DNA of 64,000 nt, taken from contig LR778114.1 of assembly GCA_902809825.1 (NCBI GenBank), positions 1,116,001 through 1,180,000 of the forward strand, in the 5' to 3' direction. Numbering within the stretch: position 1 is the stretch's first letter; the number at the start of each line of letters is the position of its first letter. Source of the DNA: Candidatus Hydrogenisulfobacillus filiaventi (GTDB lineage: Bacteria; Bacillota; Sulfobacillia; Sulfobacillales; R501). Shown piece after piece: positions 1 through 64,000 of this stretch. The translations under genes were made by a program, and so were the position numbers. A model generated the notes under the pieces. It was given only the letters and a program-made list of their open reading frames with translations. It was not told the DNA's origin and did not search any database.

Positions 1-1
1 G

Positions 2-304
2 GCGGCCTACCTGCGCCAGGGGGAATGGGGCCTGGAGATCCGGCTGACGGGAGGCGATCCGGCCCGGCTGGCGCGGCTGGCCGGGCTGTGTTACGGCGGC
101 TTCTGGGCCGCGGTCGCCCCCTGGCTGGAGCAGCGGGCGGGGACGGTGCCAGGCTTGCGGGTCCGGGTGGCACCCGGCCCCCCCGCCCTCACGGTGGCGG
201 CACGGGCGCGGGTCCATATCAGCCTGGCCGCCCTGGCCTGGATCCTGATTTCGGAACGTTGGGCAAGCCGTAGGAGGGGAGGCAGCCGTCATGGCACTGG
301 CTAA
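2..304 (+). CDS. DUF2953 (YtfI-like) protein, C-terminal part
   Basis: The frame is open from the first bases of the window and ends at TAA 302-304, so only about 100 C-terminal residues are present. The visible part has a hydrophobic, glycine-rich stretch (LCYGGFWAAVAPWL) and a tail beginning ARARVHISLAALAW that resembles the end of DUF2953 membrane-associated proteins. In Bacillus the DUF2953 gene ytfI lies directly upstream of ytfJ. The next gene here is ytfJ-like and starts 14 bases before this stop, which supports the assignment. The function of YtfI is unknown. The call rests mainly on gene order; the residues alone would not be enough. Confidence 0.55.
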   Translation, partial: AAYLRQGEWGLEIRLTGGDPARLARLAGLCYGGFWAAVAPWLEQRAGTVPGLRVRVAPGPPALTVAARARVHISLAALAWILISERWASRRRGGSRHGTG

Positions 305-749
305 TGAGCCGGCCGGGACGCCGGCACCGGGAGACGGGCGGACGTCGCCCGCCCATCCCATCGAGGGCCTGATGAAGACGGCCATGGAATCCATCAAAGG
401 CATGATTGATGTCAACACGGTGGTGGGCAACCCGGTCCAGACCCCAGAGGGGGCGACCATCATCCCCATTTCCCGGGTCACCCTGGGGTTCGCCGCCGGG
501 GGCGGTGATTACGGGCATATGGAGGCCGGCAGCCTGCCTTTCGGGGGCGGCAGCGGAGCCGGGGTGACGGTGCAACCGGTGGGGTTCCTGGTGGTCAACG
601 GGGAATCGGTGCGGTTGCTGGCGGTCAATCACACCGACGTGGTGGATGCGGTGCTGAACTACGCGCCCCAGATCATGGAACAGCTCGGCAGTCTGCTGCA
701 CGGTCCGGCCCCGGCGGAAGCGGGTGACTCCGCTGCGGGACCTGTTTAA
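291..749 (+). CDS. ytfJ: YtfJ/GerW family sporulation protein
   Basis: A 152-residue protein with the hallmarks of the family: an N-terminal helix reading HPIEGLMKTAMESIKGMI, the core VGNPVQTPEGATIIPISRV, and a glycine-rich GFAAGGGDYG and GGGSGAGVTVQPVGFLVV region. In Bacillus subtilis the homologue is made during sporulation and is needed for normal germination; biochemical function is not established. The ATG overlaps the upstream DUF2953 stop by 14 bases, and the Ku gene starts inside its last 26 bases, so all three are probably co-transcribed and translationally coupled. Length agrees with the family (about 150 residues). Confidence 0.9.
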   Translation: MALANEPAGTPAPGDGRTSPAHPIEGLMKTAMESIKGMIDVNTVVGNPVQTPEGATIIPISRVTLGFAAGGGDYGHMEAGSLPFGGGSGAGVTVQPVGFLVVNGESVRLLAVNHTDVVDAVLNYAPQIMEQLGSLLHGPAPAEAGDSAAGPV

Positions 750-1521
750 GGGCGTCCTCGGCTTCGGCCTGGTCAGCATTCCGGTGGAGGTCTACAAGGC
801 GGTGGAGGATGAGCACATCCCCCTGCACTGGATTCACCGGCCGTGCGGCACCCGGATCCGCTACCGCAAGTATTGTCCGACCTGCGACAGCCTGGTCCCG
901 GATACGGAGGTGGCGCGGGCCGCGGAAACGGAGAACGGCGGCCTGGTCGTGCTGGAGGAACCGGAGCCGGGCGCGCGGTCGGGCGGGGAGGCGCCGGCCA
1001 TTGCCATCCTGGGGTTCCATGGTCTGGAGGAGATCGACCCCGTGCTCTACCGGGCCGCATACTGGTTGAAACCGGGCAAGGGCGGACTTAAGGCCTACCG
1101 TCTGCTGGGGGAGGTCATGCGGGCCAGCGGCCGGGTGGCAATGGCCGAGCTGGAACGCCGGGGTCACCGCCAGCTGGCCCTGGTGCGGCCGTACCCCCGC
1201 TCGGCCGCGCTCCTGCTGCATACGCTGTATGCCCCCGCCAGCCTGCGCCGGGAAGGAGAGGCGTTCGGCGGGGAACCGGTGGCGCTCACCCGGCAGGAGC
1301 TCACGGTGGCCACCAGTCTGGTCAAGGCCATGAGCCGGCCTTTCCGACCTGAGGCGTATCCCAACCGCGAGCGGGAGGCCCTCTTGGCCCGCATCCGCGC
1401 CGCGGCGCCGGCGGCCGGGCCGCCGGCGGCGGGGGGGGCGGCGGAGGAGCTGCTGGCCCAGCTGCGGGCCTCGGTACGGGAGGCGCGGGAGGAGGCCCGG
1501 CCCGCCCGCCGGCGCGCATGA
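724..1521 (+). CDS. ku: Non-homologous end-joining protein Ku
   Basis: Bacterial Ku homodimers encircle broken DNA ends and recruit LigD. The 265-residue product has the Ku core: GVLGFGLVSIPVEVYKAVED at the start, HWIHRPCGTRIRYRKYCPTC (the common Cys-rich strand), then LEEPE, IDPVLYRAAYWLKPGKGG and the later ELTVATSLVKAM segment. A short basic tail (about residues 220-265, REEARPARRRA at the end) follows, as in Bacillus-type Ku. The GTG start lies inside ytfJ (26-base overlap), and the stop overlaps the ligase ATG by four bases. Location behind a sporulation gene fits the known role of Ku/LigD in repairing spore DNA in Bacillus, but regulation here is inferred. Confidence 0.95.
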   Translation: MTPLRDLFKGVLGFGLVSIPVEVYKAVEDEHIPLHWIHRPCGTRIRYRKYCPTCDSLVPDTEVARAAETENGGLVVLEEPEPGARSGGEAPAIAILGFHGLEEIDPVLYRAAYWLKPGKGGLKAYRLLGEVMRASGRVAMAELERRGHRQLALVRPYPRSAALLLHTLYAPASLRREGEAFGGEPVALTRQELTVATSLVKAMSRPFRPEAYPNREREALLARIRAAAPAAGPPAAGGAAEELLAQLRASVREAREEARPARRRA

Positions 1522-2291
1522 TCCCCCGCGATCCGGCGGCTTTCCTGCCGCCGATGCTGGCCGTCACCGCCGACACCCCGTTCGATGACCCGGGCTGGTG
1601 GTACGAAATCAAGTGGGACGGGTTCCGGGCGCTCATCCACCGGGGGGAGGACCTCAAGGTCTATTCCCGGCGGGGGGCTAACCTGCTGGCACGCTGGCCG
1701 GTCCTGGCCGACCTGGCCGGTCAGCTGCCGGTCCCGCTGGTGCTGGATGCCGAACTGGTGGCGATGGGGCCCCAGGGGAGCGGACGGCCCGGGTACCGGC
1801 CGGGCGCCCTGGTGGCGGTGGTCTTTGACTGCCTCTACGGTCCGGAGGGGTGGCTGCTGGACCAGCCCTTCGAACGCCGGCGGGAATGTCTCTTGCGGTG
1901 GATCCCTGGCGGCGGCCGCGTGGTACTGTCGGAAGGGGTGACCGGATCCGGCCTTGCCCTGCTGGAGGCGGCCCGGCGGCGGGGCCTGGAAGGGGTGATG
2001 GCCAAGCGGCTCGGCAGTCCCTACCTGCCGGGCCGGCGCAGCCGGCTCTGGCAGAAGTTCCTGGTGCAGGAGGAGGTGACCCTGCCGTGGCAAGGTCTGG
2101 TCAGCGGCCGCGACGGCCGGCCGCTATGGGTGCTGGGCCGCCCGGAAGCGGCCCGGGTGCCGGCGCCGGCGGCGTGGCTGCGGCAGCACCCCCGGCCGCC
2201 GGTGGCCTGGGTGCGGGTGCGCTACCGGGAGCGCACGCCGGCGGGGCGCCTCCGGCACCCGCAGGTGGTGAGCTGGGGGAGCTCGGGGTAA
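1518..2291 (+). CDS. ligD: ATP-dependent DNA ligase, LigD ligase module
   Basis: A 257-residue stand-alone ligase equivalent to the ligase part of LigD. The adenylation motif is YEIKWDGFR with the nucleophile Lys32; motif III/IIIa VVFDCLYG, motif IV GLEGVMAKR and motif V WQKF are all visible in order. The C-terminal part (about residues 195-257, WVRVRYRERT then GRLRHPQVV) is the OB-fold end, so the ligase itself looks complete. It seals double-strand breaks together with Ku. In Bacillus LigD the polymerase module is fused behind the ligase. Here TAA at 2289-2291 separates them and the polymerase continues in another frame. Confidence 0.93.
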   Translation: MIPRDPAAFLPPMLAVTADTPFDDPGWWYEIKWDGFRALIHRGEDLKVYSRRGANLLARWPVLADLAGQLPVPLVLDAELVAMGPQGSGRPGYRPGALVAVVFDCLYGPEGWLLDQPFERRRECLLRWIPGGGRVVLSEGVTGSGLALLEAARRRGLEGVMAKRLGSPYLPGRRSRLWQKFLVQEEVTLPWQGLVSGRDGRPLWVLGRPEAARVPAPAAWLRQHPRPPVAWVRVRYRERTPAGRLRHPQVVSWGSSG

Positions 2292-3133
2292 GCCTGCCCC
2301 ACCCCGACCGGCTGGTGTTCCCGGCGGCCGGCATCACCCGGGAGCGGCTGGCCCGCTATTATGCCCGGGTTGCACCGGCGCTGCTCCCCTATCTGGCCGG
2401 GCGCTGGATCACGGTGCGGCGCTGGCCGGAAGGGGTGGATGCCCCCGGATTCTACCAGCGCCATCCCCTGTCCGCGCGGGAAGGCGCGGGGCCGGGCATC
2501 ACCATCGCGACGGCCGCCGACCTGGTGCGCTGGGTGGGGTGGGGGACGGTGGAGTTCCACGCCCCCCTGGGGCCGGCCGCCGCCCCCGACCGGCACGATT
2601 GGGCGGTCATGGACCTCGACCCCGAGCCCGAGGCCGGGTGGGACCGGGTGCGCACCGCCGCGGAAGGGGTGCTGTGGCTGCTCGAGCGAGCCGGTCTCCC
2701 CTACCGGTTGAAGACCTCCGGCCATGAAGGGCTGCACATCTTTATCCCCATCCGGCCGTTGGCGGCCGGGGCGGTGACCCTGGCCATGGGGGCGCTGGCG
2801 CGGGCGGTGGCTGCCGCCCTGCCCGAAACGGCGACCGTTGAACGGCAGGTGGACAAACGGGGACCCCGGGTGTACCTGGACTATCTGCAGAACGCCGACC
2901 GGCGTAGCATGGTGGCCCCTTACAGTGTCCGGGGCACCGCCGCCGCCCGCGTCTCTACTCCCATCCGGCGGGAGGAGCTGCCCCTGGGGCCGGCCCCCTG
3001 GACCCTGGAGGTGGTGGAACGCCGGCTGGCCACCGAAGGGGACCTGTTTGCCTGGGAAGGGCCGCGCGCCGACCTGTCCGCCGCCGTTGCGGCCCTGGGC
3101 CTGCCGGCGGCGCCGGGAAGGAGCCGGGCGTGA
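2288..3133 (+). CDS. LigD polymerase/primase module, separate reading frame
   Basis: Homologous to the archaeo-eukaryotic primase-like polymerase of LigD, which fills gaps during end joining. About 281 residues begin SLPHPDRLVFPAAGIT; the metal-binding pair is MDLDPEP (Asp109 and Asp111 if counting from 2288), followed by SGHEGLHIFIPI and DYLQN. The module is complete. The start is a problem: homology begins at about 2291, yet the frame has no ATG/GTG/TTG near it. Nearest standard starts are GTG 2174 (no good ribosome site) and GTG 2315 (would trim the fold). A GTA at 2288 or CTG at 2294 sits behind GGGGGAG, overlapping the ligase stop. Either a natural split with a rare start, or a one-base indel in an originally fused LigD. 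Confidence 0.8.
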   Translation, partial: VSLPHPDRLVFPAAGITRERLARYYARVAPALLPYLAGRWITVRRWPEGVDAPGFYQRHPLSAREGAGPGITIATAADLVRWVGWGTVEFHAPLGPAAAPDRHDWAVMDLDPEPEAGWDRVRTAAEGVLWLLERAGLPYRLKTSGHEGLHIFIPIRPLAAGAVTLAMGALARAVAAALPETATVERQVDKRGPRVYLDYLQNADRRSMVAPYSVRGTAAARVSTPIRREELPLGPAPWTLEVVERRLATEGDLFAWEGPRADLSAAVAALGLPAAPGRSRA

Positions 3134-4749
3134 CCGTGCCGGCCCTCAGTCCTCGTGAACGGCTCATCTTTGCCCGCGAGCTGGCCTCCTGGCCCCTGCT
3201 GGAGGCGGAAACCGGGCGGCTGGACCTGCACCGGTACCAGCTGATCACCTTGATGCGGGCGGTGCACCGCCTGCAGGGGCGGGCCATCCTGGCCGATGAG
3301 GTGGGGCTGGGGAAGACGGTGGAGACCGGGCTCATCCTGCAGGAGTTGCGGGCGCGGGGCCTGGTGCGGTACGCCCTCATCCTGGTCCCGGCCGGGCTCA
3401 AGAGTCAGTGGCAGGCGGAACTGGCTGCCCGCTTCGGCTGGACGGCGGGGGAGGACGCCCGCCAGCCCGGGTGGCTGTGGGTGCTGTCGTTGGCGGCAGC
3501 CAAACGGTCCCCCCTGCGCGAGCAGCTGGCGGCGGTCCCCTGGGACCTAGTGGCGGTGGACGAGGCCCACCAGCTCAAGAACCCCCGGACCTTCAACCAT
3601 GCCTTGGTGCGGACCCTGACGGCCCGGTACCTGCTGCTCATCACCGCGACGCCCCTGGAAAACCGCCTCGAGGAGCTGTATGCGCTGGTGGACTTGGTGC
3701 GCCCCGGCCTCTTCGGGTCCTACCTGGCCTTTTACCGCCGGTTCATCCTGGCGCCCCGTACCCCCCGCACGCGCGAGGAACTGCGCACCCTGCTCGACCA
3801 GGTCCTGGTCCGGCACCGGCGGGAGGAGACGGGCTTGGCGCTGCCGCCGCGGGAGGTGGTGCTGTGGCCCATCCGGCCCGACCCGGCCGAAACCGCCCTC
3901 TATCACCGCCTGGAAGCGCTGGTGCGGGCGGAATACCGCCGCCGCCGGGACTCCCGGGGCACGGTGCTGCCCCTGCTCACCCTGGAGCGGGAACTCTGCT
4001 CGTCGCCCGCCGCCCTGGCTCCCACCCTGCGTGCCAGCAGCTGGCTGGGACCGCAAGGCGGGGAGCTGGCCGCGGCGGCGGCCGCCCTGGAGGAGACCGC
4101 TAAGGCCCGCGCCACCCTGGAGGTCATCCGCCACGCCGACGGCCAGGTGCTGGTTTTCACCGGCTTCCGGGGCACCCAGGAATGGCTGGTGCGTTTCCTG
4201 ACCGCGCGGGGAGTGGAGGCAGCGGCCTTCCATGGCGGCCTGTCCGCGGCCGAACGGGACCGTCTGCTGGCCTGGTTCCGGCAGGGGGGCCGGGTGCTGG
4301 TCTCCACCGAGGCCGGTGGCCAGGGGCTCAACCTGCAGTTCTGCCATCACCTGGTCAACTTCGACCTGCCGTGGAACCCCATGCGCATTGAACAGCGCAT
4401 CGGGCGGGTGCACCGGGTGGGTCAGGTGCACCCCGTCCAGATCTATAACCTTTTTGCGGCCGGCACCTTGGAGGAGGATATCCTCTACCTGCTGCACGAC
4501 AAGATCGACCTGTTCCGGCAGGTTATCGGCGAGCTTGACGTCATCCTGCGTCACCTGGAACGGCGGGGCAGCCTGGAGAGCCGCCTGCTCGATATCCTGG
4601 CCGGGGAGGAGGACCGGGCGGAAGTGCGCCGGCGGCTGGACGCCCTGGCGCGGGAGTTCGCGGCCGCCCGGCGGCGGATCGAGGGTCTCACGGCCCCGGC
4701 GTCCGGGGCAGCAGGGCCTGGGCAGGAGTCCCCGGGGCCGCTACACTGA
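3130..4749 (+). CDS. SNF2/RapA-type DEAH helicase
   Basis: A 539-residue superfamily 2 ATPase of the SNF2 class, which translocates on double-stranded DNA and remodels bound protein. Walker A is ADEVGLGKTVE (Lys62), Walker B is VAVDEAHQLKN (DEAH at 144-147), motif III TATPLENR, and the C-terminal lobe has AFHGGLS, STEAGGQGLNL and RIEQRIGRVHRVGQ. No extra DNA-binding domain is evident. The GTG start overlaps the stop of the LigD polymerase (GTGA), so it is the fourth gene in the Ku-LigD run. A repair function is inferred from this context; by sequence alone it could be a general helicase. Confidence 0.9.
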   Translation: MTVPALSPRERLIFARELASWPLLEAETGRLDLHRYQLITLMRAVHRLQGRAILADEVGLGKTVETGLILQELRARGLVRYALILVPAGLKSQWQAELAARFGWTAGEDARQPGWLWVLSLAAAKRSPLREQLAAVPWDLVAVDEAHQLKNPRTFNHALVRTLTARYLLLITATPLENRLEELYALVDLVRPGLFGSYLAFYRRFILAPRTPRTREELRTLLDQVLVRHRREETGLALPPREVVLWPIRPDPAETALYHRLEALVRAEYRRRRDSRGTVLPLLTLERELCSSPAALAPTLRASSWLGPQGGELAAAAAALEETAKARATLEVIRHADGQVLVFTGFRGTQEWLVRFLTARGVEAAAFHGGLSAAERDRLLAWFRQGGRVLVSTEAGGQGLNLQFCHHLVNFDLPWNPMRIEQRIGRVHRVGQVHPVQIYNLFAAGTLEEDILYLLHDKIDLFRQVIGELDVILRHLERRGSLESRLLDILAGEEDRAEVRRRLDALAREFAAARRRIEGLTAPASGAAGPGQESPGPLH

Positions 4750-4764
4750 AAGGCAGGGACTACC

Positions 4765-4788
4765 GGCGCGGCCCGCCGGGCCGGCGCC
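4765..4788 (+). terminator. GC-rich hairpin after the repair cassette
   Basis: GGCGC-GGCCC (4765-4774), a three-base loop and GGGCC-G-GCGCC (4778-4788) form a hairpin with one bulge between the helicase stop and the rhodanese start. There is no T-run, so it may be a weak terminator or only a consequence of the high GC. Confidence 0.3.
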
Positions 4789-4804
4789 AGAAGGACGGGA
4801 GCGT

Positions 4805-5212
4805 ATGATCGCCAACCTGGTGTTGGGCAGCCTGGCCGGCTGGCTGGTGTACTGGCAGGTGCGCCCGGTGTTCGGGGTGCGGTTCTGGCGGCCGGAGCAG
4901 CTGGCGCAGGCCCTGGCCGAGGGCCGGTCCCTGCAGCTGGTGGACGTGCGCACGCCGGGCGAGTTCGCCGCCGGCCACCTGCCCGGCAGCGTATCCATCC
5001 CCCTGGCGCAGCTGCGGCGGCGGACGGGGGAAATCGACCGCGAGCGGCCGGTGGTGCTCATCTGCCGCAGCGGGCACCGCGCCATGCAGGCCTATCACAT
5101 CCTGCGCCGGCGGCACTATGCGCAGCTGGTGGTGCTGCGGGGCGGGGTCCTGCACTGGCAGGCCTACCGGCGCATGCGGGCGGGTCCCGGCGCCGCCCAA
5201 GGGTGGCAATAG
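4805..5212 (+). CDS. Membrane-anchored rhodanese-like protein
   Basis: A 135-residue protein with an N-terminal hydrophobic segment (residues 2-22) followed by a single rhodanese domain: LVDVRTPGEFAAGHLPGSVS and the active loop ICRSGHRA with Cys87. Such proteins carry sulfane sulfur on the cysteine and often sit at the membrane facing the cytoplasm. The ATG at 4805 follows GGACGGGAG. The following thioredoxin-fold gene begins at the same junction, suggesting a link with thiol or sulfur metabolism. Substrate not predictable. Confidence 0.85.
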   Translation: MIANLVLGSLAGWLVYWQVRPVFGVRFWRPEQLAQALAEGRSLQLVDVRTPGEFAAGHLPGSVSIPLAQLRRRTGEIDRERPVVLICRSGHRAMQAYHILRRRHYAQLVVLRGGVLHWQAYRRMRAGPGAAQGWQ

Positions 5213-5244
5213 GCCGGGCAGGCCGGGCGGAAAGGGGCACGGGA

Positions 5245-5943
5245 TTGGCTTTCCTGTCGGAACGCGAACGGCGCACGCTGGGGGAGATGCTGGCCGGGAT
5301 GCGGGCGCCGGTGCGGGTGGCCCTCTTCACGGGGGGCTCGCCCCAATGGGACGGGCATGCGCGCGGGCTGCTGCACGAGGTGACGGCCCGGTCCCGGGGG
5401 CAGGTGCAGCTCGAGGAGTATGACCGGGAGCGGGACGGGACGGCGGCTGCCCTCTACGGGGTGGAGGAGACCCCGACCCTGGTGCTCCTGTTCCCGGACG
5501 GGCGGGATAGCGGCATGCGCTTCGTGGGGGTGCCCTTGGGCTACGAGTTCGGCACCCTCATCAACGACCTGGTCGACCTGTCCCTGGACCGCCACCGGGT
5601 GTCGGACGCGCTGGCGGCGCTCGCCCGGCGGCTGCCGCCCGCCACCACCGTGGACGTCTTTGTGACCCCTACCTGTCCCCATTGTCCGCGCACGGTGCAC
5701 TGGGCGCACCAGCTGGCGGCCCTAAGCGGGGGCCGGGTGCGGGGCCGGGCGGTGGATGCGCTGGAATTCGCGGCCTGGGCGGATGCGCAAGAGGTCTATG
5801 CGGTGCCGAAGACGGTGGTCAGCAACCCGCAGGGGCAGGTGGTGCTGGCCTTGGAGGGAGCGCTGCCGGAGGCCGGCTGGGTGGACGCCCTGGCCGCCGC
5901 CGGTGGTTCGCTGCCGCCGGCGGGGGAGGGGGAGGTCCGGTGA
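5245..5943 (+). CDS. Protein disulfide oxidoreductase with one CXXC site
   Basis: About 232 residues forming two thioredoxin-like folds in tandem, the plan of thermophile protein disulfide oxidoreductases. The second half has the active site TPTCPHCPRT (Cys144, Cys147) and the cis-proline region VPKTV. In the first half the corresponding place reads TGGSPQWDG, with no cysteines, while the VEETPTLVLL cis-proline strand is kept. TTG 5245 is chosen because AAAGGGG lies before it; a GTG at 5203 would add 14 poorly conserved residues and overlap the rhodanese stop. The panC start overlaps its stop (GTGA). It probably reduces or isomerises disulfides in the cytoplasm. Confidence 0.8.
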   Translation: MAFLSERERRTLGEMLAGMRAPVRVALFTGGSPQWDGHARGLLHEVTARSRGQVQLEEYDRERDGTAAALYGVEETPTLVLLFPDGRDSGMRFVGVPLGYEFGTLINDLVDLSLDRHRVSDALAALARRLPPATTVDVFVTPTCPHCPRTVHWAHQLAALSGGRVRGRAVDALEFAAWADAQEVYAVPKTVVSNPQGQVVLALEGALPEAGWVDALAAAGGSLPPAGEGEVR

Positions 5944-6785
5944 AGGTTATCCGCACGGTAAGGGAGATGCGGGCGGCGGTGGCAGCCGCCCGCGCCGCCG
6001 GGAAGGCGCCGGTAGCGCTGGTGCCGACCATGGGGGCCTTCCACGCCGGCCACCGGGCGCTCATGCGGCGGGCCCGCGAACTGGCCCCCTGGGTGGTGGT
6101 CAGCCTATTCGTCAATCCGCTGCAGTTCGGGCCGGCCGAGGACTATGGCCGCTACCCCCGGCCGTTTGACGAGGACCGGGCGCAGGCTGAGGCGGAAGGG
6201 GTGGATGTGCTGTTTGCTCCCCCGGTGGAGGAGATGTACCCCGACGGCCCCTCCCGCACCCGGGTAACCATCCCGGGCATGAGCGAGGTGTTGTGCGGAC
6301 GGGCACGGCCCACCCACTTCACGGGGGTGCTGACGGTGGTGGCCAAGCTGTTCAACATCGTGCAGCCCGACCTGGCGGTATTCGGGGAAAAGGACGGCCA
6401 GCAGCTGGCGCTCATCCGGCGGATGGTGCAGGACCTCAATTTTCCGGTGCAGGTGGTGGGCCATCCCACCGTGCGGGAGGCAGGCGGCCTGGCGTTGTCC
6501 TCCCGCAACCGGTACCTGGATGCAGCCGAGACCGAACGCGCCCGCAGTCTCTACCGGGGGCTCTCCCGCGCCCGCGCCGCCTGGGAGGCGGGAGAGCGGG
6601 ACCCGGCCCGGCTGGTGGAGCTGGTCGTAGAGACCCTGGCCGCAGCCGGTGTGGAACCGGAATACGTGGAACTGGTCCGGTCCGACACCCTGGAACCCTG
6701 GACCGGGGAGGGGCCGGCCATGCTGGCGGTTGCGGCCCGGGTGGGGGCCGCGCGGCTGATTGACAACGTCCGCTTGGGGAGCTGA
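5940..6785 (+). CDS. panC: Pantothenate synthetase
   Basis: Joins pantoate and beta-alanine with ATP to give pantothenate, the precursor of coenzyme A. The 281-residue product has every landmark: VPTMGAFHAGHRALM (HXGH nucleotide site), VSLFVNPLQFGPAEDY, TVVAKLFNIVQPDLAVFGEKDGQQ, and LALSSRNRYL (KMSKS-like loop). The GTG start at 5940 overlaps the previous stop by four bases. panB and panD are not in the window, so it stands apart from the rest of its pathway. Confidence 0.95.
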   Translation: MKVIRTVREMRAAVAAARAAGKAPVALVPTMGAFHAGHRALMRRARELAPWVVVSLFVNPLQFGPAEDYGRYPRPFDEDRAQAEAEGVDVLFAPPVEEMYPDGPSRTRVTIPGMSEVLCGRARPTHFTGVLTVVAKLFNIVQPDLAVFGEKDGQQLALIRRMVQDLNFPVQVVGHPTVREAGGLALSSRNRYLDAAETERARSLYRGLSRARAAWEAGERDPARLVELVVETLAAAGVEPEYVELVRSDTLEPWTGEGPAMLAVAARVGAARLIDNVRLGS

Positions 6786-6845
6786 ACCGGCCGGCGGTCT
6801 TGTCCCGTCCCCCTTTGCATAGGATGCCGCGCAGGGGGCGGGAAC

Positions 6846-7427
6846 ATGGTCGATTGGGTATGGCTGGGCCTGATTGTAGGCGGGATCCTGACCGCCGCCT
6901 GGCACCACAACGTCGCGGCCGTGACCCAGGCGGCCGTCGCGGCGGCGGGCAAGGCGGTCGATATCGCCTTCGGTTTCATCGGCATCATGACCCTCTGGCT
7001 CGGGCTAGCACGGGTGGCGGAGGATTCGGGCCTGATGCGTCTGCTGGCACGGGCCCTGGCACCCCTGTTCCGGCGCCTGTTCCCTGCCCTGCCCCGGGAC
7101 CATCCCGCCATCGGGTCCATGGCCATGAACATCGTGGCTAATATGCTGGGAATGGGCGGGGCCGCCACCCCGTTCGGCCTCAAGGCCATGGAGGAGCTGG
7201 AACGGTTGAACCCCCACCCCCACCGGGCCTCCGCCGACATGATCACCTTCATCGCAGTTAACACCGCCGCCCTCAACCTGGTCCCTGCCACCATGATCGC
7301 CTTGCGGGTGGCGGCCGGCTCCCGCAATCCCACGGATATTGTGGGTCCCACCATCCTGGTCACCGGTATCACCACTGTGGTCGTGGTGCTGGCTGATCGC
7401 TTCATCCGGCGCTGGAACCGCGAATAG
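6846..7427 (+). CDS. spmA: Spore maturation protein A
   Basis: A 193-residue multi-pass membrane protein of the nucleoside-recognition (Gate) family. It shows IGIMTLWLGLARVAEDSG, MAMNIVANMLGMGGAATPFGLKAMEEL and FIAVNTAALNLVPATMIALR, all characteristic of SpmA. SpmA and SpmB contribute to core dehydration and heat resistance of spores. Length matches Bacillus (about 196). In most sporeformers spmB follows directly in the same direction; here spmB is on the opposite strand, with the two stops 13 bases apart. Confidence 0.93.
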   Translation: MVDWVWLGLIVGGILTAAWHHNVAAVTQAAVAAAGKAVDIAFGFIGIMTLWLGLARVAEDSGLMRLLARALAPLFRRLFPALPRDHPAIGSMAMNIVANMLGMGGAATPFGLKAMEELERLNPHPHRASADMITFIAVNTAALNLVPATMIALRVAAGSRNPTDIVGPTILVTGITTVVVVLADRFIRRWNRE

Positions 7428-7439
7428 CGGCCGGTCGGC

Positions 7440-7973
7440 CTACCCGAACAGGTGCCGGCAGACGACCAGGGCCGCGGCAAACCCCACCGCATCGCCGAAC
7501 AGGGCCAGATAAAGGGCGTACCGGATCCGGCGGATGCCCACCGTGCCGAAATACAGGGTGATGACATAAAAGGTGGTGTCGGTGCTGCTCTGCAGGATAG
7601 AGGCCAAGTGGCCGATAAAGGAATCGGGGCCGTAGTGGTGCAGCAGCCCGCTGGTGATCCCGAGTGCGGCGCCGCCGGAGAGGGGTTTGACCAGCAGCAG
7701 GGGCACCACCGGCGCCGGGATGCCCAGGGTGGCCAAAGGCCCGGCCAGCAGCCGGATCATCGCATCCATGGCCCCGGAGGCCTGGAAGATGCTGAGGGCG
7801 ACCACAATCCCCACCAGGAAGGGAATCATCCGCACCGCCATGGTGAAGCCTTCCTGGGCCCCGGCTACGAAGCTGTCGAAGACCGGTACCCCCCGCAGTC
7901 GCCCGAACAAGGGAATGAACCCGATGAGGAAGGGGATGGACCACACCGAGACCAGTTTCAGGGCTTCCGCCAT
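7440..7973 (-). CDS. spmB: Spore maturation protein B
   Basis: A 177-residue integral membrane protein, partner of SpmA in spore core dehydration. Recognised by the segment VPVFDSFVAGAQEGFTMAVR, RMIPFLVGIVVALSIFQASG, VKPLSGGAALG and SSTDTTFYVITLYFGTVG. The ATG at 7973 is preceded on its strand by GGGAG at proper spacing. It converges on spmA instead of following it, so the pair cannot share one transcript. Confidence 0.93.
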   Translation of the reverse strand: MAEALKLVSVWSIPFLIGFIPLFGRLRGVPVFDSFVAGAQEGFTMAVRMIPFLVGIVVALSIFQASGAMDAMIRLLAGPLATLGIPAPVVPLLLVKPLSGGAALGITSGLLHHYGPDSFIGHLASILQSSTDTTFYVITLYFGTVGIRRIRYALYLALFGDAVGFAAALVVCRHLFG

Positions 7974-8123
7974 GGGACACCGCTCCCTCGGCTGCGCTGC
8001 GGGGCCTTTTGCTATACTGTCGCTATCGCCCGGACGCCGGCGGCCGGGACGGGCCCCGCGCCTGCCTATCGATATCGCCGCGCCGGGTGCTTTAGACCGA
8101 CGATCAGGGACGTGAGGCCTGGG

Positions 8124-8591
8124 ATGGACGAACGGCCGAGTGCACGGCTGCAGCGGATGGGGCTGAGCCTGCCGGCGGTGCCGGCCCCCGTGGCGGCCTA
8201 CGTGCCGGCGGTGGTGGCCGGAAACTGGTGCTATACCTCGGGGCAGCTGCCCTTCGCGGACGGGCGACTCACCGCCGTGGGCCGGGTGGGGGCAGAGGTC
8301 CCGCTGGCGGAGGCCTACCGGGCCGCCCGCCAGGCCGCGCTCAACGCCCTGGCGGCCGCTGCGGCGGCTGCGGGGGGACTGGACCGCCTGGTCCGGGTCA
8401 TAAAGGTGACGGGGTTTGTGCAGGCAGCCCCCGGCTTTACGGCCGAGGCGCAGGTGGTCAACGGGGCCTCCGAGCTGCTGGGGGAGGTCTTCGGCGAGGC
8501 CGGCCGCCATGCCCGGTCCGCGGTGGGGGTGCTGGCCCTGCCGCTCAATGCGGCGGTGGAGATTGAATGCCTGTTTCAGGTGCAGGCCTAG
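8124..8591 (+). CDS. RidA/YjgF family protein
   Basis: A 155-residue member of the Rid family, whose best-known members hydrolyse reactive enamine/imine intermediates. Family features are YTSGQLPFADGRL, a long helix rich in alanine, VIKVTGFVQAAPGF, NGASELLGEVFGEAGRHARSAVGV, and the closing LPLNAAVEIECLF. The usual catalytic arginine region reads GRHARSAVGV. The length exceeds the usual 125-130, as in the YjgH-like Rid subgroups. ATG 8124 follows GAGG. A TATACT box at 8013-8018 could be the -10 element, but no clear -35 accompanies it. Confidence 0.88.
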   Translation: MDERPSARLQRMGLSLPAVPAPVAAYVPAVVAGNWCYTSGQLPFADGRLTAVGRVGAEVPLAEAYRAARQAALNALAAAAAAAGGLDRLVRVIKVTGFVQAAPGFTAEAQVVNGASELLGEVFGEAGRHARSAVGVLALPLNAAVEIECLFQVQA

Positions 8592-8614
8592 GCGGCGAGG
8601 GTCGCAACCGGCCC

Positions 8615-9385
8615 ATGCGGGTACAGCGCTACCTGGCCATGGCCGGCCTGGCTTCCCGGCGCACGGCGGAGGCTTGGGTCGCGGCCGGCCGCGTGCGGGT
8701 CAACGGCCAGCCGGCGTTCCCGGGCCAACCGGTGGACCCCGCCCGCGACCGGGTGGAGGTCGACGGACAGCCGGTGACGGTGTCCCCCCACCGGCAGTAT
8801 TGGCTGCTGCACAAGCCGCCGGGCTACACCACCACCCTGGCGGATCCCCATGCCCGGCGGACCATCCGCGCGCTGCTGCCCGCGGGGGCCGGCCGGCTGT
8901 TCCCGGTCGGGCGCCTGGACCGGGACACCGCAGGGGTGCTGCTGTTGACCGATGACGGGGAGCTGGCCCACCGCCTGATGCACCCCCGCTTCGGGGTGGA
9001 GAAGGTCTACCGCCTGGAGGTAGGTCGGCCCCTGGTCCCGGCCGACCTCGGCCGCCTCCGGCGGCCGGTGGCCATCGGCCAGGGGGAGCAGGCACGGGTT
9101 GACCGTGCCCGCCTGGTGGCATCCGGCCCGGACCGCAGCGTGGTGGAGGTCACCCTGCACGAGGGCCGCAAGCGCGAGGTCCGGCGCCTGGCCCGGGCAT
9201 TGGGCTGGCCGCTCGTCAGCCTGACCCGGGTGCGGTATGCCGGGCTGGATCTGCGGGGGCTGCCCCCGGGTGCGGTGCGGCGGCTGACAGCGGAGGAGGT
9301 GGCGCACCTGCGGCGCCTGGCCTTCGCAGCGGATGCGCAGACGCACATAAAGGAAGGGAAGGAACCACATGGCCACAGGGCATGA
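8615..9385 (+). CDS. Pseudouridine synthase, RsuA/RluB family
   Basis: A 256-residue enzyme that isomerises a uridine in rRNA. An N-terminal S4 RNA-binding domain (RVQRYLAMAGLASRRTAEAWV ... VRVNG, residues 2-31) precedes the catalytic domain, where GRLDRDTAGVLLLT carries the catalytic Asp102, followed by KVYRLEV and EGRKREVRR. The Bacillus homologue next to spmAB is rluB, and this gene lies near spmA/spmB here too, so RluB (23S rRNA) is the best guess. The ATG at 8615 matches the family start; the stop overlaps the next gene by 17 bases. Confidence 0.9.
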   Translation: MRVQRYLAMAGLASRRTAEAWVAAGRVRVNGQPAFPGQPVDPARDRVEVDGQPVTVSPHRQYWLLHKPPGYTTTLADPHARRTIRALLPAGAGRLFPVGRLDRDTAGVLLLTDDGELAHRLMHPRFGVEKVYRLEVGRPLVPADLGRLRRPVAIGQGEQARVDRARLVASGPDRSVVEVTLHEGRKREVRRLARALGWPLVSLTRVRYAGLDLRGLPPGAVRRLTAEEVAHLRRLAFAADAQTHIKEGKEPHGHRA

Positions 9386-10430
9386 CGGGCTGGAGCGGGT
9401 GGAGGAGGTCCGGGCCTGGGTGCCCCCCGATCGTGGCCTGCGCTCAGCCACCCCGGAGGAGATCCGGGCCGGGTACACCACCGATGTCTACTTTGTGGGC
9501 ACCCGGCAGGTGCTGGCGGCCTTGGGGCGGCAGGATACGCCCGTAACGGCGGAAATCTTCGCGAACGAGGCCGGTCTGCTAGCGGGAGTGGAAGAGGCGC
9601 TAAGCCTGCTGGCGCCCCTGCCGGTGACGGTTGAGGCCTTGGACGAAGGCACGCCGGTGGTGTCGCGACAGGTGGTGATGCGGATCCGGGGCCGTTACCG
9701 CGACTTCGGTATCTTCGAGACCGCCCTGCTGGGCATCCTGGCCTCCTCCTCCGGCTGGGCCACCCGCACCCGGGAGATTGTAGAGGCGGCCCGCCCTTTG
9801 CCGGTCATCTCTTTCGGGGCCCGGCACGTCCACCCGGCGGTGGCCTCGGTGATGGACCGTGCCGCCCTGGTCGGGGGGGCTGCCGGGGCCAGCTCAGTGC
9901 TGGGGGCACGCCAGGCGGGGCAGATTCCCCAGGGGACCATGCCCCATGCCCTCATCCTGATCGTCGGGGATACGGTGGAGGCGGCCCGGGTGTTCGACCG
10001 CCTGATGCCGCCGGACACCCCCCGCACCGTGCTGGTGGATACCTTTCATGATGAGGCCGAGGAGGCGCTGCGGGTGGCCGCGGCCCTGGGCGACCACCTG
10101 GCGGCGGTGCGCCTGGACACGCCGCGGGAACGGGGCGGCGTCACCCCCCACCTGGTCCGGGAATTGAAGGCCCGCCTGAGCCAGGCCGGCTTCGGGCATG
10201 TGGGCATCTTCGTCTCGGGGGGCCTTACCCCCGAGCGGGTGGTCGCCCTCAAGGAGGCAGGAGCCAGCGGGTTCGGGGTGGGCAGCTGGATCGCCGGCGC
10301 GCCTCCCCTGGACATGACCATGGACCTCAAGGAGGTGGACGGCCGGCCGGTGGCCAAACGGGGACGCATCCCGGGCATTACGCCCTCGCCGGGTCTCCGC
10401 CTGCGCCTGGAGGGGTTTTCCGGCGTTTGA
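9369..10430 (+). CDS. Nicotinate phosphoribosyltransferase
   Basis: A 353-residue enzyme of NAD salvage that makes nicotinate mononucleotide from nicotinate and PRPP. The family pattern is seen in TTDVYFVGTRQVL (substrate tyrosine region), FETALLGILASSSGWATR, FGARHVHPAVA, the phosphate-binding region with VDTFHDEAEEAL, and the C-terminal SGGLTPERV and GVGSWI. It belongs to the shorter archaeal/Gram-positive-like branch. The ATG overlaps the pseudouridine synthase stop. Its 3' end overlaps the oppositely oriented SWIM gene by 53 bases. Confidence 0.88.
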   Translation: MATGHDGLERVEEVRAWVPPDRGLRSATPEEIRAGYTTDVYFVGTRQVLAALGRQDTPVTAEIFANEAGLLAGVEEALSLLAPLPVTVEALDEGTPVVSRQVVMRIRGRYRDFGIFETALLGILASSSGWATRTREIVEAARPLPVISFGARHVHPAVASVMDRAALVGGAAGASSVLGARQAGQIPQGTMPHALILIVGDTVEAARVFDRLMPPDTPRTVLVDTFHDEAEEALRVAAALGDHLAAVRLDTPRERGGVTPHLVRELKARLSQAGFGHVGIFVSGGLTPERVVALKEAGASGFGVGSWIAGAPPLDMTMDLKEVDGRPVAKRGRIPGITPSPGLRLRLEGFSGV

Positions 10431-11589
10431 GCGCCCTCCGCAGCCGTTCCCAATCCGCAGGATCCAGCTGGGGGCGCAGGGCCTCCAGCAGGGCGGGGTC
10501 TCCGCGCTCCAGGGCCTCCGCCACCCGGTACGGCAGCGCCTCCTCCGGCGACAGCAGGGGAAGCAGAGCCTGCCGGACGGCGGCCGCCTGCGGATGGGCA
10601 GCATACACCGCCTCCAGGAGGCGGCGGGCCTCGTCGGGCCGGCCGGCCGCCTGCAGCAGACGGGCGCGGTGCAGGCCCCAGGGGTCCAGATCCGGAACCA
10701 GTTCCCACCAGGACGCCAGCCGGGCGGCGCCAGCGGGGCCCCAGGCCGCTTCACTCCAGGTCAGGAGCGGGCCGACCGCCCGGCGGGCCTCCCCGTCGCC
10801 GGTCAGGGCCCGGGCCAGCGCCTCCAGCACCGCCGGGGCCCAGGCCGGGTTGGCGTCGGCCAGGGCAGGGACCACCGCGGCCAGGGCCGGCGGCAGGTCC
10901 CCCACCATGGCCAGCACCACGCCCAGGCGGGCCCGCTCCGGACCGGGCCAGCGGGGGACGGCCACCAGGAGGAGGGGGGCCAGGGCGTCCGTCCAGGCGC
11001 GGTCCTCCCACCAGCGGGCGTCCAGCCGGCTCAGGGCCGTCACGAAGGCGGGCGCGGCCTCCGCCGCGGCCGCGGCCCGGGCCGCAGCCAGGGCGGCTGC
11101 GCGGGTGTCGGGGCCGGGCGCCCGCTGATACCAGGGCGGCTCCCTGGGGATTGCCTCCCACGGAAAGGCGGTGCCGGTAGCCCAGGCCCAAAAGGGGGGG
11201 AGGGGGAGATCCGGCAGCACAAGCTGTCCGGCGTCCACAAAGGGGGTCCCCCGGCCGGCAGCCGCCTCAGCGTGGGCCAGGAGCAGGGCCGCGCTGTGGG
11301 CACAGGGCTGGGGCCGCCCGCAGTCGCACCGGCATTGGACGCTGCCGTCCGCGGCCGGCCGGCAACTGGGTACGTGCACCCCGCTGTACCCCTCCAGGCG
11401 GCCTAGCAGCACCGGATCCGGCGGTAGTTCGAGGCGGTGGCTCAGGCGGTCGTTAAGCAGGTAGTCGGCGGCATGGCGGAAGACGGAACGCGGCAGCGCC
11501 CGGTAGAGCGCCTCCCGGTGCAGGCAGGCCCAGCGGAGCTCCCGGGACCCCGGTACGAACGGACGCACGGAACGGCAACCTCCCCTCAC
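10378..11589 (-). CDS. SWIM zinc-finger domain protein
   Basis: A 403-residue protein with one SWIM zinc finger near the N-terminus: CRCDCGRPQPCAHS, where Cys86/Cys88, Cys96 and His98 fit CXCXnCXH. Around it lie ADYLLNDRLSHRL and LEGYSGVHVPSC. The remaining 300 residues are alanine- and arginine-rich helices with repeat-like segments and a TPR-like LLEAVYAAHPQAAAVRQALL. SWIM fingers bind nucleic acid or protein; in bacteria such proteins often accompany SNF2 helicases, and an SNF2 gene occurs 6 kb away, but no direct link is visible. Converges on and overlaps the nicotinate phosphoribosyltransferase gene. Confidence 0.75.
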   Translation of the reverse strand: MRGGCRSVRPFVPGSRELRWACLHREALYRALPRSVFRHAADYLLNDRLSHRLELPPDPVLLGRLEGYSGVHVPSCRPAADGSVQCRCDCGRPQPCAHSAALLLAHAEAAAGRGTPFVDAGQLVLPDLPLPPFWAWATGTAFPWEAIPREPPWYQRAPGPDTRAAALAAARAAAAAEAAPAFVTALSRLDARWWEDRAWTDALAPLLLVAVPRWPGPERARLGVVLAMVGDLPPALAAVVPALADANPAWAPAVLEALARALTGDGEARRAVGPLLTWSEAAWGPAGAARLASWWELVPDLDPWGLHRARLLQAAGRPDEARRLLEAVYAAHPQAAAVRQALLPLLSPEEALPYRVAEALERGDPALLEALRPQLDPADWERLRRALKRRKTPPGAGGDPARA

Positions 11590-11657
11590 CGGCCGGCGCA
11601 GGAGCGGGCATCCCGAATCCCTTCCTGCGGGGGATGGGAGGGCCCGGCCGCTATCGG

Positions 11658-11666
11658 TATTATATT
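11658..11666 (+). promoter_or_regulatory. Possible -10 element (TATTATATT)
   Basis: An isolated AT-rich TATTATATT in GC-rich surroundings 20 bases before the small zinc-ribbon gene. No convincing -35 hexamer is present 17 bases upstream. Confidence 0.3.
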
Positions 11667-11685
11667 AAGCGAGGGGGTGGACCGC

Positions 11686-11847
11686 ATGAAGCGGCGCTGC
11701 CAGGTCTGCGGTAAGCTTTTCGAGGTACCTTTCTGGAGCGAGGAAGCCGAGCGGGAGAAGAGCGGCAAACCGCCGGCCGTCTTTATTTGCGAATCCTGCC
11801 AGGAACGTATCCAGGCCGAGCTGCAGAAGCAGAAGAGCGAGGAATAA
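11686..11847 (+). CDS. Small zinc-ribbon protein (DUF2197/YlaI-like)
   Basis: A 53-residue protein starting MKRRCQVCGKLFEVPFW with a second knuckle FICESCQERI; the two CXXC pairs make a zinc ribbon, and the tail is charged (QAELQKQKSEE). It resembles the DUF2197 family, represented by Bacillus YlaI, of unknown function. The ATG follows GAGGGGGTGG. It stands alone between a divergent gene and a pair of strong hairpins, so it is probably its own transcription unit. Confidence 0.75.
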   Translation: MKRRCQVCGKLFEVPFWSEEAEREKSGKPPAVFICESCQERIQAELQKQKSEE

Positions 11848-11862
11848 CGCGCCCGGCCTCCC

Positions 11863-11907
11863 GGTCCGCGGCCGGCCCGCCGCGGACCGCCCCGGGCCGG
11901 CCCGGGG
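11863..11907 (+). terminator. Two tandem GC hairpins
   Basis: GGTCCGCGGC (11863-11872) pairs with GCCGCGGACC (11879-11888) across six bases, and CCCCGGG (11890-11896) pairs with CCCGGGG (11901-11907) across CCGG. They fill the gap between the zinc-ribbon gene and aroH. No T-run follows, so termination is inferred from stem strength and position. Confidence 0.5.
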
Positions 11908-11928
11908 AGGCGGGACGGAAAGCGAGGC

Positions 11929-12312
11929 ATGAAGAACCGGATGATTCGGGGAATACGTGGAGCCACCACCGTGGACGCCGATACGGCGGAGGAAATCCTG
12001 GCGCGCACAGCGGAACTGCTGCAGACCATGGCCGAGGCCAATGCGGTGGAACCGGACCAGATGGCCAGCATCATCTTCACCCTGACCCCCGACCTCAACG
12101 CCACCTTCCCGGCCGAAGCCGCCCGTCAGCTGGGATGGAAGTACGTCCCCCTCCTGTGCGCCCGGGAGCTGCCAGTGCCCCACGGGCTGCCCCGGACTGT
12201 ACGGGTGCTGATGCATGCGGAAACCGACCGTTCCCCCCGGGAGATACGGCACGTCTACCTGCGGGGAGCCGCGGTATTGCGGGAGGACCTGGATACCGTT
12301 GAACGCGGATGA
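11929..12312 (+). CDS. aroH: Chorismate mutase, AroH type
   Basis: A 127-residue monofunctional chorismate mutase that converts chorismate to prephenate for phenylalanine and tyrosine synthesis. The signature RGIRGATTVD at the start, IIFTLTPDLNATFPAEAAR, CARELPVPHGLPRTVRVL (catalytic Glu and Arg regions) and the C-terminal RHVYLRGAAVLREDL match Bacillus AroH, the trimeric fold. The stop overlaps the cmk start by 14 bases; aroH upstream of cmk is a recurring arrangement in Firmicutes. Confidence 0.93.
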   Translation: MKNRMIRGIRGATTVDADTAEEILARTAELLQTMAEANAVEPDQMASIIFTLTPDLNATFPAEAARQLGWKYVPLLCARELPVPHGLPRTVRVLMHAETDRSPREIRHVYLRGAAVLREDLDTVERG

Positions 12313-12985
12313 GGCGGCAGGCCCCATCATCGCCGTCGACGGGCCGGCAGGGGCAGGCAAGAGCACGGTGGCGCGGCGGGTGGCGGATGCGCTCGGGTTT
12401 CTCTACCTGGACACCGGCGCCATGTACCGGGCCCTGGCCCTCAAGGCCCTGGCCACCGGGGCGGACCTCCGGGACGAGGAGGCGCTGGTGCGGCTGCTGC
12501 AGGAGACCGACCTGGTCCTCACGGCCGAACCGGGCGGGCAGGTGCGGGTATGGATGGACGGGCAGGACGTTACCGACGAGTTGCGGCGCCCGGCCGTGAA
12601 CGCGGCGGTGTCGCAGGTGGCCGGCTTCGGGCGGGTCCGGGAGGAGATGGTGCGCCGGCAGCGGGGCCTGGCCCGCGGGGGGCGTATCGTGGTGGACGGG
12701 CGGGACATCGGCACCAACGTGTTTCCGCAGGCGCCCTTCAAGTTCTTCCTCACTGCCTCCCTGGAAACCCGGGCCCGACGCCGTCAGCAGGATCTGGCCC
12801 GGATGGGCTACCATGTGGATACGGCCACCCTGGCCGAGGAGATCCGGCATCGCGATGCGCTGGATGCCGCACGGCCCTATGGCCCCTTGCGGCAGGCCCC
12901 GGACGCCGTCGTGATCGACACCACCGATATGGAGGTGGATGCCGTGGTGGCGGAGATCCTGCGGGTCTATCGCCAACGGGCCTAG
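12299..12985 (+). CDS. cmk: Cytidylate kinase
   Basis: Phosphorylates CMP and dCMP using ATP. The 228-residue product opens LNADEAAGPIIAVDGPAGAGKST (P-loop), then LYLDTGAMYRALALKAL, RRPAVNAAVSQVAGFGRVR, VVDGRDIGTNVFPQA and ASLETRARRRQQDL, all diagnostic. The start is taken as TTG 12299 behind GGGAGGACC; further upstream the frame is unrelated and lies in aroH. The plsC ATG follows the stop with no gap. Confidence 0.93.
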   Translation: MNADEAAGPIIAVDGPAGAGKSTVARRVADALGFLYLDTGAMYRALALKALATGADLRDEEALVRLLQETDLVLTAEPGGQVRVWMDGQDVTDELRRPAVNAAVSQVAGFGRVREEMVRRQRGLARGGRIVVDGRDIGTNVFPQAPFKFFLTASLETRARRRQQDLARMGYHVDTATLAEEIRHRDALDAARPYGPLRQAPDAVVIDTTDMEVDAVVAEILRVYRQRA

Positions 12986-13588
12986 ATGTTCTACTCCACC
13001 ATGTACTGGATTGTGCGCACCATCTTCTCGCTCTGGTTCCGGCTGGATGTGGAGGGGATGGAGCGGCTGCCCCGCCGCGGGCCGCTCATCGTGGTGGCCA
13101 ACCACCAGAGCGCCTGGGACCCGCCGGTGATGGGGGCGGTGGTCACCCGCCAGCTCTGGTACATGGCTAAGGCGGAGCTGTTCGAATACCGGGGGCTGGC
13201 CTGCCTCATCCGCAGCCTGCATGCCTTCCCCGTCCGGCGGGGCACGCCGGATCGCCGCGCCATCCGGTTCGCCCTGGGGGTGCTGGCCGCCGGCGGGGCC
13301 CTGCTCATCTTTCCGGAAGGCCACCGCTCCCGGGACGGCGAATTGCAGCCGGCCCGCCCGGGCACGGTATGGTTGGCCAAGAAATCGGGGGCGCCGCTGG
13401 TGCCGGTGGGCATTTACGGCCGCTACGGCTGGGCCCGGCGCATCCGCTTCCGGGTGGGGGAGCCCTTCTTCATCCCGCCGGACATGGACGACCAGGCGGC
13501 TCAGGTGCTCATCATGGACCGCATCCGGGAGCTGGTCGAAGCAGGCCGCCGGGAGGCGCTGGCGGCGGGCGGCCGGGGATCCTCCTAG
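12986..13588 (+). CDS. plsC: 1-acyl-sn-glycerol-3-phosphate acyltransferase
   Basis: A 200-residue membrane-associated acyltransferase making phosphatidic acid. It has a hydrophobic N-terminal helix, the catalytic block VVANHQSAWDPP (HX4D), the glycerol-phosphate site LLIFPEGHRSRDGEL and the later PLVPVGIYG. It directly abuts cmk, the order seen in many Firmicutes (cmk-plsC-S1). The ispH gene found at this spot in some clostridia is absent. Confidence 0.92.
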   Translation: MFYSTMYWIVRTIFSLWFRLDVEGMERLPRRGPLIVVANHQSAWDPPVMGAVVTRQLWYMAKAELFEYRGLACLIRSLHAFPVRRGTPDRRAIRFALGVLAAGGALLIFPEGHRSRDGELQPARPGTVWLAKKSGAPLVPVGIYGRYGWARRIRFRVGEPFFIPPDMDDQAAQVLIMDRIRELVEAGRREALAAGGRGSS

Positions 13589-13606
13589 TATCATTGGGGG
13601 AGAAGG

Positions 13607-13612
13607 TATAAT
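13607..13612 (+). promoter_or_regulatory. Perfect TATAAT -10 box before the S1 gene
   Basis: TATAAT at 13607-13612 lies 117 bases upstream of the S1 start in a locally AT-rich patch. The region 17 bases upstream (CCTAGT) is a poor -35, so strength is uncertain. Confidence 0.5.
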
Positions 13613-13728
13613 ATAGGGGCGGTACATATTGGGCCTGATTTCCTTATGCCTGGGTGTGGCCATGCGCGGGGGCGGGCGCCCATGGGCCGGGACATAGGAG
13701 GCCAGGTCAGTAGGGGGGCGGCAGGAGC

Positions 13729-15093
13729 ATGAGTGATGAGCGTGAGATGAAGGATCAGCACGCGCAAGCGGGCCGTGACGGGGACGCGGACCGTGAGACC
13801 GGCGGGGTGAATCCTGGCACCCCGGAAGAGGCCGGGCATGCTTCTCAACCCCATCCTGAGGCGGAGGCCTCCGAGGGTGATCGCGAGAACGAGAACTTTG
13901 GAATGGAAGAATCCATGCAATACGGGCTGCTGGAGGACGTCCACCCGGGCCAGATCCTGGAAGGCAAGGTGGTACACATCTCCAACGACGGGGTCCTGGT
14001 GGACGTGGGGGCCAAGTCGGAAGGGGTGGTGCACCTGCATGACCTCAGCCACCGCCGGGTAGACCGGCCGGAGGAGGTCGTAAAGCTGGGCGACACCATC
14101 AAGGTGTACGTCATTGGCTGGGAGGGCGAGGAAGGCACCCTGCGCCTGTCCAAGCGGCGCGCCGATGAGTTGGAGGCCTGGGAACGCCTGGAGCAGGCCA
14201 TGGCCACGGGGGAGGTGCTCGAGGCCCCGGTTACGGAGGTGGTCAAGGGCGGGCTGGTGGTGGATGTCGGGCTGCGGGGCTTTGTGCCCGCCTCCCACGT
14301 GGCCCGGGGGTATGTGAACGACCTCAACCCCTTTTTAGGGCAGACCCTGCGCCTCAAGGTCATCGAACTCGATCGCGGCAAGCGCCGGGCCATCCTTTCC
14401 CGCAAGGTGGTGCTGGAGGAGGAGCAGAAGTCGGCCCGTGACCGCCTGTGGAGCGAAATCGAGGAGGGGCAGGTCCGGACAGGGGTCGTCAAGAGTTTGA
14501 CCGATTTCGGGGCCTTTATCGACCTAGGCGGGGTCGACGGGCTGCTCCACATCAGCGAAATGTCCTGGGGCCGCATCAAGCACCCCTCCGAAGTCCTGCA
14601 TGAGGGACAGGAGGTCCAGGTCAAGGTGCTGCGGCTGGACCGGGAGAAGGAAAAGATCTCCCTGGGACTGCGTCAGGTGCTCCCTAACCCCTGGGACACG
14701 GTGGCTGAACGCTACCACGAGGGGGAGATCTATGAAGGCCGGGTGGTGCGGCTGGCCACCTTCGGGGCCTTCGTGGAGCTGGAACCGGGGGTCGACGGGC
14801 TGGTGCACATCTCCCAGCTGGCCCCCTACCGGGTGGCGCAACCGGGGGATGCGGTGCAGGTGGGGGACATTATCGCGGTCAAGGTGCTGCACGTGGACCC
14901 GGAGGCCAAGCGGATCTCCCTCTCCAAGCGGGAGGCGGATGAGGACCTGGAACGGGGGGCCACCATCACCCGCCGGCTAGGGGAGGCCCCGGCGGCGACG
15001 GAGGAGCCGCCGGGGGAGGAAGGCCCCTCCACCATCGGGGAGCACCTGGCCGCCTACCACAGCGGGGACTGGGATGAGCAGGAATCGGAATAG
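13729..15093 (+). CDS. rpsA: S1 RNA-binding protein, ribosomal protein S1-like
   Basis: A 454-residue protein with four S1 OB-fold repeats at about residues 72-140, 158-226, 243-311 and 328-397; repeats three and four show DFGAFIDLGGVDGLLHISEMSW and TFGAFVELEPGVDGLVHISQ. It probably helps mRNA bind the small subunit; the four-repeat form equals Firmicute S1/YpfD. The first 60 residues are an acidic, low-complexity extension rich in Asp, Glu, His and Gly that is not part of the usual family. An internal ATG at 13903 (MEESMQYG) would remove it. The preceding gene order cmk-plsC and following der are classical. Confidence 0.9.
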   Translation: MSDEREMKDQHAQAGRDGDADRETGGVNPGTPEEAGHASQPHPEAEASEGDRENENFGMEESMQYGLLEDVHPGQILEGKVVHISNDGVLVDVGAKSEGVVHLHDLSHRRVDRPEEVVKLGDTIKVYVIGWEGEEGTLRLSKRRADELEAWERLEQAMATGEVLEAPVTEVVKGGLVVDVGLRGFVPASHVARGYVNDLNPFLGQTLRLKVIELDRGKRRAILSRKVVLEEEQKSARDRLWSEIEEGQVRTGVVKSLTDFGAFIDLGGVDGLLHISEMSWGRIKHPSEVLHEGQEVQVKVLRLDREKEKISLGLRQVLPNPWDTVAERYHEGEIYEGRVVRLATFGAFVELEPGVDGLVHISQLAPYRVAQPGDAVQVGDIIAVKVLHVDPEAKRISLSKREADEDLERGATITRRLGEAPAATEEPPGEEGPSTIGEHLAAYHSGDWDEQESE

Positions 15094-15113
15094 GGCCGGA
15101 ACCGCCGGCCGCG

Positions 15114-15139
15114 GGCCGGGGCCGCTGGCGGCCCCGGCC
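15114..15139 (+). terminator. Strong hairpin after the S1 gene
   Basis: GGCCGGGGCCG (15114-15124) and CGGCCCCGGCC (15129-15139) make a perfect 11-base-pair stem with a CTGG loop, followed by TTCG. It lies between the S1 gene and der. Confidence 0.6.
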
Positions 15140-15177
15140 TTCGAGTGTCCGGGGGGCTTCCGGGACGGAGGCTGCCG

Positions 15178-16506
15178 ATGGGGTATGTAGCGTTGCTGGG
15201 CCGGCCCAATGTTGGCAAGTCGGCCCTCTTTAACCGCATCACCCAGACCCACCGGGCCATCGTGGAGGATGTGCCCGGGGTGACCCGGGACCGGCTGTAT
15301 GAGGAGACGGAGTGGGACGGCCGGTCCTTTACCCTGGTAGACACCGGGGGCATCTGGTTCGGGGATGAGGATACCATCCTCGGCATGACCCGGCGCCAGG
15401 CGGAGATGGCCCTGCAGGAGGCTGACGTGCTGGTGCTGGTGGTGGACGCGCGGGAAGGGCCGACGGCGGCCGACCAGGCGGTGGCGGAGCTGCTGCGCCG
15501 GAGCGGGAAGCCGGTGGTGCTGGCGGCCAACAAGGCGGAGACCGCCGCCCTGGAGGCGGCCGCCCGGGCGGAGTTCGGGCGGCTGGGACTGGGGGACCCG
15601 GTGCCGGTGTCGGCCTTGCACGGGCGGGCGGTGGACGAACTGCTTGACCGGGTGGTGGCCGCCCTGCCGGCGCCGTCCCCGGAGGAGACCGAGGAGACCG
15701 CCCTCATCCGGGTCGCCCTGGCCGGCCGGCCCAACGTGGGCAAATCCTCCCTGGTCAATGCGCTGTCCGGGCAGGAGCGGACCCTGGTGACCCCCATTCC
15801 CGGCACCACCCGTGACGTGGTGGACATCCGGGTGCAAACGCCGGAAGGGGCCTTCCTGCTCCTGGATACCGCCGGCCTGCGCCGGCCCAGCCGGGTGGAG
15901 CCCGGCCTGGAGGCCAAGACGGTGGCCCGTAGCCTGGACGCCATCCGGCGGGCGGACGTGGTGCTGCTGGTGGTGGATCTGACGCAAGGGGTGAGTGCCC
16001 AGGACCAGCGCATCGCCAGCCAGGTGGTGCAGGCGGGGGCGGCGACGGTGGTGGTGGCCAACAAGGCGGACCTCATCAAGGGTACCACCCTTCCCGCCGT
16101 GGGCGCGTTGCGGGATCGGCTCGATTACCTGGACTGGGCCCCGGTGATCGCCACGTCGGCCCTCACCGGCTGGCACCTGGACCAGCTGTGGCCGGCGGTG
16201 GCGCAGGCCTACCAGGCCTACTCACGCCGGGTGCCCACCCACCTCCTGAACCAGGTGGTGCAGGAGGCGGTGCATCTGAATCCGCCCCCCGTGCAACGGG
16301 GCAAGGCCCTGAAGGTGTTCTATGCGGTGCAGGCCGCCGCCCGGCCGCCCCGCCTCCTCCTCTTTGTCAACCAGCCGGCCCTGGCCCAGCCGGCCTATAC
16401 CCGGTATCTGGAACGGCGGGTGCGGGAGCGGTTCGGCTTCGAGGGCACCCCCATCCGGATTGAATACCGCGAACGGCGGCGGCGAACCGATGAGCGGACC
16501 GGCTAA
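15178..16506 (+). CDS. der: Ribosome-assembly GTPase Der (EngA)
   Basis: A 442-residue protein with two GTPase domains in tandem and a KH-like C-terminal domain, unique to Der, which is needed for 50S maturation. Domain 1 has GRPNVGKSALFN, DTGG and NKAE; domain 2 has GRPNVGKSSLVN, DTAGLRRPSRVE and NKAD. The tail from about residue 350 contains NQVVQEAVHLNPPPVQRGK and FVNQP, the KH-like fold. ATG 15178 follows GGACGGAGG. The gpsA start overlaps its stop by 17 bases. Confidence 0.96.
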   Translation: MGYVALLGRPNVGKSALFNRITQTHRAIVEDVPGVTRDRLYEETEWDGRSFTLVDTGGIWFGDEDTILGMTRRQAEMALQEADVLVLVVDAREGPTAADQAVAELLRRSGKPVVLAANKAETAALEAAARAEFGRLGLGDPVPVSALHGRAVDELLDRVVAALPAPSPEETEETALIRVALAGRPNVGKSSLVNALSGQERTLVTPIPGTTRDVVDIRVQTPEGAFLLLDTAGLRRPSRVEPGLEAKTVARSLDAIRRADVVLLVVDLTQGVSAQDQRIASQVVQAGAATVVVANKADLIKGTTLPAVGALRDRLDYLDWAPVIATSALTGWHLDQLWPAVAQAYQAYSRRVPTHLLNQVVQEAVHLNPPPVQRGKALKVFYAVQAAARPPRLLLFVNQPALAQPAYTRYLERRVRERFGFEGTPIRIEYRERRRRTDERTG

Positions 16507-17494
16507 GGCGGTCACCGTCTTCGGCGGCGGCAGCTGGGGGCTCACCCTGGCCGCGCTCGCCGCCCGCTCCGGGGCCGAGGCGGTCACCCTCTGGGTCCGG
16601 CGGGAAGCGGTGGCCGACCACCTCCGGCGCACCCGCCGGCATCCTGACTTCCTCCCCCAGCTGCGGCTGCCGGCGATGGTGGAGGTGACCACCGACCTGG
16701 GCGTCGCGGCGGACCGGGCGCCGCTGTGGCTGCTAGCGGTGCCCAGCCAGTATCTCCGCGGCGTGGCGGTCCGCCTGGGTCCGCCACCCCCCGGGGTCTC
16801 GGCGGTGTCGGCCGCCAAGGGGCTGGAGCAGCCGCGGGGCTTGCGCATGACCGAGGTGCTGCATGAGCTGTGGGGTCCGGTGGCGGTGGGGGCCCTCAGC
16901 GGGCCCAACCTTGCGGTCGAGGTGGCGGCCGGCAAACCGGCCGCCACCGTGCTGGCCCTAGAGGATCCCGGTGCCTTCGGCCCCTGGTCGCAGGTGCTGG
17001 GCGGTGCTAACCTGCGCGTCTACCTGCAGACGGACGTGGTCGGGGTGGAACTGGGCGGGGCCTTGAAGAATATTCTGGCTCTGGCAGCGGGCATGGCCGA
17101 CGCCCAGGACCTGGGGGCCAGTGCCAAGGCGGCCCTCATCACCCGTGGCCTGCATGAGATGGGGCGGCTGGCCGTGAGCCTGGGGGCCCGGGTGGACACC
17201 CTGGCCGGGCTGGCCGGGCTGGGGGACGTGGTGGTGACCGCCTTCTCGGTGCATTCCCGCAACCACTGGTGCGGCTTCGAGCTCGGCCGCGGGCGCCGGC
17301 TGACGGAAGTGCTGGCCTCCACCAACATGGTGGTGGAAGGGGTGGAGACGGCGCGGGTTGCGCAGCGCATGGGCCACGAACGGGGCCTTTCCCTTCCCAT
17401 CACCGACGAGGTGGTGGCCATTCTGGATGGCAAGCCGGTACAACGGGCCCTGCGGGACCTGATGGCCCGTACCCTGGTCCCCGAACGCGACTAA
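16490..17494 (+). CDS. gpsA: Glycerol-3-phosphate dehydrogenase [NAD(P)+]
   Basis: Reduces dihydroxyacetone phosphate to sn-glycerol 3-phosphate for phospholipid synthesis. The 334-residue product shows the nucleotide-binding VTVFGGGSWGLTLAALAA, SAAKGLEQ, LSGPNLAVEVAAG, the catalytic lysine region VELGGALKNILALAAGMAD and AGLGDVVVTAFSVHSRN, TNMVVEGVETA near the end. The pair der-gpsA followed by spoIVA is the same as in Bacillus. Confidence 0.95.
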   Translation: MSGPAKAVTVFGGGSWGLTLAALAARSGAEAVTLWVRREAVADHLRRTRRHPDFLPQLRLPAMVEVTTDLGVAADRAPLWLLAVPSQYLRGVAVRLGPPPPGVSAVSAAKGLEQPRGLRMTEVLHELWGPVAVGALSGPNLAVEVAAGKPAATVLALEDPGAFGPWSQVLGGANLRVYLQTDVVGVELGGALKNILALAAGMADAQDLGASAKAALITRGLHEMGRLAVSLGARVDTLAGLAGLGDVVVTAFSVHSRNHWCGFELGRGRRLTEVLASTNMVVEGVETARVAQRMGHERGLSLPITDEVVAILDGKPVQRALRDLMARTLVPERD

Positions 17495-17533
17495 CCTCCG
17501 CTGTCCCCCCGCCGGCATGCTTGTTCCGGCGCC

Positions 17534-17561
17534 CTCATATGCTCCTACTGTGGCATGGGAT
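17534..17561 (+). promoter_or_regulatory. Possible sigma-E promoter of spoIVA
   Basis: CTCATATG (17534-17541) resembles a sigma-E -35 and CATGGGAT (17554-17561) partly matches the CATANNNT -10. spoIVA is a mother-cell sigma-E gene in Bacillus, so the position is meaningful, but the match is incomplete. Confidence 0.3.
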
Positions 17562-17615
17562 GGGGCGGGGTCGCCGCCGGGGGTCCCGGGACAGAAGGGG
17601 AGGAGAGGACCGTTG

Positions 17616-19127
17616 ATGGAGACCACGCGGGACGCACGCATGGAGAAGCTGGAAAAGTTTGACCTCTTCAAGGACCTGGCGGAACGGACCGGCGGGGACG
17701 TGTACATCGGAGTGGTCGGCCCGGTGCGCACCGGCAAATCCACCTTCATCAAGCGGTTCATGGAGCGGATGGTCATCCCCGCCATCTCCGACCCCAACGA
17801 CCGGCAGCGGGCCATCGACTCCCTGCCCCAAAGCGGGACGGGGCGCACCATTATGACCACCGAGCCCAAGTTCATTCCCGACGACGGGATTGAAATCGCG
17901 CTCTCCGACGCCATCAGCTTTAAGGCCCGCCTGGTGGACTGTGTGGGTTATGCGGTGGAGGGGGCCCTGGGCTACCTGGAGGACGAAGGCCCGCGCATGA
18001 TCCTGACCCCGTGGTCCGAGACACCGATGCCGTTCGAAGAGGCGGCGGAAATCGGCACCCGCAAGGTGATCGAGGAGCACTCCACCATCGGCCTGGTGAT
18101 TACCACCGACGGCAGTTTCGGGGAGCTGCCCCGGGAGGCCTACGAGCCGGCTGAGGAGCGGGTGGTGCGGGAGCTGAGCGAGCTGGGCAAACCCTTCGTG
18201 GTGGTGCTCAACACCGCCCGCCCCTTCGCGGAGGAGACCCTGGCCCTGGCCCAGGACCTCTCGGAACGCTACGACGTGCCGGTCCTGCCGCACAACTGCC
18301 TCGAACTGCGGACGGAGGATATTGCCAGTATCCTGGAGCAGGTGCTCTATGAATTCCCGGTCAACAGCATCGACTTCGAGCTGCTGGACTGGCTACCGGC
18401 TCTGCCCGAGGACCACTGGCTGCGCCAGAGTTTCGCCCAGCTCACCGAATCGGTGCGGCAGGGCATCCACCGGTTGCGCGACGTGACCGCCGCGGTGCGC
18501 GAACTGGGCAGCCATGAGCTGGTGCAGGAGGTGCGCCTGGCCCACATGGACCTCGGCACCGGCTCCGCTGCCGTCAGCCTGGGGGCGCGGGACGACCTGT
18601 TCTACCGGGTGCTGGCCGAGATGGCGGACCGCCACGTGGCCGGCCGGGCGGACATCGTGCGCCTGTGGCGGGAGTACGTGGAGGCCAAGGCGGAATGGGA
18701 CAAGGTGGCGGAGGCGGTGCGCGACGTGCGGGCCACCGGCTACGGGATGGTGCCGCCGACCCTTTCCGAACTGGTGCTGGAGGAGCCCCAGCCCATCCGG
18801 CGCGGCAACCAGTTCGGGGTCCGGCTCAAGGCCACCGCCCCTTCCATACACATGATCCGGGCGGACATCGAGACCGAGATTACCCCCATCATCGGCACCG
18901 AACGCCAGGCCGACGAACTGGTGCAGTACCTGATGGAACAGTTTGAGGACGATCCGAAGCGCCTGTGGGAGACCAACCTCTTCGGCCGTTCCCTGCATGA
19001 GGTGGTCAAGGAGGGGATCCAGTCCAAGTTGTTCAAGATGCCCGAGAACGCCCAGGAGAAGCTGCAGGAGACCTTGCAGCGGATCATCAACGAGGGCTCC
19101 GGCGGGCTCATCTGCATCATCATCTGA
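17616..19127 (+). CDS. spoIVA: Stage IV sporulation protein A (spore coat ATPase)
   Basis: A 503-residue protein (492 in Bacillus) that polymerises by ATP hydrolysis on the forespore surface to form the coat basement layer. It has an ATPase domain with Walker A GPVRTGKSTFIKRF, the segment MVIPAISDPNDRQRAIDSLP and VDCVGYAVEGALGY, then PWSETPMPFEEAAEIGT and ITTDGSF. The C-terminal end NEGSGGLICIII matches the membrane-docking tail that contacts SpoVM. ATG 17616 follows GGGGAGGAGAGGA; an adjacent TTG at 17613 is an alternative. Confidence 0.97.
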   Translation: METTRDARMEKLEKFDLFKDLAERTGGDVYIGVVGPVRTGKSTFIKRFMERMVIPAISDPNDRQRAIDSLPQSGTGRTIMTTEPKFIPDDGIEIALSDAISFKARLVDCVGYAVEGALGYLEDEGPRMILTPWSETPMPFEEAAEIGTRKVIEEHSTIGLVITTDGSFGELPREAYEPAEERVVRELSELGKPFVVVLNTARPFAEETLALAQDLSERYDVPVLPHNCLELRTEDIASILEQVLYEFPVNSIDFELLDWLPALPEDHWLRQSFAQLTESVRQGIHRLRDVTAAVRELGSHELVQEVRLAHMDLGTGSAAVSLGARDDLFYRVLAEMADRHVAGRADIVRLWREYVEAKAEWDKVAEAVRDVRATGYGMVPPTLSELVLEEPQPIRRGNQFGVRLKATAPSIHMIRADIETEITPIIGTERQADELVQYLMEQFEDDPKRLWETNLFGRSLHEVVKEGIQSKLFKMPENAQEKLQETLQRIINEGSGGLICIII

Positions 19128-19134
19128 GCGGGCG

Positions 19135-19160
19135 GACCGGGGCGCCCGGCGGCCCCGGTC
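19135..19160. terminator. Hairpin between converging spoIVA and permease genes
   Basis: GACCGGGGC (19135-19143) and GCCCCGGTC (19152-19160) form a perfect nine-base stem with an eight-base loop. It ends at the stop codon of the minus-strand permease and lies just after spoIVA, so it may stop transcription from either side. No T-run. Confidence 0.55.
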
Positions 19161-20113
19161 TAGCCGTCCCGGATGCGGGGATCGGCCCAAGCATAGAGGA
19201 GGTCGGCCAACAGGTTGCCTAGCACGGTCAGGAAGCCGAGGAGGGTGACGATCGCCAGCAGCACCGGATAGTCGCGGGACTCGGCTGCGTTCCAGAAGAG
19301 GAGCCCCATGCCGGGGATATTGAACACCTGCTCCACCACCAGCGAGCCGGCCAGCAGGCCGGGGAGGGAGAGGCCGCCCAGGGTGATGAGGGGCAGGACC
19401 GCATTGCGCAGGGCGTGCACCCACAGCACCCGGGCCTCGGACAGGCCCTTGGCGCGGGCGGTCCGGATGTAGTCCTGGCTCAGGGTCTCCTGCATGGCCG
19501 TGCGCACGTACCGGGCCCAGCCGGCGGTGGTGGTGAGGACCAGGGTGGTGACGGGCAGCACCAGGTGGCGCAGGCGGTCGCCCGCCCCCGGATGCATCAG
19601 GGCGGGGTTGCTCACACCGCCGGCCGGCAGCCAACCCAGGCGTAGGGCAAACACCGAGATCAGGAGCAGGCCCAGCCAGAACTGGGGCATGGCGTAGAAG
19701 AAGTAGCCGGCCGCGGTGAGCAGGCGGTCGAACCAGCTGCCGGCGTAATAGGCCTGCAGTGCCCCCAGCAGGATCGCCAGCAGGTGGCTCAATACCAGCG
19801 CGGCCGCCACCAGTTCCAGGGTCCGGGGCAGGTTTTCCAGGATGAGGCGCCGCACCGGTTGATGGTAGGCGTAGGAATAGCCGAAGTGTCCGGCCAGGGC
19901 GTGGGTCAGCCAGAGGCCGTACTGCTGCCACAGCGGCCGGTTTAGTCCCCATTGCCGGGTCAGGGCCGCCGCCCGGGCGGGGGTGTAATGCGACCCCAGC
20001 AGGACGCGGGCCGGGCTGCCGGGGATGAGGTGCAGGAGCAGGAAGCTGATGGCAGTGATCCCGACCAGCACCGGGACCGCGGCCAGCAGGCGGCGCAGGA
20101 GATAACCCGGCAT
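19160..20113 (-). CDS. Peptide-type ABC transporter permease (DppB/OppB family)
   Basis: A 317-residue inner-membrane permease with six predicted membrane segments. The family opening LLRRLLAAVPVLVGITAISFLL, GLNRPLWQQYGLW, FGYSYAYHQPV, and the coupling loop near DYIRTARAKGLSEARVLWVHALRNAVLP (EAA motif) are clear. It is last in a minus-strand operon of binding protein, C-type permease and B-type permease, an order opposite to the usual B-then-C. No ATPase genes accompany it. Confidence 0.92.
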   Translation of the reverse strand: MPGYLLRRLLAAVPVLVGITAISFLLLHLIPGSPARVLLGSHYTPARAAALTRQWGLNRPLWQQYGLWLTHALAGHFGYSYAYHQPVRRLILENLPRTLELVAAALVLSHLLAILLGALQAYYAGSWFDRLLTAAGYFFYAMPQFWLGLLLISVFALRLGWLPAGGVSNPALMHPGAGDRLRHLVLPVTTLVLTTTAGWARYVRTAMQETLSQDYIRTARAKGLSEARVLWVHALRNAVLPLITLGGLSLPGLLAGSLVVEQVFNIPGMGLLFWNAAESRDYPVLLAIVTLLGFLTVLGNLLADLLYAWADPRIRDG

Positions 20114-20123
20114 GGCGGCCCTC

Positions 20124-21011
20124 CTAGGGCGTCAGGCGGGGGTCGAAGGCGGCGCGCAGGGCATCCCCGACCCAGGTCAAGGACAGCTCGGTCGCGAGGA
20201 TGGCGAGGCCGGGCGGGTAGACCAGCCACCAGGTGTGCTGGTACATGGTGCCCATGGCGGAGGCGAGCATGCGGCCCCAGTTGGGGGCCGGCGGCGGCAG
20301 CCCGAGGCCGAGGAAGCTCAGGACCGCCACCGCCAGGATGGCGTCTGCCGTGGTGAATGTGGCCGTCACCAGCACCACGCCCAGCAGGTTGGGCAGTAAT
20401 GCCTGGCGCATCATGTGCAGGGGCCCGGCCCCCATGGCGTATTCCGCTTCCACAAACGGCAGCTGTTTCAGGCGCAGGACCTCCGCCCGCACCAGCCGGC
20501 TGACCGGGCTCCAGCTGACAGCCCCCAGGATCAGGATAAGGAGCGGGACCCCCGGGCGCAGCACGGCCCCCAGGAACAGGAGCAGGAACAGCGGCGGCAC
20601 TGCCAGGACCACATCCACCAGCCGCATCAACACCGCGTCCACCACCCCGCCCGCCAGGCCGGCGATCATGCCGTAGGCGGTGCCGGCCACGACCGCCACC
20701 GCGGCGGCGGCGAAGCCGGTTTCCAGGGCGGGTTGGCCGCCCCACATCAGGCGCGCCAGCTCATCCCGCCCCAGGCCGTCGGTGCCGAGGGGAAATCCGC
20801 CGCCCGGCGGCTGCAGCAGATGGGCCAAGTGGGGCTGGTCGGGGTTGATCGGGTAAACCACCGGCCCCAGAAAGGTGAAGGCGACCAGCAGGGCGAGGCC
20901 GGCCCCGCCGGCCCGGGCCAGGGGATGGCGGCGGAAACGCGTCCAGACCCCGGGCCGGGGCATCAAGGCCGGTCCCGCCCCGCGCGGAGGCAACAGCAGG
21001 GAGGTCTGCAT
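20124..21011 (-). CDS. Peptide-type ABC transporter permease (DppC/OppC family)
   Basis: A 295-residue permease with an N-terminal cytoplasmic stretch, the DppC/OppC opening WTRFRRHPLARAGGAGLALL, periplasmic HPLGTD-like PLGTDGLGRDELARLMWGG, and the EAA loop VEAEYAMGAGPLHMMRQALLPNLL. It forms the heteromeric channel with the neighbouring B-type subunit; the two genes are 10 bases apart. The family imports oligopeptides, dipeptides, nickel chelates or sugars; specificity is not visible here. Confidence 0.92.
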   Translation of the reverse strand: MQTSLLLPPRGAGPALMPRPGVWTRFRRHPLARAGGAGLALLVAFTFLGPVVYPINPDQPHLAHLLQPPGGGFPLGTDGLGRDELARLMWGGQPALETGFAAAAVAVVAGTAYGMIAGLAGGVVDAVLMRLVDVVLAVPPLFLLLFLGAVLRPGVPLLILILGAVSWSPVSRLVRAEVLRLKQLPFVEAEYAMGAGPLHMMRQALLPNLLGVVLVTATFTTADAILAVAVLSFLGLGLPPPAPNWGRMLASAMGTMYQHTWWLVYPPGLAILATELSLTWVGDALRAAFDPRLTP

Positions 21012-21040
21012 CCCGAACGGGCACTCCTTTCACCGGCCGC

Positions 21041-22774
21041 TCAGCGGGCGATCCACCAGTACTGCATGCGCGGGAACCCCACCAGGTAGTTGAAATAATG
21101 GTAGGCGTTGTGCACGTTGTCCGCTACCACCGACAGGGTGACGGCGTTGTTGATCCACAGCATCGGCAGCTGACGGGCGGCGTAACGTTCATAGGCCTGA
21201 AAGGCCTGCAGGGCGGCGGCCGGGGTGGCCGCAGGCTGGTGGGTGCGGGCGATGAGGCGGTCCATGACGGGATCGGCGTAGCCGTATGTGTTCATGCCGC
21301 CCCGGCTGCTGAACATCTCCCCCCCGGTGGGATAGCTGCCCCCGTAGACGATGCCCTGGCCGACGGCCGCCGACCAGGACGCCTTGGGATTGCCGATGGC
21401 GGCCGTGATATCGGCGAAGGGCTCAGGCCGGAGGGTGACCTGGACCCCTTCCCGGGCCCAATCCGCCTTCAGCAGCTCGGCATCCTGAGTCAGGATGCCG
21501 CTGCCCGCGGGAACCAGGAGGGTGAAGGCCAGCCGCACCCCCCGGCGGGTCATGACCCCATGCACGTCGCGCCAGCCGTGCTGCTCCAGCAATGCCTGGC
21601 CCCGGGCGGGGTCGAAGGGATAGAGCGGGTGGTTGAGGCCGGGAGCCAGGAAGGCGGTGCGGGGGATGGTAGGCACCGGCCCGTACTGGGGGGGTGCAAA
21701 GCCGTGCCACAGGCGGTCGATGGCAGCCTGGTCGATGCCCATCTCCAGAGCCTGGCGGACGTACAACCGGCGGAAGACCGGCCCCAGCCCTCCGGGGTCG
21801 GAGGGGTTCATGTTGAGCTCGACCCCGAAGAAGGCAAAGGGATACGCCGGACGGACGCGGTCGTGGGTCAGCTGGGCCCGCGCCCCCCACTGGGTGGGGT
21901 CGAGGCTGCCCACCTGGGCCGCCCCGCTTTTAAGGGCGGCAAACTCGGCCGCGTCGGAGGCCTCATAGGTGAGGACGATGGTGGCCAGGGCCTTGTGCCC
22001 GTCGTAGGACGGATTCGGGCTCAGGGTCCAGCTTTGCTTGTCCACCGCCCGGGTGAGGCGGTAGGGGCCGTCCACCACGCGGTCGAAGCCGGGATTGGTC
22101 CCGTTCTGGCCCAGGTATGCCAGCTCCCGGGTCATGTCCCGGGGATACCGGTCCCAGGCCGCGGCCGGCATCGGTGTCAGCTGGGCGATGCCATTATAGA
22201 GGAACCATTCCTGGTTGACGGGCTGCTTCAAGGTGATGGTCAGCTCGTAGGGGCCGTCGGCGGTCACCCGGCGGATATTGCCGGGCAGGCCGCCCATGCC
22301 GGTGTCGGCATAGGGCCAGGGGGCCGGGGCATGGCGGTTGGAGGCAGCCCGGAGGACCTCCCAGGTGAAGAGGACGTTGCGGCTGGTGACGGGACGGCCG
22401 TCGGACCAGTGCCACCGGCGGTGCAGAAAGATGTGATACACCGTGCCCTGAGGGTTCCAGGTGACCGCCCTGGCGACGGAGGTGGCCCAGTTGACTTGGT
22501 ACTGGTGGTTGATCCAAATGAGGGGTTTATACAGCTGATAAATGAGCTGGAAGTTGTACAGGGAGTTGAATTCGGTTCCGGCCAGGGGCAGGTACCAGTT
22601 GATATCGGTTTCGGGAGGGGCGGCGTAGACGATGGTACCGCCGGCCTGGGGCCGTTCCGACGGGGCCGGCCCGGCGGCGGGGTGGCGGCCGCATCCGGCG
22701 AGGACAGACCCGGCCAGCAGGATGGCGGCGGTGGCGGCCCCCCACCGGCGGGGTAAGCGGCGTGTCAAGGTCAT
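21041..22774 (-). CDS. ABC transporter substrate-binding lipoprotein (SBP_bac_5)
   Basis: A 577-residue secreted lipoprotein with a positively charged N-terminus, a hydrophobic signal and the lipobox LAGC. The mature part has the family-5 solute-binding layout: YQLYKPLIWINHQYQVN, HRRWHWSDGRPVTSRNVLFTWEVL, a middle domain and RQALEMGIDQAAIDRLWHG. Members bind peptides, nickel complexes or oligosaccharides. It is the first gene of the operon and is preceded by a recognisable promoter at 22828-22856. ATPase subunits must be supplied from elsewhere. Confidence 0.92.
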   Translation of the reverse strand: MTLTRRLPRRWGAATAAILLAGSVLAGCGRHPAAGPAPSERPQAGGTIVYAAPPETDINWYLPLAGTEFNSLYNFQLIYQLYKPLIWINHQYQVNWATSVARAVTWNPQGTVYHIFLHRRWHWSDGRPVTSRNVLFTWEVLRAASNRHAPAPWPYADTGMGGLPGNIRRVTADGPYELTITLKQPVNQEWFLYNGIAQLTPMPAAAWDRYPRDMTRELAYLGQNGTNPGFDRVVDGPYRLTRAVDKQSWTLSPNPSYDGHKALATIVLTYEASDAAEFAALKSGAAQVGSLDPTQWGARAQLTHDRVRPAYPFAFFGVELNMNPSDPGGLGPVFRRLYVRQALEMGIDQAAIDRLWHGFAPPQYGPVPTIPRTAFLAPGLNHPLYPFDPARGQALLEQHGWRDVHGVMTRRGVRLAFTLLVPAGSGILTQDAELLKADWAREGVQVTLRPEPFADITAAIGNPKASWSAAVGQGIVYGGSYPTGGEMFSSRGGMNTYGYADPVMDRLIARTHQPAATPAAALQAFQAYERYAARQLPMLWINNAVTLSVVADNVHNAYHYFNYLVGFPRMQYWWIAR

Positions 22775-22827
22775 GCTGCGGGGAACCCCCTGTTGTCTGG
22801 TGTAGCGCCACGCGGACAGGCAGTACC

Positions 22828-22856
22828 AACATAGTCCCTCCGCCCGGGGCTGACAA
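22828..22856 (-). promoter_or_regulatory. Promoter of the binding-protein/permease operon
   Basis: Read on the minus strand, TTGTCA (22851-22856) and TATGTT (22828-22833) are separated by exactly 17 bases, a good sigma-A-type match 54 bases before the binding-protein start. It lies outside the neighbouring IS607 coding genes. Confidence 0.6.
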
Positions 22857-22893
22857 GCGCGAGGGCAAGAACGTGGGCAACTGTTCCCGGCAT

Positions 22894-22911
22894 CCGCCCG
22901 TTACCGGGCGG
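22894..22911 (-). ncRNA. Hairpin in the presumed TnpB guide-RNA scaffold region
   Basis: CCGCCCG (22894-22900), a four-base loop and CGGGCGG (22905-22911) form a perfect seven-base stem just beyond the tnpB stop. In IS605/IS607 elements the guide (omega/re) RNA covers the 3' end of tnpB and the right end of the element, and carries such stems. The RNA itself is inferred, not seen. Confidence 0.4.
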
Positions 22912-22922
22912 AGGTGCTCGTC

Positions 22923-24203
22923 TTACGGGGTCCGAGCGGCTGGCGCCTCCCCCTGCGGGCTTCCCGTTTCTTCCGGGACTGCCCGCCGAGCGGTGGGTCT
23001 TACGTCCCGTCCACGGGCGTTTTCCGTCTCCGGGCCACTCCCGGCGACGGCGACCGCCAGGGCCGCAAGATTGCGGGCCGCGTTCTCGTCCCGATCCCGC
23101 ACGAGCCCGCAGGCGTCGCAGCGGAAGGTCCGCTCCCAGAGGGGCAGCGTCTCTTTTACGGTGCGGCACCGCGAGCAGGTCTTGCTGCTGGGATAGAACG
23201 GATCCGCCTCTACCAGGTGGGATCCATACCACACCGTCCTGTAGGTCAGCTGCCGTCGGAGTTCGGCCAGGACCGTATCCGCGAGGGCGCGGCTCAAGCG
23301 CCGGTTGCGCAGCATCCCCGCCACATGCAGACGCTCGACCACCACCGTCCCGTAGGTGCGGGCCAACCGGGTGGTCAACCGGTGCCAGGCGTCCTGCTGG
23401 ATGTGCGCGAGGTGGGCGTGCAGACGCGCGAGCCTTCGGCGGGTCTTGGCCCGGTTCCGGCTCCCCGGCTGGCGCCGGGCCAATTCCCGATTGAGGCGGG
23501 CGATGCGCTTGAGCGCCCGCTGGAGCGGCCGGGGATTGGGGACCGTTTCTCCCGTGGAGAGGACAGCGAGATGCCGTACGCCCGCGTCCACCCCCACCAC
23601 CGTCTCCGGACGCCGGGGCGTGCCGGGCTCCCGCTCCACCTCGCAGGCGAAGCTGACGAACCACCGCCCGCCCTCCCGGCTCACCGTAGCCCGCAGGATG
23701 CGCGCCGTCCCCGACCGCAGCCGCGCCAGCAGCTTCGTGGTCGGCTCGTGGGTCCGCACCCGGCCGATCCGGGGCAGGACGACGGGGCTTTGGTCGTCCA
23801 CCCGGATCGCCCCGGTGGTGAAGCCCACCGACTCCCGGCCCCGGCCCTTCTTGCGGAAGCGGGGGAAGCCCATGCGGCGGCCCTTGCGCCGGCCGTGCCG
23901 GCTGTCCCGCCAGTTCCGGAGCGCGTCCGCCAGGCCCGCCAGGCCGGACGCATAGGCTTCCTTGGAGTGCTCCCGCCACCAGGGGGCGAGGGCCTCCTTG
24001 GCCCGGTTCCACTCCCGGCGCAGGGCGGGCAGCGTCCAGGGCACCGCCACGGCCTCGCCCCGGGCATGGGCGTCCAGGCGGGCCTTGACGAGCGCCAGCC
24101 CCCCGTTGAAGGCGAAGCGGCGGGCCCCCACGTGGGAGGCCAGCGCCCGCTCAACGCGGGGAGAGGGATCCAGGGCGAACCGGAAGGCTTGATGCGTCCT
24201 CAT
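22923..24203 (-). CDS. tnpB: TnpB, RNA-guided endonuclease of IS607 element
   Basis: A 426-residue TnpB, related to Cas12. The RuvC catalytic residues are all present: Asp206 in VVGVDAGVRHLAV, Glu290 in VVVERLHVAGM and Asp372 in DRDENAARN. The zinc ribbon has CSRC (343/346) and CDAC (362/365). The N-terminal region MRTHQAFRFAL and FAFNGGLALVKARL fit the wedge domain. The start is taken at 24203, behind GGAGGAGGG; a longer frame to 24227 lies inside tnpA. The tail ETENARGRDVRPTARRA is the stretch where the guide RNA is usually encoded. All motifs intact, so probably active. Confidence 0.93.
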   Translation of the reverse strand: MRTHQAFRFALDPSPRVERALASHVGARRFAFNGGLALVKARLDAHARGEAVAVPWTLPALRREWNRAKEALAPWWREHSKEAYASGLAGLADALRNWRDSRHGRRKGRRMGFPRFRKKGRGRESVGFTTGAIRVDDQSPVVLPRIGRVRTHEPTTKLLARLRSGTARILRATVSREGGRWFVSFACEVEREPGTPRRPETVVGVDAGVRHLAVLSTGETVPNPRPLQRALKRIARLNRELARRQPGSRNRAKTRRRLARLHAHLAHIQQDAWHRLTTRLARTYGTVVVERLHVAGMLRNRRLSRALADTVLAELRRQLTYRTVWYGSHLVEADPFYPSSKTCSRCRTVKETLPLWERTFRCDACGLVRDRDENAARNLAALAVAVAGSGPETENARGRDVRPTARRAVPEETGSPQGEAPAARTP

Positions 24204-24742
24204 GGGGATCCCTCCTCCGCCGCGCACGCCAGCGCTCGTTCCGCCGGGCGCCGGGCCGAGCGGCGACCGTAGAGCCGGGCGCAGAAGCTGGTCAGCACGT
24301 CGATCCTGTCCTGCACGAGATCGTCCCGCACCTCGTCCGGTTCCAGGACGATCAGCCGCCTCCCGGACGCGGCGAGCGCGGCCTCGATGGACTCCGACCC
24401 GAACCGGGCCAGCCGGTCCCGGTGCTCCACGACCAGGGTCCCGTACTCCGGGGCACGGAGCGCCGCCAGCAGGCCCTTGCGGTGGCCGTTCAGCCCGCTA
24501 CCGACCTCAGCAACCACCTTCGCCACCCGAATCCCCCGCTCGGCCGCGAACGCCGCCAGTCGCGCCACCTGCCGGTCGAGGTCCGTCTTTTGGTCGGCGG
24601 AGGAGACGCGAGCATCCAGCACTGCTCCGGCGTCCGGCCGCTCGGGCATGTCCGCCAGGATGGTGCCCGATGGCAGCTGCCGGGCGGGAACGGGTAGCCG
24701 CCCCTTCCGCCACCACAGCCAGGCGGTCTTGTAGGACGCCAT
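24200..24742 (-). CDS. tnpA: IS607 serine recombinase TnpA, N-terminus frame-shifted
   Basis: A 180-residue serine recombinase: ARVSSADQKTDLDRQ contains the catalytic serine, followed by AEVGSGLNG, VVEHRDRLARFG and the conserved end DDLVQDRIDVLTSFCARLYGRR. IS607 TnpA starts with a MerR-like helix-turn-helix; here SYKTAWLWWRKGRLPVPARQL belongs to it. The first ten residues (MKLSDWARAN) are encoded at 24741-24770 but in another frame, one extra or two missing bases away. Either the transposase is damaged, the base count is wrong, or it starts at ATG 24742 without the first helix. Confidence 0.85.
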   Translation of the reverse strand: MASYKTAWLWWRKGRLPVPARQLPSGTILADMPERPDAGAVLDARVSSADQKTDLDRQVARLAAFAAERGIRVAKVVAEVGSGLNGHRKGLLAALRAPEYGTLVVEHRDRLARFGSESIEAALAASGRRLIVLEPDEVRDDLVQDRIDVLTSFCARLYGRRSARRPAERALACAAEEGSP

Positions 24743-24832
24743 TGGCGCGAGCCCAGTCCGAGAGCTTCATGAGCAGGGATTACCATATTTGTAGGTGATG
24801 ATCCATAAAACAAAACCATGAACAGTTGAGAA

Positions 24833-24849
24833 CCCCGGTCCTTCCGGGG
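24833..24849. repeat. Perfect hairpin at the tnpA-proximal end
   Basis: CCCCGG (24833-24838), five bases and CCGGGG (24844-24849). It borders a 60-base AT-rich tract (24774-24832) that differs sharply from the surroundings and probably contains the left end and the tnpA promoter of the IS607 element. Confidence 0.45.
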
Positions 24850-24926
24850 AAGGATTCCCCTCCCGGCAGAGATGGGATACAATGCCGCCGATGCGGGCCG
24901 GAGGCCCCAAGGGAGGGAAGCGTGGC

Positions 24927-25277
24927 ATGAACGACCTCGTGGCACGGCAACAGGCGCTGCTCGAACAGCAGAACCGTCTCATCCAGAGCCAGCTGGCCCT
25001 GATGGTGCAGCACTTGAAGGCGGCCGGGCTGACGCCGGAGGCCCAGGCCCAGCTGGGCACGGACCTGCGGGACCTGGCGCGCCAGCTGCGGGACCAGCAG
25101 CAGAGCCTGCAGGAGTTCCTCAACGCCCTCGGCACCGGCGTGGGGGCGGTTCCGGCCGCGGCGGCGCCGGCCCCGGGCGGCGGCAGCTTCTGGGACACCC
25201 TCCTGCAGGGCCTTGAGCTAGGGGCCGGCATCCAGCTGGGGGAGGACATCATCGACGACATCTTCGGGGGCTTCTAG
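24927..25277 (+). CDS. Hypothetical coiled-coil protein
   Basis: Not recognised. The 116-residue product begins with a glutamine-rich amphipathic helix (about residues 4-35, rich in Gln and Leu), a second helical region with QLRDQQQSLQEFLNAL, an alanine/proline/glycine linker (about 74-86), and a short acidic C-terminal end containing LGEDIIDDIFGGF. No signal peptide or membrane segment. ATG 24927 follows GGGAGGG. A TACAAT box at 24878-24883 may be the -10 element. The layout (coiled coil, flexible linker, terminal hydrophobic-acidic motif) suggests a structural or adaptor protein, but this is a guess. Confidence 0.65.
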   Translation: MNDLVARQQALLEQQNRLIQSQLALMVQHLKAAGLTPEAQAQLGTDLRDLARQLRDQQQSLQEFLNALGTGVGAVPAAAAPAPGGGSFWDTLLQGLELGAGIQLGEDIIDDIFGGF

Positions 25278-25305
25278 GGGCGGGGCCGGGGCCGGCCTGC
25301 GGGCC

Positions 25306-25335
25306 TTGCGGGCCGGTGCCCGGCTGCTCTATAAT
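25306..25335 (+). promoter_or_regulatory. Promoter of tRNA-Pro
   Basis: TTGCGG (25306-25311) and a perfect TATAAT (25330-25335) with an 18-base spacer, ending 15 bases before the tRNA. Confidence 0.7.
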
Positions 25336-25350
25336 AAGGCCGCAGGTCAT

Positions 25351-25427
25351 CGGGCTGTGGCGCAGTTTGGTAGCGCGCTACCTTGGGGTGGTAGAGGTCG
25401 TGGGTTCGAATCCCGCCAGTCCGACCA
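25351..25427 (+). tRNA. tRNA-Pro (anticodon GGG)
   Basis: A complete 77-base cloverleaf with encoded CCA. The acceptor CGGGCTG pairs with CAGTCCG (one G-T pair), the anticodon stem CTACC/GGTAG encloses the loop TTGGGGT giving anticodon GGG, and the T arm contains GGTTCGAATCC. It reads CCC and CCU proline codons. It has its own promoter upstream and an intrinsic terminator downstream. Confidence 0.97.
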
Positions 25428-25434
25428 TGTGCAG

Positions 25435-25464
25435 CCGGCCGCCGGAAGGCGGCCGGTCTTTTTT
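25435..25464 (+). terminator. Intrinsic terminator of tRNA-Pro
   Basis: CCGGCCGCC (25435-25443), loop GGAA and GGCGGCCGG (25448-25456), followed by TCTTTTTT. It is the clearest intrinsic terminator in the window. Confidence 0.92.
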
Positions 25465-25528
25465 ACAGCCCGCCGGCTATACTACCCCGGACGACGGTCA
25501 CGCTGTGCGGGAAAGGGGCGACGCGGAC

Positions 25529-26473
25529 GTGGACCGCAACCGGACCTGGCAATCCGGGGCGGGGCAGCCCGCCGGCGGGCTGCCCGCGGCGGGAGAGCGG
25601 CCTGGCGGTGTGCGGTGGGTGATGCTGGTGCATCCGCCGGCTGAAGAGGTGGACCGCCAGGCCCGTAGCCTGGGCCTGGGGGAGGTGGCGCGCCTCGGCC
25701 CTGGCCCGCAGCCCCGGGCCAAGCTGGAGCCGGTACGGGGGGGCTTCTATCTGCGCCTGTACGTTTTCCCTCCCGGCCGGGAACGGGAGCCGGTCGCCTT
25801 GCATCTGGCCGTGGGACGGCACGGGCTCCTCAGCTGGTCGGAAGAACCCTTGGCGGTCCTGGATCCGGTGCGCGACCGGCACCGGGACCCGGAGGGGGAC
25901 ATCACCAGCCCCGCCGCCCTGCTGTACCATATCGTGGACGCGGTCCTCACCTCCCTGTTTCCCTACCTGGATCGCTTGAACGATGAGATTGTGCGTCTGG
26001 AAGGCATGGCGCTCGACGGCAGCAATGCCCGCATCCAGTCGGAACTCTTCCGGGTCAAGCGCGAGGTGCTGGCCCTGCGGCGGGTGCTGGCCTCGGAACG
26101 GGACGTGGTGCACCAGCTGCTGCGGGTGTACGGCAGCAGCCTGGGGCCGCGGGAGCAGGCCGACTACTTCCTCGAAAGCTATGACCACGTCCTGCGGCTG
26201 TTCGACACCGTCGATACGTTCCGGGAAATGCTGGGGGCGGTGCTGGATGCGCATCTGTCCACCGTCTCCAACCGGCTGAACGAGATTGTGAAAACCCTCA
26301 CCCTGGTGACCACCGTGCTGCTGCCGGCCTCCCTCCTGGCCAGTCTCTGGGGCACCAATTTCGATGCGCTCCCCGGGCGCGACCATCCCTACGGTTTTTT
26401 CATCCTGCTGGGGGTGATGGCGGCGGTCTCGGCCGGGCTGCTCTGGATTTTTCGGCGCCGGCACTGGCTCTAG
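25529..26473 (+). CDS. CorA-family divalent metal transporter
   Basis: A 314-residue CorA-family channel: an alpha/beta cytoplasmic domain, a long stalk helix (about 150-255) and two C-terminal membrane helices. The pore signature, normally GMN after the first membrane helix, reads SLWGTNFDALPG (Gly-Thr-Asn at 275-277). Such variants occur in CorA relatives including exporters and zinc carriers, so magnesium specificity is not certain. GTG 25529 lies behind AAGGGG; GTG 25505 is an alternative. A TATACT box at 25478-25483, after the tRNA terminator, may be its -10. Confidence 0.88.
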   Translation: MDRNRTWQSGAGQPAGGLPAAGERPGGVRWVMLVHPPAEEVDRQARSLGLGEVARLGPGPQPRAKLEPVRGGFYLRLYVFPPGREREPVALHLAVGRHGLLSWSEEPLAVLDPVRDRHRDPEGDITSPAALLYHIVDAVLTSLFPYLDRLNDEIVRLEGMALDGSNARIQSELFRVKREVLALRRVLASERDVVHQLLRVYGSSLGPREQADYFLESYDHVLRLFDTVDTFREMLGAVLDAHLSTVSNRLNEIVKTLTLVTTVLLPASLLASLWGTNFDALPGRDHPYGFFILLGVMAAVSAGLLWIFRRRHWL

Positions 26474-26545
26474 GAAGGAATCCGCGCCGGCGACCGCGAA
26501 CCTTGTTGCGCGCAGCAACCAACCGGAGGACAGGGAGCGGACGAC

Positions 26546-27799
26546 ATGGGCGGACAGGGTGACTGGCTCGACCGCATGGAGCGGGTAATGAACCCCGGCC
26601 TGGCCCGGGTATTCCGGTTTATGGGCCTGGAGGCGGCCGAGGTGGAAGGCGAAGGGGTATGGGTCCGCGACGACCAGGGTCATACCTACCTGGACTGCGC
26701 CAGCGGCTATGGGGTGTTCGCCCAGGGCTACCGCCATCCCCGGATTATGGCGGCGGCCCGCCGCCAGTTGGAGCGGCTGCCGCTCTCCTCCCGGGTTCTG
26801 GTCAGCCCCCCGGCCATTGAGCTGGCGGAAGCCCTGGCGGAACATACCCCGGGGGATTTGCAGTATTCCTTTTTCTGCAACAGCGGGGCCGAAGCGGTGG
26901 AGGCCGCGATCAAATTCGCCCGCATCGCGACCGGCCGCACCGTTCTGGTCAGTGCCAGCGGAGCTTTTCACGGCAAGACCATGGGGGCGTTGTCGGTTTC
27001 GGGCCGCGCCCTGTACCAGAACCCGTTCCGGCCGCTGGTGCCGGACATCGTGCATGTGCCTTTCGGGGACGCCCAGGCGGTGGCCGATGTGCTGGACGAA
27101 CGGGTGGCAGCGGTCATCATCGAGCCCATCCAGGGTGAGGGCGGGGTGGTGGTTCCGCCGGAGGGCTACCTGCGGGAGCTGCGGCGGCTGACGGCGGCCA
27201 ACGGGAGCCTGCTTATCGCTGACGAGGTGCAGACCGGGATGGGAAGGACCGGCAAGCTCTGGGCCTGCGAGCACGACGGGGTGGTGCCGGACCTGCTGTG
27301 TGCGGCCAAGGCTTTGGGGGGCGGCGTCATGCCGGTGGGGGCGGTGGTGGGCCGGCCGGAGGTGTGGCGTTTCTTCGACAGCCAGCCGCTCATCCATACC
27401 TCCACCTTCGGCGGCAACCCGCTGGCCATGGCGGTGGCACGGGAGGCCCTGGCGGTGACAGTAGAGGAGCACCTGCCCGAGCGGGCGGAAGCGCGGGGGG
27501 CTATCCTCCGCCACGGCCTTCAGCAGCTGGCCGCGCGTTTCCCGGCGGTCATCCGCCAGGTGCGGGGCCGCGGCCTCATGCTGGGCCTGGAGCTGACCGA
27601 CGCCGGGTTGGCGGCGGCGCTGATGGGTGCATTGTTCCGGCGCCAAGTGCTGGCGGTTTATACGTTGAACAACGACCGCGTGATCCGGGTGATGCCGCCG
27701 CTCATCATTGCCGAAGCCGAGGTGGCGGAGGCCCTCAACCGCTTTGAGGCCGCCCTGGAGGAGGTTGCCGGCCTGGCGGACGCCCTCAGCCGGGCGTAA
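26546..27799 (+). CDS. Class III PLP-dependent aminotransferase
   Basis: A 417-residue enzyme of the ornithine/putrescine/GABA aminotransferase class. PLP contacts are FCNSGAEAVEAAIKFAR, SGAFHGKTMGALS, EPIQGEGG, IADEVQTGMGRTG (Asp226) and the Schiff-base Lys255 in AAKALGGGVMPVGAV; STFGGNPLA completes the pattern. The similarity pattern is closest to acetylornithine or putrescine aminotransferases. The nearby speD gene suggests polyamine metabolism, but they are separated by another gene and a promoter, so substrate remains open. Confidence 0.88.
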   Translation: MGGQGDWLDRMERVMNPGLARVFRFMGLEAAEVEGEGVWVRDDQGHTYLDCASGYGVFAQGYRHPRIMAAARRQLERLPLSSRVLVSPPAIELAEALAEHTPGDLQYSFFCNSGAEAVEAAIKFARIATGRTVLVSASGAFHGKTMGALSVSGRALYQNPFRPLVPDIVHVPFGDAQAVADVLDERVAAVIIEPIQGEGGVVVPPEGYLRELRRLTAANGSLLIADEVQTGMGRTGKLWACEHDGVVPDLLCAAKALGGGVMPVGAVVGRPEVWRFFDSQPLIHTSTFGGNPLAMAVAREALAVTVEEHLPERAEARGAILRHGLQQLAARFPAVIRQVRGRGLMLGLELTDAGLAAALMGALFRRQVLAVYTLNNDRVIRVMPPLIIAEAEVAEALNRFEAALEEVAGLADALSRA

Positions 27800-27837
27800 C
27801 GGCCGGGGGCCAGGATCAGGAGAAGGAGGCGTACGGG

Positions 27838-28272
27838 GTGCCAACGGTGGAGGTGGCCGAACGGATACCGGCGGCTCCGGAGGCGGTGTTTGCGGTCTTG
27901 AGCGACATGAGCCGCTTTCCGGAGTTCATGGACAATGTGGAGGAGATCACCATCCTGGAGCGGGGGCCGGACACCACCGTCTCCCGTTGGGTGACCCGCC
28001 TGCAGGGGGCGCGGTTCCGCTGGACCGAGCGGGACCGGTTTTACCCCGGGGAGTGGCGCATCACCTACGAGCAGATTGAGGGCGACCTCAAGCGTTTTCA
28101 GGGCTACTGGCAGCTGGAACCCGACGGGGACGGGTGCCGGGTGCGGCTGGTGACGGAATTCGAGTTCGGGATGCCCATGCTGGCCTCCCTCCTGAATCCG
28201 GTGGCGGCCCTGGCCATCCGCGAGAATGCGCGCGGCATGATCCGGGCCCTGGGCCAGGCGTTAGCCCCCTGA
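27838..28272 (+). CDS. SRPBCC (START-like) family protein
   Basis: A 144-residue polyketide-cyclase/CoQ10-type helix-grip protein. The usual opening VEVAERIPAAPEAVFAVLSDMSRFPEFMDNVEEITILER is followed by strands and RFQGYWQLEPDGDGCRVRLVTEFEF, and a long C-terminal helix. Such proteins bind hydrophobic ligands or lipids; the ligand cannot be inferred. GTG 27838 lies behind AAGGAGG. Confidence 0.85.
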   Translation: MPTVEVAERIPAAPEAVFAVLSDMSRFPEFMDNVEEITILERGPDTTVSRWVTRLQGARFRWTERDRFYPGEWRITYEQIEGDLKRFQGYWQLEPDGDGCRVRLVTEFEFGMPMLASLLNPVAALAIRENARGMIRALGQALAP

Positions 28273-28365
28273 TACCGGGGGAGGTAACAGCCGGGGCGCT
28301 GCCGGGGTTGCGCGATTGTGCGACGGAGTGCGACCACGCGAGACATCGTAAGAAGGAGCGAAACG

Positions 28366-28396
28366 GCGGGAACCGGTTGCCAGAGCCGGTTCCTGC
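28366..28396 (+). terminator. Hairpin followed by pyrimidine-rich tract
   Basis: GCGGGAACCGG (28366-28376) and CCGGTTCCTGC (28386-28396) form an 11-pair stem with one G-T pair, followed by TGTCTTTCTCT. It probably ends the transcript of the SRPBCC gene. Since the speD promoter lies beyond it, it is unlikely to be a speD attenuator. Confidence 0.6.
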
Positions 28397-28425
28397 TGTC
28401 TTTCTCTGCAATTTTAGAGATTTTG

Positions 28426-28453
28426 TTGACAGGACGGACCTTTTTGCTACAAT
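28426..28453 (+). promoter_or_regulatory. Near-consensus promoter of speD
   Basis: TTGACA (28426-28431), a 16-base spacer ending in TGC (extended -10) and TACAAT (28448-28453). This is one of the closest matches to the vegetative consensus in the window and sits 72 bases before speD. Confidence 0.85.
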
Positions 28454-28524
28454 GTTGCATGGCCTAGGGGCCGGATACCCCGCCGGGGGCGGGTAGACGG
28501 GATATTAAGGGGGTTGGGAATGCA

Positions 28525-28902
28525 ATGAACGCATTGGGTCGGCACATCCTGGCAGAGATTCACGGGTGTGACGCCGCCATCCTCAACGACATGGCGGGGG
28601 TGGAGGCGATCATGGTGGAGGCGGCACTCAAGGCCGGGGCCGAGGTCCGGGAGGTCGCCTTTCATAAGTTCAGCCCCCAGGGCGTGAGCGGCGTGGTCGT
28701 CATCTCGGAGTCGCACCTGGCGGTGCATACCTGGCCGGAATACGGCTATGCTGCCGTGGATGTGTTCACCTGCGGCGATTCTGTCAACCCCTGGGATGCC
28801 TGCAACTACATCGTCGAGCAGTTCCGGGCTCAAAATTTTTCCGCCTCGGAAACCCTCCGTGGTGTATTGGTGGAAGCGAACGCCCAAAAGGCGGCGGTGT
28901 AA
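28525..28902 (+). CDS. speD: S-adenosylmethionine decarboxylase proenzyme, class 1B
   Basis: Decarboxylates SAM to supply aminopropyl groups for spermidine; each use releases methylthioadenosine. The 125-residue proenzyme contains VVVISESHLAVHTWPEYGYAAVDVFTCG; self-cleavage before Ser63 makes the pyruvoyl cofactor, as in the Thermotoga type. FHKFSPQGVSGVVV and the C-terminal end fit. No spermidine synthase gene lies in the window. Genes for removal of methylthioadenosine follow 1.2 kb downstream. Confidence 0.95.
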   Translation: MNALGRHILAEIHGCDAAILNDMAGVEAIMVEAALKAGAEVREVAFHKFSPQGVSGVVVISESHLAVHTWPEYGYAAVDVFTCGDSVNPWDACNYIVEQFRAQNFSASETLRGVLVEANAQKAAV

Positions 28903-28917
28903 CGTAGGGAGGCCCTG

Positions 28918-29343
28918 GTGGAGCGTACATTCGTCATGGTCAAGCCCGACGGGGTCCGCCGCGGGCTGGTGGGTGAGGTGGTGCGCCGGCTGGAGGGCAA
29001 GGGGCTCCGGCTGGTGGGCATGAAGCTGATGCAGGTCGATGAGGCCCTGGCCGCGCGCCACTACGCGGAGCACCGGGACAAGCCGTTCTATCCGGAGTTG
29101 ATCGCTTTCATCACCTCGGGTCCCTCGGTCCCCATGGTGGTGGAGGGCCGCGATGCGGTGGCAGTGGTGCGGACGTTAATGGGGGCTACCGACCCCGCCA
29201 AGGCGGCGCCCGGCACCCTGCGCGGGGACTGGGCCTTGAGCCTGACCGAGAACCTGGTGCACGGGTCCGACAGCCCGGAATCGGCGGCGCGGGAGATCGC
29301 CCTTTACTTTGAGCCGCACGAGCTCCTGCCGGCCGGGCGGTAA
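28918..29343 (+). CDS. ndk: Nucleoside diphosphate kinase
   Basis: Transfers the gamma-phosphate between nucleoside triphosphates and diphosphates. The 141-residue protein has [17 protein letters not shown], the nucleotide site and the active His115 in [20 protein letters not shown] 28918 follows AGGGAGG. The stop overlaps the following phosphoesterase ATG by one base. Length is typical. Confidence 0.95.
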
Positions 29344-30155
29344 TGGGCGGGCTGGTGCCCGGCCTGCTGGCGGGCCTGGGCCTGTTCGGGTGGGGGGTCA
29401 GGGAGTCCCGGTGGTGGCGCCTGGTGCGCTATGAGGTGGGGATCAGCGGCCTGGCCCCGGCCTTCGAGGGCTTCACCATCCTCCATCTGTCCGATCTACA
29501 CGGGCGGGTGGGGGTTTTTTCTTGGCCGCCCTTCCGGGCGGCCCTGGCCCGGGCGCACCTGGTGGCGCTGACCGGGGACTACTTCACCCTCAGCCTGCCG
29601 CGGGCGCAGGTGGCGGCGGCGCTGGCCGCCCTCGAGGCGCCCTATGGGGTCTGGGCCGTCTCCGGCAACCATGATTACCACCGGGGCCGCCTGCGCCTCG
29701 AGCCCTGGCGGCCGCGGGCGGCCTGGCTGGACAACCGGGCGGTGGCGGTGGAAAGGGGCGGATCGCGGCTTTGGCTGGCCGGCATCCCGGACCTGGTGCG
29801 CGGGCGCGCCCGGCTGGCGGAGGTGGCGGCCGCCTGCACCGGTCCCGAGCCGGCGGTGTTGTTAAGTCACCGGCCGGATGTGATCACGCGGCCGGAGGCG
29901 GCGCGGTTCGCCCTGGTGCTGGCGGGGCATACCCATGGCGGGCAGGTGACGCTGCCCGGAGGGCGGGCGCTGGTCCGCCACACCCGCCTGCCGGCGCCGT
30001 ATGTGGCCGGGCGGTTGGAACACGGCGGGACCGTGCTGATCACGTCCCGGGGCCTGGGCACCTCGGAGCTCCCGGTCCGCCTGGGGGCCAGGCCCGAGGT
30101 GGTGGAGGTGCGGCTGTACTCGAAGCCGGGGACGGAGGTGGCGAACCATGCATAG
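29343..30155 (+). CDS. Calcineurin-like metallophosphoesterase (YkuE-like)
   Basis: A 270-residue protein with a hydrophobic N-terminal helix (about residues 3-18) that may be a membrane anchor or signal, then the two-metal phosphoesterase core: LHLSDLHG, LTGDYFT, SGNHDYHRG, LLSHRPD and AGHTHGGQV. It resembles YkuE and related phosphodiesterases acting on lipids or nucleotides outside the cytoplasm. The second motif has Asp-Tyr-Phe after GD instead of the commoner GDLVD. Translation is coupled to ndk and to the next gene (8-base overlap). Confidence 0.85.
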   Translation: MGGLVPGLLAGLGLFGWGVRESRWWRLVRYEVGISGLAPAFEGFTILHLSDLHGRVGVFSWPPFRAALARAHLVALTGDYFTLSLPRAQVAAALAALEAPYGVWAVSGNHDYHRGRLRLEPWRPRAAWLDNRAVAVERGGSRLWLAGIPDLVRGRARLAEVAAACTGPEPAVLLSHRPDVITRPEAARFALVLAGHTHGGQVTLPGGRALVRHTRLPAPYVAGRLEHGGTVLITSRGLGTSELPVRLGARPEVVEVRLYSKPGTEVANHA

Positions 30156-30987
30156 CCCCACGCGGCGGACGGCGGTGGGGATCATCGGCGGGACCGGGGT
30201 GTACGACCCCCGCTGGCTGGAAGGCGCCCGGGAGGAGACGGTCACGACCCCCTTTGGGGCGGTGACGCTGACGGCAGGCCGCATGGGGGAGCAGGTGGTG
30301 TACTTCTTGAACCGGCACGGGCCGGGCCATGCGGTGCCTCCCCACCGGGTCAACTATCGCGCCAACCTCTGGGCCCTGCGCGCGGCGGGGGTGACCCGCG
30401 TCATCGCCACGGCTGCGGTTGGTGCCGTCAACCGGGCCATGACACCCGGCAGCCTGGTGCTGTGTGATTCCTTCCTGGACTTTACCCACGGCCGGGTGCC
30501 GACCTTCTTTGAGGGACAGGCGGCGGACCCGGCGTTGCCGGACCGGTTCCGGCAGGTTGTCCACACCGACATGACCGAACCCTATTGCCCTGACCTGCGG
30601 GCCCGGCTGGCCGCCGCCGGCCGGTCCACCGGCGCCCCGGTGGTCGAGGCGGGCACCTACGTGGCCACCGAAGGCCCGCGCTTTGAGAGCCGGGCCGAGA
30701 TCGCGGCCTTCGCCCGCCTGGGCGGCGACGTTGTCGGGATGACCGGGGTGCCGGAGGTGGTGCTGGCGCGGGAGCTGGGGATGTGTTACGCCACGGTGGC
30801 CCTGGTCACCAACTATGCGGCCGGCATCTCCCCCGCGCCCCTGACCCATGCCGAGGTCCTGGAGGTGATGGCCCGGCATCAGGAACGGCTGCGTGCGGTG
30901 CTGGGCCAAGTGTTGCCCGAGGCGGGCCTCGAGCGCCGGTGTGCCTGTGCTACAACCGATCCGGGATGGGAGGAGGATCCCGCATGA
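30148..30987 (+). CDS. MTA/MTI phosphorylase (PNP family), probably 6-oxopurine type
   Basis: A 279-residue trimeric-type purine nucleoside phosphorylase. Features are GIIGGTGVYD, NRHGPGHAVPPHRVNYRANLWAL (phosphate and sugar site), GTYVATEGPRFESRAEI and MTGVPEVVLARELGMCYA, as in methylthioadenosine phosphorylases. The base-recognition position, an Asp in true MTA phosphorylases (TDYD), is Asn222 here (VTNYAAGIS). Asn at this site is typical of enzymes that take 6-oxopurines such as inosine or methylthioinosine. With an MTA/SAH deaminase two genes downstream, methylthioinosine is the likely substrate. Overlaps the AhcY start by four bases. Confidence 0.85.
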   Translation: MHSPTRRTAVGIIGGTGVYDPRWLEGAREETVTTPFGAVTLTAGRMGEQVVYFLNRHGPGHAVPPHRVNYRANLWALRAAGVTRVIATAAVGAVNRAMTPGSLVLCDSFLDFTHGRVPTFFEGQAADPALPDRFRQVVHTDMTEPYCPDLRARLAAAGRSTGAPVVEAGTYVATEGPRFESRAEIAAFARLGGDVVGMTGVPEVVLARELGMCYATVALVTNYAAGISPAPLTHAEVLEVMARHQERLRAVLGQVLPEAGLERRCACATTDPGWEEDPA

Positions 30988-32222
30988 CGTCCACGCTCAA
31001 GGATCCGGGCCTGGCCCCGGCCGGGCACGCCAAGATGGACTGGGCGGCCCGGCACATGCCGATCCTGGGGGCCATCCGCCGGCGGTACCAGACCGACCGG
31101 CCCCTGGCCGGCCAGCGGATTGCCATTTCCCTGCACCTGGAGGCCAAAACCGCCGTACTGGCAGAACTGCTGGCCCTGGGCGGCGCGGAGGTGGCCATCA
31201 CCAGTTCCAATCCCTTAAGCACGCAGGATGACGTCGCCGCCGCCCTGGCGGAACGGGGCGTGACCGTCCACGCCTGGCGGGGGATGAGCGACGAGGAGTT
31301 CCGGGCTATGCATGAACGGGTGCTGGACCTGGCACCCACCCTGATCCTGGACGACGGCGGGGAGCTGACCGCTTTGCTGCACGACCGCCGCCAAGACCTG
31401 GCCGCGGGGGTGACGGGCGGCGCGGAGGAGACGACCACCGGGGTGACGCGGCTCAAGGCGCTGGCGCGCGCCGGACGGCTGCGCTACCCCATGGTGGCTG
31501 TCAACGACGCGGAGATGAAGCACCTGTTCGACAACCGCTACGGGACCGGGCAGTCCACCTGGGATGGCATCATGCGGACCACCAATGTGGTGGTGGCGGG
31601 CAAGACGGTGGTGGTGGCCGGCTACGGCTGGTGCGGCAAGGGGGTGGCGGGCCGGGCCAAAGGCCTGGGCGCCCGGGTGGTGGTCACGGAGGTGGATCCC
31701 ATCCGGGCCAACGAGGCCCTGATGGACGGCTTCGAGGTCCTGCCCATGCGGCGGGCGGCGGAGGTGGGGGACATCTTTGTCACGGTGACCGGCGACAAGG
31801 ATGTCATCACGCCGGAGCATTTCGCCCGCATGAAGGATGGCGCCATCCTGGCCAATGCCGGCCATTTTGATGTGGAGATTGATGTCCGCGGTCTGGAGCG
31901 GACCGCGCGTGCCCAGCTGCCCGGCCGCAACCCGGCGGTGCGCGGCTTCGTGCAGGAGGATGGCCGTGCCCTGTGGCTCCTGGCTGACGGCCGTTTGGTC
32001 AACCTGGCGGCGGGGGACGGCCATCCCATCGAGATCATGGACCTCACCTTCGGGCTGCAGGCCCTCTCCCTGGAACGCCTGACCCGTGAACGTCCCGCTC
32101 CCGGCGTTTATCCCGTCCACCCCGAGGACGACCGCTGGGTGGCGGCCTTGCGGCTGGAGGCGGTGGGGGTGGAGATCGATCAGCTGACGCCGGAACAGGA
32201 ACGCTACCTGGCATCCTGGTAA
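30984..32222 (+). CDS. ahcY: Adenosylhomocysteinase-like hydrolase (short archaeal-like form)
   Basis: A 412-residue NAD-dependent hydrolase that splits S-adenosyl- (or S-inosyl-) homocysteine. Seen: ISLHLEAKTAVLAELLALGG, ITSSNPLSTQDDVAAAL, GGAEETTTGVTRL, AVNDAEMKHLFDNRYGTGQS (Lys and Asp of the catalytic set), and the NAD fold VVAGYGWCGKGVAGRAKGLG. The end LTPEQERYLASW and the lack of the eukaryotic insert match archaeal and Thermotoga enzymes. ATG 30984 follows GGGAGGAGG. Related archaeal enzymes act on S-inosylhomocysteine when a deaminase is present, so the substrate should be tested. Confidence 0.9.
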   Translation: MTSTLKDPGLAPAGHAKMDWAARHMPILGAIRRRYQTDRPLAGQRIAISLHLEAKTAVLAELLALGGAEVAITSSNPLSTQDDVAAALAERGVTVHAWRGMSDEEFRAMHERVLDLAPTLILDDGGELTALLHDRRQDLAAGVTGGAEETTTGVTRLKALARAGRLRYPMVAVNDAEMKHLFDNRYGTGQSTWDGIMRTTNVVVAGKTVVVAGYGWCGKGVAGRAKGLGARVVVTEVDPIRANEALMDGFEVLPMRRAAEVGDIFVTVTGDKDVITPEHFARMKDGAILANAGHFDVEIDVRGLERTARAQLPGRNPAVRGFVQEDGRALWLLADGRLVNLAAGDGHPIEIMDLTFGLQALSLERLTRERPAPGVYPVHPEDDRWVAALRLEAVGVEIDQLTPEQERYLASW

Positions 32223-32244
32223 GACGGCGAAAAGGAGGCGGGCC

Positions 32245-33534
32245 ATGCGGCGGCAACTGGAGGCACGGGCGGTCCTAACCCTGGACGCCGGCGATCGGGT
32301 GTTTGCTCCCGGCCGGATTGTCTGGGAGGGGGACCGGATCCTGGCGGTGGGCCCCGCGGGTGATCCGCCCGATCCGGATGCGGAGCGGCTGGTGCTGCCC
32401 GAGGCGGTGGTCCTGCCCGGGCTGCTCAACGCCCACAACCATGCCGCCATGGCCCTCCTGCGGGGGTATGCCGACGACAGCGCCCTGATGCCCTGGCTGC
32501 GCGACCACATCTGGCCGGTGGAGAGCCGGCTCACGGCGGAGGACATCTACTGGGGCACCCTGCTGGCGGCGGCGGAGATGATCCGGGGCGGGACCGTGGG
32601 CTTCGCCGATATGTACTTTGAGGTAGACGCCGTGGCGGCGGCGGTGGAGCGGAGCGGGCTGCGCGGCTGGATTGCCCGCGGCCTCATCGAAGCGGAGGAC
32701 CCCCAGCGGCGTAAGCTGGCGGAGTCGGTGGAATTCGCCGCCCGCTGGGGCGGCCCCGAACATCCCCTCATTACCCCGATGCTGGGCCCCCATGCGCCCT
32801 ACACCTGCTCCCCGGAATACCTGCAGGCGGTGGGGGAGGCCGCCCGCCGCTACGGGCTGGGGGTGCACATCCACCTGGCTGAGAGCCGGGAGGAGGTGGC
32901 GGAGCTGGCCGCCCGCTACGGCCAGCGGCCCTTCGCCCTCGCCCGGGGGGCCGGGCTATTCGAGGTGCCGCGGTGCGTTATCGCCCACGGGGTGCAGCTG
33001 ACCCCCGAGGACCTGCCGGCCCTGGCCGGCCTGACCGGCGGGTTGGTGCCCTGCCCGGTCAGCAATGCTAAGCTGGGCAACGGCATCTTCCCGTATGCCC
33101 TGGCCCGGGACGCCGGCCTGGCCGTGGGGCTGGGGACCGACGGCCCTGCATCCACCAACCGGCTCGACCTGTTTACAGAGATGCGGGCCATGGCCTGGTT
33201 TCAGAAGCTGGCCCAGGGCCGGCCGGAGAGCTTCGGGGCGCGCGAGGCCCTCCACCTGGCCACCGTCGGCAGCGCGGCGGTCCTCGGTCACGACGGCGGT
33301 GTCCTGGAACCGGGCCGGCCGGCCGATTTCATCGCCGTCGACCTGGAGGCCAGCCCCACCACCCCGGAGCACGACCTGGTCTCCAATCTGGTTTACGCCC
33401 TCGACCGGGCCCAGGTCCGCTGGGTGGTGGTCGCGGGCCGGCCCCTGCTGGCGGACGGCCGCATCCTCACGTTTGACGAGGCCGAGGTACGCCGGGAGGC
33501 GGCCCGGCGGGCCGCCCGGCTGGTGCAGGCCTGA
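32245..33534 (+). CDS. mtaD: 5-methylthioadenosine/S-adenosylhomocysteine deaminase
   Basis: A 429-residue amidohydrolase that removes ammonia from methylthioadenosine, SAH and related adenosines. The metal site is assembled from NAHNHAAMALLRGYADD (His64, His66), HIHLAESREEV, VIAHGVQL and GLGTDGPASTNRLDLFTEM. The substrate-type signature LMPWLRDHIWPVE matches the MtaD/DadD group. Four-gene run with the phosphorylase and AhcY-like hydrolase supports function in recycling SAM by-products. RBS AAAAGGAGG precedes the ATG. Confidence 0.92.
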   Translation: MRRQLEARAVLTLDAGDRVFAPGRIVWEGDRILAVGPAGDPPDPDAERLVLPEAVVLPGLLNAHNHAAMALLRGYADDSALMPWLRDHIWPVESRLTAEDIYWGTLLAAAEMIRGGTVGFADMYFEVDAVAAAVERSGLRGWIARGLIEAEDPQRRKLAESVEFAARWGGPEHPLITPMLGPHAPYTCSPEYLQAVGEAARRYGLGVHIHLAESREEVAELAARYGQRPFALARGAGLFEVPRCVIAHGVQLTPEDLPALAGLTGGLVPCPVSNAKLGNGIFPYALARDAGLAVGLGTDGPASTNRLDLFTEMRAMAWFQKLAQGRPESFGAREALHLATVGSAAVLGHDGGVLEPGRPADFIAVDLEASPTTPEHDLVSNLVYALDRAQVRWVVVAGRPLLADGRILTFDEAEVRREAARRAARLVQA

Positions 33535-33563
33535 GGCCGCCGGGGCGCAGAAGGAGGTGTGAC

Positions 33564-34028
33564 ATGGCGGATACGCCGGCGCGGGACAACCCCTGTCTCA
33601 TCTGCGGGCCCCGGACGGCGGTAGGGCTGCACGTCCGCTTCCGGCCCGGGCCGGGTCCGGACGAGGTGCAGGCCGATACCACCGTCGATGCCCGCTTCAG
33701 CGGCTTTCAGGGCGTGGTGCACGGCGGGATCGTGGCCGGACTGCTGGACGACGCGATGTGGTACACCGCCTTCTTCCGGGACCGCCGCATCACCATGACG
33801 GCCGCCTTGGAGGTGCGTTACCGGGCGCCGGTGCCCGTCGGGCGGCCGCTGGTAGTGCGGGGACGGCTGGAGCAGTTGCGGGGGCGGCTGGCCGTGGCCA
33901 GCGCCCAGGTGGCCCTGGCATCGGCGCCGGAGGAGCCGCTGGCCACCGCTCAGGGGCGGTTCCTGACCGTCAAGGACCCCGGCGCCCTGGTGGCGCCGGG
34001 GTGGGATCCGGGGGCGGACCGCGCTTAG
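33564..34028 (+). CDS. PaaI-like hotdog-fold thioesterase
   Basis: A 154-residue acyl-CoA thioesterase-like protein. The hotdog helix region GFQGVVHGGIVAGLLDDAMWY and the strands ALEVRYRAPVPVGRPLVVRG are typical, with a cysteine-containing N-terminus (NPCLICGPRTAVGLH) characteristic of the subgroup that begins with a CXXC motif. Substrate unknown. The gene follows the SAM-salvage genes at a 29-base distance and may be in the same transcript, though no functional relation is evident. Confidence 0.85.
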   Translation: MADTPARDNPCLICGPRTAVGLHVRFRPGPGPDEVQADTTVDARFSGFQGVVHGGIVAGLLDDAMWYTAFFRDRRITMTAALEVRYRAPVPVGRPLVVRGRLEQLRGRLAVASAQVALASAPEEPLATAQGRFLTVKDPGALVAPGWDPGADRA

Positions 34029-34360
34029 AGGCGGCCGCCGTGCTGGCGGATGAGGGTTTCCGCCCGGCGCGCATCCTCCTCCGGGACCACCGCCGTCAGC
34101 AGGTAGGACTCCCCGTCGATCAGGCCCGGGGGACCTTGATGGTCCCACGCGGAGGCCGCTGTCCATTTGTCGTCCAGCACCTCCGGCTGGTAGCCCTGCC
34201 GGCCCCACTCCACCGCCGGGGCGTGGTTGAGGGCATCGGGCGGGGTGGAGGGCACGTAGTCCACCTGCACCACATCGAAGCCGGCCCCGCGCAGGGCCTG
34301 CTCGCAGGCATAGGCGTGTTCCGGAAAGGTGAACGTCGCCAAGAGATTCCGGTAGCCCAC
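34025..34360 (-). CDS. Hypothetical protein, 111 residues
   Basis: Not recognised. It begins with GTG 34360 behind GGGGAGG and reads GYRNLLATFTFPEHAYACEQ, then ALRGAGFDVVQVDYVPS and, near the end, SYLLTAVVPEEDARRAETLI. The pattern of strand-helix-strand at both ends with FDVVQVDYV and LLTAVV suggests a small alpha/beta (ferredoxin-like) sandwich of the kind found in DUF stress proteins. No signal peptide or membrane helix. Its last four bases overlap the end of the thioesterase gene on the other strand. Confidence 0.65.
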   Translation of the reverse strand: MGYRNLLATFTFPEHAYACEQALRGAGFDVVQVDYVPSTPPDALNHAPAVEWGRQGYQPEVLDDKWTAASAWDHQGPPGLIDGESYLLTAVVPEEDARRAETLIRQHGGRL

Positions 34361-34459
34361 GCTGAACCTCCCCTTCACGCTGCGGCGTGGCCCTAGTATG
34401 GGCGGGGGAGGTTCGCGGCATGCAGGCGCAAGGGGCTGCCGCGGAAAGGGGATGGAGGC

Positions 34460-35062
34460 GTGATTTTGTACCTCCTGCGGCATGCGGAAACGGAGTGGAA
34501 CCTCCGCCGGGTGGTGCAGGGGGCGCGGGACATCCCCCTGTCGGAGGCCGGGCGCCGGCGGGCCGAGGCGGCCGGGCGGGCCCTGGCCGCCATCCGCTTC
34601 GACCGGGTCCTGAGCTCCGACCTCAGCCGGACCCGGGAGACCGCGCAGCGGGTAGCGGGTGCGGCCGCGCCGGTGGAGGCGGTGACCGCCTTGCGCGAAC
34701 AGCATTTCGGCCGTTGGGAGGGCCGGCCCCTGGAGGAGCTGCTGGAAACGGAGGCCTTCCGCCGCTACAGCCGGGATCCTCTGCACACGCGGCCCCCGGG
34801 GGGCGAATCGTTTGCGGAGGTGATCCTGCGGGTGGGGCTCTGGTGGGACCGCGATCCGCGCCTGCAGCCCGACACGTCCTCCCGGCACCTCCTCATCGTC
34901 GGCCATGGCGGCAGCCTGCGGGCGCTGGTCTTCCACTTGCTGCCGGCTATGCGGCCCCTGCGGGCGGCGACCGCCTGGGCCAACTTGGGGCTGACCCGCC
35001 TGCGCTACGAGCCAGGTCGCATCCAGCTGTTAGAATGGAACCGGCCGTTGGTGGAGGAGTAG
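34460..35062 (+). CDS. Histidine phosphatase family protein (phosphoglycerate-mutase-like)
   Basis: A 200-residue member of the histidine phosphatase superfamily. The phosphorylated histidine lies in LLRHAETEWN (His8), with arginines in GARDIPLSEAGRRRAE and SSDLSRTRETAQR and the second histidine in LLIVGHGGSLRAL. It may act as alpha-ribazole phosphatase, a broad phosphatase or a cofactor-dependent mutase; the sequence does not decide. GTG 34460 follows GGGGATGGAGG. Confidence 0.88.
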   Translation: MILYLLRHAETEWNLRRVVQGARDIPLSEAGRRRAEAAGRALAAIRFDRVLSSDLSRTRETAQRVAGAAAPVEAVTALREQHFGRWEGRPLEELLETEAFRRYSRDPLHTRPPGGESFAEVILRVGLWWDRDPRLQPDTSSRHLLIVGHGGSLRALVFHLLPAMRPLRAATAWANLGLTRLRYEPGRIQLLEWNRPLVEE

Positions 35063-35088
35063 CCGCGGCCGCGGGAGGGAGGGGCGGC

Positions 35089-37839
35089 GTGGAACACCCT
35101 GTGGTGGCGGTGGTGGACCTGGAGACCACCGGGCTGGATCCCGGGCGCGATGCCATCATCCAGGTGGCGGTCATCCGCCGCGAGCAGGGCGCGGTGCGCC
35201 GTTTCGCCAGCCTGGTTCGCCCGCCGGCGGGGGTGCCGGAAGTCGTGTTGCGCCTCACCGGCCTCAACCCGGACGCCCTGGCCGCCGCCCCGCCCTGGCC
35301 AGTGGTGCAGCCGCAGGTGGCGGCGCTGCTGGAGGGGGCGGTGCTGGCCGGGCATCAGGCGGGGTTCGACCGCGCTTTCCTGGGAGAGACGGTGCCGGCG
35401 GGGTCGCCCGTGCTGGACACCCTGCTCTGGAGCCGCATCGCCTGGCCCGGCCTGGCCTCCTACCGCCTGGAGAACCTGGTGGAGGCGCGTGGCCTGACCG
35501 TGGAACCCTGGCCGGGCCTGCCCCGGGCGGACTACCACGATGCCCGCACCGACGCCGCCGCTGCTTGGGCCCTGGTGGAGGACCTGGCCCAGGACCTGGC
35601 GGGACTGCCGGTGGATGTGCGCCAGGACCTGGAGCGCCTCCTGCCGGAGGAGTGGGGGGTGTGGCAGGCGCTGGCCGGGGATGCCCCCCGTTCCGCCGCA
35701 CGCTCGCCCCTGCGCGCGCCCTGGCGGGAGGAGGCAGGCGGGTCGGAGCCGGAAGCCTATGACGGCCCCCTACCCGGTGCGGGATGGTGGCTGGGCGCCG
35801 AAGGCCCCCTGGCGGCCTCCTGGCCCGGCTATGAGCCGCGCCCGGCGCAGGCCGCGCTGGCGCGCGCGGTGGAGGCGGCCTGGGAACAGGACCGGTTGCT
35901 GGTGGCGGAGGCGGGCACCGGGACCGGCAAAAGTTTGGGCTACCTGGTGCCGGCGGCCCTGGCCGGGTTGGGCCGGGGCGAGCGGGTGCTGGTGACGACC
36001 CATACCGTGGCCCTGCAGGATCAGTTGTGGCAGAAGGACCTGCCGGCGGTCACCGGCCGGTTGCCGGTGCGGACGGCACTGCTCAAGGGGCGCGGCCGGT
36101 ATCTGTGCCTCTGGAAGGCGGAGGAGGCCTGGGGCCGGGCCGCCGGCCAGGAGCTGGCGCTCAGCCTGCCCGAACGGCAGGCCTGGGCCCAGCTGCTGGT
36201 CTTCATGGCCCGTGCGGAAGCGGGCGACGCCGATGAACTGCACGCGGTCAATGGCGAGGTCCGCCGCCTGTGGCCGGCCTTACAGGCCGACCGCGAGGCC
36301 TGCGCCGGGCCCCGCTGTCCCTTCTCCGGCCCCTGTTTCATGCGCCGGGCCTACCGCCAGGCCCAGGCGGCCCACGTCGTGGTGACCAACCATGCCCTCT
36401 TCCTGGCCCATGCCGCCCTGGGGGAAGGGGGACTGCCGCCCTACCGCCGGCTGGTGGTGGATGAAGCCCATCATCTGGAGGACGCGGCGGCGCAGGCTTT
36501 CGGGTTCCGGCTCGACCTGGCCGAGCTCGACCGGGTCCTGGGCACCCGCTTGGCGGTGCGCCGGGGTGCCCAGGTGGCGGAGGTGGCGGCCGGCCTGGAA
36601 AACCTGCGCGGACGGGCGCGGGCCGTCCGGGAGGAGGCCGGCCGGCTGGGAGCCCGGCTAGCGGCGGCCGCCCCGGCCGGGGAGGGCCCCCGTCCGGTGC
36701 GGGTGGATGCGGCCCGTTGGACCGCGTGGGAGGCGGACGGCACGGCGGCGGCGGTGGGCTCGCTGGCCGCCTCGCTACAGGCCCTGGCGGGCGCCGCCGG
36801 GGACGTACTGGAGGTGGCCCGCGGCCTCTTCGGCGAGGGGGTGCGGGAGGACCCGGCCTGGTTGGCGGTGCTGTCCTGGCAGCGGGACCTGGCTGCGGCC
36901 GCCCAGGGCCTGGGGGAGTGGGGCCGCCCCCACCCGGCCTGGGTGTCCTGGTGGACCCCCGTTGGCGAGGCCGGGGCGGTGCTGGAGCGGCGTCCCCTGG
37001 TGGTGGCCGGGCTGCTGCGCCGGCTGATATGGGACCGGGTACGCTCGGCGGTGCTGACCTCCGCCACCCTGCGCGCCCCGCGGGGGCGGACGGAGGCAGA
37101 GGCCTTCGCCTTCATCACCCGGGTTCTGGGGCTGCCCCCCGAGCGGTTGGATACCCTGGCTATCCCGACCCCGTTCGACGTCCCCCGGCAGGCCCTGCTC
37201 GGGGTGGTGGAGGACTTTCCGGGCGTGGATGAGCCCGGCTACCTGGACCGGGCGGCCGGATTTCTGGAAACGGTGGTTCCCCCGCTGGGCGGGCGGACGC
37301 TGGTGCTGGCCACCAGCCACCGGACGGTGCGGGCCCTGGCCGGCCTCCTGCGTCCCCGCCTGGAGGCCCGCGGCTTGCGGGTGCTGGCCCAGGGCCTGGA
37401 CGGGCCGCCCGGGCGGCTGGTGCGCGCATTCCGGCAGGGGGGCGGAAGCATCCTGATGGGGGCGTCCAGCTTCTGGGAGGGGGTGGATGTCCCCGGACCG
37501 GCCCTGGCCCTGGTGGTCATCCTGCGCCTGCCCTTCGCCTCTCCCGGGGATCCCCTGCGGGAAGCCCGCGATGAGCGTTTGCGGCAGGAGGGGCGCTCCC
37601 CGTTCCGGGAACGGGCGCTGCCCGAGGCGGTCATCCGCTTCCAGCAGGGGTTCGGGCGCCTCCTGCGGACCCCGGCCGACCGGGGGGCGGTGGTGGTGCT
37701 GGACGGCCGGCTGGGTCCAGCTGCCACCCGCTACAGCCGCGAGTTCCTGCGCGCCCTGCCCGGTCCGCGCCTGGTCAGCGGGCCGGAATCCGAAGTGGTG
37801 GCGGCCTTGCGGGCCTTCTGGGCGCAGGGCGGGGATTGA
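35089..37839 (+). CDS. dinG: DinG-type helicase with N-terminal DnaQ exonuclease
   Basis: A 916-residue XPD/DinG-like 5'-3' helicase. Residues 1-165 form a DEDD exonuclease (VVDLETTGLDPG, AGHQAGFDRAFL, YHDARTDAAAAW), the fusion typical of Firmicutes. The helicase has Walker A AGTGTGKSLGY, Walker B VVDEAHHLEDA and C-terminal motifs SFWEGVDVPG and QGFGRLLRTPADRG. Four cysteines with FeS spacing are present: Cys340 (GRYLCLWK), Cys405, Cys410 and Cys416 (X4, X5 gaps as in Escherichia coli DinG). Bacillus DinG lacks this cluster. GTG 35089 follows GGGAGGGAGGGG; upstream codons are unrelated. Confidence 0.93.
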   Translation: MEHPVVAVVDLETTGLDPGRDAIIQVAVIRREQGAVRRFASLVRPPAGVPEVVLRLTGLNPDALAAAPPWPVVQPQVAALLEGAVLAGHQAGFDRAFLGETVPAGSPVLDTLLWSRIAWPGLASYRLENLVEARGLTVEPWPGLPRADYHDARTDAAAAWALVEDLAQDLAGLPVDVRQDLERLLPEEWGVWQALAGDAPRSAARSPLRAPWREEAGGSEPEAYDGPLPGAGWWLGAEGPLAASWPGYEPRPAQAALARAVEAAWEQDRLLVAEAGTGTGKSLGYLVPAALAGLGRGERVLVTTHTVALQDQLWQKDLPAVTGRLPVRTALLKGRGRYLCLWKAEEAWGRAAGQELALSLPERQAWAQLLVFMARAEAGDADELHAVNGEVRRLWPALQADREACAGPRCPFSGPCFMRRAYRQAQAAHVVVTNHALFLAHAALGEGGLPPYRRLVVDEAHHLEDAAAQAFGFRLDLAELDRVLGTRLAVRRGAQVAEVAAGLENLRGRARAVREEAGRLGARLAAAAPAGEGPRPVRVDAARWTAWEADGTAAAVGSLAASLQALAGAAGDVLEVARGLFGEGVREDPAWLAVLSWQRDLAAAAQGLGEWGRPHPAWVSWWTPVGEAGAVLERRPLVVAGLLRRLIWDRVRSAVLTSATLRAPRGRTEAEAFAFITRVLGLPPERLDTLAIPTPFDVPRQALLGVVEDFPGVDEPGYLDRAAGFLETVVPPLGGRTLVLATSHRTVRALAGLLRPRLEARGLRVLAQGLDGPPGRLVRAFRQGGGSILMGASSFWEGVDVPGPALALVVILRLPFASPGDPLREARDERLRQEGRSPFRERALPEAVIRFQQGFGRLLRTPADRGAVVVLDGRLGPAATRYSREFLRALPGPRLVSGPESEVVAALRAFWAQGGD

Positions 37840-37860
37840 AGGCGGGGAGGAGGCGGAAGG

Positions 37861-38661
37861 ATGCCGCTGAGTGTCCTCATCACCAACGACGACGGCGCCG
37901 ACGCGGAAGGCATCCGGACCCTGGCGGAGGAGCTGGACCGCGACGCCCGCTTCCGGGTGATGGTGGTCGCCCCCTCCGAGGAGCGCAGTGCCAGTGGGCA
38001 CGCCATCACCATGCACCGGCCCCTGCGGGCGGCGGAGGAACACCTGCCCTCGGGGGCCCCACTCTGGCGCATCGACGGAACCCCGGCCGACTGTGTCAAG
38101 CTGGCCCTGGAGGTGCTGATGCCACAGCCGCCCGACCTGGTGATCTCCGGCATCAATCACGGGCTCAACCTGGGGCGGGATGTATTTTATTCCGGCACGG
38201 TGTCGGCAGCCATCGAAGGCATGTTCTCGGGCATCCCCTCCCTGGCGGTGTCCCTGGAGGCCCCCGATCCCGTCGGCTTCCGCTGGACCGCCGCCTTCCT
38301 GCACTGGTGGGTGCTGAGCCCCCAGTTCATCCCGCCCCCGCGGGAGGTGCTCTACAACATTAACGTGCCGGACGTCCGCCAGGGCGAGCCGGAAGCCATG
38401 GTGACGGTCCCGCTCGGCCGGCGGGAGTATGACAACGAGTTCCGCCGCCAGGTGGATGCGCGCGGGCAGGTGTACTTCTGGCTGGAGGGCCGGCCGCGCG
38501 GGGAGGGCGACGGCCGGCAGGCCCCCCCGGACGGTACCATCGCCACCGATGTCACCGGCATCCGGGCGGGGCTGGTCACCCTCACCCCCCTGCGGTTGGA
38601 CGTTACCGCCCATGACCTCATCGTGCCCCATGCCCGCCTCTACATCCCGCCCCAGTTTTAA
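37861..38661 (+). CDS. surE: 5'/3'-nucleotidase SurE
   Basis: A 266-residue survival protein that removes phosphate from nucleoside monophosphates using a divalent metal. The metal-binding LITNDDGADAEGI, PSEERSASGHAITMHRPL, DGTPADCVKLAL and VISGINHGLNLGRDVFYSGTVSAAIEG are all present. The ATG follows GGGGAGGAGGCGG. It is 21 bases downstream of dinG, so probably in the same transcript. Confidence 0.95.
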   Translation: MPLSVLITNDDGADAEGIRTLAEELDRDARFRVMVVAPSEERSASGHAITMHRPLRAAEEHLPSGAPLWRIDGTPADCVKLALEVLMPQPPDLVISGINHGLNLGRDVFYSGTVSAAIEGMFSGIPSLAVSLEAPDPVGFRWTAAFLHWWVLSPQFIPPPREVLYNINVPDVRQGEPEAMVTVPLGRREYDNEFRRQVDARGQVYFWLEGRPRGEGDGRQAPPDGTIATDVTGIRAGLVTLTPLRLDVTAHDLIVPHARLYIPPQF

Positions 38662-38713
38662 GGCGCCTAGACCCCGTCTGCGGCGGACACCCTACCTCCG
38701 GGAGGTGAGGAGG

Positions 38714-38908
38714 ATGCCCGGGGAGGAATCGCGCCCGCCCCTGGAGGAGCTCAAAGAGGACGTGGTCGAGGACCTGGGTCTGGCGGATGCGGTCCGCCGC
38801 AAGGGTTGGGCGCAGATGACCACTGCCGCCGCCGGACGGGTCGGCGGGCAGATGGTGCGCCGGCTGGTGCAGGCCGGCAAACGGGTCCTGCGCCGCCGGG
38901 AGTCCTAG
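38714..38908 (+). CDS. Alpha/beta-type small acid-soluble spore protein
   Basis: A 64-residue DNA-binding spore protein. It keeps LEELKEDVVEDLGLADAVRR around the protease (Gpr) site and the second conserved block WAQMTTAAAGRVGGQMVRRLVQ. These proteins coat spore DNA and protect it from ultraviolet light and heat. ATG 38714 lies behind GGTGAGGAGG. Forespore sigma-G control is expected from the family but no clear promoter is seen in the short gap after surE. Confidence 0.9.
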   Translation: MPGEESRPPLEELKEDVVEDLGLADAVRRKGWAQMTTAAAGRVGGQMVRRLVQAGKRVLRRRES

Positions 38909-38950
38909 CCCGCCCGCCCCGGGCGTAGGATGCCCGGGGAGGGATGTCTC

Positions 38951-39298
38951 GTGGACCTGGGAGCGGTTCTGCGGGGGGCGGGTGCCGGCCTGGCGGCGGC
39001 GGCCGTCCTGGCCCTCGGTCTGGCGGTGACCGCCTGGAACCTGGAGGTGCCTGCCCCCTGGTGGCCTTTCATCCTGCTGGCCGCCACCGCAGCGGCGGCC
39101 GGCCTGGCCGGCTGGGTGGCGGGGAGGCGGGCGCCCGGCGGGGGCTGGGCCCATGGCGCCCTGGCGGCGGTGACCCTGACCCTGGTGGGGCTGGCGGCCG
39201 GCAGCAGCCTCGGCACCGGTGACCATCACCTCTGGCGGACCCTGGCCACCGCGGCCCTGGCGGGGCTGGTCGGCGGCGTGCTGGGCGTCAACCCCTGA
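38951..39298 (+). CDS. Small membrane protein, TIGR04086/YrzE-like
   Basis: A 115-residue protein with four hydrophobic segments (about residues 10-30, 36-56, 65-84, 93-112) separated by short loops. The pattern of two paired helices with glycines and an AGWVAGRRA loop resembles the TIGR04086 family of Firmicutes, of unknown function. GTG 38951 follows GGGAGGG. Very Ala/Gly/Leu rich, so the family assignment is tentative. Confidence 0.6.
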   Translation: MDLGAVLRGAGAGLAAAAVLALGLAVTAWNLEVPAPWWPFILLAATAAAAGLAGWVAGRRAPGGGWAHGALAAVTLTLVGLAAGSSLGTGDHHLWRTLATAALAGLVGGVLGVNP

Positions 39299-39385
39299 GC
39301 GGGAATAACCTGCCACCGCTCCGGGCATCCTGGAAGGGACGGGGAAGCAGGCCCGGGTCCCGCCAGGAGACGGGGGGAAGGCAGG

Positions 39386-40597
39386 TTGGCGGCACTGAAC
39401 GGCTCGGTCAGCTGGTTGCTGGCGGCGGCGCTCACCACAGGGGCCCCGGGCGTGCCCGGCGCCGGGGCAGGGACGGGACCGGCGGCAGTCGCCCAGGTGC
39501 AGGCGCTGCTGGCCCTGGACGGGCGCCTGCCCGCCGGGGCGGTGACGGGCCGCCTAGGATCGGCCACCGGGCAGGCGCTGGTGCAGGCCTTGTGGGCGGC
39601 CGGTGCCGGCAGCTGGGAGGCGGGGTTGGCGCGGGCGGCGGGGGCCGGTCCGGAGCCGGCCGCCGCCCGCACCTGGCTGGCGGCCTGGGGTCTGAACGGG
39701 CCGCAGGCGCTTGGGCGGTTTCAGGCCGCGGTGGGATTGCCGGCGGACGGGCACTGGAACGCGGCCACCGCCGGCTTGCTGGCCCACCTGGAGGCTGTGC
39801 GGCTGGCCTACCGACACCACTGGGCCTACCGCGCCCAGGCCGGGGACTCCTTCTCCCGTCTGGCGTGGGCGGCGGGGATCCCGGTGTCCCGCCTGATGGC
39901 GGCGAACCCCGCCCATGGCAGCCGGCTGTGGGTGGGCCAGGCGGTGACCTGGCCGGGAGCGGCCCCGCCGCCGGCGGCCCCTCCGGCTGCGCCCGGAGAG
40001 GGGGAGACGCCTGCTTCCAGCGGCCCCTTCGGCCATCTCGAACCGGCCGGCGCGGTGGTGCTGATGGCCCCCGGGACGGATACCCTGCGGGCCCTTTTGG
40101 CTGCGGAACGGGGCGGGTTCCGGCACTTGCGGCCAGACATTGCGGTCAGCGGCCAGTACCTGCTCCTGCACCCTCGCCTGTTGCGGGCGCTAGTGGCAGA
40201 AGGCAACGCCATCGACGTGATCGGCTATACCGGCCTGCCCCTTAGCGGGCTGACCCCGAAGGAAACCACCCAGGAGATCCAGTGGGCGGTGACGGCAGGC
40301 GAGCGGGTGCTGGGGACCCCTCCAGCAGCCCTGGTATTGCCGGCGCCCGATGGGGCGGCTGCGGCGGCGGCCCGTCGGGCGGGGCTGCCGGTGGCGGTGC
40401 CCCGGCTCACGGTCCGGGGTGCGGCTGCGGCCGCGCGGCTGACCGCCGCCCGGATCGCGGCGGCGCAGGCGGCAGCGTGGGTGCAGCCCCCTGTTACGGC
40501 TTCCGCCTGGCGGCGGTGGATGGCGGCACTGGCCCGCCGGCATGCGGTGCTGTTGAGCCTGGCTCAGCAGTGGGATGCGGGGGCCGGGAGCAACTAA
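39386..40597 (+). CDS. Peptidoglycan-binding/LysM protein with degenerate polysaccharide deacetylase domain
   Basis: A 403-residue, alanine-rich wall protein. A short hydrophobic N-terminus (about 8-20) may be a signal. Two peptidoglycan-binding-like segments follow (about 32-66 and 97-135; FQAAVGLPADGHWNAATAG), then LysM (147-190; AQAGDSFSRLAWAAG). Residues 215-400 line up with NodB-type deacetylases (GNAIDVIGYTGLPLSGLTPK, EIQWAVTAGERVLG), but the zinc HTXXH motif is replaced by YTGLPLSGL and the FRPPYG motif by LVLPAPDG, so it should be inactive. TTG 39386 follows GGAAGG. Probably binds the cell or spore wall. Confidence 0.7.
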   Translation: MAALNGSVSWLLAAALTTGAPGVPGAGAGTGPAAVAQVQALLALDGRLPAGAVTGRLGSATGQALVQALWAAGAGSWEAGLARAAGAGPEPAAARTWLAAWGLNGPQALGRFQAAVGLPADGHWNAATAGLLAHLEAVRLAYRHHWAYRAQAGDSFSRLAWAAGIPVSRLMAANPAHGSRLWVGQAVTWPGAAPPPAAPPAAPGEGETPASSGPFGHLEPAGAVVLMAPGTDTLRALLAAERGGFRHLRPDIAVSGQYLLLHPRLLRALVAEGNAIDVIGYTGLPLSGLTPKETTQEIQWAVTAGERVLGTPPAALVLPAPDGAAAAAARRAGLPVAVPRLTVRGAAAAARLTAARIAAAQAAAWVQPPVTASAWRRWMAALARRHAVLLSLAQQWDAGAGSN

Positions 40598-40742
40598 GGG
40601 TCGACGGCCACACGGCGCGCCCGGTGAGACGGGTGAGCAGCAGGGCCGCCAACGGCCACAACGCGATGGCAATGGCCCAGTGCACGGCGAAACTCAGTGC
40701 CACCCCGCTTACCAGCAACAGACGCGACCAGGATGAGCACAC
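40494..40742 (-). CDS. Possible small membrane protein
   Basis: A tentative 82-residue frame with GTG 40742 behind GAGG. Its first half has one or two hydrophobic segments (LLLVSGVALSFAVHW, AIAIALWPLAALLLT). The second half runs antisense through the end of the LysM gene for 104 bases and is low-complexity proline-rich sequence, which argues against a real full-length protein. A promoter-like pair at 40785-40814 points this way. The region 40598-40829 holds no better candidate. Confidence 0.25.
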   Translation of the reverse strand: MCSSWSRLLLVSGVALSFAVHWAIAIALWPLAALLLTRLTGRAVWPSTLSCSRPPHPTAEPGSTAPHAGGPVPPSTAARRKP

Positions 40743-40784
40743 GGGCGCGGCCTCGCTTTCATGCCTCGCATGGGATTCCGCTCC

Positions 40785-40814
40785 ACTATACAAGCTTGGC
40801 AGGCAGCCCGGCAA
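40785..40814 (-). promoter_or_regulatory. Promoter-like pair on the minus strand
   Basis: Read on the minus strand, TTGCCG (40809-40814) and TATAGT (40785-40790) are 18 bases apart. The -35 half lies within the hairpin after the SASP gene, so it could be coincidence. Confidence 0.25.
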
Positions 40815-40826
40815 GGGCCGCCTGCC
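40798..40826 (-). terminator. Hairpin after the minus-strand SASP gene
   Basis: GGCAGGC (40798-40804) pairs with GCCTGCC (40820-40826) and inside it GCCC (40806-40809) pairs with GGGC (40815-40818). It begins four bases past the SASP stop. No T-run. Confidence 0.5.
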
Positions 40827-40829
40827 GGC

Positions 40830-41054
40830 TTATTCCCCGTCCGACCCGGCCAGCTGCTGTTCTGCGGCCCGGATCATGACCCGGACGATGTTGCCCCCGA
40901 TCCGGCCGCCGATGCGGCCGAGTTCCCGGGCCGGCATCCCCGCCCAGCCCTGGGCGGCGATGTCATCCACCAGTCCCAGCTCCTCCGCCACCTCCGCCTT
41001 GAACCGCCGGCGGACCTCGGCGGGGAGGAGCGGCTGGCGCGTGCGGCGCGCCAT
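40830..41054 (-). CDS. Alpha/beta-type small acid-soluble spore protein
   Basis: A 74-residue spore DNA-binding protein, divergent from the usual consensus. The Gpr-site region reads FKAEVAEELGLVDDIAAQGW and the second block is LGRIGGRIGGNIVRVMIRAA. Compared with the SASP at 38714 it has an N-terminal extension MARRTRQPLLPAEVRRR. ATG 41054 follows AAGGGGG. A sigma-G-like promoter can be proposed at 41093-41123. The two SASP genes face each other across the wall-protein gene. Confidence 0.9.
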   Translation of the reverse strand: MARRTRQPLLPAEVRRRFKAEVAEELGLVDDIAAQGWAGMPARELGRIGGRIGGNIVRVMIRAAEQQLAGSDGE

Positions 41055-41092
41055 GCCCTCATCCCCCTTCCTTGAGCCGCAGGGCCCGTGCC

Positions 41093-41123
41093 TAGTGTCG
41101 GGCGCCGACCGGGCCGGGCATGC
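41093..41123 (-). promoter_or_regulatory. Possible sigma-G promoter of the SASP gene
   Basis: On the minus strand GCATG (41119-41123) fits the sigma-F/G -35 and CGACACTA (41093-41100) partly fits the CATNNTA-type -10, with 18 bases between. Spacing and context are right; the -10 match is partial. Confidence 0.35.
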
Positions 41124-41170
41124 TAGGACCCCGGCGGGAGCGCTGCCACCCGGGAGGCGGGGGTGGCAGA

Positions 41171-41179
41171 TGTTATAAT
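41171..41179 (+). promoter_or_regulatory. Extended -10 promoter (TGTTATAAT)
   Basis: A perfect TATAAT (41174-41179) preceded by TGT, the extended -10 form that can work without a -35. It lies 42 bases before the DUF4264-like gene. Confidence 0.6.
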
Positions 41180-41220
41180 GAAACTGCCTGATTATGCACG
41201 ACCGGATGGAGAGGTGCGGT

Positions 41221-41448
41221 ATGGAGGGACGCAAGGCGGAACCGCTGCAGCTGGCGGCGCGCCACGAAAAGCTCATGATCCTGGGGCAGCGGCGGTTCAC
41301 CAATGGGTTCTCCGCCTACCAGGTCGTGACCTTTCTCAACCAGGTGCTGAAGGAGCGCGGCTTCATCGTGGGCCTGCGGCAGATCGACGAGGATTTCGAG
41401 CTCACCATCTATGATGCAGCCCGCGGGGGCAGCGGTCCGCGGTCATGA
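41221..41448 (+). CDS. DUF4264/YpmA-like small protein
   Basis: A 75-residue protein whose central part KLMILGQRRFTNGFSAYQVV continues into FLNQVLKERGFIVGLRQIDE and ends LTIYDA. It resembles the small DUF4264 family (Bacillus YpmA), which has no known function. ATG 41221 follows GGAGAGG. It overlaps the NUDIX gene (ATGA), so the two are translationally coupled. Confidence 0.65.
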   Translation: MEGRKAEPLQLAARHEKLMILGQRRFTNGFSAYQVVTFLNQVLKERGFIVGLRQIDEDFELTIYDAARGGSGPRS

Positions 41449-41888
41449 CCGCGACCGGGCTCCGGATTCCCCGCCTGGGGGTGGCGGCGGTGGTGCGGGA
41501 CCCGGCCGGCCGGGTGCTGGTGGTGCAGCGGGCGCACGCCCCGCAGCAGGGCCGCTGGGCCCTGCCCGGCGGCCACGTGGAGTGGGGTGAGACCCTGGCG
41601 GACGCCTGCCGGCGGGAGGTCGCGGAGGAATGCGGCATCCGGGTGGAGGTGGAGGGACCGCTCTACGTGGCCGAAATCCGCGACCCGGAAGCAGGGTATC
41701 ATTTTGTGGTGATCGACATGGCGGCGGTCTGGGACGGGGCGGATCCCCCGCCCCGGGCCGGCTCGGACGCAGCCGCCCTGGCCTGGGTAGGACCGGACGC
41801 CGTGGGGCGTCTGCCCTGGGCGACCGCCATGAGCGGATTCTGGCGGGACCGGCGGGTGCGGGAGTACCTGGGATGGCCCCCCGCCTGA
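41445..41888 (+). CDS. NUDIX hydrolase
   Basis: A 147-residue pyrophosphohydrolase. The Nudix box GGHVEWGETLADACRREVAEEC fits GX5EX7REUXEE, with the preceding WALPGGHV. Substrates range from oxidised or non-canonical nucleotides to ADP-ribose; the residues outside the box do not decide. Overlaps the next gene by 16 bases. Confidence 0.92.
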   Translation: MTATGLRIPRLGVAAVVRDPAGRVLVVQRAHAPQQGRWALPGGHVEWGETLADACRREVAEECGIRVEVEGPLYVAEIRDPEAGYHFVVIDMAAVWDGADPPPRAGSDAAALAWVGPDAVGRLPWATAMSGFWRDRRVREYLGWPPA

Positions 41889-42670
41889 TTCTGTTGCTGG
41901 CCGTCGGGCTCTGGCTCTGGAGCGGATGCGGTCCCGCCGCCTACCTGGTCCCGGCATCGGCCGGGGGGAGCCCCGGTGCCCGGGCCGGGCAGCAGGCGGT
42001 GGAACGGCGGTTTCAGGAGGCGCGCCAGGCCTTATGGCGGGCGGCGGCCGACGAGGAGGCCGTGATCCGTGCCCACCCCGACTGGGCGCCCGCCCATGCC
42101 CGCCTGGCGGCCATCCTGTGGGAGGCGGGGCAGCCGAAGGCGGCGCTGGCCGAGGCGCAGGTGGCGGCCGCCCTGGACCCCGCCTCCGCCACCGACGGGG
42201 ACAACCTGGCCTGGCTGGCGCTGAAGGCGGGGCAGCCGGTCTTGGCCCAGCAGGCGGTCGCGGCGGTCCTGGCCCGGCATCCGGCGGATGCCGAAGCCCG
42301 GGTGCTCCAGGCGCAGCTGGCGGAGCGGGCCGGGGACCGGGCGGCGGCGGTGCGGGCGCTGGAGGCCGCGTTACTGGCCGGCGGACCCCAAGGCCCGGTC
42401 TATGAAGCCTGGGGGCGGTTGTATCAGGCCGAAGGGCGCTGGAACCTGGCGGCGGCCTACTACCTCGACGCCCAGGCCGCGGCGCCCGGCTGGTGGCGCC
42501 CCCCGTACGATCTGGCGGTGGTGGCGGTTCACCAGGGCCGCACCGCCCGGGCCGTGACGGACCTCAAAGCGGCCCTGGCGGACAATCCCCTGGCCGGCGC
42601 GGCCTGGACCCTGCTGGACCGGCTGCCCCGGACCCGCACCGTCAGCACACCCCCGGCGCAGAGACACTGA
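41873..42670 (+). CDS. TPR-repeat lipoprotein
   Basis: A 265-residue exported lipoprotein. The N-terminus APRLILLLAVGLWLWSGCG carries a signal and lipobox ending at Cys19 or so. The rest is a run of tetratricopeptide helices such as WAPAHARLAAILWEAGQPKA and VYEAWGRLYQAEGRWNLAAA. TPR proteins act as scaffolds; the partner is unknown. ATG 41873 lies in the end of the NUDIX gene. Confidence 0.8.
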   Translation: MAPRLILLLAVGLWLWSGCGPAAYLVPASAGGSPGARAGQQAVERRFQEARQALWRAAADEEAVIRAHPDWAPAHARLAAILWEAGQPKAALAEAQVAAALDPASATDGDNLAWLALKAGQPVLAQQAVAAVLARHPADAEARVLQAQLAERAGDRAAAVRALEAALLAGGPQGPVYEAWGRLYQAEGRWNLAAAYYLDAQAAAPGWWRPPYDLAVVAVHQGRTARAVTDLKAALADNPLAGAAWTLLDRLPRTRTVSTPPAQRH

Positions 42671-42685
42671 GAGGAGGAGGCGGGA

Positions 42686-44074
42686 GTGAGCGCACCGCGT
42701 TACTTTATCCGCACCTACGGCTGTCAGATGAACGAACGGGACTCCGAAATCCTGGCCGGCCAGCTGGAGCAGCTGGGCTATCGTCCGGCCAAGGACGAGA
42801 CGGCCGCCGACCTGGTGGTGGTCAACACCTGTGCCGTGCGGCACAGTGCCGAAAGCCACGCCTTCGGGTACATCGGCGGCCTCAAGGAGCTGAAGGATCA
42901 ACGCCGCGGCCTGCGGATTGCCGTGGCGGGCTGCATGGCCCAGGAACCGGAAACCGTGGCCTGGTTGCGGCGTCATGCCCCCCATGTGGACCTGGTGTTC
43001 GGCACCCACAACCTCCATCGCCTGCCGGAGCTGCTGGAGAGGGCGGAGGCGGCGGGGGAGATGGTGGTGGACGTCTGGGACAGCGCCGGCGAGGTCCAGG
43101 AACACCTGCCCAGCCGGCGGCGGGCGGGCCGCCGGGCCTTCGTTAACGTCATCTACGGCTGCGACAAGTTTTGCACCTTTTGCATCGTACCCTATACCCG
43201 CGGGCGGGAACGGTCCCGGCGCCCGGAGGCGGTGCTGGAGGAGGTCCGGGCGCTGGCGGCCGAGGGATTCAGCGACGTCACCCTGCTGGGCCAGAACGTC
43301 AATTCCTACGGGCATGACCTCGACCCGGCGGCGGACCTGGCGGATCTCCTGACCGCGGCCGCCGCGGTGCCGGGCATCCGCTGGGTGCGCTACCTTACCT
43401 CGCACCCCAAGGATTTCTCGTCCCGGCTTATTGCCGCCATCGCCGGGGACCCCCGCATCACCCGCCACCTGCATCTGCCGGTGCAATCGGGCAGCACCCC
43501 GGTGCTGAAGCGCATGAACCGCAAGTACACGGCTGAACAGTACCGCGACCTGGTGGCCCGCATCCGGGCCGCCATCCCGGACGTGGTCCTCACCACCGAC
43601 ATCATCGTCGGCTTTCCGGGGGAGACGGAGGCGGACTTTGCCGCCACCCTGGACCTGGTACGCGACCTGCGGTTTGATGCCGCCTTCACCTTCCTGTACT
43701 CGGCGCGGGCAGGGACGCCCGCCGCCCGCTGGGAGGCCCGGGAACCGGTGCCCAACCCGGTGAAGAAGGCCCGCCTCAACCGGTTGATGGAGCTTCAGTA
43801 CGCCATCAGCCTGGAGGCCAACCAGGCTTGGGTGGGGCGGCAGGAAGTGGTGCTGGTGGAAGGGGTCAGCCGGAAGAATCCGGGGGTCTGGAGTGCCCGC
43901 ACCCGGGACAACAAGGTGGTCCTGCTGGACCGGGATCCGGGGGTGGAGCTGGCGGACCGGTTCGTGCCGGTCCGCATTACCGGGGCACGCACCTTCTACC
44001 TGACCGGGGAAGTGGCCGGAGCCCCGTTGGATGATCCGCTGCCGCCGCGGGATGTGGCGCTGCCGCTGGCCTGA
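42686..44074 (+). CDS. miaB: tRNA-2-methylthio-N6-dimethylallyladenosine synthase
   Basis: A 462-residue radical SAM methylthiotransferase acting on A37 of tRNA. It has the UPF0004 domain with three cysteines (YGCQMNERDSE, NTCAVRHSA, AGCMAQEP), the radical SAM motif GCDKFCTFCIVPYTRG, HLPVQSGST, and a C-terminal TRAM domain. Length and order match Bacillus YmcB/MiaB. RBS GAGGAGG precedes the GTG start at 42686. Confidence 0.96.
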   Translation: MSAPRYFIRTYGCQMNERDSEILAGQLEQLGYRPAKDETAADLVVVNTCAVRHSAESHAFGYIGGLKELKDQRRGLRIAVAGCMAQEPETVAWLRRHAPHVDLVFGTHNLHRLPELLERAEAAGEMVVDVWDSAGEVQEHLPSRRRAGRRAFVNVIYGCDKFCTFCIVPYTRGRERSRRPEAVLEEVRALAAEGFSDVTLLGQNVNSYGHDLDPAADLADLLTAAAAVPGIRWVRYLTSHPKDFSSRLIAAIAGDPRITRHLHLPVQSGSTPVLKRMNRKYTAEQYRDLVARIRAAIPDVVLTTDIIVGFPGETEADFAATLDLVRDLRFDAAFTFLYSARAGTPAARWEAREPVPNPVKKARLNRLMELQYAISLEANQAWVGRQEVVLVEGVSRKNPGVWSARTRDNKVVLLDRDPGVELADRFVPVRITGARTFYLTGEVAGAPLDDPLPPRDVALPLA

Positions 44075-44091
44075 CGGGAGGCGTCACCGCG

Positions 44092-45441
44092 ATGTGGGCC
44101 GGCCGGGGATGGCAATGGGTGGTGGCGCTGTTCCTGCTGGCGCTGGTGGCGGTCTACTGGGTGCAGGAGGTCCGGCTCGACCGCTGGCAGCGGAAGGTGG
44201 CGGAGCTGTACGACCAGCTGGGCAGCCTGGACCTGATGCGCTCGCTGGGCCAGGCCGGGCCCGCCGATCTGCCGCGGGCGGTGGCGGAGCTGCTGACCGA
44301 CCTGGTGCCCCGCTGGGGACTCAGCTGGGCGGCCGCCTGGTCCTGGCAGGGGGAGGGGCTGGAGCTGGTGGCCGCTACCCGGGAGCCGTTGCCCGGGCCG
44401 GGGCCGCGGGTGCCGGGAGCGCTGGTGGTCCCGGAGCAGGGATTGGGGGTGGCGGTGCGGACGGGCCGCCCCCGCTATACCGGGCGGGAGGAGGAGGCCG
44501 AAGGCTTCCTGCCCGGGGTACGGAGCGGCCCCTGGGCCGCGCTGCCGCTGGGTGAGGGGCCGCCCTGGGGCGTGCTGCTGCTGGTGCGCACCGAGGGAGG
44601 ACGGCGGGGCGATCCCTGGCCGCCCGAGGTGCGGGCGGGGCTGGAGCGCTTTGCCCGGCAGCTGACCCTGCTGCTGGCGCAGTGGCAGCTCCGGGAGGAG
44701 CGGGCCCGGGCCGAGACCGACCGCCGGCTGGCGCGTCTGCGCAGCGAGCTGCTGCAGACCGTCTCCCACGAGCTGCGGACCCCCTTGGGCCTCATCAAGG
44801 GCTACAGTGCCACCTTGCGCACCCAGGCCGACCGTCTGGCCGAGGAGACCCGGCGGGAGTTCCTGGCGGTGATCGAGGAGGAGGCCGATCGCCTGAGCCT
44901 GCAAATCGATCGCATCCTGGAAGCCTCCCGGCTGGAGGCTGCGGGGGCCCCGTTGCGTCCGGAGTGGGTCAGCGCCGCCGGCCTGCTGCGGGAGGCGGCC
45001 CGGCGCTCCGCCCGCACCGTGCCGGGGGCGGCGGCGGTAGAGGTGACGGCGGAAGCCGGGATGGTATGGGGAGACCCCCAGGACCTGGGGATGGTGCTGG
45101 ACAATCTGCTGGAAAACGCCCTCAAATACGGGGCTCCACCGGTGGAGCTGCGGGCGCGGCGGCAGGGGACGGAGTGGGTCTTCACGGTGGCCGACGCCGG
45201 ACAGGGGGTGGAAGAGGGGGAGGTTGACCGCCTGTTCGAGCGCTTCTACCGCAGCCCCCGCCATCGTACCCGCTGGCGGGGGACCGGTCTCGGGCTGGCC
45301 ATTGCCCGGCGGGTGGTGGAGGCGCATGGCGGGCGCATCACCGCCCGCAACCGCCCGGGCCGCGGGCTGGAGGTAGAGGTCCGGCTGCCGGCAGGCCCTC
45401 CGGTAGGGGGACGGGAGGAGGGTGCGGCGGATGGTCCGTGA
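44092..45441 (+). CDS. Sensor histidine kinase (KdpD C-terminal-like)
   Basis: A 449-residue membrane kinase: one N-terminal transmembrane helix (residues 8-24), a short coiled coil, a GAF-like domain (about 55-195), HisKA with [18 protein letters not shown] (His226) and an HATPase domain with [21 protein letters not shown] and [18 protein letters not shown]. In KdpD the GAF-HisKA-HATPase part is the C-terminal half. Here the KdpD N-terminal module is a separate gene two positions downstream (46168). Overlaps the response-regulator start by 11 bases. Confidence 0.88.
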
Positions 45442-46159
45442 GGGGGAGCTCATCCTGGTGGTGGAGGACGAGCCCAAATACCGCCGCCTGCTGGCGGTCA
45501 ACCTCAAACTGGCGGGATTCCGCGTGGCCGAGGCCGCGGACGGGGCAGCCGCCCTGCGGTTCCTTTTTGAGGCCGAGCCGGACCTGATCCTGCTTGACCT
45601 GCTGCTGCCCGATCGGGACGGCTTCAGCCTGCTGGAGCGGGTGCGGGCCTTTACCCGGGCGCCGGTGATCATGGTGACCGCCCTGGACCGCAAGGACGAT
45701 ATCATCCGTGGCCTCAACGAAGGGGCCGACGACTACGTCACCAAGCCCTTCAGCCCGGAGGAGGTGGTGGCGCGCATCCGGGCTGTGCTGCGCCGGGGCC
45801 GCGACCCGGGACCCGCTCCCGCCCGCATCCTGGAATGCGGCCCCCTACGGCTGGACGGGGATCGCCGGCGGTTGGAGGTAGCCGGCCGGGAGGGGGTCTC
45901 CCTTACCCCCACCGAATGGCGGATGCTGGCCGAGCTGATGCGCCACTGCGGGCGGGTGCTGACCCATGAGCAGCTTCTGCAGCGGGTCTGGGGACCGGAA
46001 TACCGGGACGATCTCGAGTACCTGCGGGTATATGTGCGCCGGCTGCGGGGGGTAGTGGAGCCCGACCCCCGGCATCCGCAATACCTGATTACGGTGGCAG
46101 GTGTGGGCTACGTGCTGTACCCGGCCCCCCACGGGGCGGCGGGTCGTGAGGGGAGATAG
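45431..46159 (+). CDS. KdpE/OmpR-family response regulator
   Basis: A 242-residue two-component regulator: receiver domain with acidic pair VEDEP, phospho-acceptor Asp56 in [21 protein letters not shown] and KPF, then a winged-helix DNA-binding domain containing [20 protein letters not shown] and [10 protein letters not shown]. The order kinase-regulator-KdpD module suggests the regulator answers potassium or osmotic signals. ATG 45431 is preferred because GGAGG is well placed; GTG 45422 is too close. Confidence 0.92.
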
Positions 46160-46167
46160 GACGAGCG

Positions 46168-47316
46168 GTGGCATCCATCTACAAGCGCCGCACGCCGGAG
46201 GAGATCCTGGCCGATATCCGCCGCATGAGCCGCGGCAAGCACCGCATCTACCTGGGGGCGGCCCCCGGCGTGGGCAAGACCTATACCATGCTGGAAGATG
46301 CACACCTAGCCAAACGGCAGGGCATCGACGTGGTGGTGGGGGTGGTGGACGCCCACGGGCGGGCCGAGACCCAGGCTCTGCTGGAAGGGCTGGAGGCCAT
46401 GCCCCTTAAACCCGCCACCTACAAGGGGGTGCCGGTACAGGAACTGGATGTGGAGGCGGTGCGGGAGCGGGCTCCGGATGTGGTGCTGGTGGACGAGCTG
46501 GCCCATACCAATGCCGACGGCATGCCGCACGCTAAGCGGTGGGAGGATGTGCAGGAGCTGCTGGACGCCGGGATCAGCGTGTGGTCGACGCTAAACATTC
46601 AGCACCTGGAAAGCCTCAACGACACCGTCCGGCAGATCGTCGGCGTGCGGGTGCGGGAGACGGTCCCGGATTCGGTGGTCCGGGAGGCGGACGAACTGCG
46701 GCTGGTCGACCTGCCCCCGGAGGCGCTGATCGAACGGCTGAAACAGGGCAAGGTATACGCGGGCCGTACGGCCGATCGCGCCTTGCAGCATTTCTTCCGG
46801 GCCGGTAATCTGACGGCGTTGCGGGAGCTGGCGCTCCGGATTGTGGCGGACGAGACCGACGACCGCCTGGAGCGGTACATGGACTCCCATGATATCGAGG
46901 GGCCCTGGCCGGTGCAGGACCGCATCATGGTGGCCATCACCCCCTCCCCCAACGGGGCGCGGCTCATCCGGCGCGGCTACCGCATCGCCCGCCGCTTGAA
47001 GGCGGAGTTTTATGTGGTGATTGTGCGGCCGCCGGAGGGGTCGTTCAGCGCCCGCGACGAAGTCAGCCTGGCCACCAATCTGGCCCTTGCCCGCCAGTTC
47101 GGGGCCAAGACGGTGGAGCTGCGCAGCGCCAACGTGGCGCGGGCACTGGTGGATTTCGCCAAGGAGCACCACATCACCCAGATCGTGATGGGGGAATCAT
47201 TGCGCACCCCCTGGCAGGAGTTCACGCGCGGGTCGGTGATCAACCAGGTGCTGCGCCAGACCAGCAACATCGACATCCTGGTGGTCGGTAAGGAATGGGA
47301 TCGCGGGGAGGCCTGA
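46168..47316 (+). CDS. Stand-alone KdpD N-terminal sensor module with universal-stress domain
   Basis: A 382-residue protein containing only the cytoplasmic front half of KdpD: the KdpD domain with Walker-like GAAPGVGKTYTM, VVDAHGRAETQALLEGL, VLVDELAHTN and STLNIQHLESLND (about residues 20-235), then a universal-stress-protein domain (about 250-378). The membrane helices and kinase of full KdpD (about 890 residues) are absent. In other bacteria the second domain binds cyclic di-AMP. No kdpFABC pump genes are in the window. It probably modulates the preceding kinase. Confidence 0.92.
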   Translation: MASIYKRRTPEEILADIRRMSRGKHRIYLGAAPGVGKTYTMLEDAHLAKRQGIDVVVGVVDAHGRAETQALLEGLEAMPLKPATYKGVPVQELDVEAVRERAPDVVLVDELAHTNADGMPHAKRWEDVQELLDAGISVWSTLNIQHLESLNDTVRQIVGVRVRETVPDSVVREADELRLVDLPPEALIERLKQGKVYAGRTADRALQHFFRAGNLTALRELALRIVADETDDRLERYMDSHDIEGPWPVQDRIMVAITPSPNGARLIRRGYRIARRLKAEFYVVIVRPPEGSFSARDEVSLATNLALARQFGAKTVELRSANVARALVDFAKEHHITQIVMGESLRTPWQEFTRGSVINQVLRQTSNIDILVVGKEWDRGEA

Positions 47317-47328
47317 AGGGGTGCACGG

Positions 47329-47634
47329 ATGTCCTTGACGTTAAGCCATGTCTTATGGGTGGTCCTGACCACCGTAGTGGGGGCGGTGGCCGGGCGGGCG
47401 GTCCGCACCCGTTCCCGCCGGCTCCGGTTCCTGAAGGATACGGTGCGGGCGTGGGTGTTCGGGCTGGGCCTGGTGGCGGTCGTGGCCTATCTGGCGGCGG
47501 TCCACGCCTCCGATATCGCCAAGTTCGGTCTGGCCGGCCTGTACATCGGGGCCTTGTACGGTCTGTTTGCCTCCGATCCCCGTCCCCGGCCGGGGCGGGC
47601 GGCGGGCCCTAAGGACGGCTCAGGGCCCCGCTGA
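47329..47634 (+). CDS. Hypothetical membrane protein
   Basis: Not recognised. The 101-residue product has a hydrophobic segment at about residues 8-24, a basic loop with TRSRRLRFLKD, and two further segments (43-58 and 66-81), then a polar tail. It starts 12 bases after the KdpD-like gene and may be cotranscribed with it. Its last 26 bases overlap the converging GH18-like gene. Confidence 0.6.
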   Translation: MSLTLSHVLWVVLTTVVGAVAGRAVRTRSRRLRFLKDTVRAWVFGLGLVAVVAYLAAVHASDIAKFGLAGLYIGALYGLFASDPRPRPGRAAGPKDGSGPR

Positions 47635-48694
47635 CCGCATTCCACCATTTCGCGTCCTCGTAGCCCAGCCGCCAGAACGCCACCCCGGCCAGGTGCAGGC
47701 GCTTGGCCAGCTCGATGCGGGCTACCGCTCCCCGGTCGGGTACGAACCAGATGATGTGCGTCACCCCGTGCTTCACCAGGGTGTCGGTCCCCTCGTCCAC
47801 CCCCGGCACCCACCGGTAGGTGCCATAGATGTGCTGGTGCATGGCCTTGATGGGGATGGTCACCGCCTTGGTGGACCCCTGGCGCCATTCGTAGCCGTAA
47901 TCGGCTATGCCGAGGTAGATCTTCGAAGGCGGCAGCCCGGCCCGGATGCTGTAGCGGACGGCCTTTACCACCCAGGGATAGGGGCTGACCGGACCCGGCG
48001 GGGTGCCGTTGCCATGCAGGTCGTAGGTCATCAGGACCACGGCATCGCTCACCTTGGCCAGGGCGGCCAGGTCGTAGGCGGCCGCCGGCCCGTTGCGGTT
48101 ACTGGAGACGGAGGGGATGACCGACATGGAGACCAGACTGCCCTTGGGCAGGGCGTGGTCCAGTTCGGTCATAAAGGCGGTCAGGTCGGCCCGGTCGCCC
48201 GGCTTCAGCAGCTGGAAATCGATGTTGACCCCGGCGAAGTGCCGGCTGCGGACCAGATCCACGATGTGATGCACGGCCGCGGTCCGGGTCAGGGGACTGT
48301 GCAGGAAGGCATCATTGCCGGCCAGGTTGTTGAACAGCGGCACCAGCTGCATGTGTTCGCCGGCGGCGATGGAGGCCACCGGACCTTCCGGTTTGGCCAC
48401 CACCGATCCCGTCGGCCCGACCTCGTACCAGAAGGGGGAGAGATAGGTCACCAAACCCGGATGGGCCTTCAACAGGCTGAAGGATTCCGGGGTCTTATTG
48501 GCTGCCGACTGGTCGTAGAACGCGATGACCTTGAGGCCGCTCCGCAAGCGGGTGGGAGCGCCGCCCCGGCCGGCCGACCGGATGGCCCCGCCGCCCTGGG
48601 GTCCGCCTGCTGCGGGACGGCCGCAACCCGCCGTCCCCAGCAGGAGGCCGGCCGCCGCCGCCGCCAGCAGGCGCCGGCCCGGAAGTGTGCGCAT
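47609..48694 (-). CDS. GH18-like lipoprotein with substituted catalytic residue
   Basis: A 361-residue exported lipoprotein (signal with lipobox TAGC, Cys24) with a glycoside hydrolase 18 barrel like those of spore-wall enzymes YaaH/SleL. Seen: VIAFYDQ, YLSPFWYEVGPTG, VPLFNN, FAGVNIDFQLL, SMSVIPS, LMTYDLHG and GLPPSKIYLGIADYGYEW. The catalytic motif DXXDXE should end in Glu, but Gln161 is found (NIDFQ), so hydrolysis is probably lost. It could still bind peptidoglycan or chitin-like glycans. Overlaps a hypothetical gene at its 3' end. Confidence 0.85.
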   Translation of the reverse strand: MRTLPGRRLLAAAAAGLLLGTAGCGRPAAGGPQGGGAIRSAGRGGAPTRLRSGLKVIAFYDQSAANKTPESFSLLKAHPGLVTYLSPFWYEVGPTGSVVAKPEGPVASIAAGEHMQLVPLFNNLAGNDAFLHSPLTRTAAVHHIVDLVRSRHFAGVNIDFQLLKPGDRADLTAFMTELDHALPKGSLVSMSVIPSVSSNRNGPAAAYDLAALAKVSDAVVLMTYDLHGNGTPPGPVSPYPWVVKAVRYSIRAGLPPSKIYLGIADYGYEWRQGSTKAVTIPIKAMHQHIYGTYRWVPGVDEGTDTLVKHGVTHIIWFVPDRGAVARIELAKRLHLAGVAFWRLGYEDAKWWNAVSGALSRP

Positions 48695-48791
48695 GGCCCT
48701 GCCTCCTTCTCCCGCCGCCTGCCGCGGCGGATGATGTGGGCCTAGCATGCGCCGGGGCCGGCGGGATCATGCCGGGGCTGCCGCCCCGGCC

Positions 48792-48820
48792 TTGAGGACG
48801 CCCTAGGGCCGTGGTATAAT
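48792..48820 (+). promoter_or_regulatory. Promoter of rpsB operon
   Basis: TTGAGG (48792-48797), a 17-base spacer ending TGG and a perfect TATAAT (48815-48820). It starts the long translation/envelope operon; about 80 bases of leader lie before rpsB. Confidence 0.85.
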
Positions 48821-48859
48821 CGCTCGGCATCCAAAATAGCACGCCGGAGGGTCCTGGTG

Positions 48860-48873
48860 CCTGTTGCGACAGG
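48860..48873 (+). promoter_or_regulatory. Hairpin in rpsB leader
   Basis: CCTGT (48860-48864), loop TGCG and ACAGG (48869-48873). Ribosomal S2 messages in several bacteria have autoregulatory leaders; this short stem is a candidate only. Confidence 0.35.
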
Positions 48874-48908
48874 CCACTGCCGGCGGAAGGAGAACCAGGA
48901 GGCGAGTC

Positions 48909-49613
48909 ATGGCGGTAATCTCGATGAAGCAGCTGCTGGAAGCCGGGGTGCACTTCGGGCACCAGACCCGGCGCTGGAACCCGAAGATGAAGCCCTATAT
49001 CTTCACCGAACGCAACGGGATTTACATCATTGATCTGCAGAAGACCGTGCGCAAGGTGGAGGAAGCCTACAACTTCATGCGCCAGGTGGGCCAGGATGGC
49101 GGCCGGGTACTTTTCGTCGGCACCAAGAAGCAGGCGCAGGAGACGGTGGCCCAGGAGGCGGCGCGGTCCGGGGACTATTACGTCAACCAGCGTTGGCTGG
49201 GCGGGATGCTGACCAATTTTGAGACGATTAAGCGCCGGGTCAAGCGCTTGAGCGAGCTGAAGCAGCAGGAGGCCGCCGGGGATTGGGAGCGGCTGCCGAA
49301 AAAGGAAGTCTCCGTGCTGCTGCGGGAGAAGCAGAAGCTGGAGAAGTACCTGGGCGGGATCGAGGGCATGAACACCCTGCCTGCTGCCCTCTTTGTGGTC
49401 GATCCGCGTAAGGAGCACATCGCGGTGATGGAGGCGCGCAAGCTCGGTATCCCGATCGTCGCCATTGTGGACACCAACTGCGACCCGGACGAGGTGGATT
49501 ACGTCATCCCCGGCAATGACGACGCCATCCGGGCCGTGCGGCTGCTGACCTCCAAGATGGCGGATGCTCTCATCGAGGGCCGTCAGGGCGAAGTGTTGGC
49601 GGAAGCGGAGTAG
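48909..49613 (+). CDS. rpsB: Small ribosomal subunit protein uS2
   Basis: A 234-residue S2 protein of the 30S subunit. Start [60 protein letters not shown] and [18 protein letters not shown] are unmistakable. ATG 48909 follows CCAGGAGG. Followed by tsf as in nearly all bacteria. Confidence 0.97.
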
Positions 49614-49628
49614 GACAGGGAGGGCAGC

Positions 49629-49655
49629 CGAAAGCGACCCTTGCGGTCGCTTTCG
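49629..49655 (+). terminator. Stem-loop between rpsB and tsf
   Basis: CGAAAGCGACC (49629-49639) and GGTCGCTTTCG (49645-49655) form a perfect 11-base stem with a five-base loop. It may partly terminate or shape the rpsB/tsf ratio. No U-tract follows. Confidence 0.55.
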
Positions 49656-49702
49656 TCATGATCAGGTCCCGTTCCCCGGCCCGGGCAGGATGAGGAGGAT
49701 GG

Positions 49703-50314
49703 TTGCGGGTGGTACCGGCATCCAAGGTGAAGGAACTGCGGGAGCGCACCGGCGCTCCGATGATGGACTGCAAGCGGGCGCTGGAGGACGCCGGGGGTGA
49801 CATGGAGCGGGCCGCCACCCTCCTGCGCGAGCGCGGGCAGCTGAAGGCCGAGAAGAAGGCCGGCCGCACGGCGCAGGAGGGGCTGGTGGAGAGCTACATC
49901 CACCTCTCGGGCCGCATCGGGGCCCTGGTGGAGATCAACTGCGAAACCGATTTCGTAGCGAATACCGAGGACTTCCACAACCTGGCCCACGACATCGCCA
50001 TGCAGGTGGCCGCCGCCAACCCCCGCTGGGTGTCGCCGGAGGAGGTACCGGCCGAGGTGCTGGAGGCGGAGCGGGAGACCTTGCGCCGGCAGGCGGAGGC
50101 CGAGAACCCCGGCAAGCCGGCAGCGATTGTCGATCGCATCGTGGAGGGCCGGCTCAAGAAGTTCTACGAGCGGGAATGTCTGTTGCAGCAGCCGTTCATT
50201 AAGAACCCGGACGTGACGGTGGAGCAGGTCGTCAAGGACGCCATCGCCCGGCTGGGGGAACAGATTGTCGTCCGCCGCTTCGCCCGCTTTGAGCGCGGCG
50301 AGACCGGCCGCTGA
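49703..50314 (+). CDS. tsf: Elongation factor Ts, short form
   Basis: Nucleotide exchange factor for EF-Tu. The 203-residue product has VKELRERTGAPMMDCKRAL, GRIGALVEINCETDFVANTEDF (the EF-Tu contact core) and ECLLQQPFIKNPDVTVEQVV. Bacillus and E. coli proteins have about 280-290 residues; this form lacks the second half of the core and coiled coil, like Thermus and other thermophile EF-Ts. TTG 49703 sits near GAGGAGG; GTG 49709 is the alternative. Confidence 0.95.
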   Translation: MRVVPASKVKELRERTGAPMMDCKRALEDAGGDMERAATLLRERGQLKAEKKAGRTAQEGLVESYIHLSGRIGALVEINCETDFVANTEDFHNLAHDIAMQVAAANPRWVSPEEVPAEVLEAERETLRRQAEAENPGKPAAIVDRIVEGRLKKFYERECLLQQPFIKNPDVTVEQVVKDAIARLGEQIVVRRFARFERGETGR

Positions 50315-50332
50315 ACAGGCGGGAGTGAAAGT

Positions 50333-51073
50333 ATGGAGGAGCAGCGGCCCCAGCCGCGGTACCGGCGTGTGGTCCTGAAGTTGTCGGGGGAAGCGCTGGC
50401 GGGCGAAAAGGGCTACGGGATCGACCCCCTGGTGGTCGATAGCATCGCCCGCCAGATCCATGAAGTCTCGGATCTGGGGGTCCAGGTGGCGGTGGTGGTC
50501 GGGGGCGGCAACATCTGGCGGGGCCTGTCCGGGTCCTCCCAGGGGATGGATCGCGCCACTGCCGACTACATGGGCATGCTGGCCACGGTCATCAATGCCC
50601 TGGCCCTGATGGATGCCCTGGAGAAGCACGGGATGTCAGTGCGGGTGCAGACCGCCATCGAGATGAAGGAGGTGGCCGAGCCCTACATCCGACGGCGTGC
50701 CATTGCCCACCTGGAGAAGGGGCGGGTGGTCATTTTCGCGGCCGGGACCGGCAACCCCTATTTCTCGACCGACACCACCGCCGCCCTGCGGGCGGCCGAG
50801 ATCGAGGCCGACGTCATGCTCAAGGCCACCAAGGAGGCTGGGGTGTACGACCGGGATCCGCGGGTGTATCCCGATGCCCGCAAACTGGATGAGATCCGGT
50901 ACCTGGACGTGCTGAAGGCCAACTTGAAGGTGATGGATGCCACTGCCACCTCCCTGTGCATGGACAACGAGATTCCCATTGTCGTGTTTGATATGAACGT
51001 GTACGGTAACATACGGAAGGTCATCATGGGCGAACCGATTGGGACCTTCGTGAGGGGAGACCGGCATGATTGA
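50333..51073 (+). CDS. pyrH: Uridylate kinase
   Basis: Phosphorylates UMP to UDP. The 246-residue product has [47 protein letters not shown] and VMLKATK. Hexameric amino-acid-kinase fold, distinct from eukaryotic UMP kinases. Between tsf and frr as usual; the stop overlaps frr by eight bases. Confidence 0.97.
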
Positions 51074-51620
51074 GGCCATCCAGGACGCCGAGAAACACAT
51101 GAAGAAAAGCCTGGAGGTGCTGCAGCGGGAGCTGGCCGGCCTGCGGGCCGGACGCGCGCACCCGGCCATCCTGGAGAAGGTGCAGGTCGACTATTACGGG
51201 GTCTTGAGTCCGATTACCCACCTGGCGACGGTGAGCGTGCCCGAGCCGCGGGTGCTGGTGGTGCAACCGTTCGACAAGAGTGTGCTGCCGGCCATGGAGA
51301 AGGCGATTCAAAAGGCCGACCTGGGGGTGGGCATCCGGAACGAGGGCACCATGCTGCGCCTCACCTTCCCGCCCCTGACCGAGGAGCGGCGCAAGGAGCT
51401 GGTGCGGCAGGTGCACAAGCTCGCCGAGGAGGGCCGGGTGGCAGTGCGGAATGCACGCCGGGATGCCCTGGAGCGGCTGCGCCAGATGCTGAAGGACCAT
51501 CAGCTGTCGGAGGATGAGGAGCGGCGGGCCCAGAACGACCTGCAGAAGCTCACCGACCGCTATGTAAAGGAGGTCGACGACCTGGCCGAGGCGCGCGAAC
51601 TGGATATTCTGACCCCATAG
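51066..51620 (+). CDS. frr: Ribosome recycling factor
   Basis: Splits post-termination ribosomes together with EF-G. The 184-residue product carries [71 protein letters not shown] and [14 protein letters not shown], matching the family throughout. Confidence 0.97.
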
Positions 51621-51654
51621 GCGGCGGGGCCGGACGTGCGCGGCCGGACGGGGG

Positions 51655-52437
51655 ATGCGGGCCATGGAGAAGGGGACGGTCGACATGCACGGGCGCGCTG
51701 AGACGATCCACCGGCCGCTGGCGCCGGCAGGCAAGCCGGCCCGCCGGGCGATGCCGGTGCACGTGGCCATCATCATGGACGGCAACGGCCGCTGGGCTCA
51801 GCAGCGCGGCCTGCCCCGCACGGAGGGCCACCGGGCGGGGGTCCGGGCGTTGAAGACCACCGTCAAGGCCGCGGCGCGCATGGGTATCCGTTATCTGACC
51901 GTGTATGCCTTCTCCACCGAGAACTGGCACCGGCCCCGGCTGGAGGTCGGGGCGCTGATGTCGCTGCTGGTGGAGACCCTGGAGCGGGAAACCCCGGAAT
52001 TACGGGCGGAAGGGGTGCGCATCCATGGCATCGGCAATGTGGAGGGCCTACCGCGGCCGGTGCGGGAGCGGCTGGCCTGGGCGGAAGCGGAAACAGCCGG
52101 GCAGACCCGGCTGGTGCTGAACCTGGCCCTCAATTACGGGGGCCGCGACGAGCTGGTACGGGCGGTGAACCGCTGGCGCCAGGCGGAGGGGGCGGAGGGG
52201 CGGCCCCTGACCGAGGCGGTGCTGGCGCGCTACCTGGACACCGCGGGGCAACCGGATCCCGACCTGCTGATCCGGGCCAGCGGTGAGGAGCGTCTGTCCA
52301 ACTTTTTGCTCTGGCAATTAGCCTATACCGAAATCTACGTCACCGGCACCCTGTGGCCCGATTTCGGGGACGCCGACCTGGAGCGGGCCGTGGACGCCTA
52401 CATGCGGCGGGAACGCCGTTTCGGTGGCATCGGCTAG
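51655..52437 (+). CDS. uppS: Undecaprenyl diphosphate synthase
   Basis: Cis-prenyltransferase extending farnesyl diphosphate to the C55 lipid carrier for wall synthesis. Markers: IIMDGNGRWAQQRGLPRTEG, YLTVYAFSTENWHRP, LNLALNYGGRDELV and LIRASGEERLSNFLLWQLAYTE. The 260-residue reading starts at ATG 51655; a second ATG at 51664 is possible. The first 30 residues are not conserved. Confidence 0.95.
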   Translation: MRAMEKGTVDMHGRAETIHRPLAPAGKPARRAMPVHVAIIMDGNGRWAQQRGLPRTEGHRAGVRALKTTVKAAARMGIRYLTVYAFSTENWHRPRLEVGALMSLLVETLERETPELRAEGVRIHGIGNVEGLPRPVRERLAWAEAETAGQTRLVLNLALNYGGRDELVRAVNRWRQAEGAEGRPLTEAVLARYLDTAGQPDPDLLIRASGEERLSNFLLWQLAYTEIYVTGTLWPDFGDADLERAVDAYMRRERRFGGIG

Positions 52438-52447
52438 GAGGGGCGGC

Positions 52448-53230
52448 TTGCTGACGCGAAGGCTCCTTACGGCCGTCGTGGGGGTGCCCGTGCTGGTGGC
52501 TGCCATCTGGCTGGGCGGGGTGGTGCTCTTCCTGGTGGCGGGGGTCCTCATGTCGGTGGCCGTGATCGAGGTCTACCGCATGTTCCGGGCCCGGGGGGTG
52601 GAGCTCTTCCCCGCCCTCACCGTGCTTTGGATCTGGGCGCTGCTGCTGCATCCGCTGCTAAAATGGCCCACCCGCCCCGTGGTGATGGCGGGGGCGCTGG
52701 CCGCTGCCCTCCTGACCCTGGTGCGGGCCAATCCGGTGGACTTTCAGGCGGCCTTTACTAGCTCCTGGGTGGCACTCTACCTGGGGGGGTTCTTTTCCTT
52801 TCTGCCGGCCTTGCGCCGGCTCCCGCACGGGCGCTGGCTGGCCCTGGGCGCCATGGCGGTGGTGTGGGGCACCGATACCGCCGCCTACTTTGTCGGCCGG
52901 GCCTGGGGTCGGCGCAAGCTGTGGCCCCGCATCAGTCCCGGTAAGACGTGGGCGGGTGCGGCGGGCGGGGCGGTGGCGGGGACCCTGGCGGGCCTGGTGT
53001 GGACCGTGCCCGGCCATCTTGCCCCCGCGCCGGCCCTGGGCCTGGGCCTGGCGGTGAGCCTTGCCGCCCAGCTGGGGGACCTGGTGGAATCCAACCTCAA
53101 GCGCTTTGCCGGGGTGAAGGACTCGGGCGACATCCTGCCCGGTCATGGCGGCATCCTGGATCGCTTCGACTCGGCGCTGCTGGCCCTGCCGGTGGCGTAC
53201 TACCTTCTGCGCGGGCTGGGTATATCGTAG
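52448..53230 (+). CDS. cdsA: Phosphatidate cytidylyltransferase
   Basis: Makes CDP-diacylglycerol for phospholipids. A 260-residue membrane protein with several transmembrane helices and the signature SPGKTWAGAAGG plus AAQLGDLVESNLKRFAGVKDSGDILPGHGG near the end. TTG 52448 is chosen because AGGAGGGG lies five bases upstream, directly after the uppS stop. Confidence 0.95.
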   Translation: MLTRRLLTAVVGVPVLVAAIWLGGVVLFLVAGVLMSVAVIEVYRMFRARGVELFPALTVLWIWALLLHPLLKWPTRPVVMAGALAAALLTLVRANPVDFQAAFTSSWVALYLGGFFSFLPALRRLPHGRWLALGAMAVVWGTDTAAYFVGRAWGRRKLWPRISPGKTWAGAAGGAVAGTLAGLVWTVPGHLAPAPALGLGLAVSLAAQLGDLVESNLKRFAGVKDSGDILPGHGGILDRFDSALLALPVAYYLLRGLGIS

Positions 53231-53258
53231 GGGGCAGCGGGCGCGGAGGGGAGGGACC

Positions 53259-54299
53259 ATGGGCGGGGCCGAAGGCCGGGAATATCTGCGGGCGGTCTTG
53301 ATCTGGTTGGCCCTGCTGGCCGGCACCTATGTGTTCTGGCGCTGGCTGGTGGGCTTCGTGCTGCCCTTCGTGGTGGCGGTGGTGGTGGCGCTGGCTGTGG
53401 AACCGCTGGCGGCCCGGTGGGAGCGGCACCTGTCGCCGGGCCTGGCCTCGCTGGCAGCCCTGGTGACCGGGGTAGGCGGGACCCTGGCTGTGGCGGGCCT
53501 GCTGGTGGGAGCGGTGGTGACCGAGCTCCTGCAGCTGGCGCATGAGATCCCGCACTACCTGCGGCAGGTGGAACATGCCCTCCTGCACACCGTGGCCCGC
53601 CTGGGTCAACTGCGCCAGGCCATCCCCGTCAACCCCTCGCTCTTGAGCGGGCAGCTGGCCTCGGTGGCCAAGGTGGCGGAAGGGGTGGTGCGGGACGTCC
53701 TCAACCTGGCGGCGCATCTGCCCGACTTCCTGCTCATGCTGCTGGTGGCCATCATCGCCGCCTTTTTTGTGCTGCGCGACCGGCGTCTCATCGGCCGCCT
53801 GGTCCAGGCCAGCGTGCCCCCGGCCCTGCGGCCCCGCCTGCCGGCCTTGCGCCTGGATATGGCCATGGGCTTCTTCGGGTTTGTGAAGGCCCAGCTGCTG
53901 CTCATGCTGATCACCGCGATCACTACCACTCTGGGTCTTTTCCTCGCCGGCTCCCGCTATGCGATACTATTAGGGTTGGTGGCAGGCCTGCTGGATCTGG
54001 TCCCCTACATGGGGCCGACCGGCTTGTTGCTACCGTGGACCGTGATCCTGTTTCTGACCGGGCATACCCTGGGCGGCGTGAAGATTGCGGCGGTCATGAC
54101 CGGGGTGGCCATGGTCCGTCAGCTGGTGGAACCCCGGCTGGTGGGAGGCACCACCGGCCTGCATCCCCTCACCGCGCTCTTTGCCCTCTACGTCGGGATT
54201 AAGGTGTTCGGGCCTGTGGGCTTCCTGATCGGCCCGGTCTCGGCCGTGATCCTGAAGGCCCTGGCCCGGGCACTGGATGTGCTGCCGGGCTCCGGGTAG
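53259..54299 (+). CDS. AI-2E family transporter (YtvI-like)
   Basis: A 346-residue membrane protein with about seven helices of the UPF0118/AI-2E exporter family. It shows FVLPFVVAVVVALAVEPL, VKAQLLLMLITAITTTLGLF, GLVAGLLDLVPYMGP and VGIKVFGPVGFLIGPVSAV. In sporeformers YtvI and its relatives are common; transported compound unknown. Its insertion between cdsA and dxr is unusual for the conserved operon. ATG 53259 follows GGAGGGGAGGG. Confidence 0.85.
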   Translation: MGGAEGREYLRAVLIWLALLAGTYVFWRWLVGFVLPFVVAVVVALAVEPLAARWERHLSPGLASLAALVTGVGGTLAVAGLLVGAVVTELLQLAHEIPHYLRQVEHALLHTVARLGQLRQAIPVNPSLLSGQLASVAKVAEGVVRDVLNLAAHLPDFLLMLLVAIIAAFFVLRDRRLIGRLVQASVPPALRPRLPALRLDMAMGFFGFVKAQLLLMLITAITTTLGLFLAGSRYAILLGLVAGLLDLVPYMGPTGLLLPWTVILFLTGHTLGGVKIAAVMTGVAMVRQLVEPRLVGGTTGLHPLTALFALYVGIKVFGPVGFLIGPVSAVILKALARALDVLPGSG

Positions 54300-54354
54300 G
54301 GCCGTCAGCCAGGCCGGCGGGGGGCGTGTCCCCGGTTGCAAGGAGGCAGACGAC

Positions 54355-55542
54355 ATGACGGGCAGGGCGGCCCGTTCCCCGTCCGGGGACGAGCGTACGC
54401 GGGTCATCGTGCTGGGGGCTTCGGGTTCCGTGGGCCGGCAAACCCTGGAGGTGCTGCGGGCCCAGCGCGAGCGTTTTGCGGTGGAGGGACTGGCCGCGCG
54501 CCAGGGTTGGCAGCCGCTGGTGGAGGCGGCCCGTGAACTGGGCGCGGCCTGGGTAGCCCTCACGGCGTCGGAGGCGGCCCGGGCCGCCCGCACGGCCCTG
54601 GCCGGCAGCGGGGTGCGGGTGTACGCCGGCCCTGAAGGTCTGCTGGAGGCCATCGCCGACGCGCGGCCGGCCAAGGTGGTGGCGGCCATGAGCGGGTTTG
54701 CCGGGCTGGAGCCGGTGCTGGCGGCGGTGGAACGCGGGTTTCCCCTGCTGCTGGCGAACAAGGAGACCCTGGTGGCGGCCGGGGCGCTGGTGACGGCGGC
54801 CGCCCGGGCGCGGGGCGTACCGCTCATCCCGGTGGACAGCGAGCATTCCGCTATTTTTCAGGCCTGGGCTCTGCCCCAGCCGGTGCGGCGGATCATCCTC
54901 ACCTGTTCCGGGGGGCCCTTTCTGGGATACACCCGCGCTCAGCTGGAAACGGTGGGGGTGGAGGACGCTCTGCGGCATCCCCGCTGGCGCATGGGGCCCA
55001 AGATCACGGTCGACTCGGCCACCCTCATGAACAAGGGGCTGGAAATCATCGAGGCCCATTGGCTGTTCGACCTGCCCTTTTCCCGGATCGATGTGGTGAT
55101 CCACCCGGAAAGCCTGGTGCACTCCCTGGTGGAGTTTGTGGACGGGGCGGTGCTGGCCGAACTGGGCTGGCCGGACATGCGGGTACCCATCCAGGTCGCC
55201 CTGACCTGGCCCGACCGGCTGCCGCTGGACATCCCCCGCTTTGACCTGGCCGGGCAGACCCTGCGGTTCCTGGAGCCGGACCCCGGGACCTTCCCCGCTC
55301 TGCGGCTGGCGCGGGAGGCGGGGGAGCGGGGCGGCCTCTTCCCGACGGTGCTCAACGCCGCCAACGAGGTGGCGGTGGCGGCCTTTTTGGAGGGGCGCCT
55401 GCGGTTTGCGGATATTCCGGCCGTGGTGGAGGGAACGCTGGCCCCGTTCCAGGGCGGTCCGCTGCGGGATCTGGCTGACGTGCGCGAGGCGGACCGGTGG
55501 GGACGCGAGACGGCGCGGCAGGTGATCGCCGCCCGGGTCTAG
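54355..55542 (+). CDS. dxr: 1-deoxy-D-xylulose 5-phosphate reductoisomerase
   Basis: First committed step of the MEP isoprenoid pathway. The 395-residue product contains VIVLGASGSVGRQTLEVL (NADPH), LANKETLVAAG, IPVDSEHSAIFQ (metal), CSGGPFLG, PKITVDSATLMNKGLEIIEAHWLF and HPESLVHSLVEF. ATG 54355 lies behind AAGGAGG. The partner gene ispG follows after rseP, giving two MEP-pathway genes in the same operon. Confidence 0.96.
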   Translation: MTGRAARSPSGDERTRVIVLGASGSVGRQTLEVLRAQRERFAVEGLAARQGWQPLVEAARELGAAWVALTASEAARAARTALAGSGVRVYAGPEGLLEAIADARPAKVVAAMSGFAGLEPVLAAVERGFPLLLANKETLVAAGALVTAAARARGVPLIPVDSEHSAIFQAWALPQPVRRIILTCSGGPFLGYTRAQLETVGVEDALRHPRWRMGPKITVDSATLMNKGLEIIEAHWLFDLPFSRIDVVIHPESLVHSLVEFVDGAVLAELGWPDMRVPIQVALTWPDRLPLDIPRFDLAGQTLRFLEPDPGTFPALRLAREAGERGGLFPTVLNAANEVAVAAFLEGRLRFADIPAVVEGTLAPFQGGPLRDLADVREADRWGRETARQVIAARV

Positions 55543-55558
55543 GGGAAGGGGGCGGCTT

Positions 55559-56593
55559 ATGACGACGGCCGTGGTGATTATCCTGGTGTTCGGGCTGCTC
55601 ATCGCCTGGCACGAGCTGGGGCACTACCTTATGGCCAAGGCGGTGGGCATGCGGGTGGAGGAGTACGCGCTCGGGTTCGGCCCCGCCCTGGCGTCCCGGC
55701 GCTGGGGGGAAACCCTGTATGCCCTGCGGGTGGTGCCGTTGGGAGGCTACGTGCGCCTGGCCGGGATGGAGGGGACCCCGACCGCGGACCCCCGCGCCTT
55801 CCCCAACCGCCCCCTTTGGCAGCGGTTCGTGGTCATCCTGGCTGGACCGCTGATGAACCTTATCCTGGCCGTGCTGCTCTATGCCATCCTGTTCGGACCG
55901 GTGGGGATCCCTGCTGCCACCACCACCATCGCCGGGACCGTGCCCGGCTACCCGGCCCGCCAGGCCGGTATCCGGCCGGGGGCACGCATTGTAGCGGTGG
56001 ATGCGCGGCCGGTGCGGGACTGGAACACGGTGGTGCGCCGCATCACCGGCCGCAAAACGCGGCCGGTCCGCCTGACCGTGGTGCAGGACGGGGTGCGGCG
56101 CACCGTGACCCTGGTGCCGCGCTGGGACCCGGCCGTCCGGGCTTACATCGTCGGCATCGTGCCCCGCACCTACCAGCTGCACCTGCCCCCCGGGCAGGCG
56201 GTGGTGGAGGGGGCCCACCAGACCGCCTATCTGACCGCCGCCTGGGCGACGGCGCTGTTTGCCCTGGTTACGGGGCGGGGTCCCTTCCAGTTGACGGGTC
56301 CGGTCGGTATCGCCCAGACCATCGGACGGGCCACGGCCGTGGGCTGGTGGGACGTGGTCAATGTGGCCGCCGCCCTCTCCGCCAACCTGGGGCTCTTCAA
56401 TCTCCTGCCCATTCCGGTGCTGGACGGCAGCCGGCTATTCCTGCTCGGGTTGGAGGGCGTGCGCCACCGGGCGCTGGACCCCGAGCGGGAGAACCTGATC
56501 CACATGGTGGGTTTCGTGTTCCTGCTGCTGCTGGTGCTGGTGGTCACCGTCCATGACATCGTCCACCTGCTGGGGGTGCACGGGTCGGCCTAG
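55559..56593 (+). CDS. rseP: Intramembrane zinc protease RseP (site-2 protease)
   Basis: Cuts membrane-bound anti-sigma factors or signal peptides within the bilayer. The 344-residue product has the metalloprotease motif AWHELGHYL in the first helix, a PDZ domain (about 120-200, PGYPARQAGIRPGARIVAVD), and NLLPIPVLDGSRLFL, the second metal-binding motif. Order dxr-rseP is conserved. Confidence 0.95.
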   Translation: MTTAVVIILVFGLLIAWHELGHYLMAKAVGMRVEEYALGFGPALASRRWGETLYALRVVPLGGYVRLAGMEGTPTADPRAFPNRPLWQRFVVILAGPLMNLILAVLLYAILFGPVGIPAATTTIAGTVPGYPARQAGIRPGARIVAVDARPVRDWNTVVRRITGRKTRPVRLTVVQDGVRRTVTLVPRWDPAVRAYIVGIVPRTYQLHLPPGQAVVEGAHQTAYLTAAWATALFALVTGRGPFQLTGPVGIAQTIGRATAVGWWDVVNVAAALSANLGLFNLLPIPVLDGSRLFLLGLEGVRHRALDPERENLIHMVGFVFLLLLVLVVTVHDIVHLLGVHGSA

Positions 56594-56610
56594 GGGCCTG
56601 CGCCGGCATG

Positions 56611-56616
56611 TATAAT
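56611..56616 (+). promoter_or_regulatory. TATAAT box before ispG
   Basis: A perfect TATAAT 49 bases before ispG in the gap after rseP, with no clear -35. It may be an internal operon promoter. Confidence 0.4.
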
Positions 56617-56664
56617 AGGGACAGATTGGCGGCGGCCGGGCAGCGGGATGGAGGCAGGCGGATC

Positions 56665-57810
56665 ATGGCAGCAGCAAGACGGTCACGGCCGGTACGGGTG
56701 CGGGACCTGGTGATCGGGGGCGGGGCCCCGGTGGTCGTGCAGACCATGACCAAGACCGATACCCGCGACGTCCGGGCCACGGTGGACCAGATCCACCGGT
56801 ACGTGGATGCCGGCTGTGAACTGGTGCGGGTGGCGGTGCCGGACATGGAGGCCGCACAGGCGGTGGGGGCGATTGTGCGGGCGTCCCCCATCCCGGTGGT
56901 GGCTGATATCCATTTCGATTACCGCCTGGCGCTGGAGGTCCTGCGCCAGGGGGTCGATAAACTGCGCATCAATCCCGGCAACATCGGCGACCCCGACCGC
57001 GTCCGGCAGGTGGTGACCGCCGCGCGTGAACGGGGGGTGCCCATCCGCATCGGGGTCAACGCCGGCTCCCTGGAAAAGACGGTGCAGGCCGACCTGGGGC
57101 GCACGGCCGATGCCCTGGTGGAAAGCGCCTTGCGCCACATCCGCATCCTGGAGGACCTCAACTTCACCGATATCGTGGTGTCCCTGAAGGCCTCCGACGT
57201 CCCGACCATGATCGCCGCCTACCGGCGCATGGCCCGGGAACGGGATTACCCCCTGCACCTCGGGGTGACGGAGGCGGGCACCCCTCGGCAGGGCACCATC
57301 AAGTCGGCGGTGGGGCTGGGGACCTTGCTGGCTGAAGGCATCGGGGACACCATCCGGGTGTCCATCACCGCCCCCGGCGAGGACGAAATCTGGATCGCCT
57401 GGGAGATTCTCAAGAGCCTCGGCCTGCGGCAGCGGGGCCCCAACATCGTTGCCTGCCCCACCTGCGGGCGGCTACAATTTGACATGTGGCCGGTAACCCA
57501 GGAACTGGAACGGCGCCTGGCCACGCTGGACGTCCCCCTGACGGTGGCGGTGATGGGGTGCGCGGTCAACGGGCCCGGCGAGGCGCGGGAGGCCGACGTC
57601 GGTCTGGCCGGCGGCCGCCAGATGGGCCTCATCTTCCGCCACGGGCAGATTGTGCGGCGGGTGGACCAGGCGCGCATGGTGGAGGCGTTGTGGGAGGAAA
57701 TCCAGGACGCCGCCCGCGAAAAACGGGCCCGCACGCCGGGACCCGCAGCCGACAAGGAGGCCAGCGACGCAATTGCAGCCAGAACAGGCGCTCAAGGCGA
57801 TCACGCCTAA
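56665..57810 (+). CDS. ispG: 4-hydroxy-3-methylbut-2-en-1-yl diphosphate synthase
   Basis: Iron-sulfur enzyme of the MEP pathway. The 381-residue product has VVVQTMTKTDTRDVRATV, VADIHFDYRLAL, LRINPGNIGDPDRV and the cluster cysteines in IVACPTCGR and VAVMGCAVNGPGEA. ATG 56665 follows GGAGGCAGGCGG; an earlier in-frame ATG at 56608 overlaps the TATAAT box and is unlikely. Its end overlaps the proS start by 38 bases. Confidence 0.96.
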   Translation: MAAARRSRPVRVRDLVIGGGAPVVVQTMTKTDTRDVRATVDQIHRYVDAGCELVRVAVPDMEAAQAVGAIVRASPIPVVADIHFDYRLALEVLRQGVDKLRINPGNIGDPDRVRQVVTAARERGVPIRIGVNAGSLEKTVQADLGRTADALVESALRHIRILEDLNFTDIVVSLKASDVPTMIAAYRRMARERDYPLHLGVTEAGTPRQGTIKSAVGLGTLLAEGIGDTIRVSITAPGEDEIWIAWEILKSLGLRQRGPNIVACPTCGRLQFDMWPVTQELERRLATLDVPLTVAVMGCAVNGPGEAREADVGLAGGRQMGLIFRHGQIVRRVDQARMVEALWEEIQDAAREKRARTPGPAADKEASDAIAARTGAQGDHA

Positions 57811-59209
57811 AGCCACCGACTTCTCCCAGTGGTATGTGGACGTGGTCCGCAAGGCCGAGCTGATGGACTATGCCCCCGTGAAGGGGTTCATGGTCATCCG
57901 CCCATACGGGTACCGCATCTGGGAGCTCATCCAGGCCGAGCTGGATGCCCGCTTCCGGGCCAGCGGGCATGAGAATGCCTATTTTCCGCTGCTCATTCCC
58001 CAGAGCCTGCTGGAGCGCGAGGCCGCCCACGTGCAGGGCTTCAGCCCGGAAGTGGCCTGGGTGACCCGGGGGGGAAGCGAGGAACTGGCCGAACCCCTGG
58101 CGGTGCGGCCCACCTCGGAGACCATTATCGGGGCCATGTACGCCCGGTGGGTGCAGTCCTACCGGGACCTGCCCCTGCTCATCAACCAGTGGGCCAACGT
58201 GGTCCGGTGGGAGAAGGCCACGAGGCCGTTCCTGCGGACCACCGAGTTCCTCTGGCAGGAGGGGCACACCGTGCACCGGACGGCCGAGGAGGCGCAGGCG
58301 GAAGCCCGGCGCATGCTCGACATCTACCGGGAGACGGCGGAGTCGTTGCTGGCGGTGCCGGTGGTGGCCGGGGTCAAGAGCGCCGGGGAACGGTTTGCCG
58401 GCGCGGTGGATACCTATACCATCGAGGCCCTCATGTCCGACGGGCGGGCGCTGCAGGCGGGCACCTCGCACTTCCTGGGCCAGAATTTCTCCCGGGCGTT
58501 TGATATCCGCTTCCTGGACGAGGACGGGCAGGAAAAATTCGGCTGGACCACCTCCTGGGGAACGTCCACTCGCCTGATCGGGGCCCTCATCATGGTGCAC
58601 GGGGATGACCGCGGCCTGCGGCTGCCGCCGCGCGTGGCCCCGGTCCAGGTGGTGGTGGTGCCCATCGCCGCCGGCCCGCGCGGACCCGAGGTGCTGGAGG
58701 CAGCCCGGGCCCTGACCCGGGAGCTGGAGGCGGTGGCGCGGGTACGCCTCGACGACCGCCCGGAGTACACCCCGGGGTACAAGTACAACGACTGGGAGAT
58801 GCGGGGGGTGCCCCTGCGGGTGGAAATCGGCCCCCGGGATGTGGACGCGGGGACGGTAGTCCTGGCCCGGCGGGATGTGGGCACGAAGGAGACGGTACCG
58901 CGGGCGGGGGTGCGGGAGGCGGTGGCCGCCCGGCTGGAGGCCGTGCAGCAGGAGCTCCTGGAGCAGGCCCGGCGGTTCCGGGACAGTCACACCTACCCGA
59001 TCACCCGCGAGGCGGATATGGAGGCCTACGGCTTTCGCGGCTTCTTCGCCGGGGACTGGTGCGGGGAGGAAGCCTGCGCCCAGGCGGTGAAGGAGCGCCA
59101 CGGCATCACCATCCGCTGCCTGCCGTTCGGGGAGGAGCCGCAGGGTTCGGGCTGCATCGTCTGCGGGCGTCCGGCCCGGGCCCGGGCGTGGTGGGCGCGG
59201 GCGTACTGA
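57773..59209 (+). CDS. proS: Prolyl-tRNA synthetase, archaeal/eukaryotic type
   Basis: Charges tRNA-Pro. The 478-residue product is the short, archaeal-like form: KAITPKATDFSQWYVDVVRK, GFMVIRPYGYRIWE, RPTSETIIGAMYARWVQSYRDLP (motif 2), TTSWGTSTRLIGA (motif 3), anticodon domain and a C-terminal extension with Cys residues (WCGEEAC, CIVCGRP). The editing insertion of the bacterial type is missing. It occupies the locus where Bacillus has its bacterial-type proS before polC. TTG 57773 with AAGGAGG 12 bases upstream is taken as start. Confidence 0.92.
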   Translation: MQPEQALKAITPKATDFSQWYVDVVRKAELMDYAPVKGFMVIRPYGYRIWELIQAELDARFRASGHENAYFPLLIPQSLLEREAAHVQGFSPEVAWVTRGGSEELAEPLAVRPTSETIIGAMYARWVQSYRDLPLLINQWANVVRWEKATRPFLRTTEFLWQEGHTVHRTAEEAQAEARRMLDIYRETAESLLAVPVVAGVKSAGERFAGAVDTYTIEALMSDGRALQAGTSHFLGQNFSRAFDIRFLDEDGQEKFGWTTSWGTSTRLIGALIMVHGDDRGLRLPPRVAPVQVVVVPIAAGPRGPEVLEAARALTRELEAVARVRLDDRPEYTPGYKYNDWEMRGVPLRVEIGPRDVDAGTVVLARRDVGTKETVPRAGVREAVAARLEAVQQELLEQARRFRDSHTYPITREADMEAYGFRGFFAGDWCGEEACAQAVKERHGITIRCLPFGEEPQGSGCIVCGRPARARAWWARAY

Positions 59210-59265
59210 GGCGGCCGCCAGCCATCCTCCGCGCGGCCAGGTCGCAGCGAGGTCAGGTGGAAACC

Positions 59266-60012
59266 GTGCAGGACAAAAACCAGCGGCCGGGGGACGGGTC
59301 CCGTGAGGGGCAGGGTGCGGGATTCCCCGCCCCCGCCGCGGATACGGAAGTCAGTGCTGAAGTGGCGGCGCCGCCGGCGGGTGCGCGGGTAGCGGCGGTG
59401 GTGCCGGCCTACAACGAGGCGGAACATATCGGGGCGGTGCTGGCGGTCTTGCGGGCGGTGCCCGAGCTGTCGGAAGTGATCGTGGTCAGCGACGGGTCCA
59501 CCGACAACACCGCTGAGGTGGCGCGCGCCTATGGGGCCCGGGTGGTCGAGCTGCCCGAAAACCTGGGGAAGGGGGCGGCCATGAAGGCCGGGGCGGAAGA
59601 GGCCCGAGCCGATGTGATCGTCTTCCTGGACGCCGACCTGGTGGGGCTGACGCCCGCCCATGTGCGGGACCTGCTGGCACCGGTCCTGGCCGGGGAGACC
59701 GATGCCACCGTCGGCATCTTTGAAGGGGGACGGCCCAGCACCGACCTGGCGCAGGCCATGGCGCCCTTCCTCTCCGGGCAGCGGGCGGTGCGCCGGGAGA
59801 TCATGGCGCGGGTCGACCATCTTGACGAGGCCCGCTTCGGGGTGGAACTGAAGCTGCACCGGCAGCTCAAACGCATGGGCAAGGAACCCCGGGCGGTGAT
59901 CCTGAAGGACGTCACCCAGGTGCTGAAAGAGGAGAAAATGGGCCTGGTCAAAGGATTTGCGGCCCGCATGCGCATGTACTGGGAAATCCTGCGCGAGATC
60001 CCGCGCATGTAG
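59266..60012 (+). CDS. Family 2 glycosyltransferase
   Basis: A 248-residue GT-A glycosyltransferase: VAAVVPAYNEAEHIGAVLAV, VVSDGSTDNTAEVA, LGKGAAMKAG, and DXD motif FLDADLVG. A poly-charged, alanine-rich N-terminus of about 40 residues precedes it. C-terminal part (FGVELKLHRQLKRMGK) is like dolichol-phosphate-mannose or glucosyl-phosphoglycerate synthases; no membrane helices are evident. GTG 59266 follows AGGTGG; GTG 59257 is an alternative. Sugar donor unknown. Confidence 0.85.
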   Translation: MQDKNQRPGDGSREGQGAGFPAPAADTEVSAEVAAPPAGARVAAVVPAYNEAEHIGAVLAVLRAVPELSEVIVVSDGSTDNTAEVARAYGARVVELPENLGKGAAMKAGAEEARADVIVFLDADLVGLTPAHVRDLLAPVLAGETDATVGIFEGGRPSTDLAQAMAPFLSGQRAVRREIMARVDHLDEARFGVELKLHRQLKRMGKEPRAVILKDVTQVLKEEKMGLVKGFAARMRMYWEILREIPRM

Positions 60013-60039
60013 CCGGCCGCCGGAAAGGCGGGGAGAAAC

Positions 60040-62196
60040 GTGGCAGGGAGAGGCCCCCGGGAGTGGCGGCCGTGGGCGGGATGGGACGGCCCATCCCGGC
60101 CGGGGCTGGAGCCCCTGGTGGTCCGCCGCACGGCGGCCGGGGTGGAGGTGGAGTTTGCCGACCTCGGGCGGGTGAGCGCGGAGGAACGGGCGGCTCTCGC
60201 GGCGGGGCTGGCGCGGCGGTTGGGGGTACCGGTCACGGTATCGGAACGCCGCTGGCCGAGCGAGCCGCCGGAGCGGTTCCGGGTCCTGATGGCGGAAACG
60301 GGCGGGGCCCTGGGGGCGCTGCTGGCCGGGGCCTGGCAACCGGCCGCCAGCGGAGAGGGTTGGGACCTGGTCCTGCCCGGGGAGCCGGCGGCCAGCCTGT
60401 TCCGCCGCTGGGGCGGCCTCGAACGCCTGCAGGCGTATTGGCCTGACCTGCCCCCCTTGCAGGTAACGGTGGCGGTGCCGGCCCCGGCGCCGCCTCCGGA
60501 ACCGGTGACCCTGCCGGCCCCGGCCGTCCCGCCGGCCCCGGGCTGGCGGGCGGGCAAGGGCCGCGCCGACGGGCCCGTCCTGCCGCTGGCGGAGGTCCTG
60601 AGCCGTAACGGCGACAACGGGCCGGTGGTGGTAACCGGCACCGTGTTTGGGGTGACGGTGCGCAACGGCCGGGAAGGGGTGCGCCACGCCACTTTCGGGG
60701 TGGGAGCGGGCAACTCGGCCTTGAAGGCGCACCTGGTGCTGCGGACGGGGGAGGAGCCGCCGGAGGAGGGCAGCCAGGTCCGCCTCAAGGGGACGGTGGC
60801 ACCCGACCGTTTCTCCGGGGAGCCGACCCTGGAGGTGCGGGAGGGGCTGGCGGTGGCGGAGCCGGCCGCCCCCGCCGATGACGGCGCGCCGGAGCCGCGG
60901 GTGGAGCTGCACTGTCACACCAAAATGAGCGCCATGGACAGCGTCGCCGACCTGGAGGACCTGTTCCGCAAGGCGGCGCGGTTGGGGCATCCCGCCCTGG
61001 CTATTACCGACCATGCCGTGGCCCAGGCCTTTCCGGAAGCGGCTGCCCTAGGCCGCAAGTGGGGGGTGCGGCCGCTTTACGGGATCGAGGTCCACATGGT
61101 GGAGGACCAGCTGCCGGTGCTGACCGGCCCGCCGGCGGGCCTGCCGGAGGCGCCGGTGGTGGTGGTGGACCTGGAGACCACCGGCCTCACCCCCCGCACG
61201 CACGAGGCCATTGAAATCGGGGCGGTGAAGTTGGCCGGGGGGGAGGTCATCGACCGCTTTCACGCCCTGCTGCAGCCGGAGGGGCCCGTCTCCCGGGCCT
61301 CCCTCCAGATTACAGGGCTGACCGAACGGGAGCTGGAACGGGCCGAGCCGCCGGCCGAGGTGTGGGCGCGTTTCTTCGCCTTCGCCCGGGGCGCGGTGCT
61401 GGCCGCCCACAACGCCCCCTTCGACCTCGGCTTCATCCGGGCGGCGCACCGGCGTTACCAGGGCAGCAGTCTGGCCGTCCCCGTACTGGACACCCTGGTG
61501 CTGGCCCGGGCCCTGTTGCCCGACCTGAAAGGCTACGGGCTCGCCACCCTGACGGACCATTTCCGGGTGCCCCTGACCCGTCACCATCGCGCCCTGGCCG
61601 ACGCCGAGGCCACGGCCCTGGTGCTGCTGCGCCTGCTGGAAGGGCTGGCGGCGGCGGCCGGGCGTGAGGGCGACAGCTGGCGGGAGACGGACCTGCGGCG
61701 GCCCTGGCCCATGCCCTGGGCGGCGGGGCGGCCCGTGCCGGCGGTGCTGCTGGTCCGCCACCAGCACGGGCTGGAACAGTTGTACCGGTTGATCAGCCGC
61801 TCCCACCTGGAGACGTTCTACCGCGTGCCCCGGGTGCTGCGCAGCCAGGTGCAAGCCGGCCGGCAGGGGCCCGATCCCGACTGGCTGGTGGGGGCGCCGG
61901 TGCACGGGGGAACTGGCGGACCTGTTGTGGCGGGGGGCGGAAGCGGAGGAGTTCGCGGCCCGCGCCGCCGACTACGACTATTGGGAGGTAGCACCACCCG
62001 ACGCCCTGCGGCCGTGGCTGGAGGAGGCGCACCTGGCCCGCGAGGAGGCGGTGCGGGCGCTGTTGGAGGACCTCGTCGCCTGGGGGGAACGGCTGGGGAA
62101 GCCGGTGGTGGCGGTGGGGGACGTCCATTATGTGGAACCGGAGGACGCCATCGGACGGGAGATCCTGGCGGTCACCGCCAAGGGGGAGCTGCATGA
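60040..62196 (+). CDS. polC: DNA polymerase III PolC, N-terminal part up to frameshift
   Basis: Replicative polymerase of Firmicutes. Domains in order: N-terminal region (1-200), OB fold (VVVTGTVFGVTVRNG), PHP domain (VELHCHTKMSAMDSVADLED, ITDHAVAQAFPEAA) interrupted by the 3'-5' exonuclease (VVDLETTGLTP, HNAPFDLGFI, HHRALADAEAT). At 61906-61910 a run of five Gs puts the frame out: after VHG (residue 623) the read-through is low-complexity and stops at 62196. Dropping one G restores GELADLLWRGAE and full PolC. GTG 60040 follows GGGGAG. Confidence 0.93.
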   Translation: MAGRGPREWRPWAGWDGPSRPGLEPLVVRRTAAGVEVEFADLGRVSAEERAALAAGLARRLGVPVTVSERRWPSEPPERFRVLMAETGGALGALLAGAWQPAASGEGWDLVLPGEPAASLFRRWGGLERLQAYWPDLPPLQVTVAVPAPAPPPEPVTLPAPAVPPAPGWRAGKGRADGPVLPLAEVLSRNGDNGPVVVTGTVFGVTVRNGREGVRHATFGVGAGNSALKAHLVLRTGEEPPEEGSQVRLKGTVAPDRFSGEPTLEVREGLAVAEPAAPADDGAPEPRVELHCHTKMSAMDSVADLEDLFRKAARLGHPALAITDHAVAQAFPEAAALGRKWGVRPLYGIEVHMVEDQLPVLTGPPAGLPEAPVVVVDLETTGLTPRTHEAIEIGAVKLAGGEVIDRFHALLQPEGPVSRASLQITGLTERELERAEPPAEVWARFFAFARGAVLAAHNAPFDLGFIRAAHRRYQGSSLAVPVLDTLVLARALLPDLKGYGLATLTDHFRVPLTRHHRALADAEATALVLLRLLEGLAAAAGREGDSWRETDLRRPWPMPWAAGRPVPAVLLVRHQHGLEQLYRLISRSHLETFYRVPRVLRSQVQAGRQGPDPDWLVGAPVHGGTGGPVVAGGGSGGVRGPRRRLRLLGGSTTRRPAAVAGGGAPGPRGGGAGAVGGPRRLGGTAGEAGGGGGGRPLCGTGGRHRTGDPGGHRQGGAA

Positions 62197-64000
62197 CGCC
62201 GGGGCCGCGCTGCACTACCGCACCACCGGGGAAATGCTGGAGGCGTTCGCCTGGCTGGGCCCCGCCCGCCGGCAGGCCCTGGTGGTGGACAACCCGCGCC
62301 GGCTGGCGGAGGAGCTGGCGCCGGTCACCCCGGTGCCCGAGACGCTGAGCGCGCCCCGCCTGCCCGAGGCGGAATCGGTGGTCTCGGAGATGCCCTACGC
62401 CCGGGCCCGGGAATGGTATGGGGATCCCCTGCCCCCCCTGGTGCAGGAACGGCTGGACAAGGAGGTACAGGCCATCCTCCGGCATGGCTTCGCCAGCATT
62501 TATTACATCGCCCACCGTCTGGTCCGGAAGTCGCTGGAGGACGGCTACCTCGTGGGATCGCGCGGGTCGGTGGGCTCGTCCCTGGTGGCCACCCTGCTGT
62601 CCATCACCGAGGTCAATCCCCTGCCGCCCCATTACCGTTGTCCGGCCTGCCGTTTCACCGAGTTCGTGACCGACGGCCGCGTGGGGTCCGGCTACGACCT
62701 GCCTCCCCGGCCATGCCCCCGGTGCGGGACCGCGCTCATCGGCGACGGCCAGGACATCCCCTTCGAGACCTTCCTGGGCTTCGAGGGGGATAAGGTCCCC
62801 GACATCGACCTCAACTTTTCCGGTGAATACCAGCCCGAAATCCACCGCTACACGGAGGAGCTGTTCGGCCAGGGCAAGGTCTTCCGGGCCGGGACCATCG
62901 CCACGGTGGCCTCCCTGACCGCGTTCGGGCTGGTTAAGGCCTGGGCGCGGGAGACGGGACGGGACCTGCCGGCGACCACGGTGGAGTGGCTGGCGCGGCG
63001 GCTGGTCGGGGTGAAGCGGACCACCGGACAGCATCCCGGCGGGTTGATGATTGTGCCCCAGGAGGCCGACATCCACGCCTTTACCCCGGTGCAGCATCCA
63101 GCGGACGACCGCGAGGCGGATGTGGTCACCACCCACTTCGACTATCACGCCATCTCCAGCCGCCTGCTTAAGCTGGACCTGCTGGGCCATGACGACCCCA
63201 CCGCCATCCGCATGCTGGAACGGCTGACCGGCATCCCGCCCCGGGAGGTGCCGTTCCAGGATCCGGCCACCATGAGCCTTTTCTCGGGGGTGGAGGCGCT
63301 GGGGCTGTCCGATCCCGACCAGCTGGGCAGCTCGGTGGGATCGCTGGGCCTGCCGGAGTTCGGCACCCGCTTCGTACGGGGCATGCTGGAGGAGACCCGG
63401 CCCCGGACCTTTGCCGAGCTGGTCCGCATTTCGGGTCTCTCCCACGGCACCGAGGTGTGGGCCAATAACGCCCAGGAGCTCATCCGCCGCAAGGTGGCCG
63501 GGCTGTCGGAGGTGATCGCCACCCGCGACGACATCATGACCTACCTCATCAGCAAGGGGCTGCCGCCGCGGGAGGCCTTCGCCATTTCGGAGTCGGTCCG
63601 CAAGGGCAAGGGTCTCAAGCCCGAGCACATCGCGCGTATGCAGGAGCATGGGGTACCCGACTGGTACGTCGAATCGTGTCAGAAGATCAGCTACCTGTTC
63701 CCCAAGGCTCATGCCGCCGCCTACGTGATGATGGGCTGGCGTATCGCCTGGTTCAAGGTGCACCACCCCCTGGCCTTCTATGCCACCTATTTCTCGGTGC
63801 GGGCGGACGACTTTGAGCCGGAACCCTTTCTCGGCGGGGTACCCGCCATCAATGCGCGCCTGCAGGACATCGAGGCCAAGGGCAATGAAGCCACCGCCAA
63901 GGAACGCAGCCTGGTCACGGTGCTGGAGGTGGGCCGGGAGATGCTGCTGCGGGGCTTTCACTTCGAGCCGGTGGACCTGGAGCGGTCGGATGCCCGGCAG
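61910..64000 (+). CDS. polC: DNA polymerase III PolC, C-terminal part, runs off window
   Basis: Continuation of polC in the shifted frame, open from 61910 to the last base. It completes the PHP domain (GKPVVAVGDVHYVEPED), then the polymerase: palm with SRGSVGSSLVATLLSITEVN, the zinc finger CPACRFTEF and CPRCG, the catalytic aspartates VPDIDLNFSGEYQ, and KRTTGQHPGGLMIVP, HFDYHAISSRLLKLDLLGHD, KISYLFPKAHAAAYVMMGWR. The beta-binding end and C-terminus are beyond the window. No stop is found, so the gene is functional apart from the one-base shift. Confidence 0.93.

What the first reader, a model, noticed from the sequence alone, without database searches (positions are those of the whole stretch)
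44092..47316. KdpD split into two genes around its response regulator, without the Kdp pump
A membrane GAF-HisKA-HATPase kinase, a KdpE-like regulator and a separate KdpD N-terminal/universal-stress protein lie in a row with overlaps. The sensing half has no membrane segment, so it must act as a soluble partner. No kdpFABC genes are nearby.
Basis: partly seen in the sequence, partly recalled or inferred. Interest (0 to 1): 0.5.

Follow-up and report, generated by a model that had tools for sequence, protein, structure and literature searches.

The report
Potassium-pump regulators relocated from their pump
Three neighbouring genes look like a taken-apart version of the KdpD/KdpE potassium-sensing system; the pump they most likely control is present after all, about a million bases away on the same chromosome, so this is an unusual arrangement of a known system rather than a new one.

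Summary
The three genes are real: a histidine kinase (44092-45441), an OmpR-type response regulator (45422-46159) and a stand-alone KdpD-N/USP protein (46168-47316). "Without the Kdp pump" holds only locally: the genome's one kdpA sits in a kdpFABC operon 1.06 Mb away. A KdpE-type direct-repeat box stands before that operon and has no other exact match in 2.57 Mb. In 14 of 21 genomes with this regulator it lies beside kdpA; in six, this one included, it lies after miaB. KdpD-N and kdpA co-occur in 36 of 41 genomes; the two mismatches are under 65% complete. KdpD-N keeps the published serine-kinase residues except a Trp (Tyr here), and KdpB keeps the target serine. Best reading: the kinase/regulator pair drives kdpFABC in trans, and KdpD-N phosphorylates KdpB to switch the pump off. 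KdpD in two chains is published (Deinococcus, cyanobacteria, a 5495-species survey). New: the serine-kinase chain is in a row with the two-component pair, not the pump, and the histidine kinase is a sister of KdpD's kinase half with a different membrane part, half of it lost in this copy. Against: five relatives with the same order also carry another two-component system at kdp.

The parts
44092..45441 (+). Histidine kinase, 449 aa: one N-terminal membrane segment, GAF-like region (by homology), HisKA, HATPase_c. Sister of the KdpD kinase half; shorter at the N-terminus than its family (541-569 aa).
45422..46159 (+). OmpR-type response regulator, 245 aa; sister group of KdpE; orthologs beside kdpA in 14 of 21 genomes
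46168..47316 (+). Stand-alone KdpD-N/USP protein, 382 aa; presumed atypical serine kinase for KdpB
46231..46854 (+). KdpD domain (PF02702, residues 22-229) with Walker A and Walker B
46918..47286 (+). Universal stress protein domain (residues 251-373), presumed ligand-sensing part
47329..47634 (+). 101-aa protein with two hydrophobic segments, 12 nt after KdpD-N; may be co-transcribed, role unknown
42686..44074 (+). miaB, fixed left neighbour of the locus in the order (not part of the mechanism)

Best explanation
A dispersed KdpDE system that works in trans on the genome's single kdpFABC operon. (1) The HK senses K+ shortage or a linked signal through its GAF region and single membrane segment and phosphorylates the RR (inferred). 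(2) The RR binds the 11-bp direct-repeat box upstream of kdpF and turns on kdpFABC, 1.06 Mb away (inferred from comparative evidence; binding not shown). [quoted passage not shown] coli and D. geothermalis biochemistry and conserved residues). Being coded with the regulators, the off-switch would be made with them and not by read-through of the pump operon (inferred).
For: One kdpA, in a kdpFABC operon, in the genome, and no HK or RR like the ones tested in the 19-kb stretch around it. One PF02702 protein. KdpD-N and kdpA: both in 36 of 41 genomes, neither in 3, one alone in 2 (59% and 63% complete). RR orthologs (52% identity or more) in 21 of 41 genomes, all with kdpA; 14 within 2.4 kb of kdpA, 6 after miaB, 1 on a contig without a kdpA match. 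RR in a clade with kdp-adjacent RRs (100/98), sister to KdpE (joint 100/97), apart from all 7 OmpR-family paralogs of the genome; HK core likewise (clade 95/95, joint with KdpD 100/99). TTTTAYN5TTTTAY upstream of kdpF is the only exact match in the genome; TTTAYN6TTTAY also matches once, there, against 4 matches of the reversed control. Box with up to one mismatch in 31 of 40 kdpA-upstream regions, shuffles mean 0.56, maximum 4. KdpD-N keeps Walker A, Walker B Asp-Glu and R190; KdpB keeps TGES. Two diadenylate cyclase domains in the genome.
Against: No expression, binding or phosphorylation data. All five other genomes with HK-RR-KdpD-N after miaB (G010, G015, G022, G024, G033) also have a LuxR-type RR and its kinase divergent from a kdp operon, so there the miaB-side pair need not be the kdp regulator; the window's genome shows none at its kdp. 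The box patterns were written after seeing this promoter. The box lies between kdp and a divergent hemE ORF, so it could belong to hemE. G003 and G005 have the RR beside kdpA but no box. With one mismatch allowed the pattern has 2 genome matches and its reversed control 3. No box at the HK-RR-KdpD-N locus. HK-RR and KdpD-N separate in 4 of 10 genomes. E. coli W39 is Tyr here (Tyr or Phe in 24 of 24 other sequences from the order; Tyr in D. radiodurans). Only 2 of 5 c-di-AMP motif residues. The HK lacks the first membrane segment and loop of its family, so its input may have changed.
Confidence: 0.68

Rival explanations
1. KdpD rebuilt in trans: KdpD-N docks on the HK, and the two chains together act as one KdpD sensor for the RR; phosphorylation of KdpB is secondary or absent.
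For: The three genes are packed together in 6 of 10 miaB-side loci; the HK core is sister to the KdpD kinase half; in E. coli KdpD both parts are one chain.
Against: KdpD-N stays at the locus without HK-RR in 4 of 10 genomes and lies beside kdp genes in 20 of 37 genomes; all serine-kinase residues but one are kept; the isolated E. coli KdpD domain works on KdpB alone (PMC11018627).
Confidence: 0.15
2. The HK-RR pair is a regulator with a target other than kdp (for example genes near miaB-rpsB or hemE), which happens to stand beside KdpD-N; only KdpD-N belongs to the Kdp system.
For: Five relatives with the same order have a LuxR-type two-component system at kdp; the RR scores best against RpaB, PhoB and MtrA models, all below cut-off; the HK is truncated; 4 of 10 loci lack the pair.
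Against: 14 of 21 orthologous RRs lie within 2.4 kb of kdpA; sister position to KdpE; kdp box conserved and single in this genome; no other HK or RR found at this genome's kdp.
Confidence: 0.13
3. A decaying remnant: the relocated HK lost its first membrane segment and is losing function, and kdpFABC is expressed without this control.
For: HK 449 aa against 541-569 aa in 8 family members; HK identity to relatives only 32-34% at the miaB side.
Against: Open frames, intact H-box and ATPase motifs; box kept before kdp.
Confidence: 0.04

Closest known systems
Deinococcus radiodurans kdpBAC-kdpD-N with separate sensor kinase and response regulator (DR_B0081-0088; PMC5716572, passages seen)
   Same: Stand-alone KdpD-N/USP protein; separate HK and RR; kdp responds to K+ limitation.
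   Different: There KdpD-N follows kdpC and the HK/RR are divergent neighbours; here all three lie together, far from the pump. The D. radiodurans RR has no match to the window RR at 1e-15 but matches RRs that lie near eight kdp operons of other Sulfobacillales; the one scanned is LuxR-type.
KdpD/Usp serine-kinase chain plus TM/GAF/DHpCA chain class of the Silberberg 2024 survey (PMC11018627; abstract and sections 7, 8 and 9 part 1 read)
   Same: Same division of labour on two chains, named there as the most common two-chain combination.
   Different: Of D. [quoted passage not shown] here it is not. The HK's membrane part is not KdpD-like.
NCBIfam NF038185, KdpD-like non-kinase potassium sensor
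   Same: Match over 371 of 373 positions, E 1e-138.
   Different: 462.6 bits, below the curated 550-bit cut-off; none of 41 genomes passes it.
E. coli KdpD/KdpE and its kdpFABC site (PMC3264566, passages seen)
   Same: RR sister to KdpE; direct repeats with 11-bp period upstream of kdpF.
   Different: KdpD in two chains, regulators unlinked to the pump, different membrane domain.

Membership tests
Stand-alone KdpD-N/USP (atypical serine kinase) proteins | KdpD domain + USP domain and nothing after them | tested here: met
   PF02702 22-229 and Usp 251-373 of 382 aa
Stand-alone KdpD-N/USP (atypical serine kinase) proteins | Walker A, Walker B Asp-Glu, adenine-coordinating Trp/Arg pair (E. coli W39/R190) | tested here: inconclusive
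   Walker A, D109/E110 and R190 met; W39 is Tyr, as in D. radiodurans
Stand-alone KdpD-N/USP (atypical serine kinase) proteins | Phosphorylates the TGES serine of KdpB | not testable with these tools
   Target serine present in the genome's KdpB (position 160); activity needs an experiment
NCBIfam NF038185 KdpD_non_kinase | Score above the curated cut-off of 550 bits | tested here: not met
   462.6 bits
c-di-AMP-binding KdpD USP of Firmicutes, motif (A/G/C)XSXSX2N(Y/F) | Five motif residues | tested here: not met
   A kept, S244 is Thr, S246 kept, N249 is Gly, Y271 is Ile: 2 of 5 (motif from PMC8214093 passages). D. radiodurans KdpD-N has 1 of 5, and the KdpD of its congener D. geothermalis is reported to respond to c-di-AMP, so failing the motif does not exclude binding
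KdpD histidine kinase, C-terminal half | Kinase core groups inside KdpD | tested here: inconclusive
   Sister, not inside: own clade 95/95, KdpD clade 100/99, joint 100/99 (30 rows, thin sampling)
KdpD histidine kinase, C-terminal half | Four-segment DUF4118 membrane domain before GAF | tested here: not met
   No PF13493 in the window HK nor in its 6 scanned family members; present in both scanned KdpD-clade kinases, L098 and L119
KdpE response regulator | Groups inside the KdpE clade | tested here: inconclusive
   Sister to KdpE (joint 100/97), not inside it
KdpE response regulator | Binds a direct-repeat box upstream of kdpFABC | not testable with these tools
   Box present and the sole exact match in the genome; binding not tested

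The most novel reading that the evidence does not exclude
The HK/RR clade here is an unfused sister lineage of KdpDE: its kinase never joined KdpD-N in one chain and carries a different membrane part. The present order, with the serine kinase placed among the transcriptional regulators and away from the pump, would set off-switch and on-switch of the pump as one regulated ratio, and the shortened HK would read an internal signal through GAF rather than K+ outside.
Probability: 0.2. Interest if true: 0.5.

Novelty: new variant of a known kind. Interest (0 to 1): 0.32.

Why it matters
It shows that the KdpD serine-kinase chain need not stay in the pump operon, unlike in the species for which a 2024 paper notes that it does. 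Among the 41 genomes of the order searched, pump, regulators and serine kinase lie in several different arrangements. That natural variation makes it possible to ask which link is essential: kinase to regulator, or serine kinase to pump.

Tried and rejected
Rfam search (gathering thresholds) of 19 kb around the kdp operon and of 14 kb around the window locus, for a c-di-AMP (ydaO) riboswitch or any other family: no match.

AlphaFold model of the HK from a 4-sequence alignment: mean pLDDT 58.5, too poor to confirm GAF; no fold search was made.

The first HK tree lost 5 of 7 paralogs and one KdpD because my H-box pattern missed them, and the first RR tree lacked one of 7 paralogs because of a length filter. 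Both were redone with all of them, and I cite. The redone HK tree left out D. radiodurans HK, a very long branch; kinship with KdpD became better supported (the window's clade went from 93/94 to 95/95).

Plasmid searches with KdpD-N and RR: of the 60 KdpD-N rows listed many are annotated full-length KdpD of Rhizobium and kin; of the 30 RR rows listed, two lie beside an annotated KdpD and three more beside a KdpD match by position. Not used further.

Paper searches: (KdpD terms; Sulfobacillus with kdp terms, listing only; Alicyclobacillus with kdp terms, listing only) listed no paper on this arrangement; the library is open-access only and the lists were capped, so this says little.

TrkH search of the genome: no match; other K+ uptake families were not searched.

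Considered and rejected: assembly artefact (miaB-HK-RR-KdpD-N recurs in 5 further genomes, with rpsB on the far side in 4 and the contig ending in the fifth); full-length KdpD broken by a frameshift (the HK lies before, not after, KdpD-N, with the RR between); HK start called too late (the frame upstream is closed by a stop within 20 codons).

Full report
WHAT IS THERE. The window lies at 1,116,001-1,180,000 of a single-contig genome of 2.57 Mb; the nearest loci by KdpD-N in the genome collection belong to Sulfobacillus and unclassified Bacillota MAGs. miaB (42686-44074), HK, RR, KdpD-N and a 101-aa membrane protein run in one direction, with gaps of 17, -20, 8 and 12 nt; a GH18 gene on the other strand and rpsB follow. 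Domains: HK HisKA and HATPase_c; RR Response_reg and Trans_reg_C; KdpD-N PF02702 (E 1e-94) and Usp. A crude scan found no promoter-like site between them. KdpD-N matches the solved domain 2r8r and the S. aureus KdpD USP domain 7ji4.

THE PUMP IS NOT MISSING. The genome has one KdpA, at C1:97028-98662. The stretch L003 holds KdpF (PF09604), KdpA, a KdpB (P-type ATPase domains) and KdpC. tblastn with the window HK and RR, the D. radiodurans RR and the G017 LuxR-type pair finds nothing else in the 19 kb at 1e-6. Only one PF02702 protein exists in the genome, that of the window. The distance is 1.06 Mb.

WHO GOES WITH WHOM. Among 41 genomes of the order, own one included, NF038185 matches 37 and kdpA matches 37: both in 36, neither in 3 (G008, G013, G036), one without the other in 2 (G039 and G040, 59% and 63% complete). 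By hand (hypergeometric) that is p about 0.0015, not corrected for relatedness. NF038185 would also match full-length KdpD, but the open frames of the matches are 340-455 aa, or 765-1050 aa where two KdpD-N modules share a frame. Of the 37, I count KdpD-N beside kdp genes in 20, after miaB in 10, and on other or uninformative contigs in 7. Of the 10 after miaB (rpsB seen beyond in 9; the tenth contig ends first), six have HK and RR before KdpD-N (G000, G010, G015, G022, G024, G033) and four do not (G006, G016, G017, G028). RR matches of 52% identity or more occur in 21 of 41 genomes including this one; the next lie at 50% or less. By position against, 14 lie within 2.4 kb of kdpA, six after miaB, and one (G038:C233) on a contig without a kdpA match. 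All 21 genomes have kdpA. The KdpD-N tree does not make the HK/RR-bearing loci one clade, so the history (one move with losses, or several moves) is open.

PHYLOGENY. With all seven OmpR-family paralogs of the genome included (35 rows), the window RR, five other miaB-side RRs and three RRs from directly upstream of kdpA form one clade (100/98), sister to KdpE including E. coli's (joint 100/97). The HK cores (30 rows) agree: window and kin 95/95, KdpD clade 100/99, both together 100/99 against PhoR and seven paralogs. Sampling outside these is thin. Among the 25 curated models shown for the RR, RpaB, PhoB and MtrA score above E. coli KdpE, all below cut-off, so 'KdpE-like' rests on the tree and on gene neighbourhood.

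THE KINASE IS A VARIANT. Eight family members after miaB or beside kdpA are 541-569 aa; in 7 of 8 the hydropathy scan shows a first segment near the start and another about 70-95 residues on, in the eighth only the latter. In the six scanned, GAF-type models match below E 1e-3 (above cut-off in four), followed by HisKA and HATPase_c, and none has DUF4118. The window HK is 449 aa and begins at the second segment; its frame upstream is closed by a stop within 20 codons. Six other genomes have a separate kinase in the KdpD clade beside kdp; the two scanned carry DUF4118 and GAF. A third kind, a GAF-HisKA_3 kinase with a LuxR-type RR, is divergent from kdp in eight operons of seven genomes, all of genus g6. 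These seven include all five other genomes with HK-RR-KdpD-N after miaB, which counts against simply assigning the miaB-side pair to kdp there; the window's genome lacks that third kind at its kdp.

A BOX AT THE PUMP. The 126 bp between a divergent hemE-like ORF and the first small ORF of the kdp operon hold TTTTACGGCTTTTTTAT: two TTTAY repeats 11 bp apart, the geometry published for E. coli KdpE (TTTATA and TTTACA with a 5-bp gap; PMC3264566 passages). The box could in principle serve the divergent gene. TTTAYN6TTTAY has one match, this one; its reversed control has 4. Of 42 kdpA-upstream regions that I had fetched (one search lists more kdpA matches), two too short were dropped; of the other 40, 17 have the exact box and 31 have it with up to one mismatch; dinucleotide shuffles give means of 0.01 and 0.56 and the reversed regions 0 and 4. 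Close relatives are not independent. The nine without it include G016 and G028, which have no RR match above 46%, but also all regions of G003 (three) and G005 (two), which have the RR next to a kdpA, and one region each of G014 and G015. The G000 HK-RR-KdpD-N locus has no box with up to one mismatch; the window has one two-mismatch match far away at 3730, where shuffles give 0.22. I wrote both patterns after seeing the promoter.

THE SERINE KINASE. The E. coli KdpD domain phosphorylates KdpB Ser162 with Walker A, Asp109/Glu110, Arg190 and Trp39, and the short D. geothermalis KdpD does so under c-di-AMP (PMC11018627; sections 7, 8 and 9 part 1 read). The window protein keeps all of these except Trp39, which is Tyr as in D. 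radiodurans; the genome's KdpB keeps TGES. The genome has two diadenylate cyclase domains. Of five USP residues of the Firmicute c-di-AMP motif (PMC8214093 passages) two are kept, so the ligand is uncertain.

SHOWN AND INFERRED. Shown by sequence: the parts, the pump elsewhere, the co-occurrence, the neighbourhoods, the box, the conserved residues. Inferred: HK to RR phosphotransfer, RR binding to the box, phosphorylation of KdpB by KdpD-N, its ligand, and co-transcription.

KNOWN OR NEW. Split KdpD is in print: D. radiodurans and cyanobacteria (PMC5716572 passages), and a survey of 5495 species in which a KdpD/Usp chain plus a TM/GAF/DHpCA chain is the commonest two-chain form. Of D. radiodurans, Anabaena and A. 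[quoted passage not shown] The order seen here, serine-kinase chain with the two-component pair and away from the pump, departs from that, hence 'new variant of a known kind', of moderate interest.

Noticed in passing
L107, L108, L109, L110 and the table: 16 of 41 genomes carry KdpD-N matches in adjacent pairs (G032 has two pairs; one copy in G025 has an internal TAG). In G001 and G009 two KdpD-N modules sit in one open frame (756 and 1044 aa, two PF02702 stretches each), a double KdpD-N; frames of 842 and 828 aa in G011 and G007 suggest the same but were not scanned. In the 8 modules aligned from four genomes, Walker A, Walker B Asp-Glu and R190 are kept.
   Followed up: partly
L118:3719-5794 (-) and seven similar loci (L114, L115, L116, L120, L121, L123, L129): A GAF-HisKA_3 kinase with a LuxR-type response regulator is divergent from kdp in eight operons of seven genomes of one genus; its regulator resembles that of the Deinococcus kdp locus (31-33% identity).
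   Followed up: partly
L003:8784-8852: A 22-aa hydrophobic ORF between the box and kdpF, without a Pfam match; perhaps a second KdpF-like peptide or a leader.
   Followed up: no
window 47329-47634: A 101-aa protein with two hydrophobic segments follows KdpD-N; a homolog also follows KdpD-N in G016 and G028; no Pfam or NCBIfam match at the limits used.
   Followed up: no
L131 and L111, between kdpA and KdpD-N: In G002 and G027 the box lies between divergent KdpD-N and kdpA, so it could serve both.
   Followed up: no
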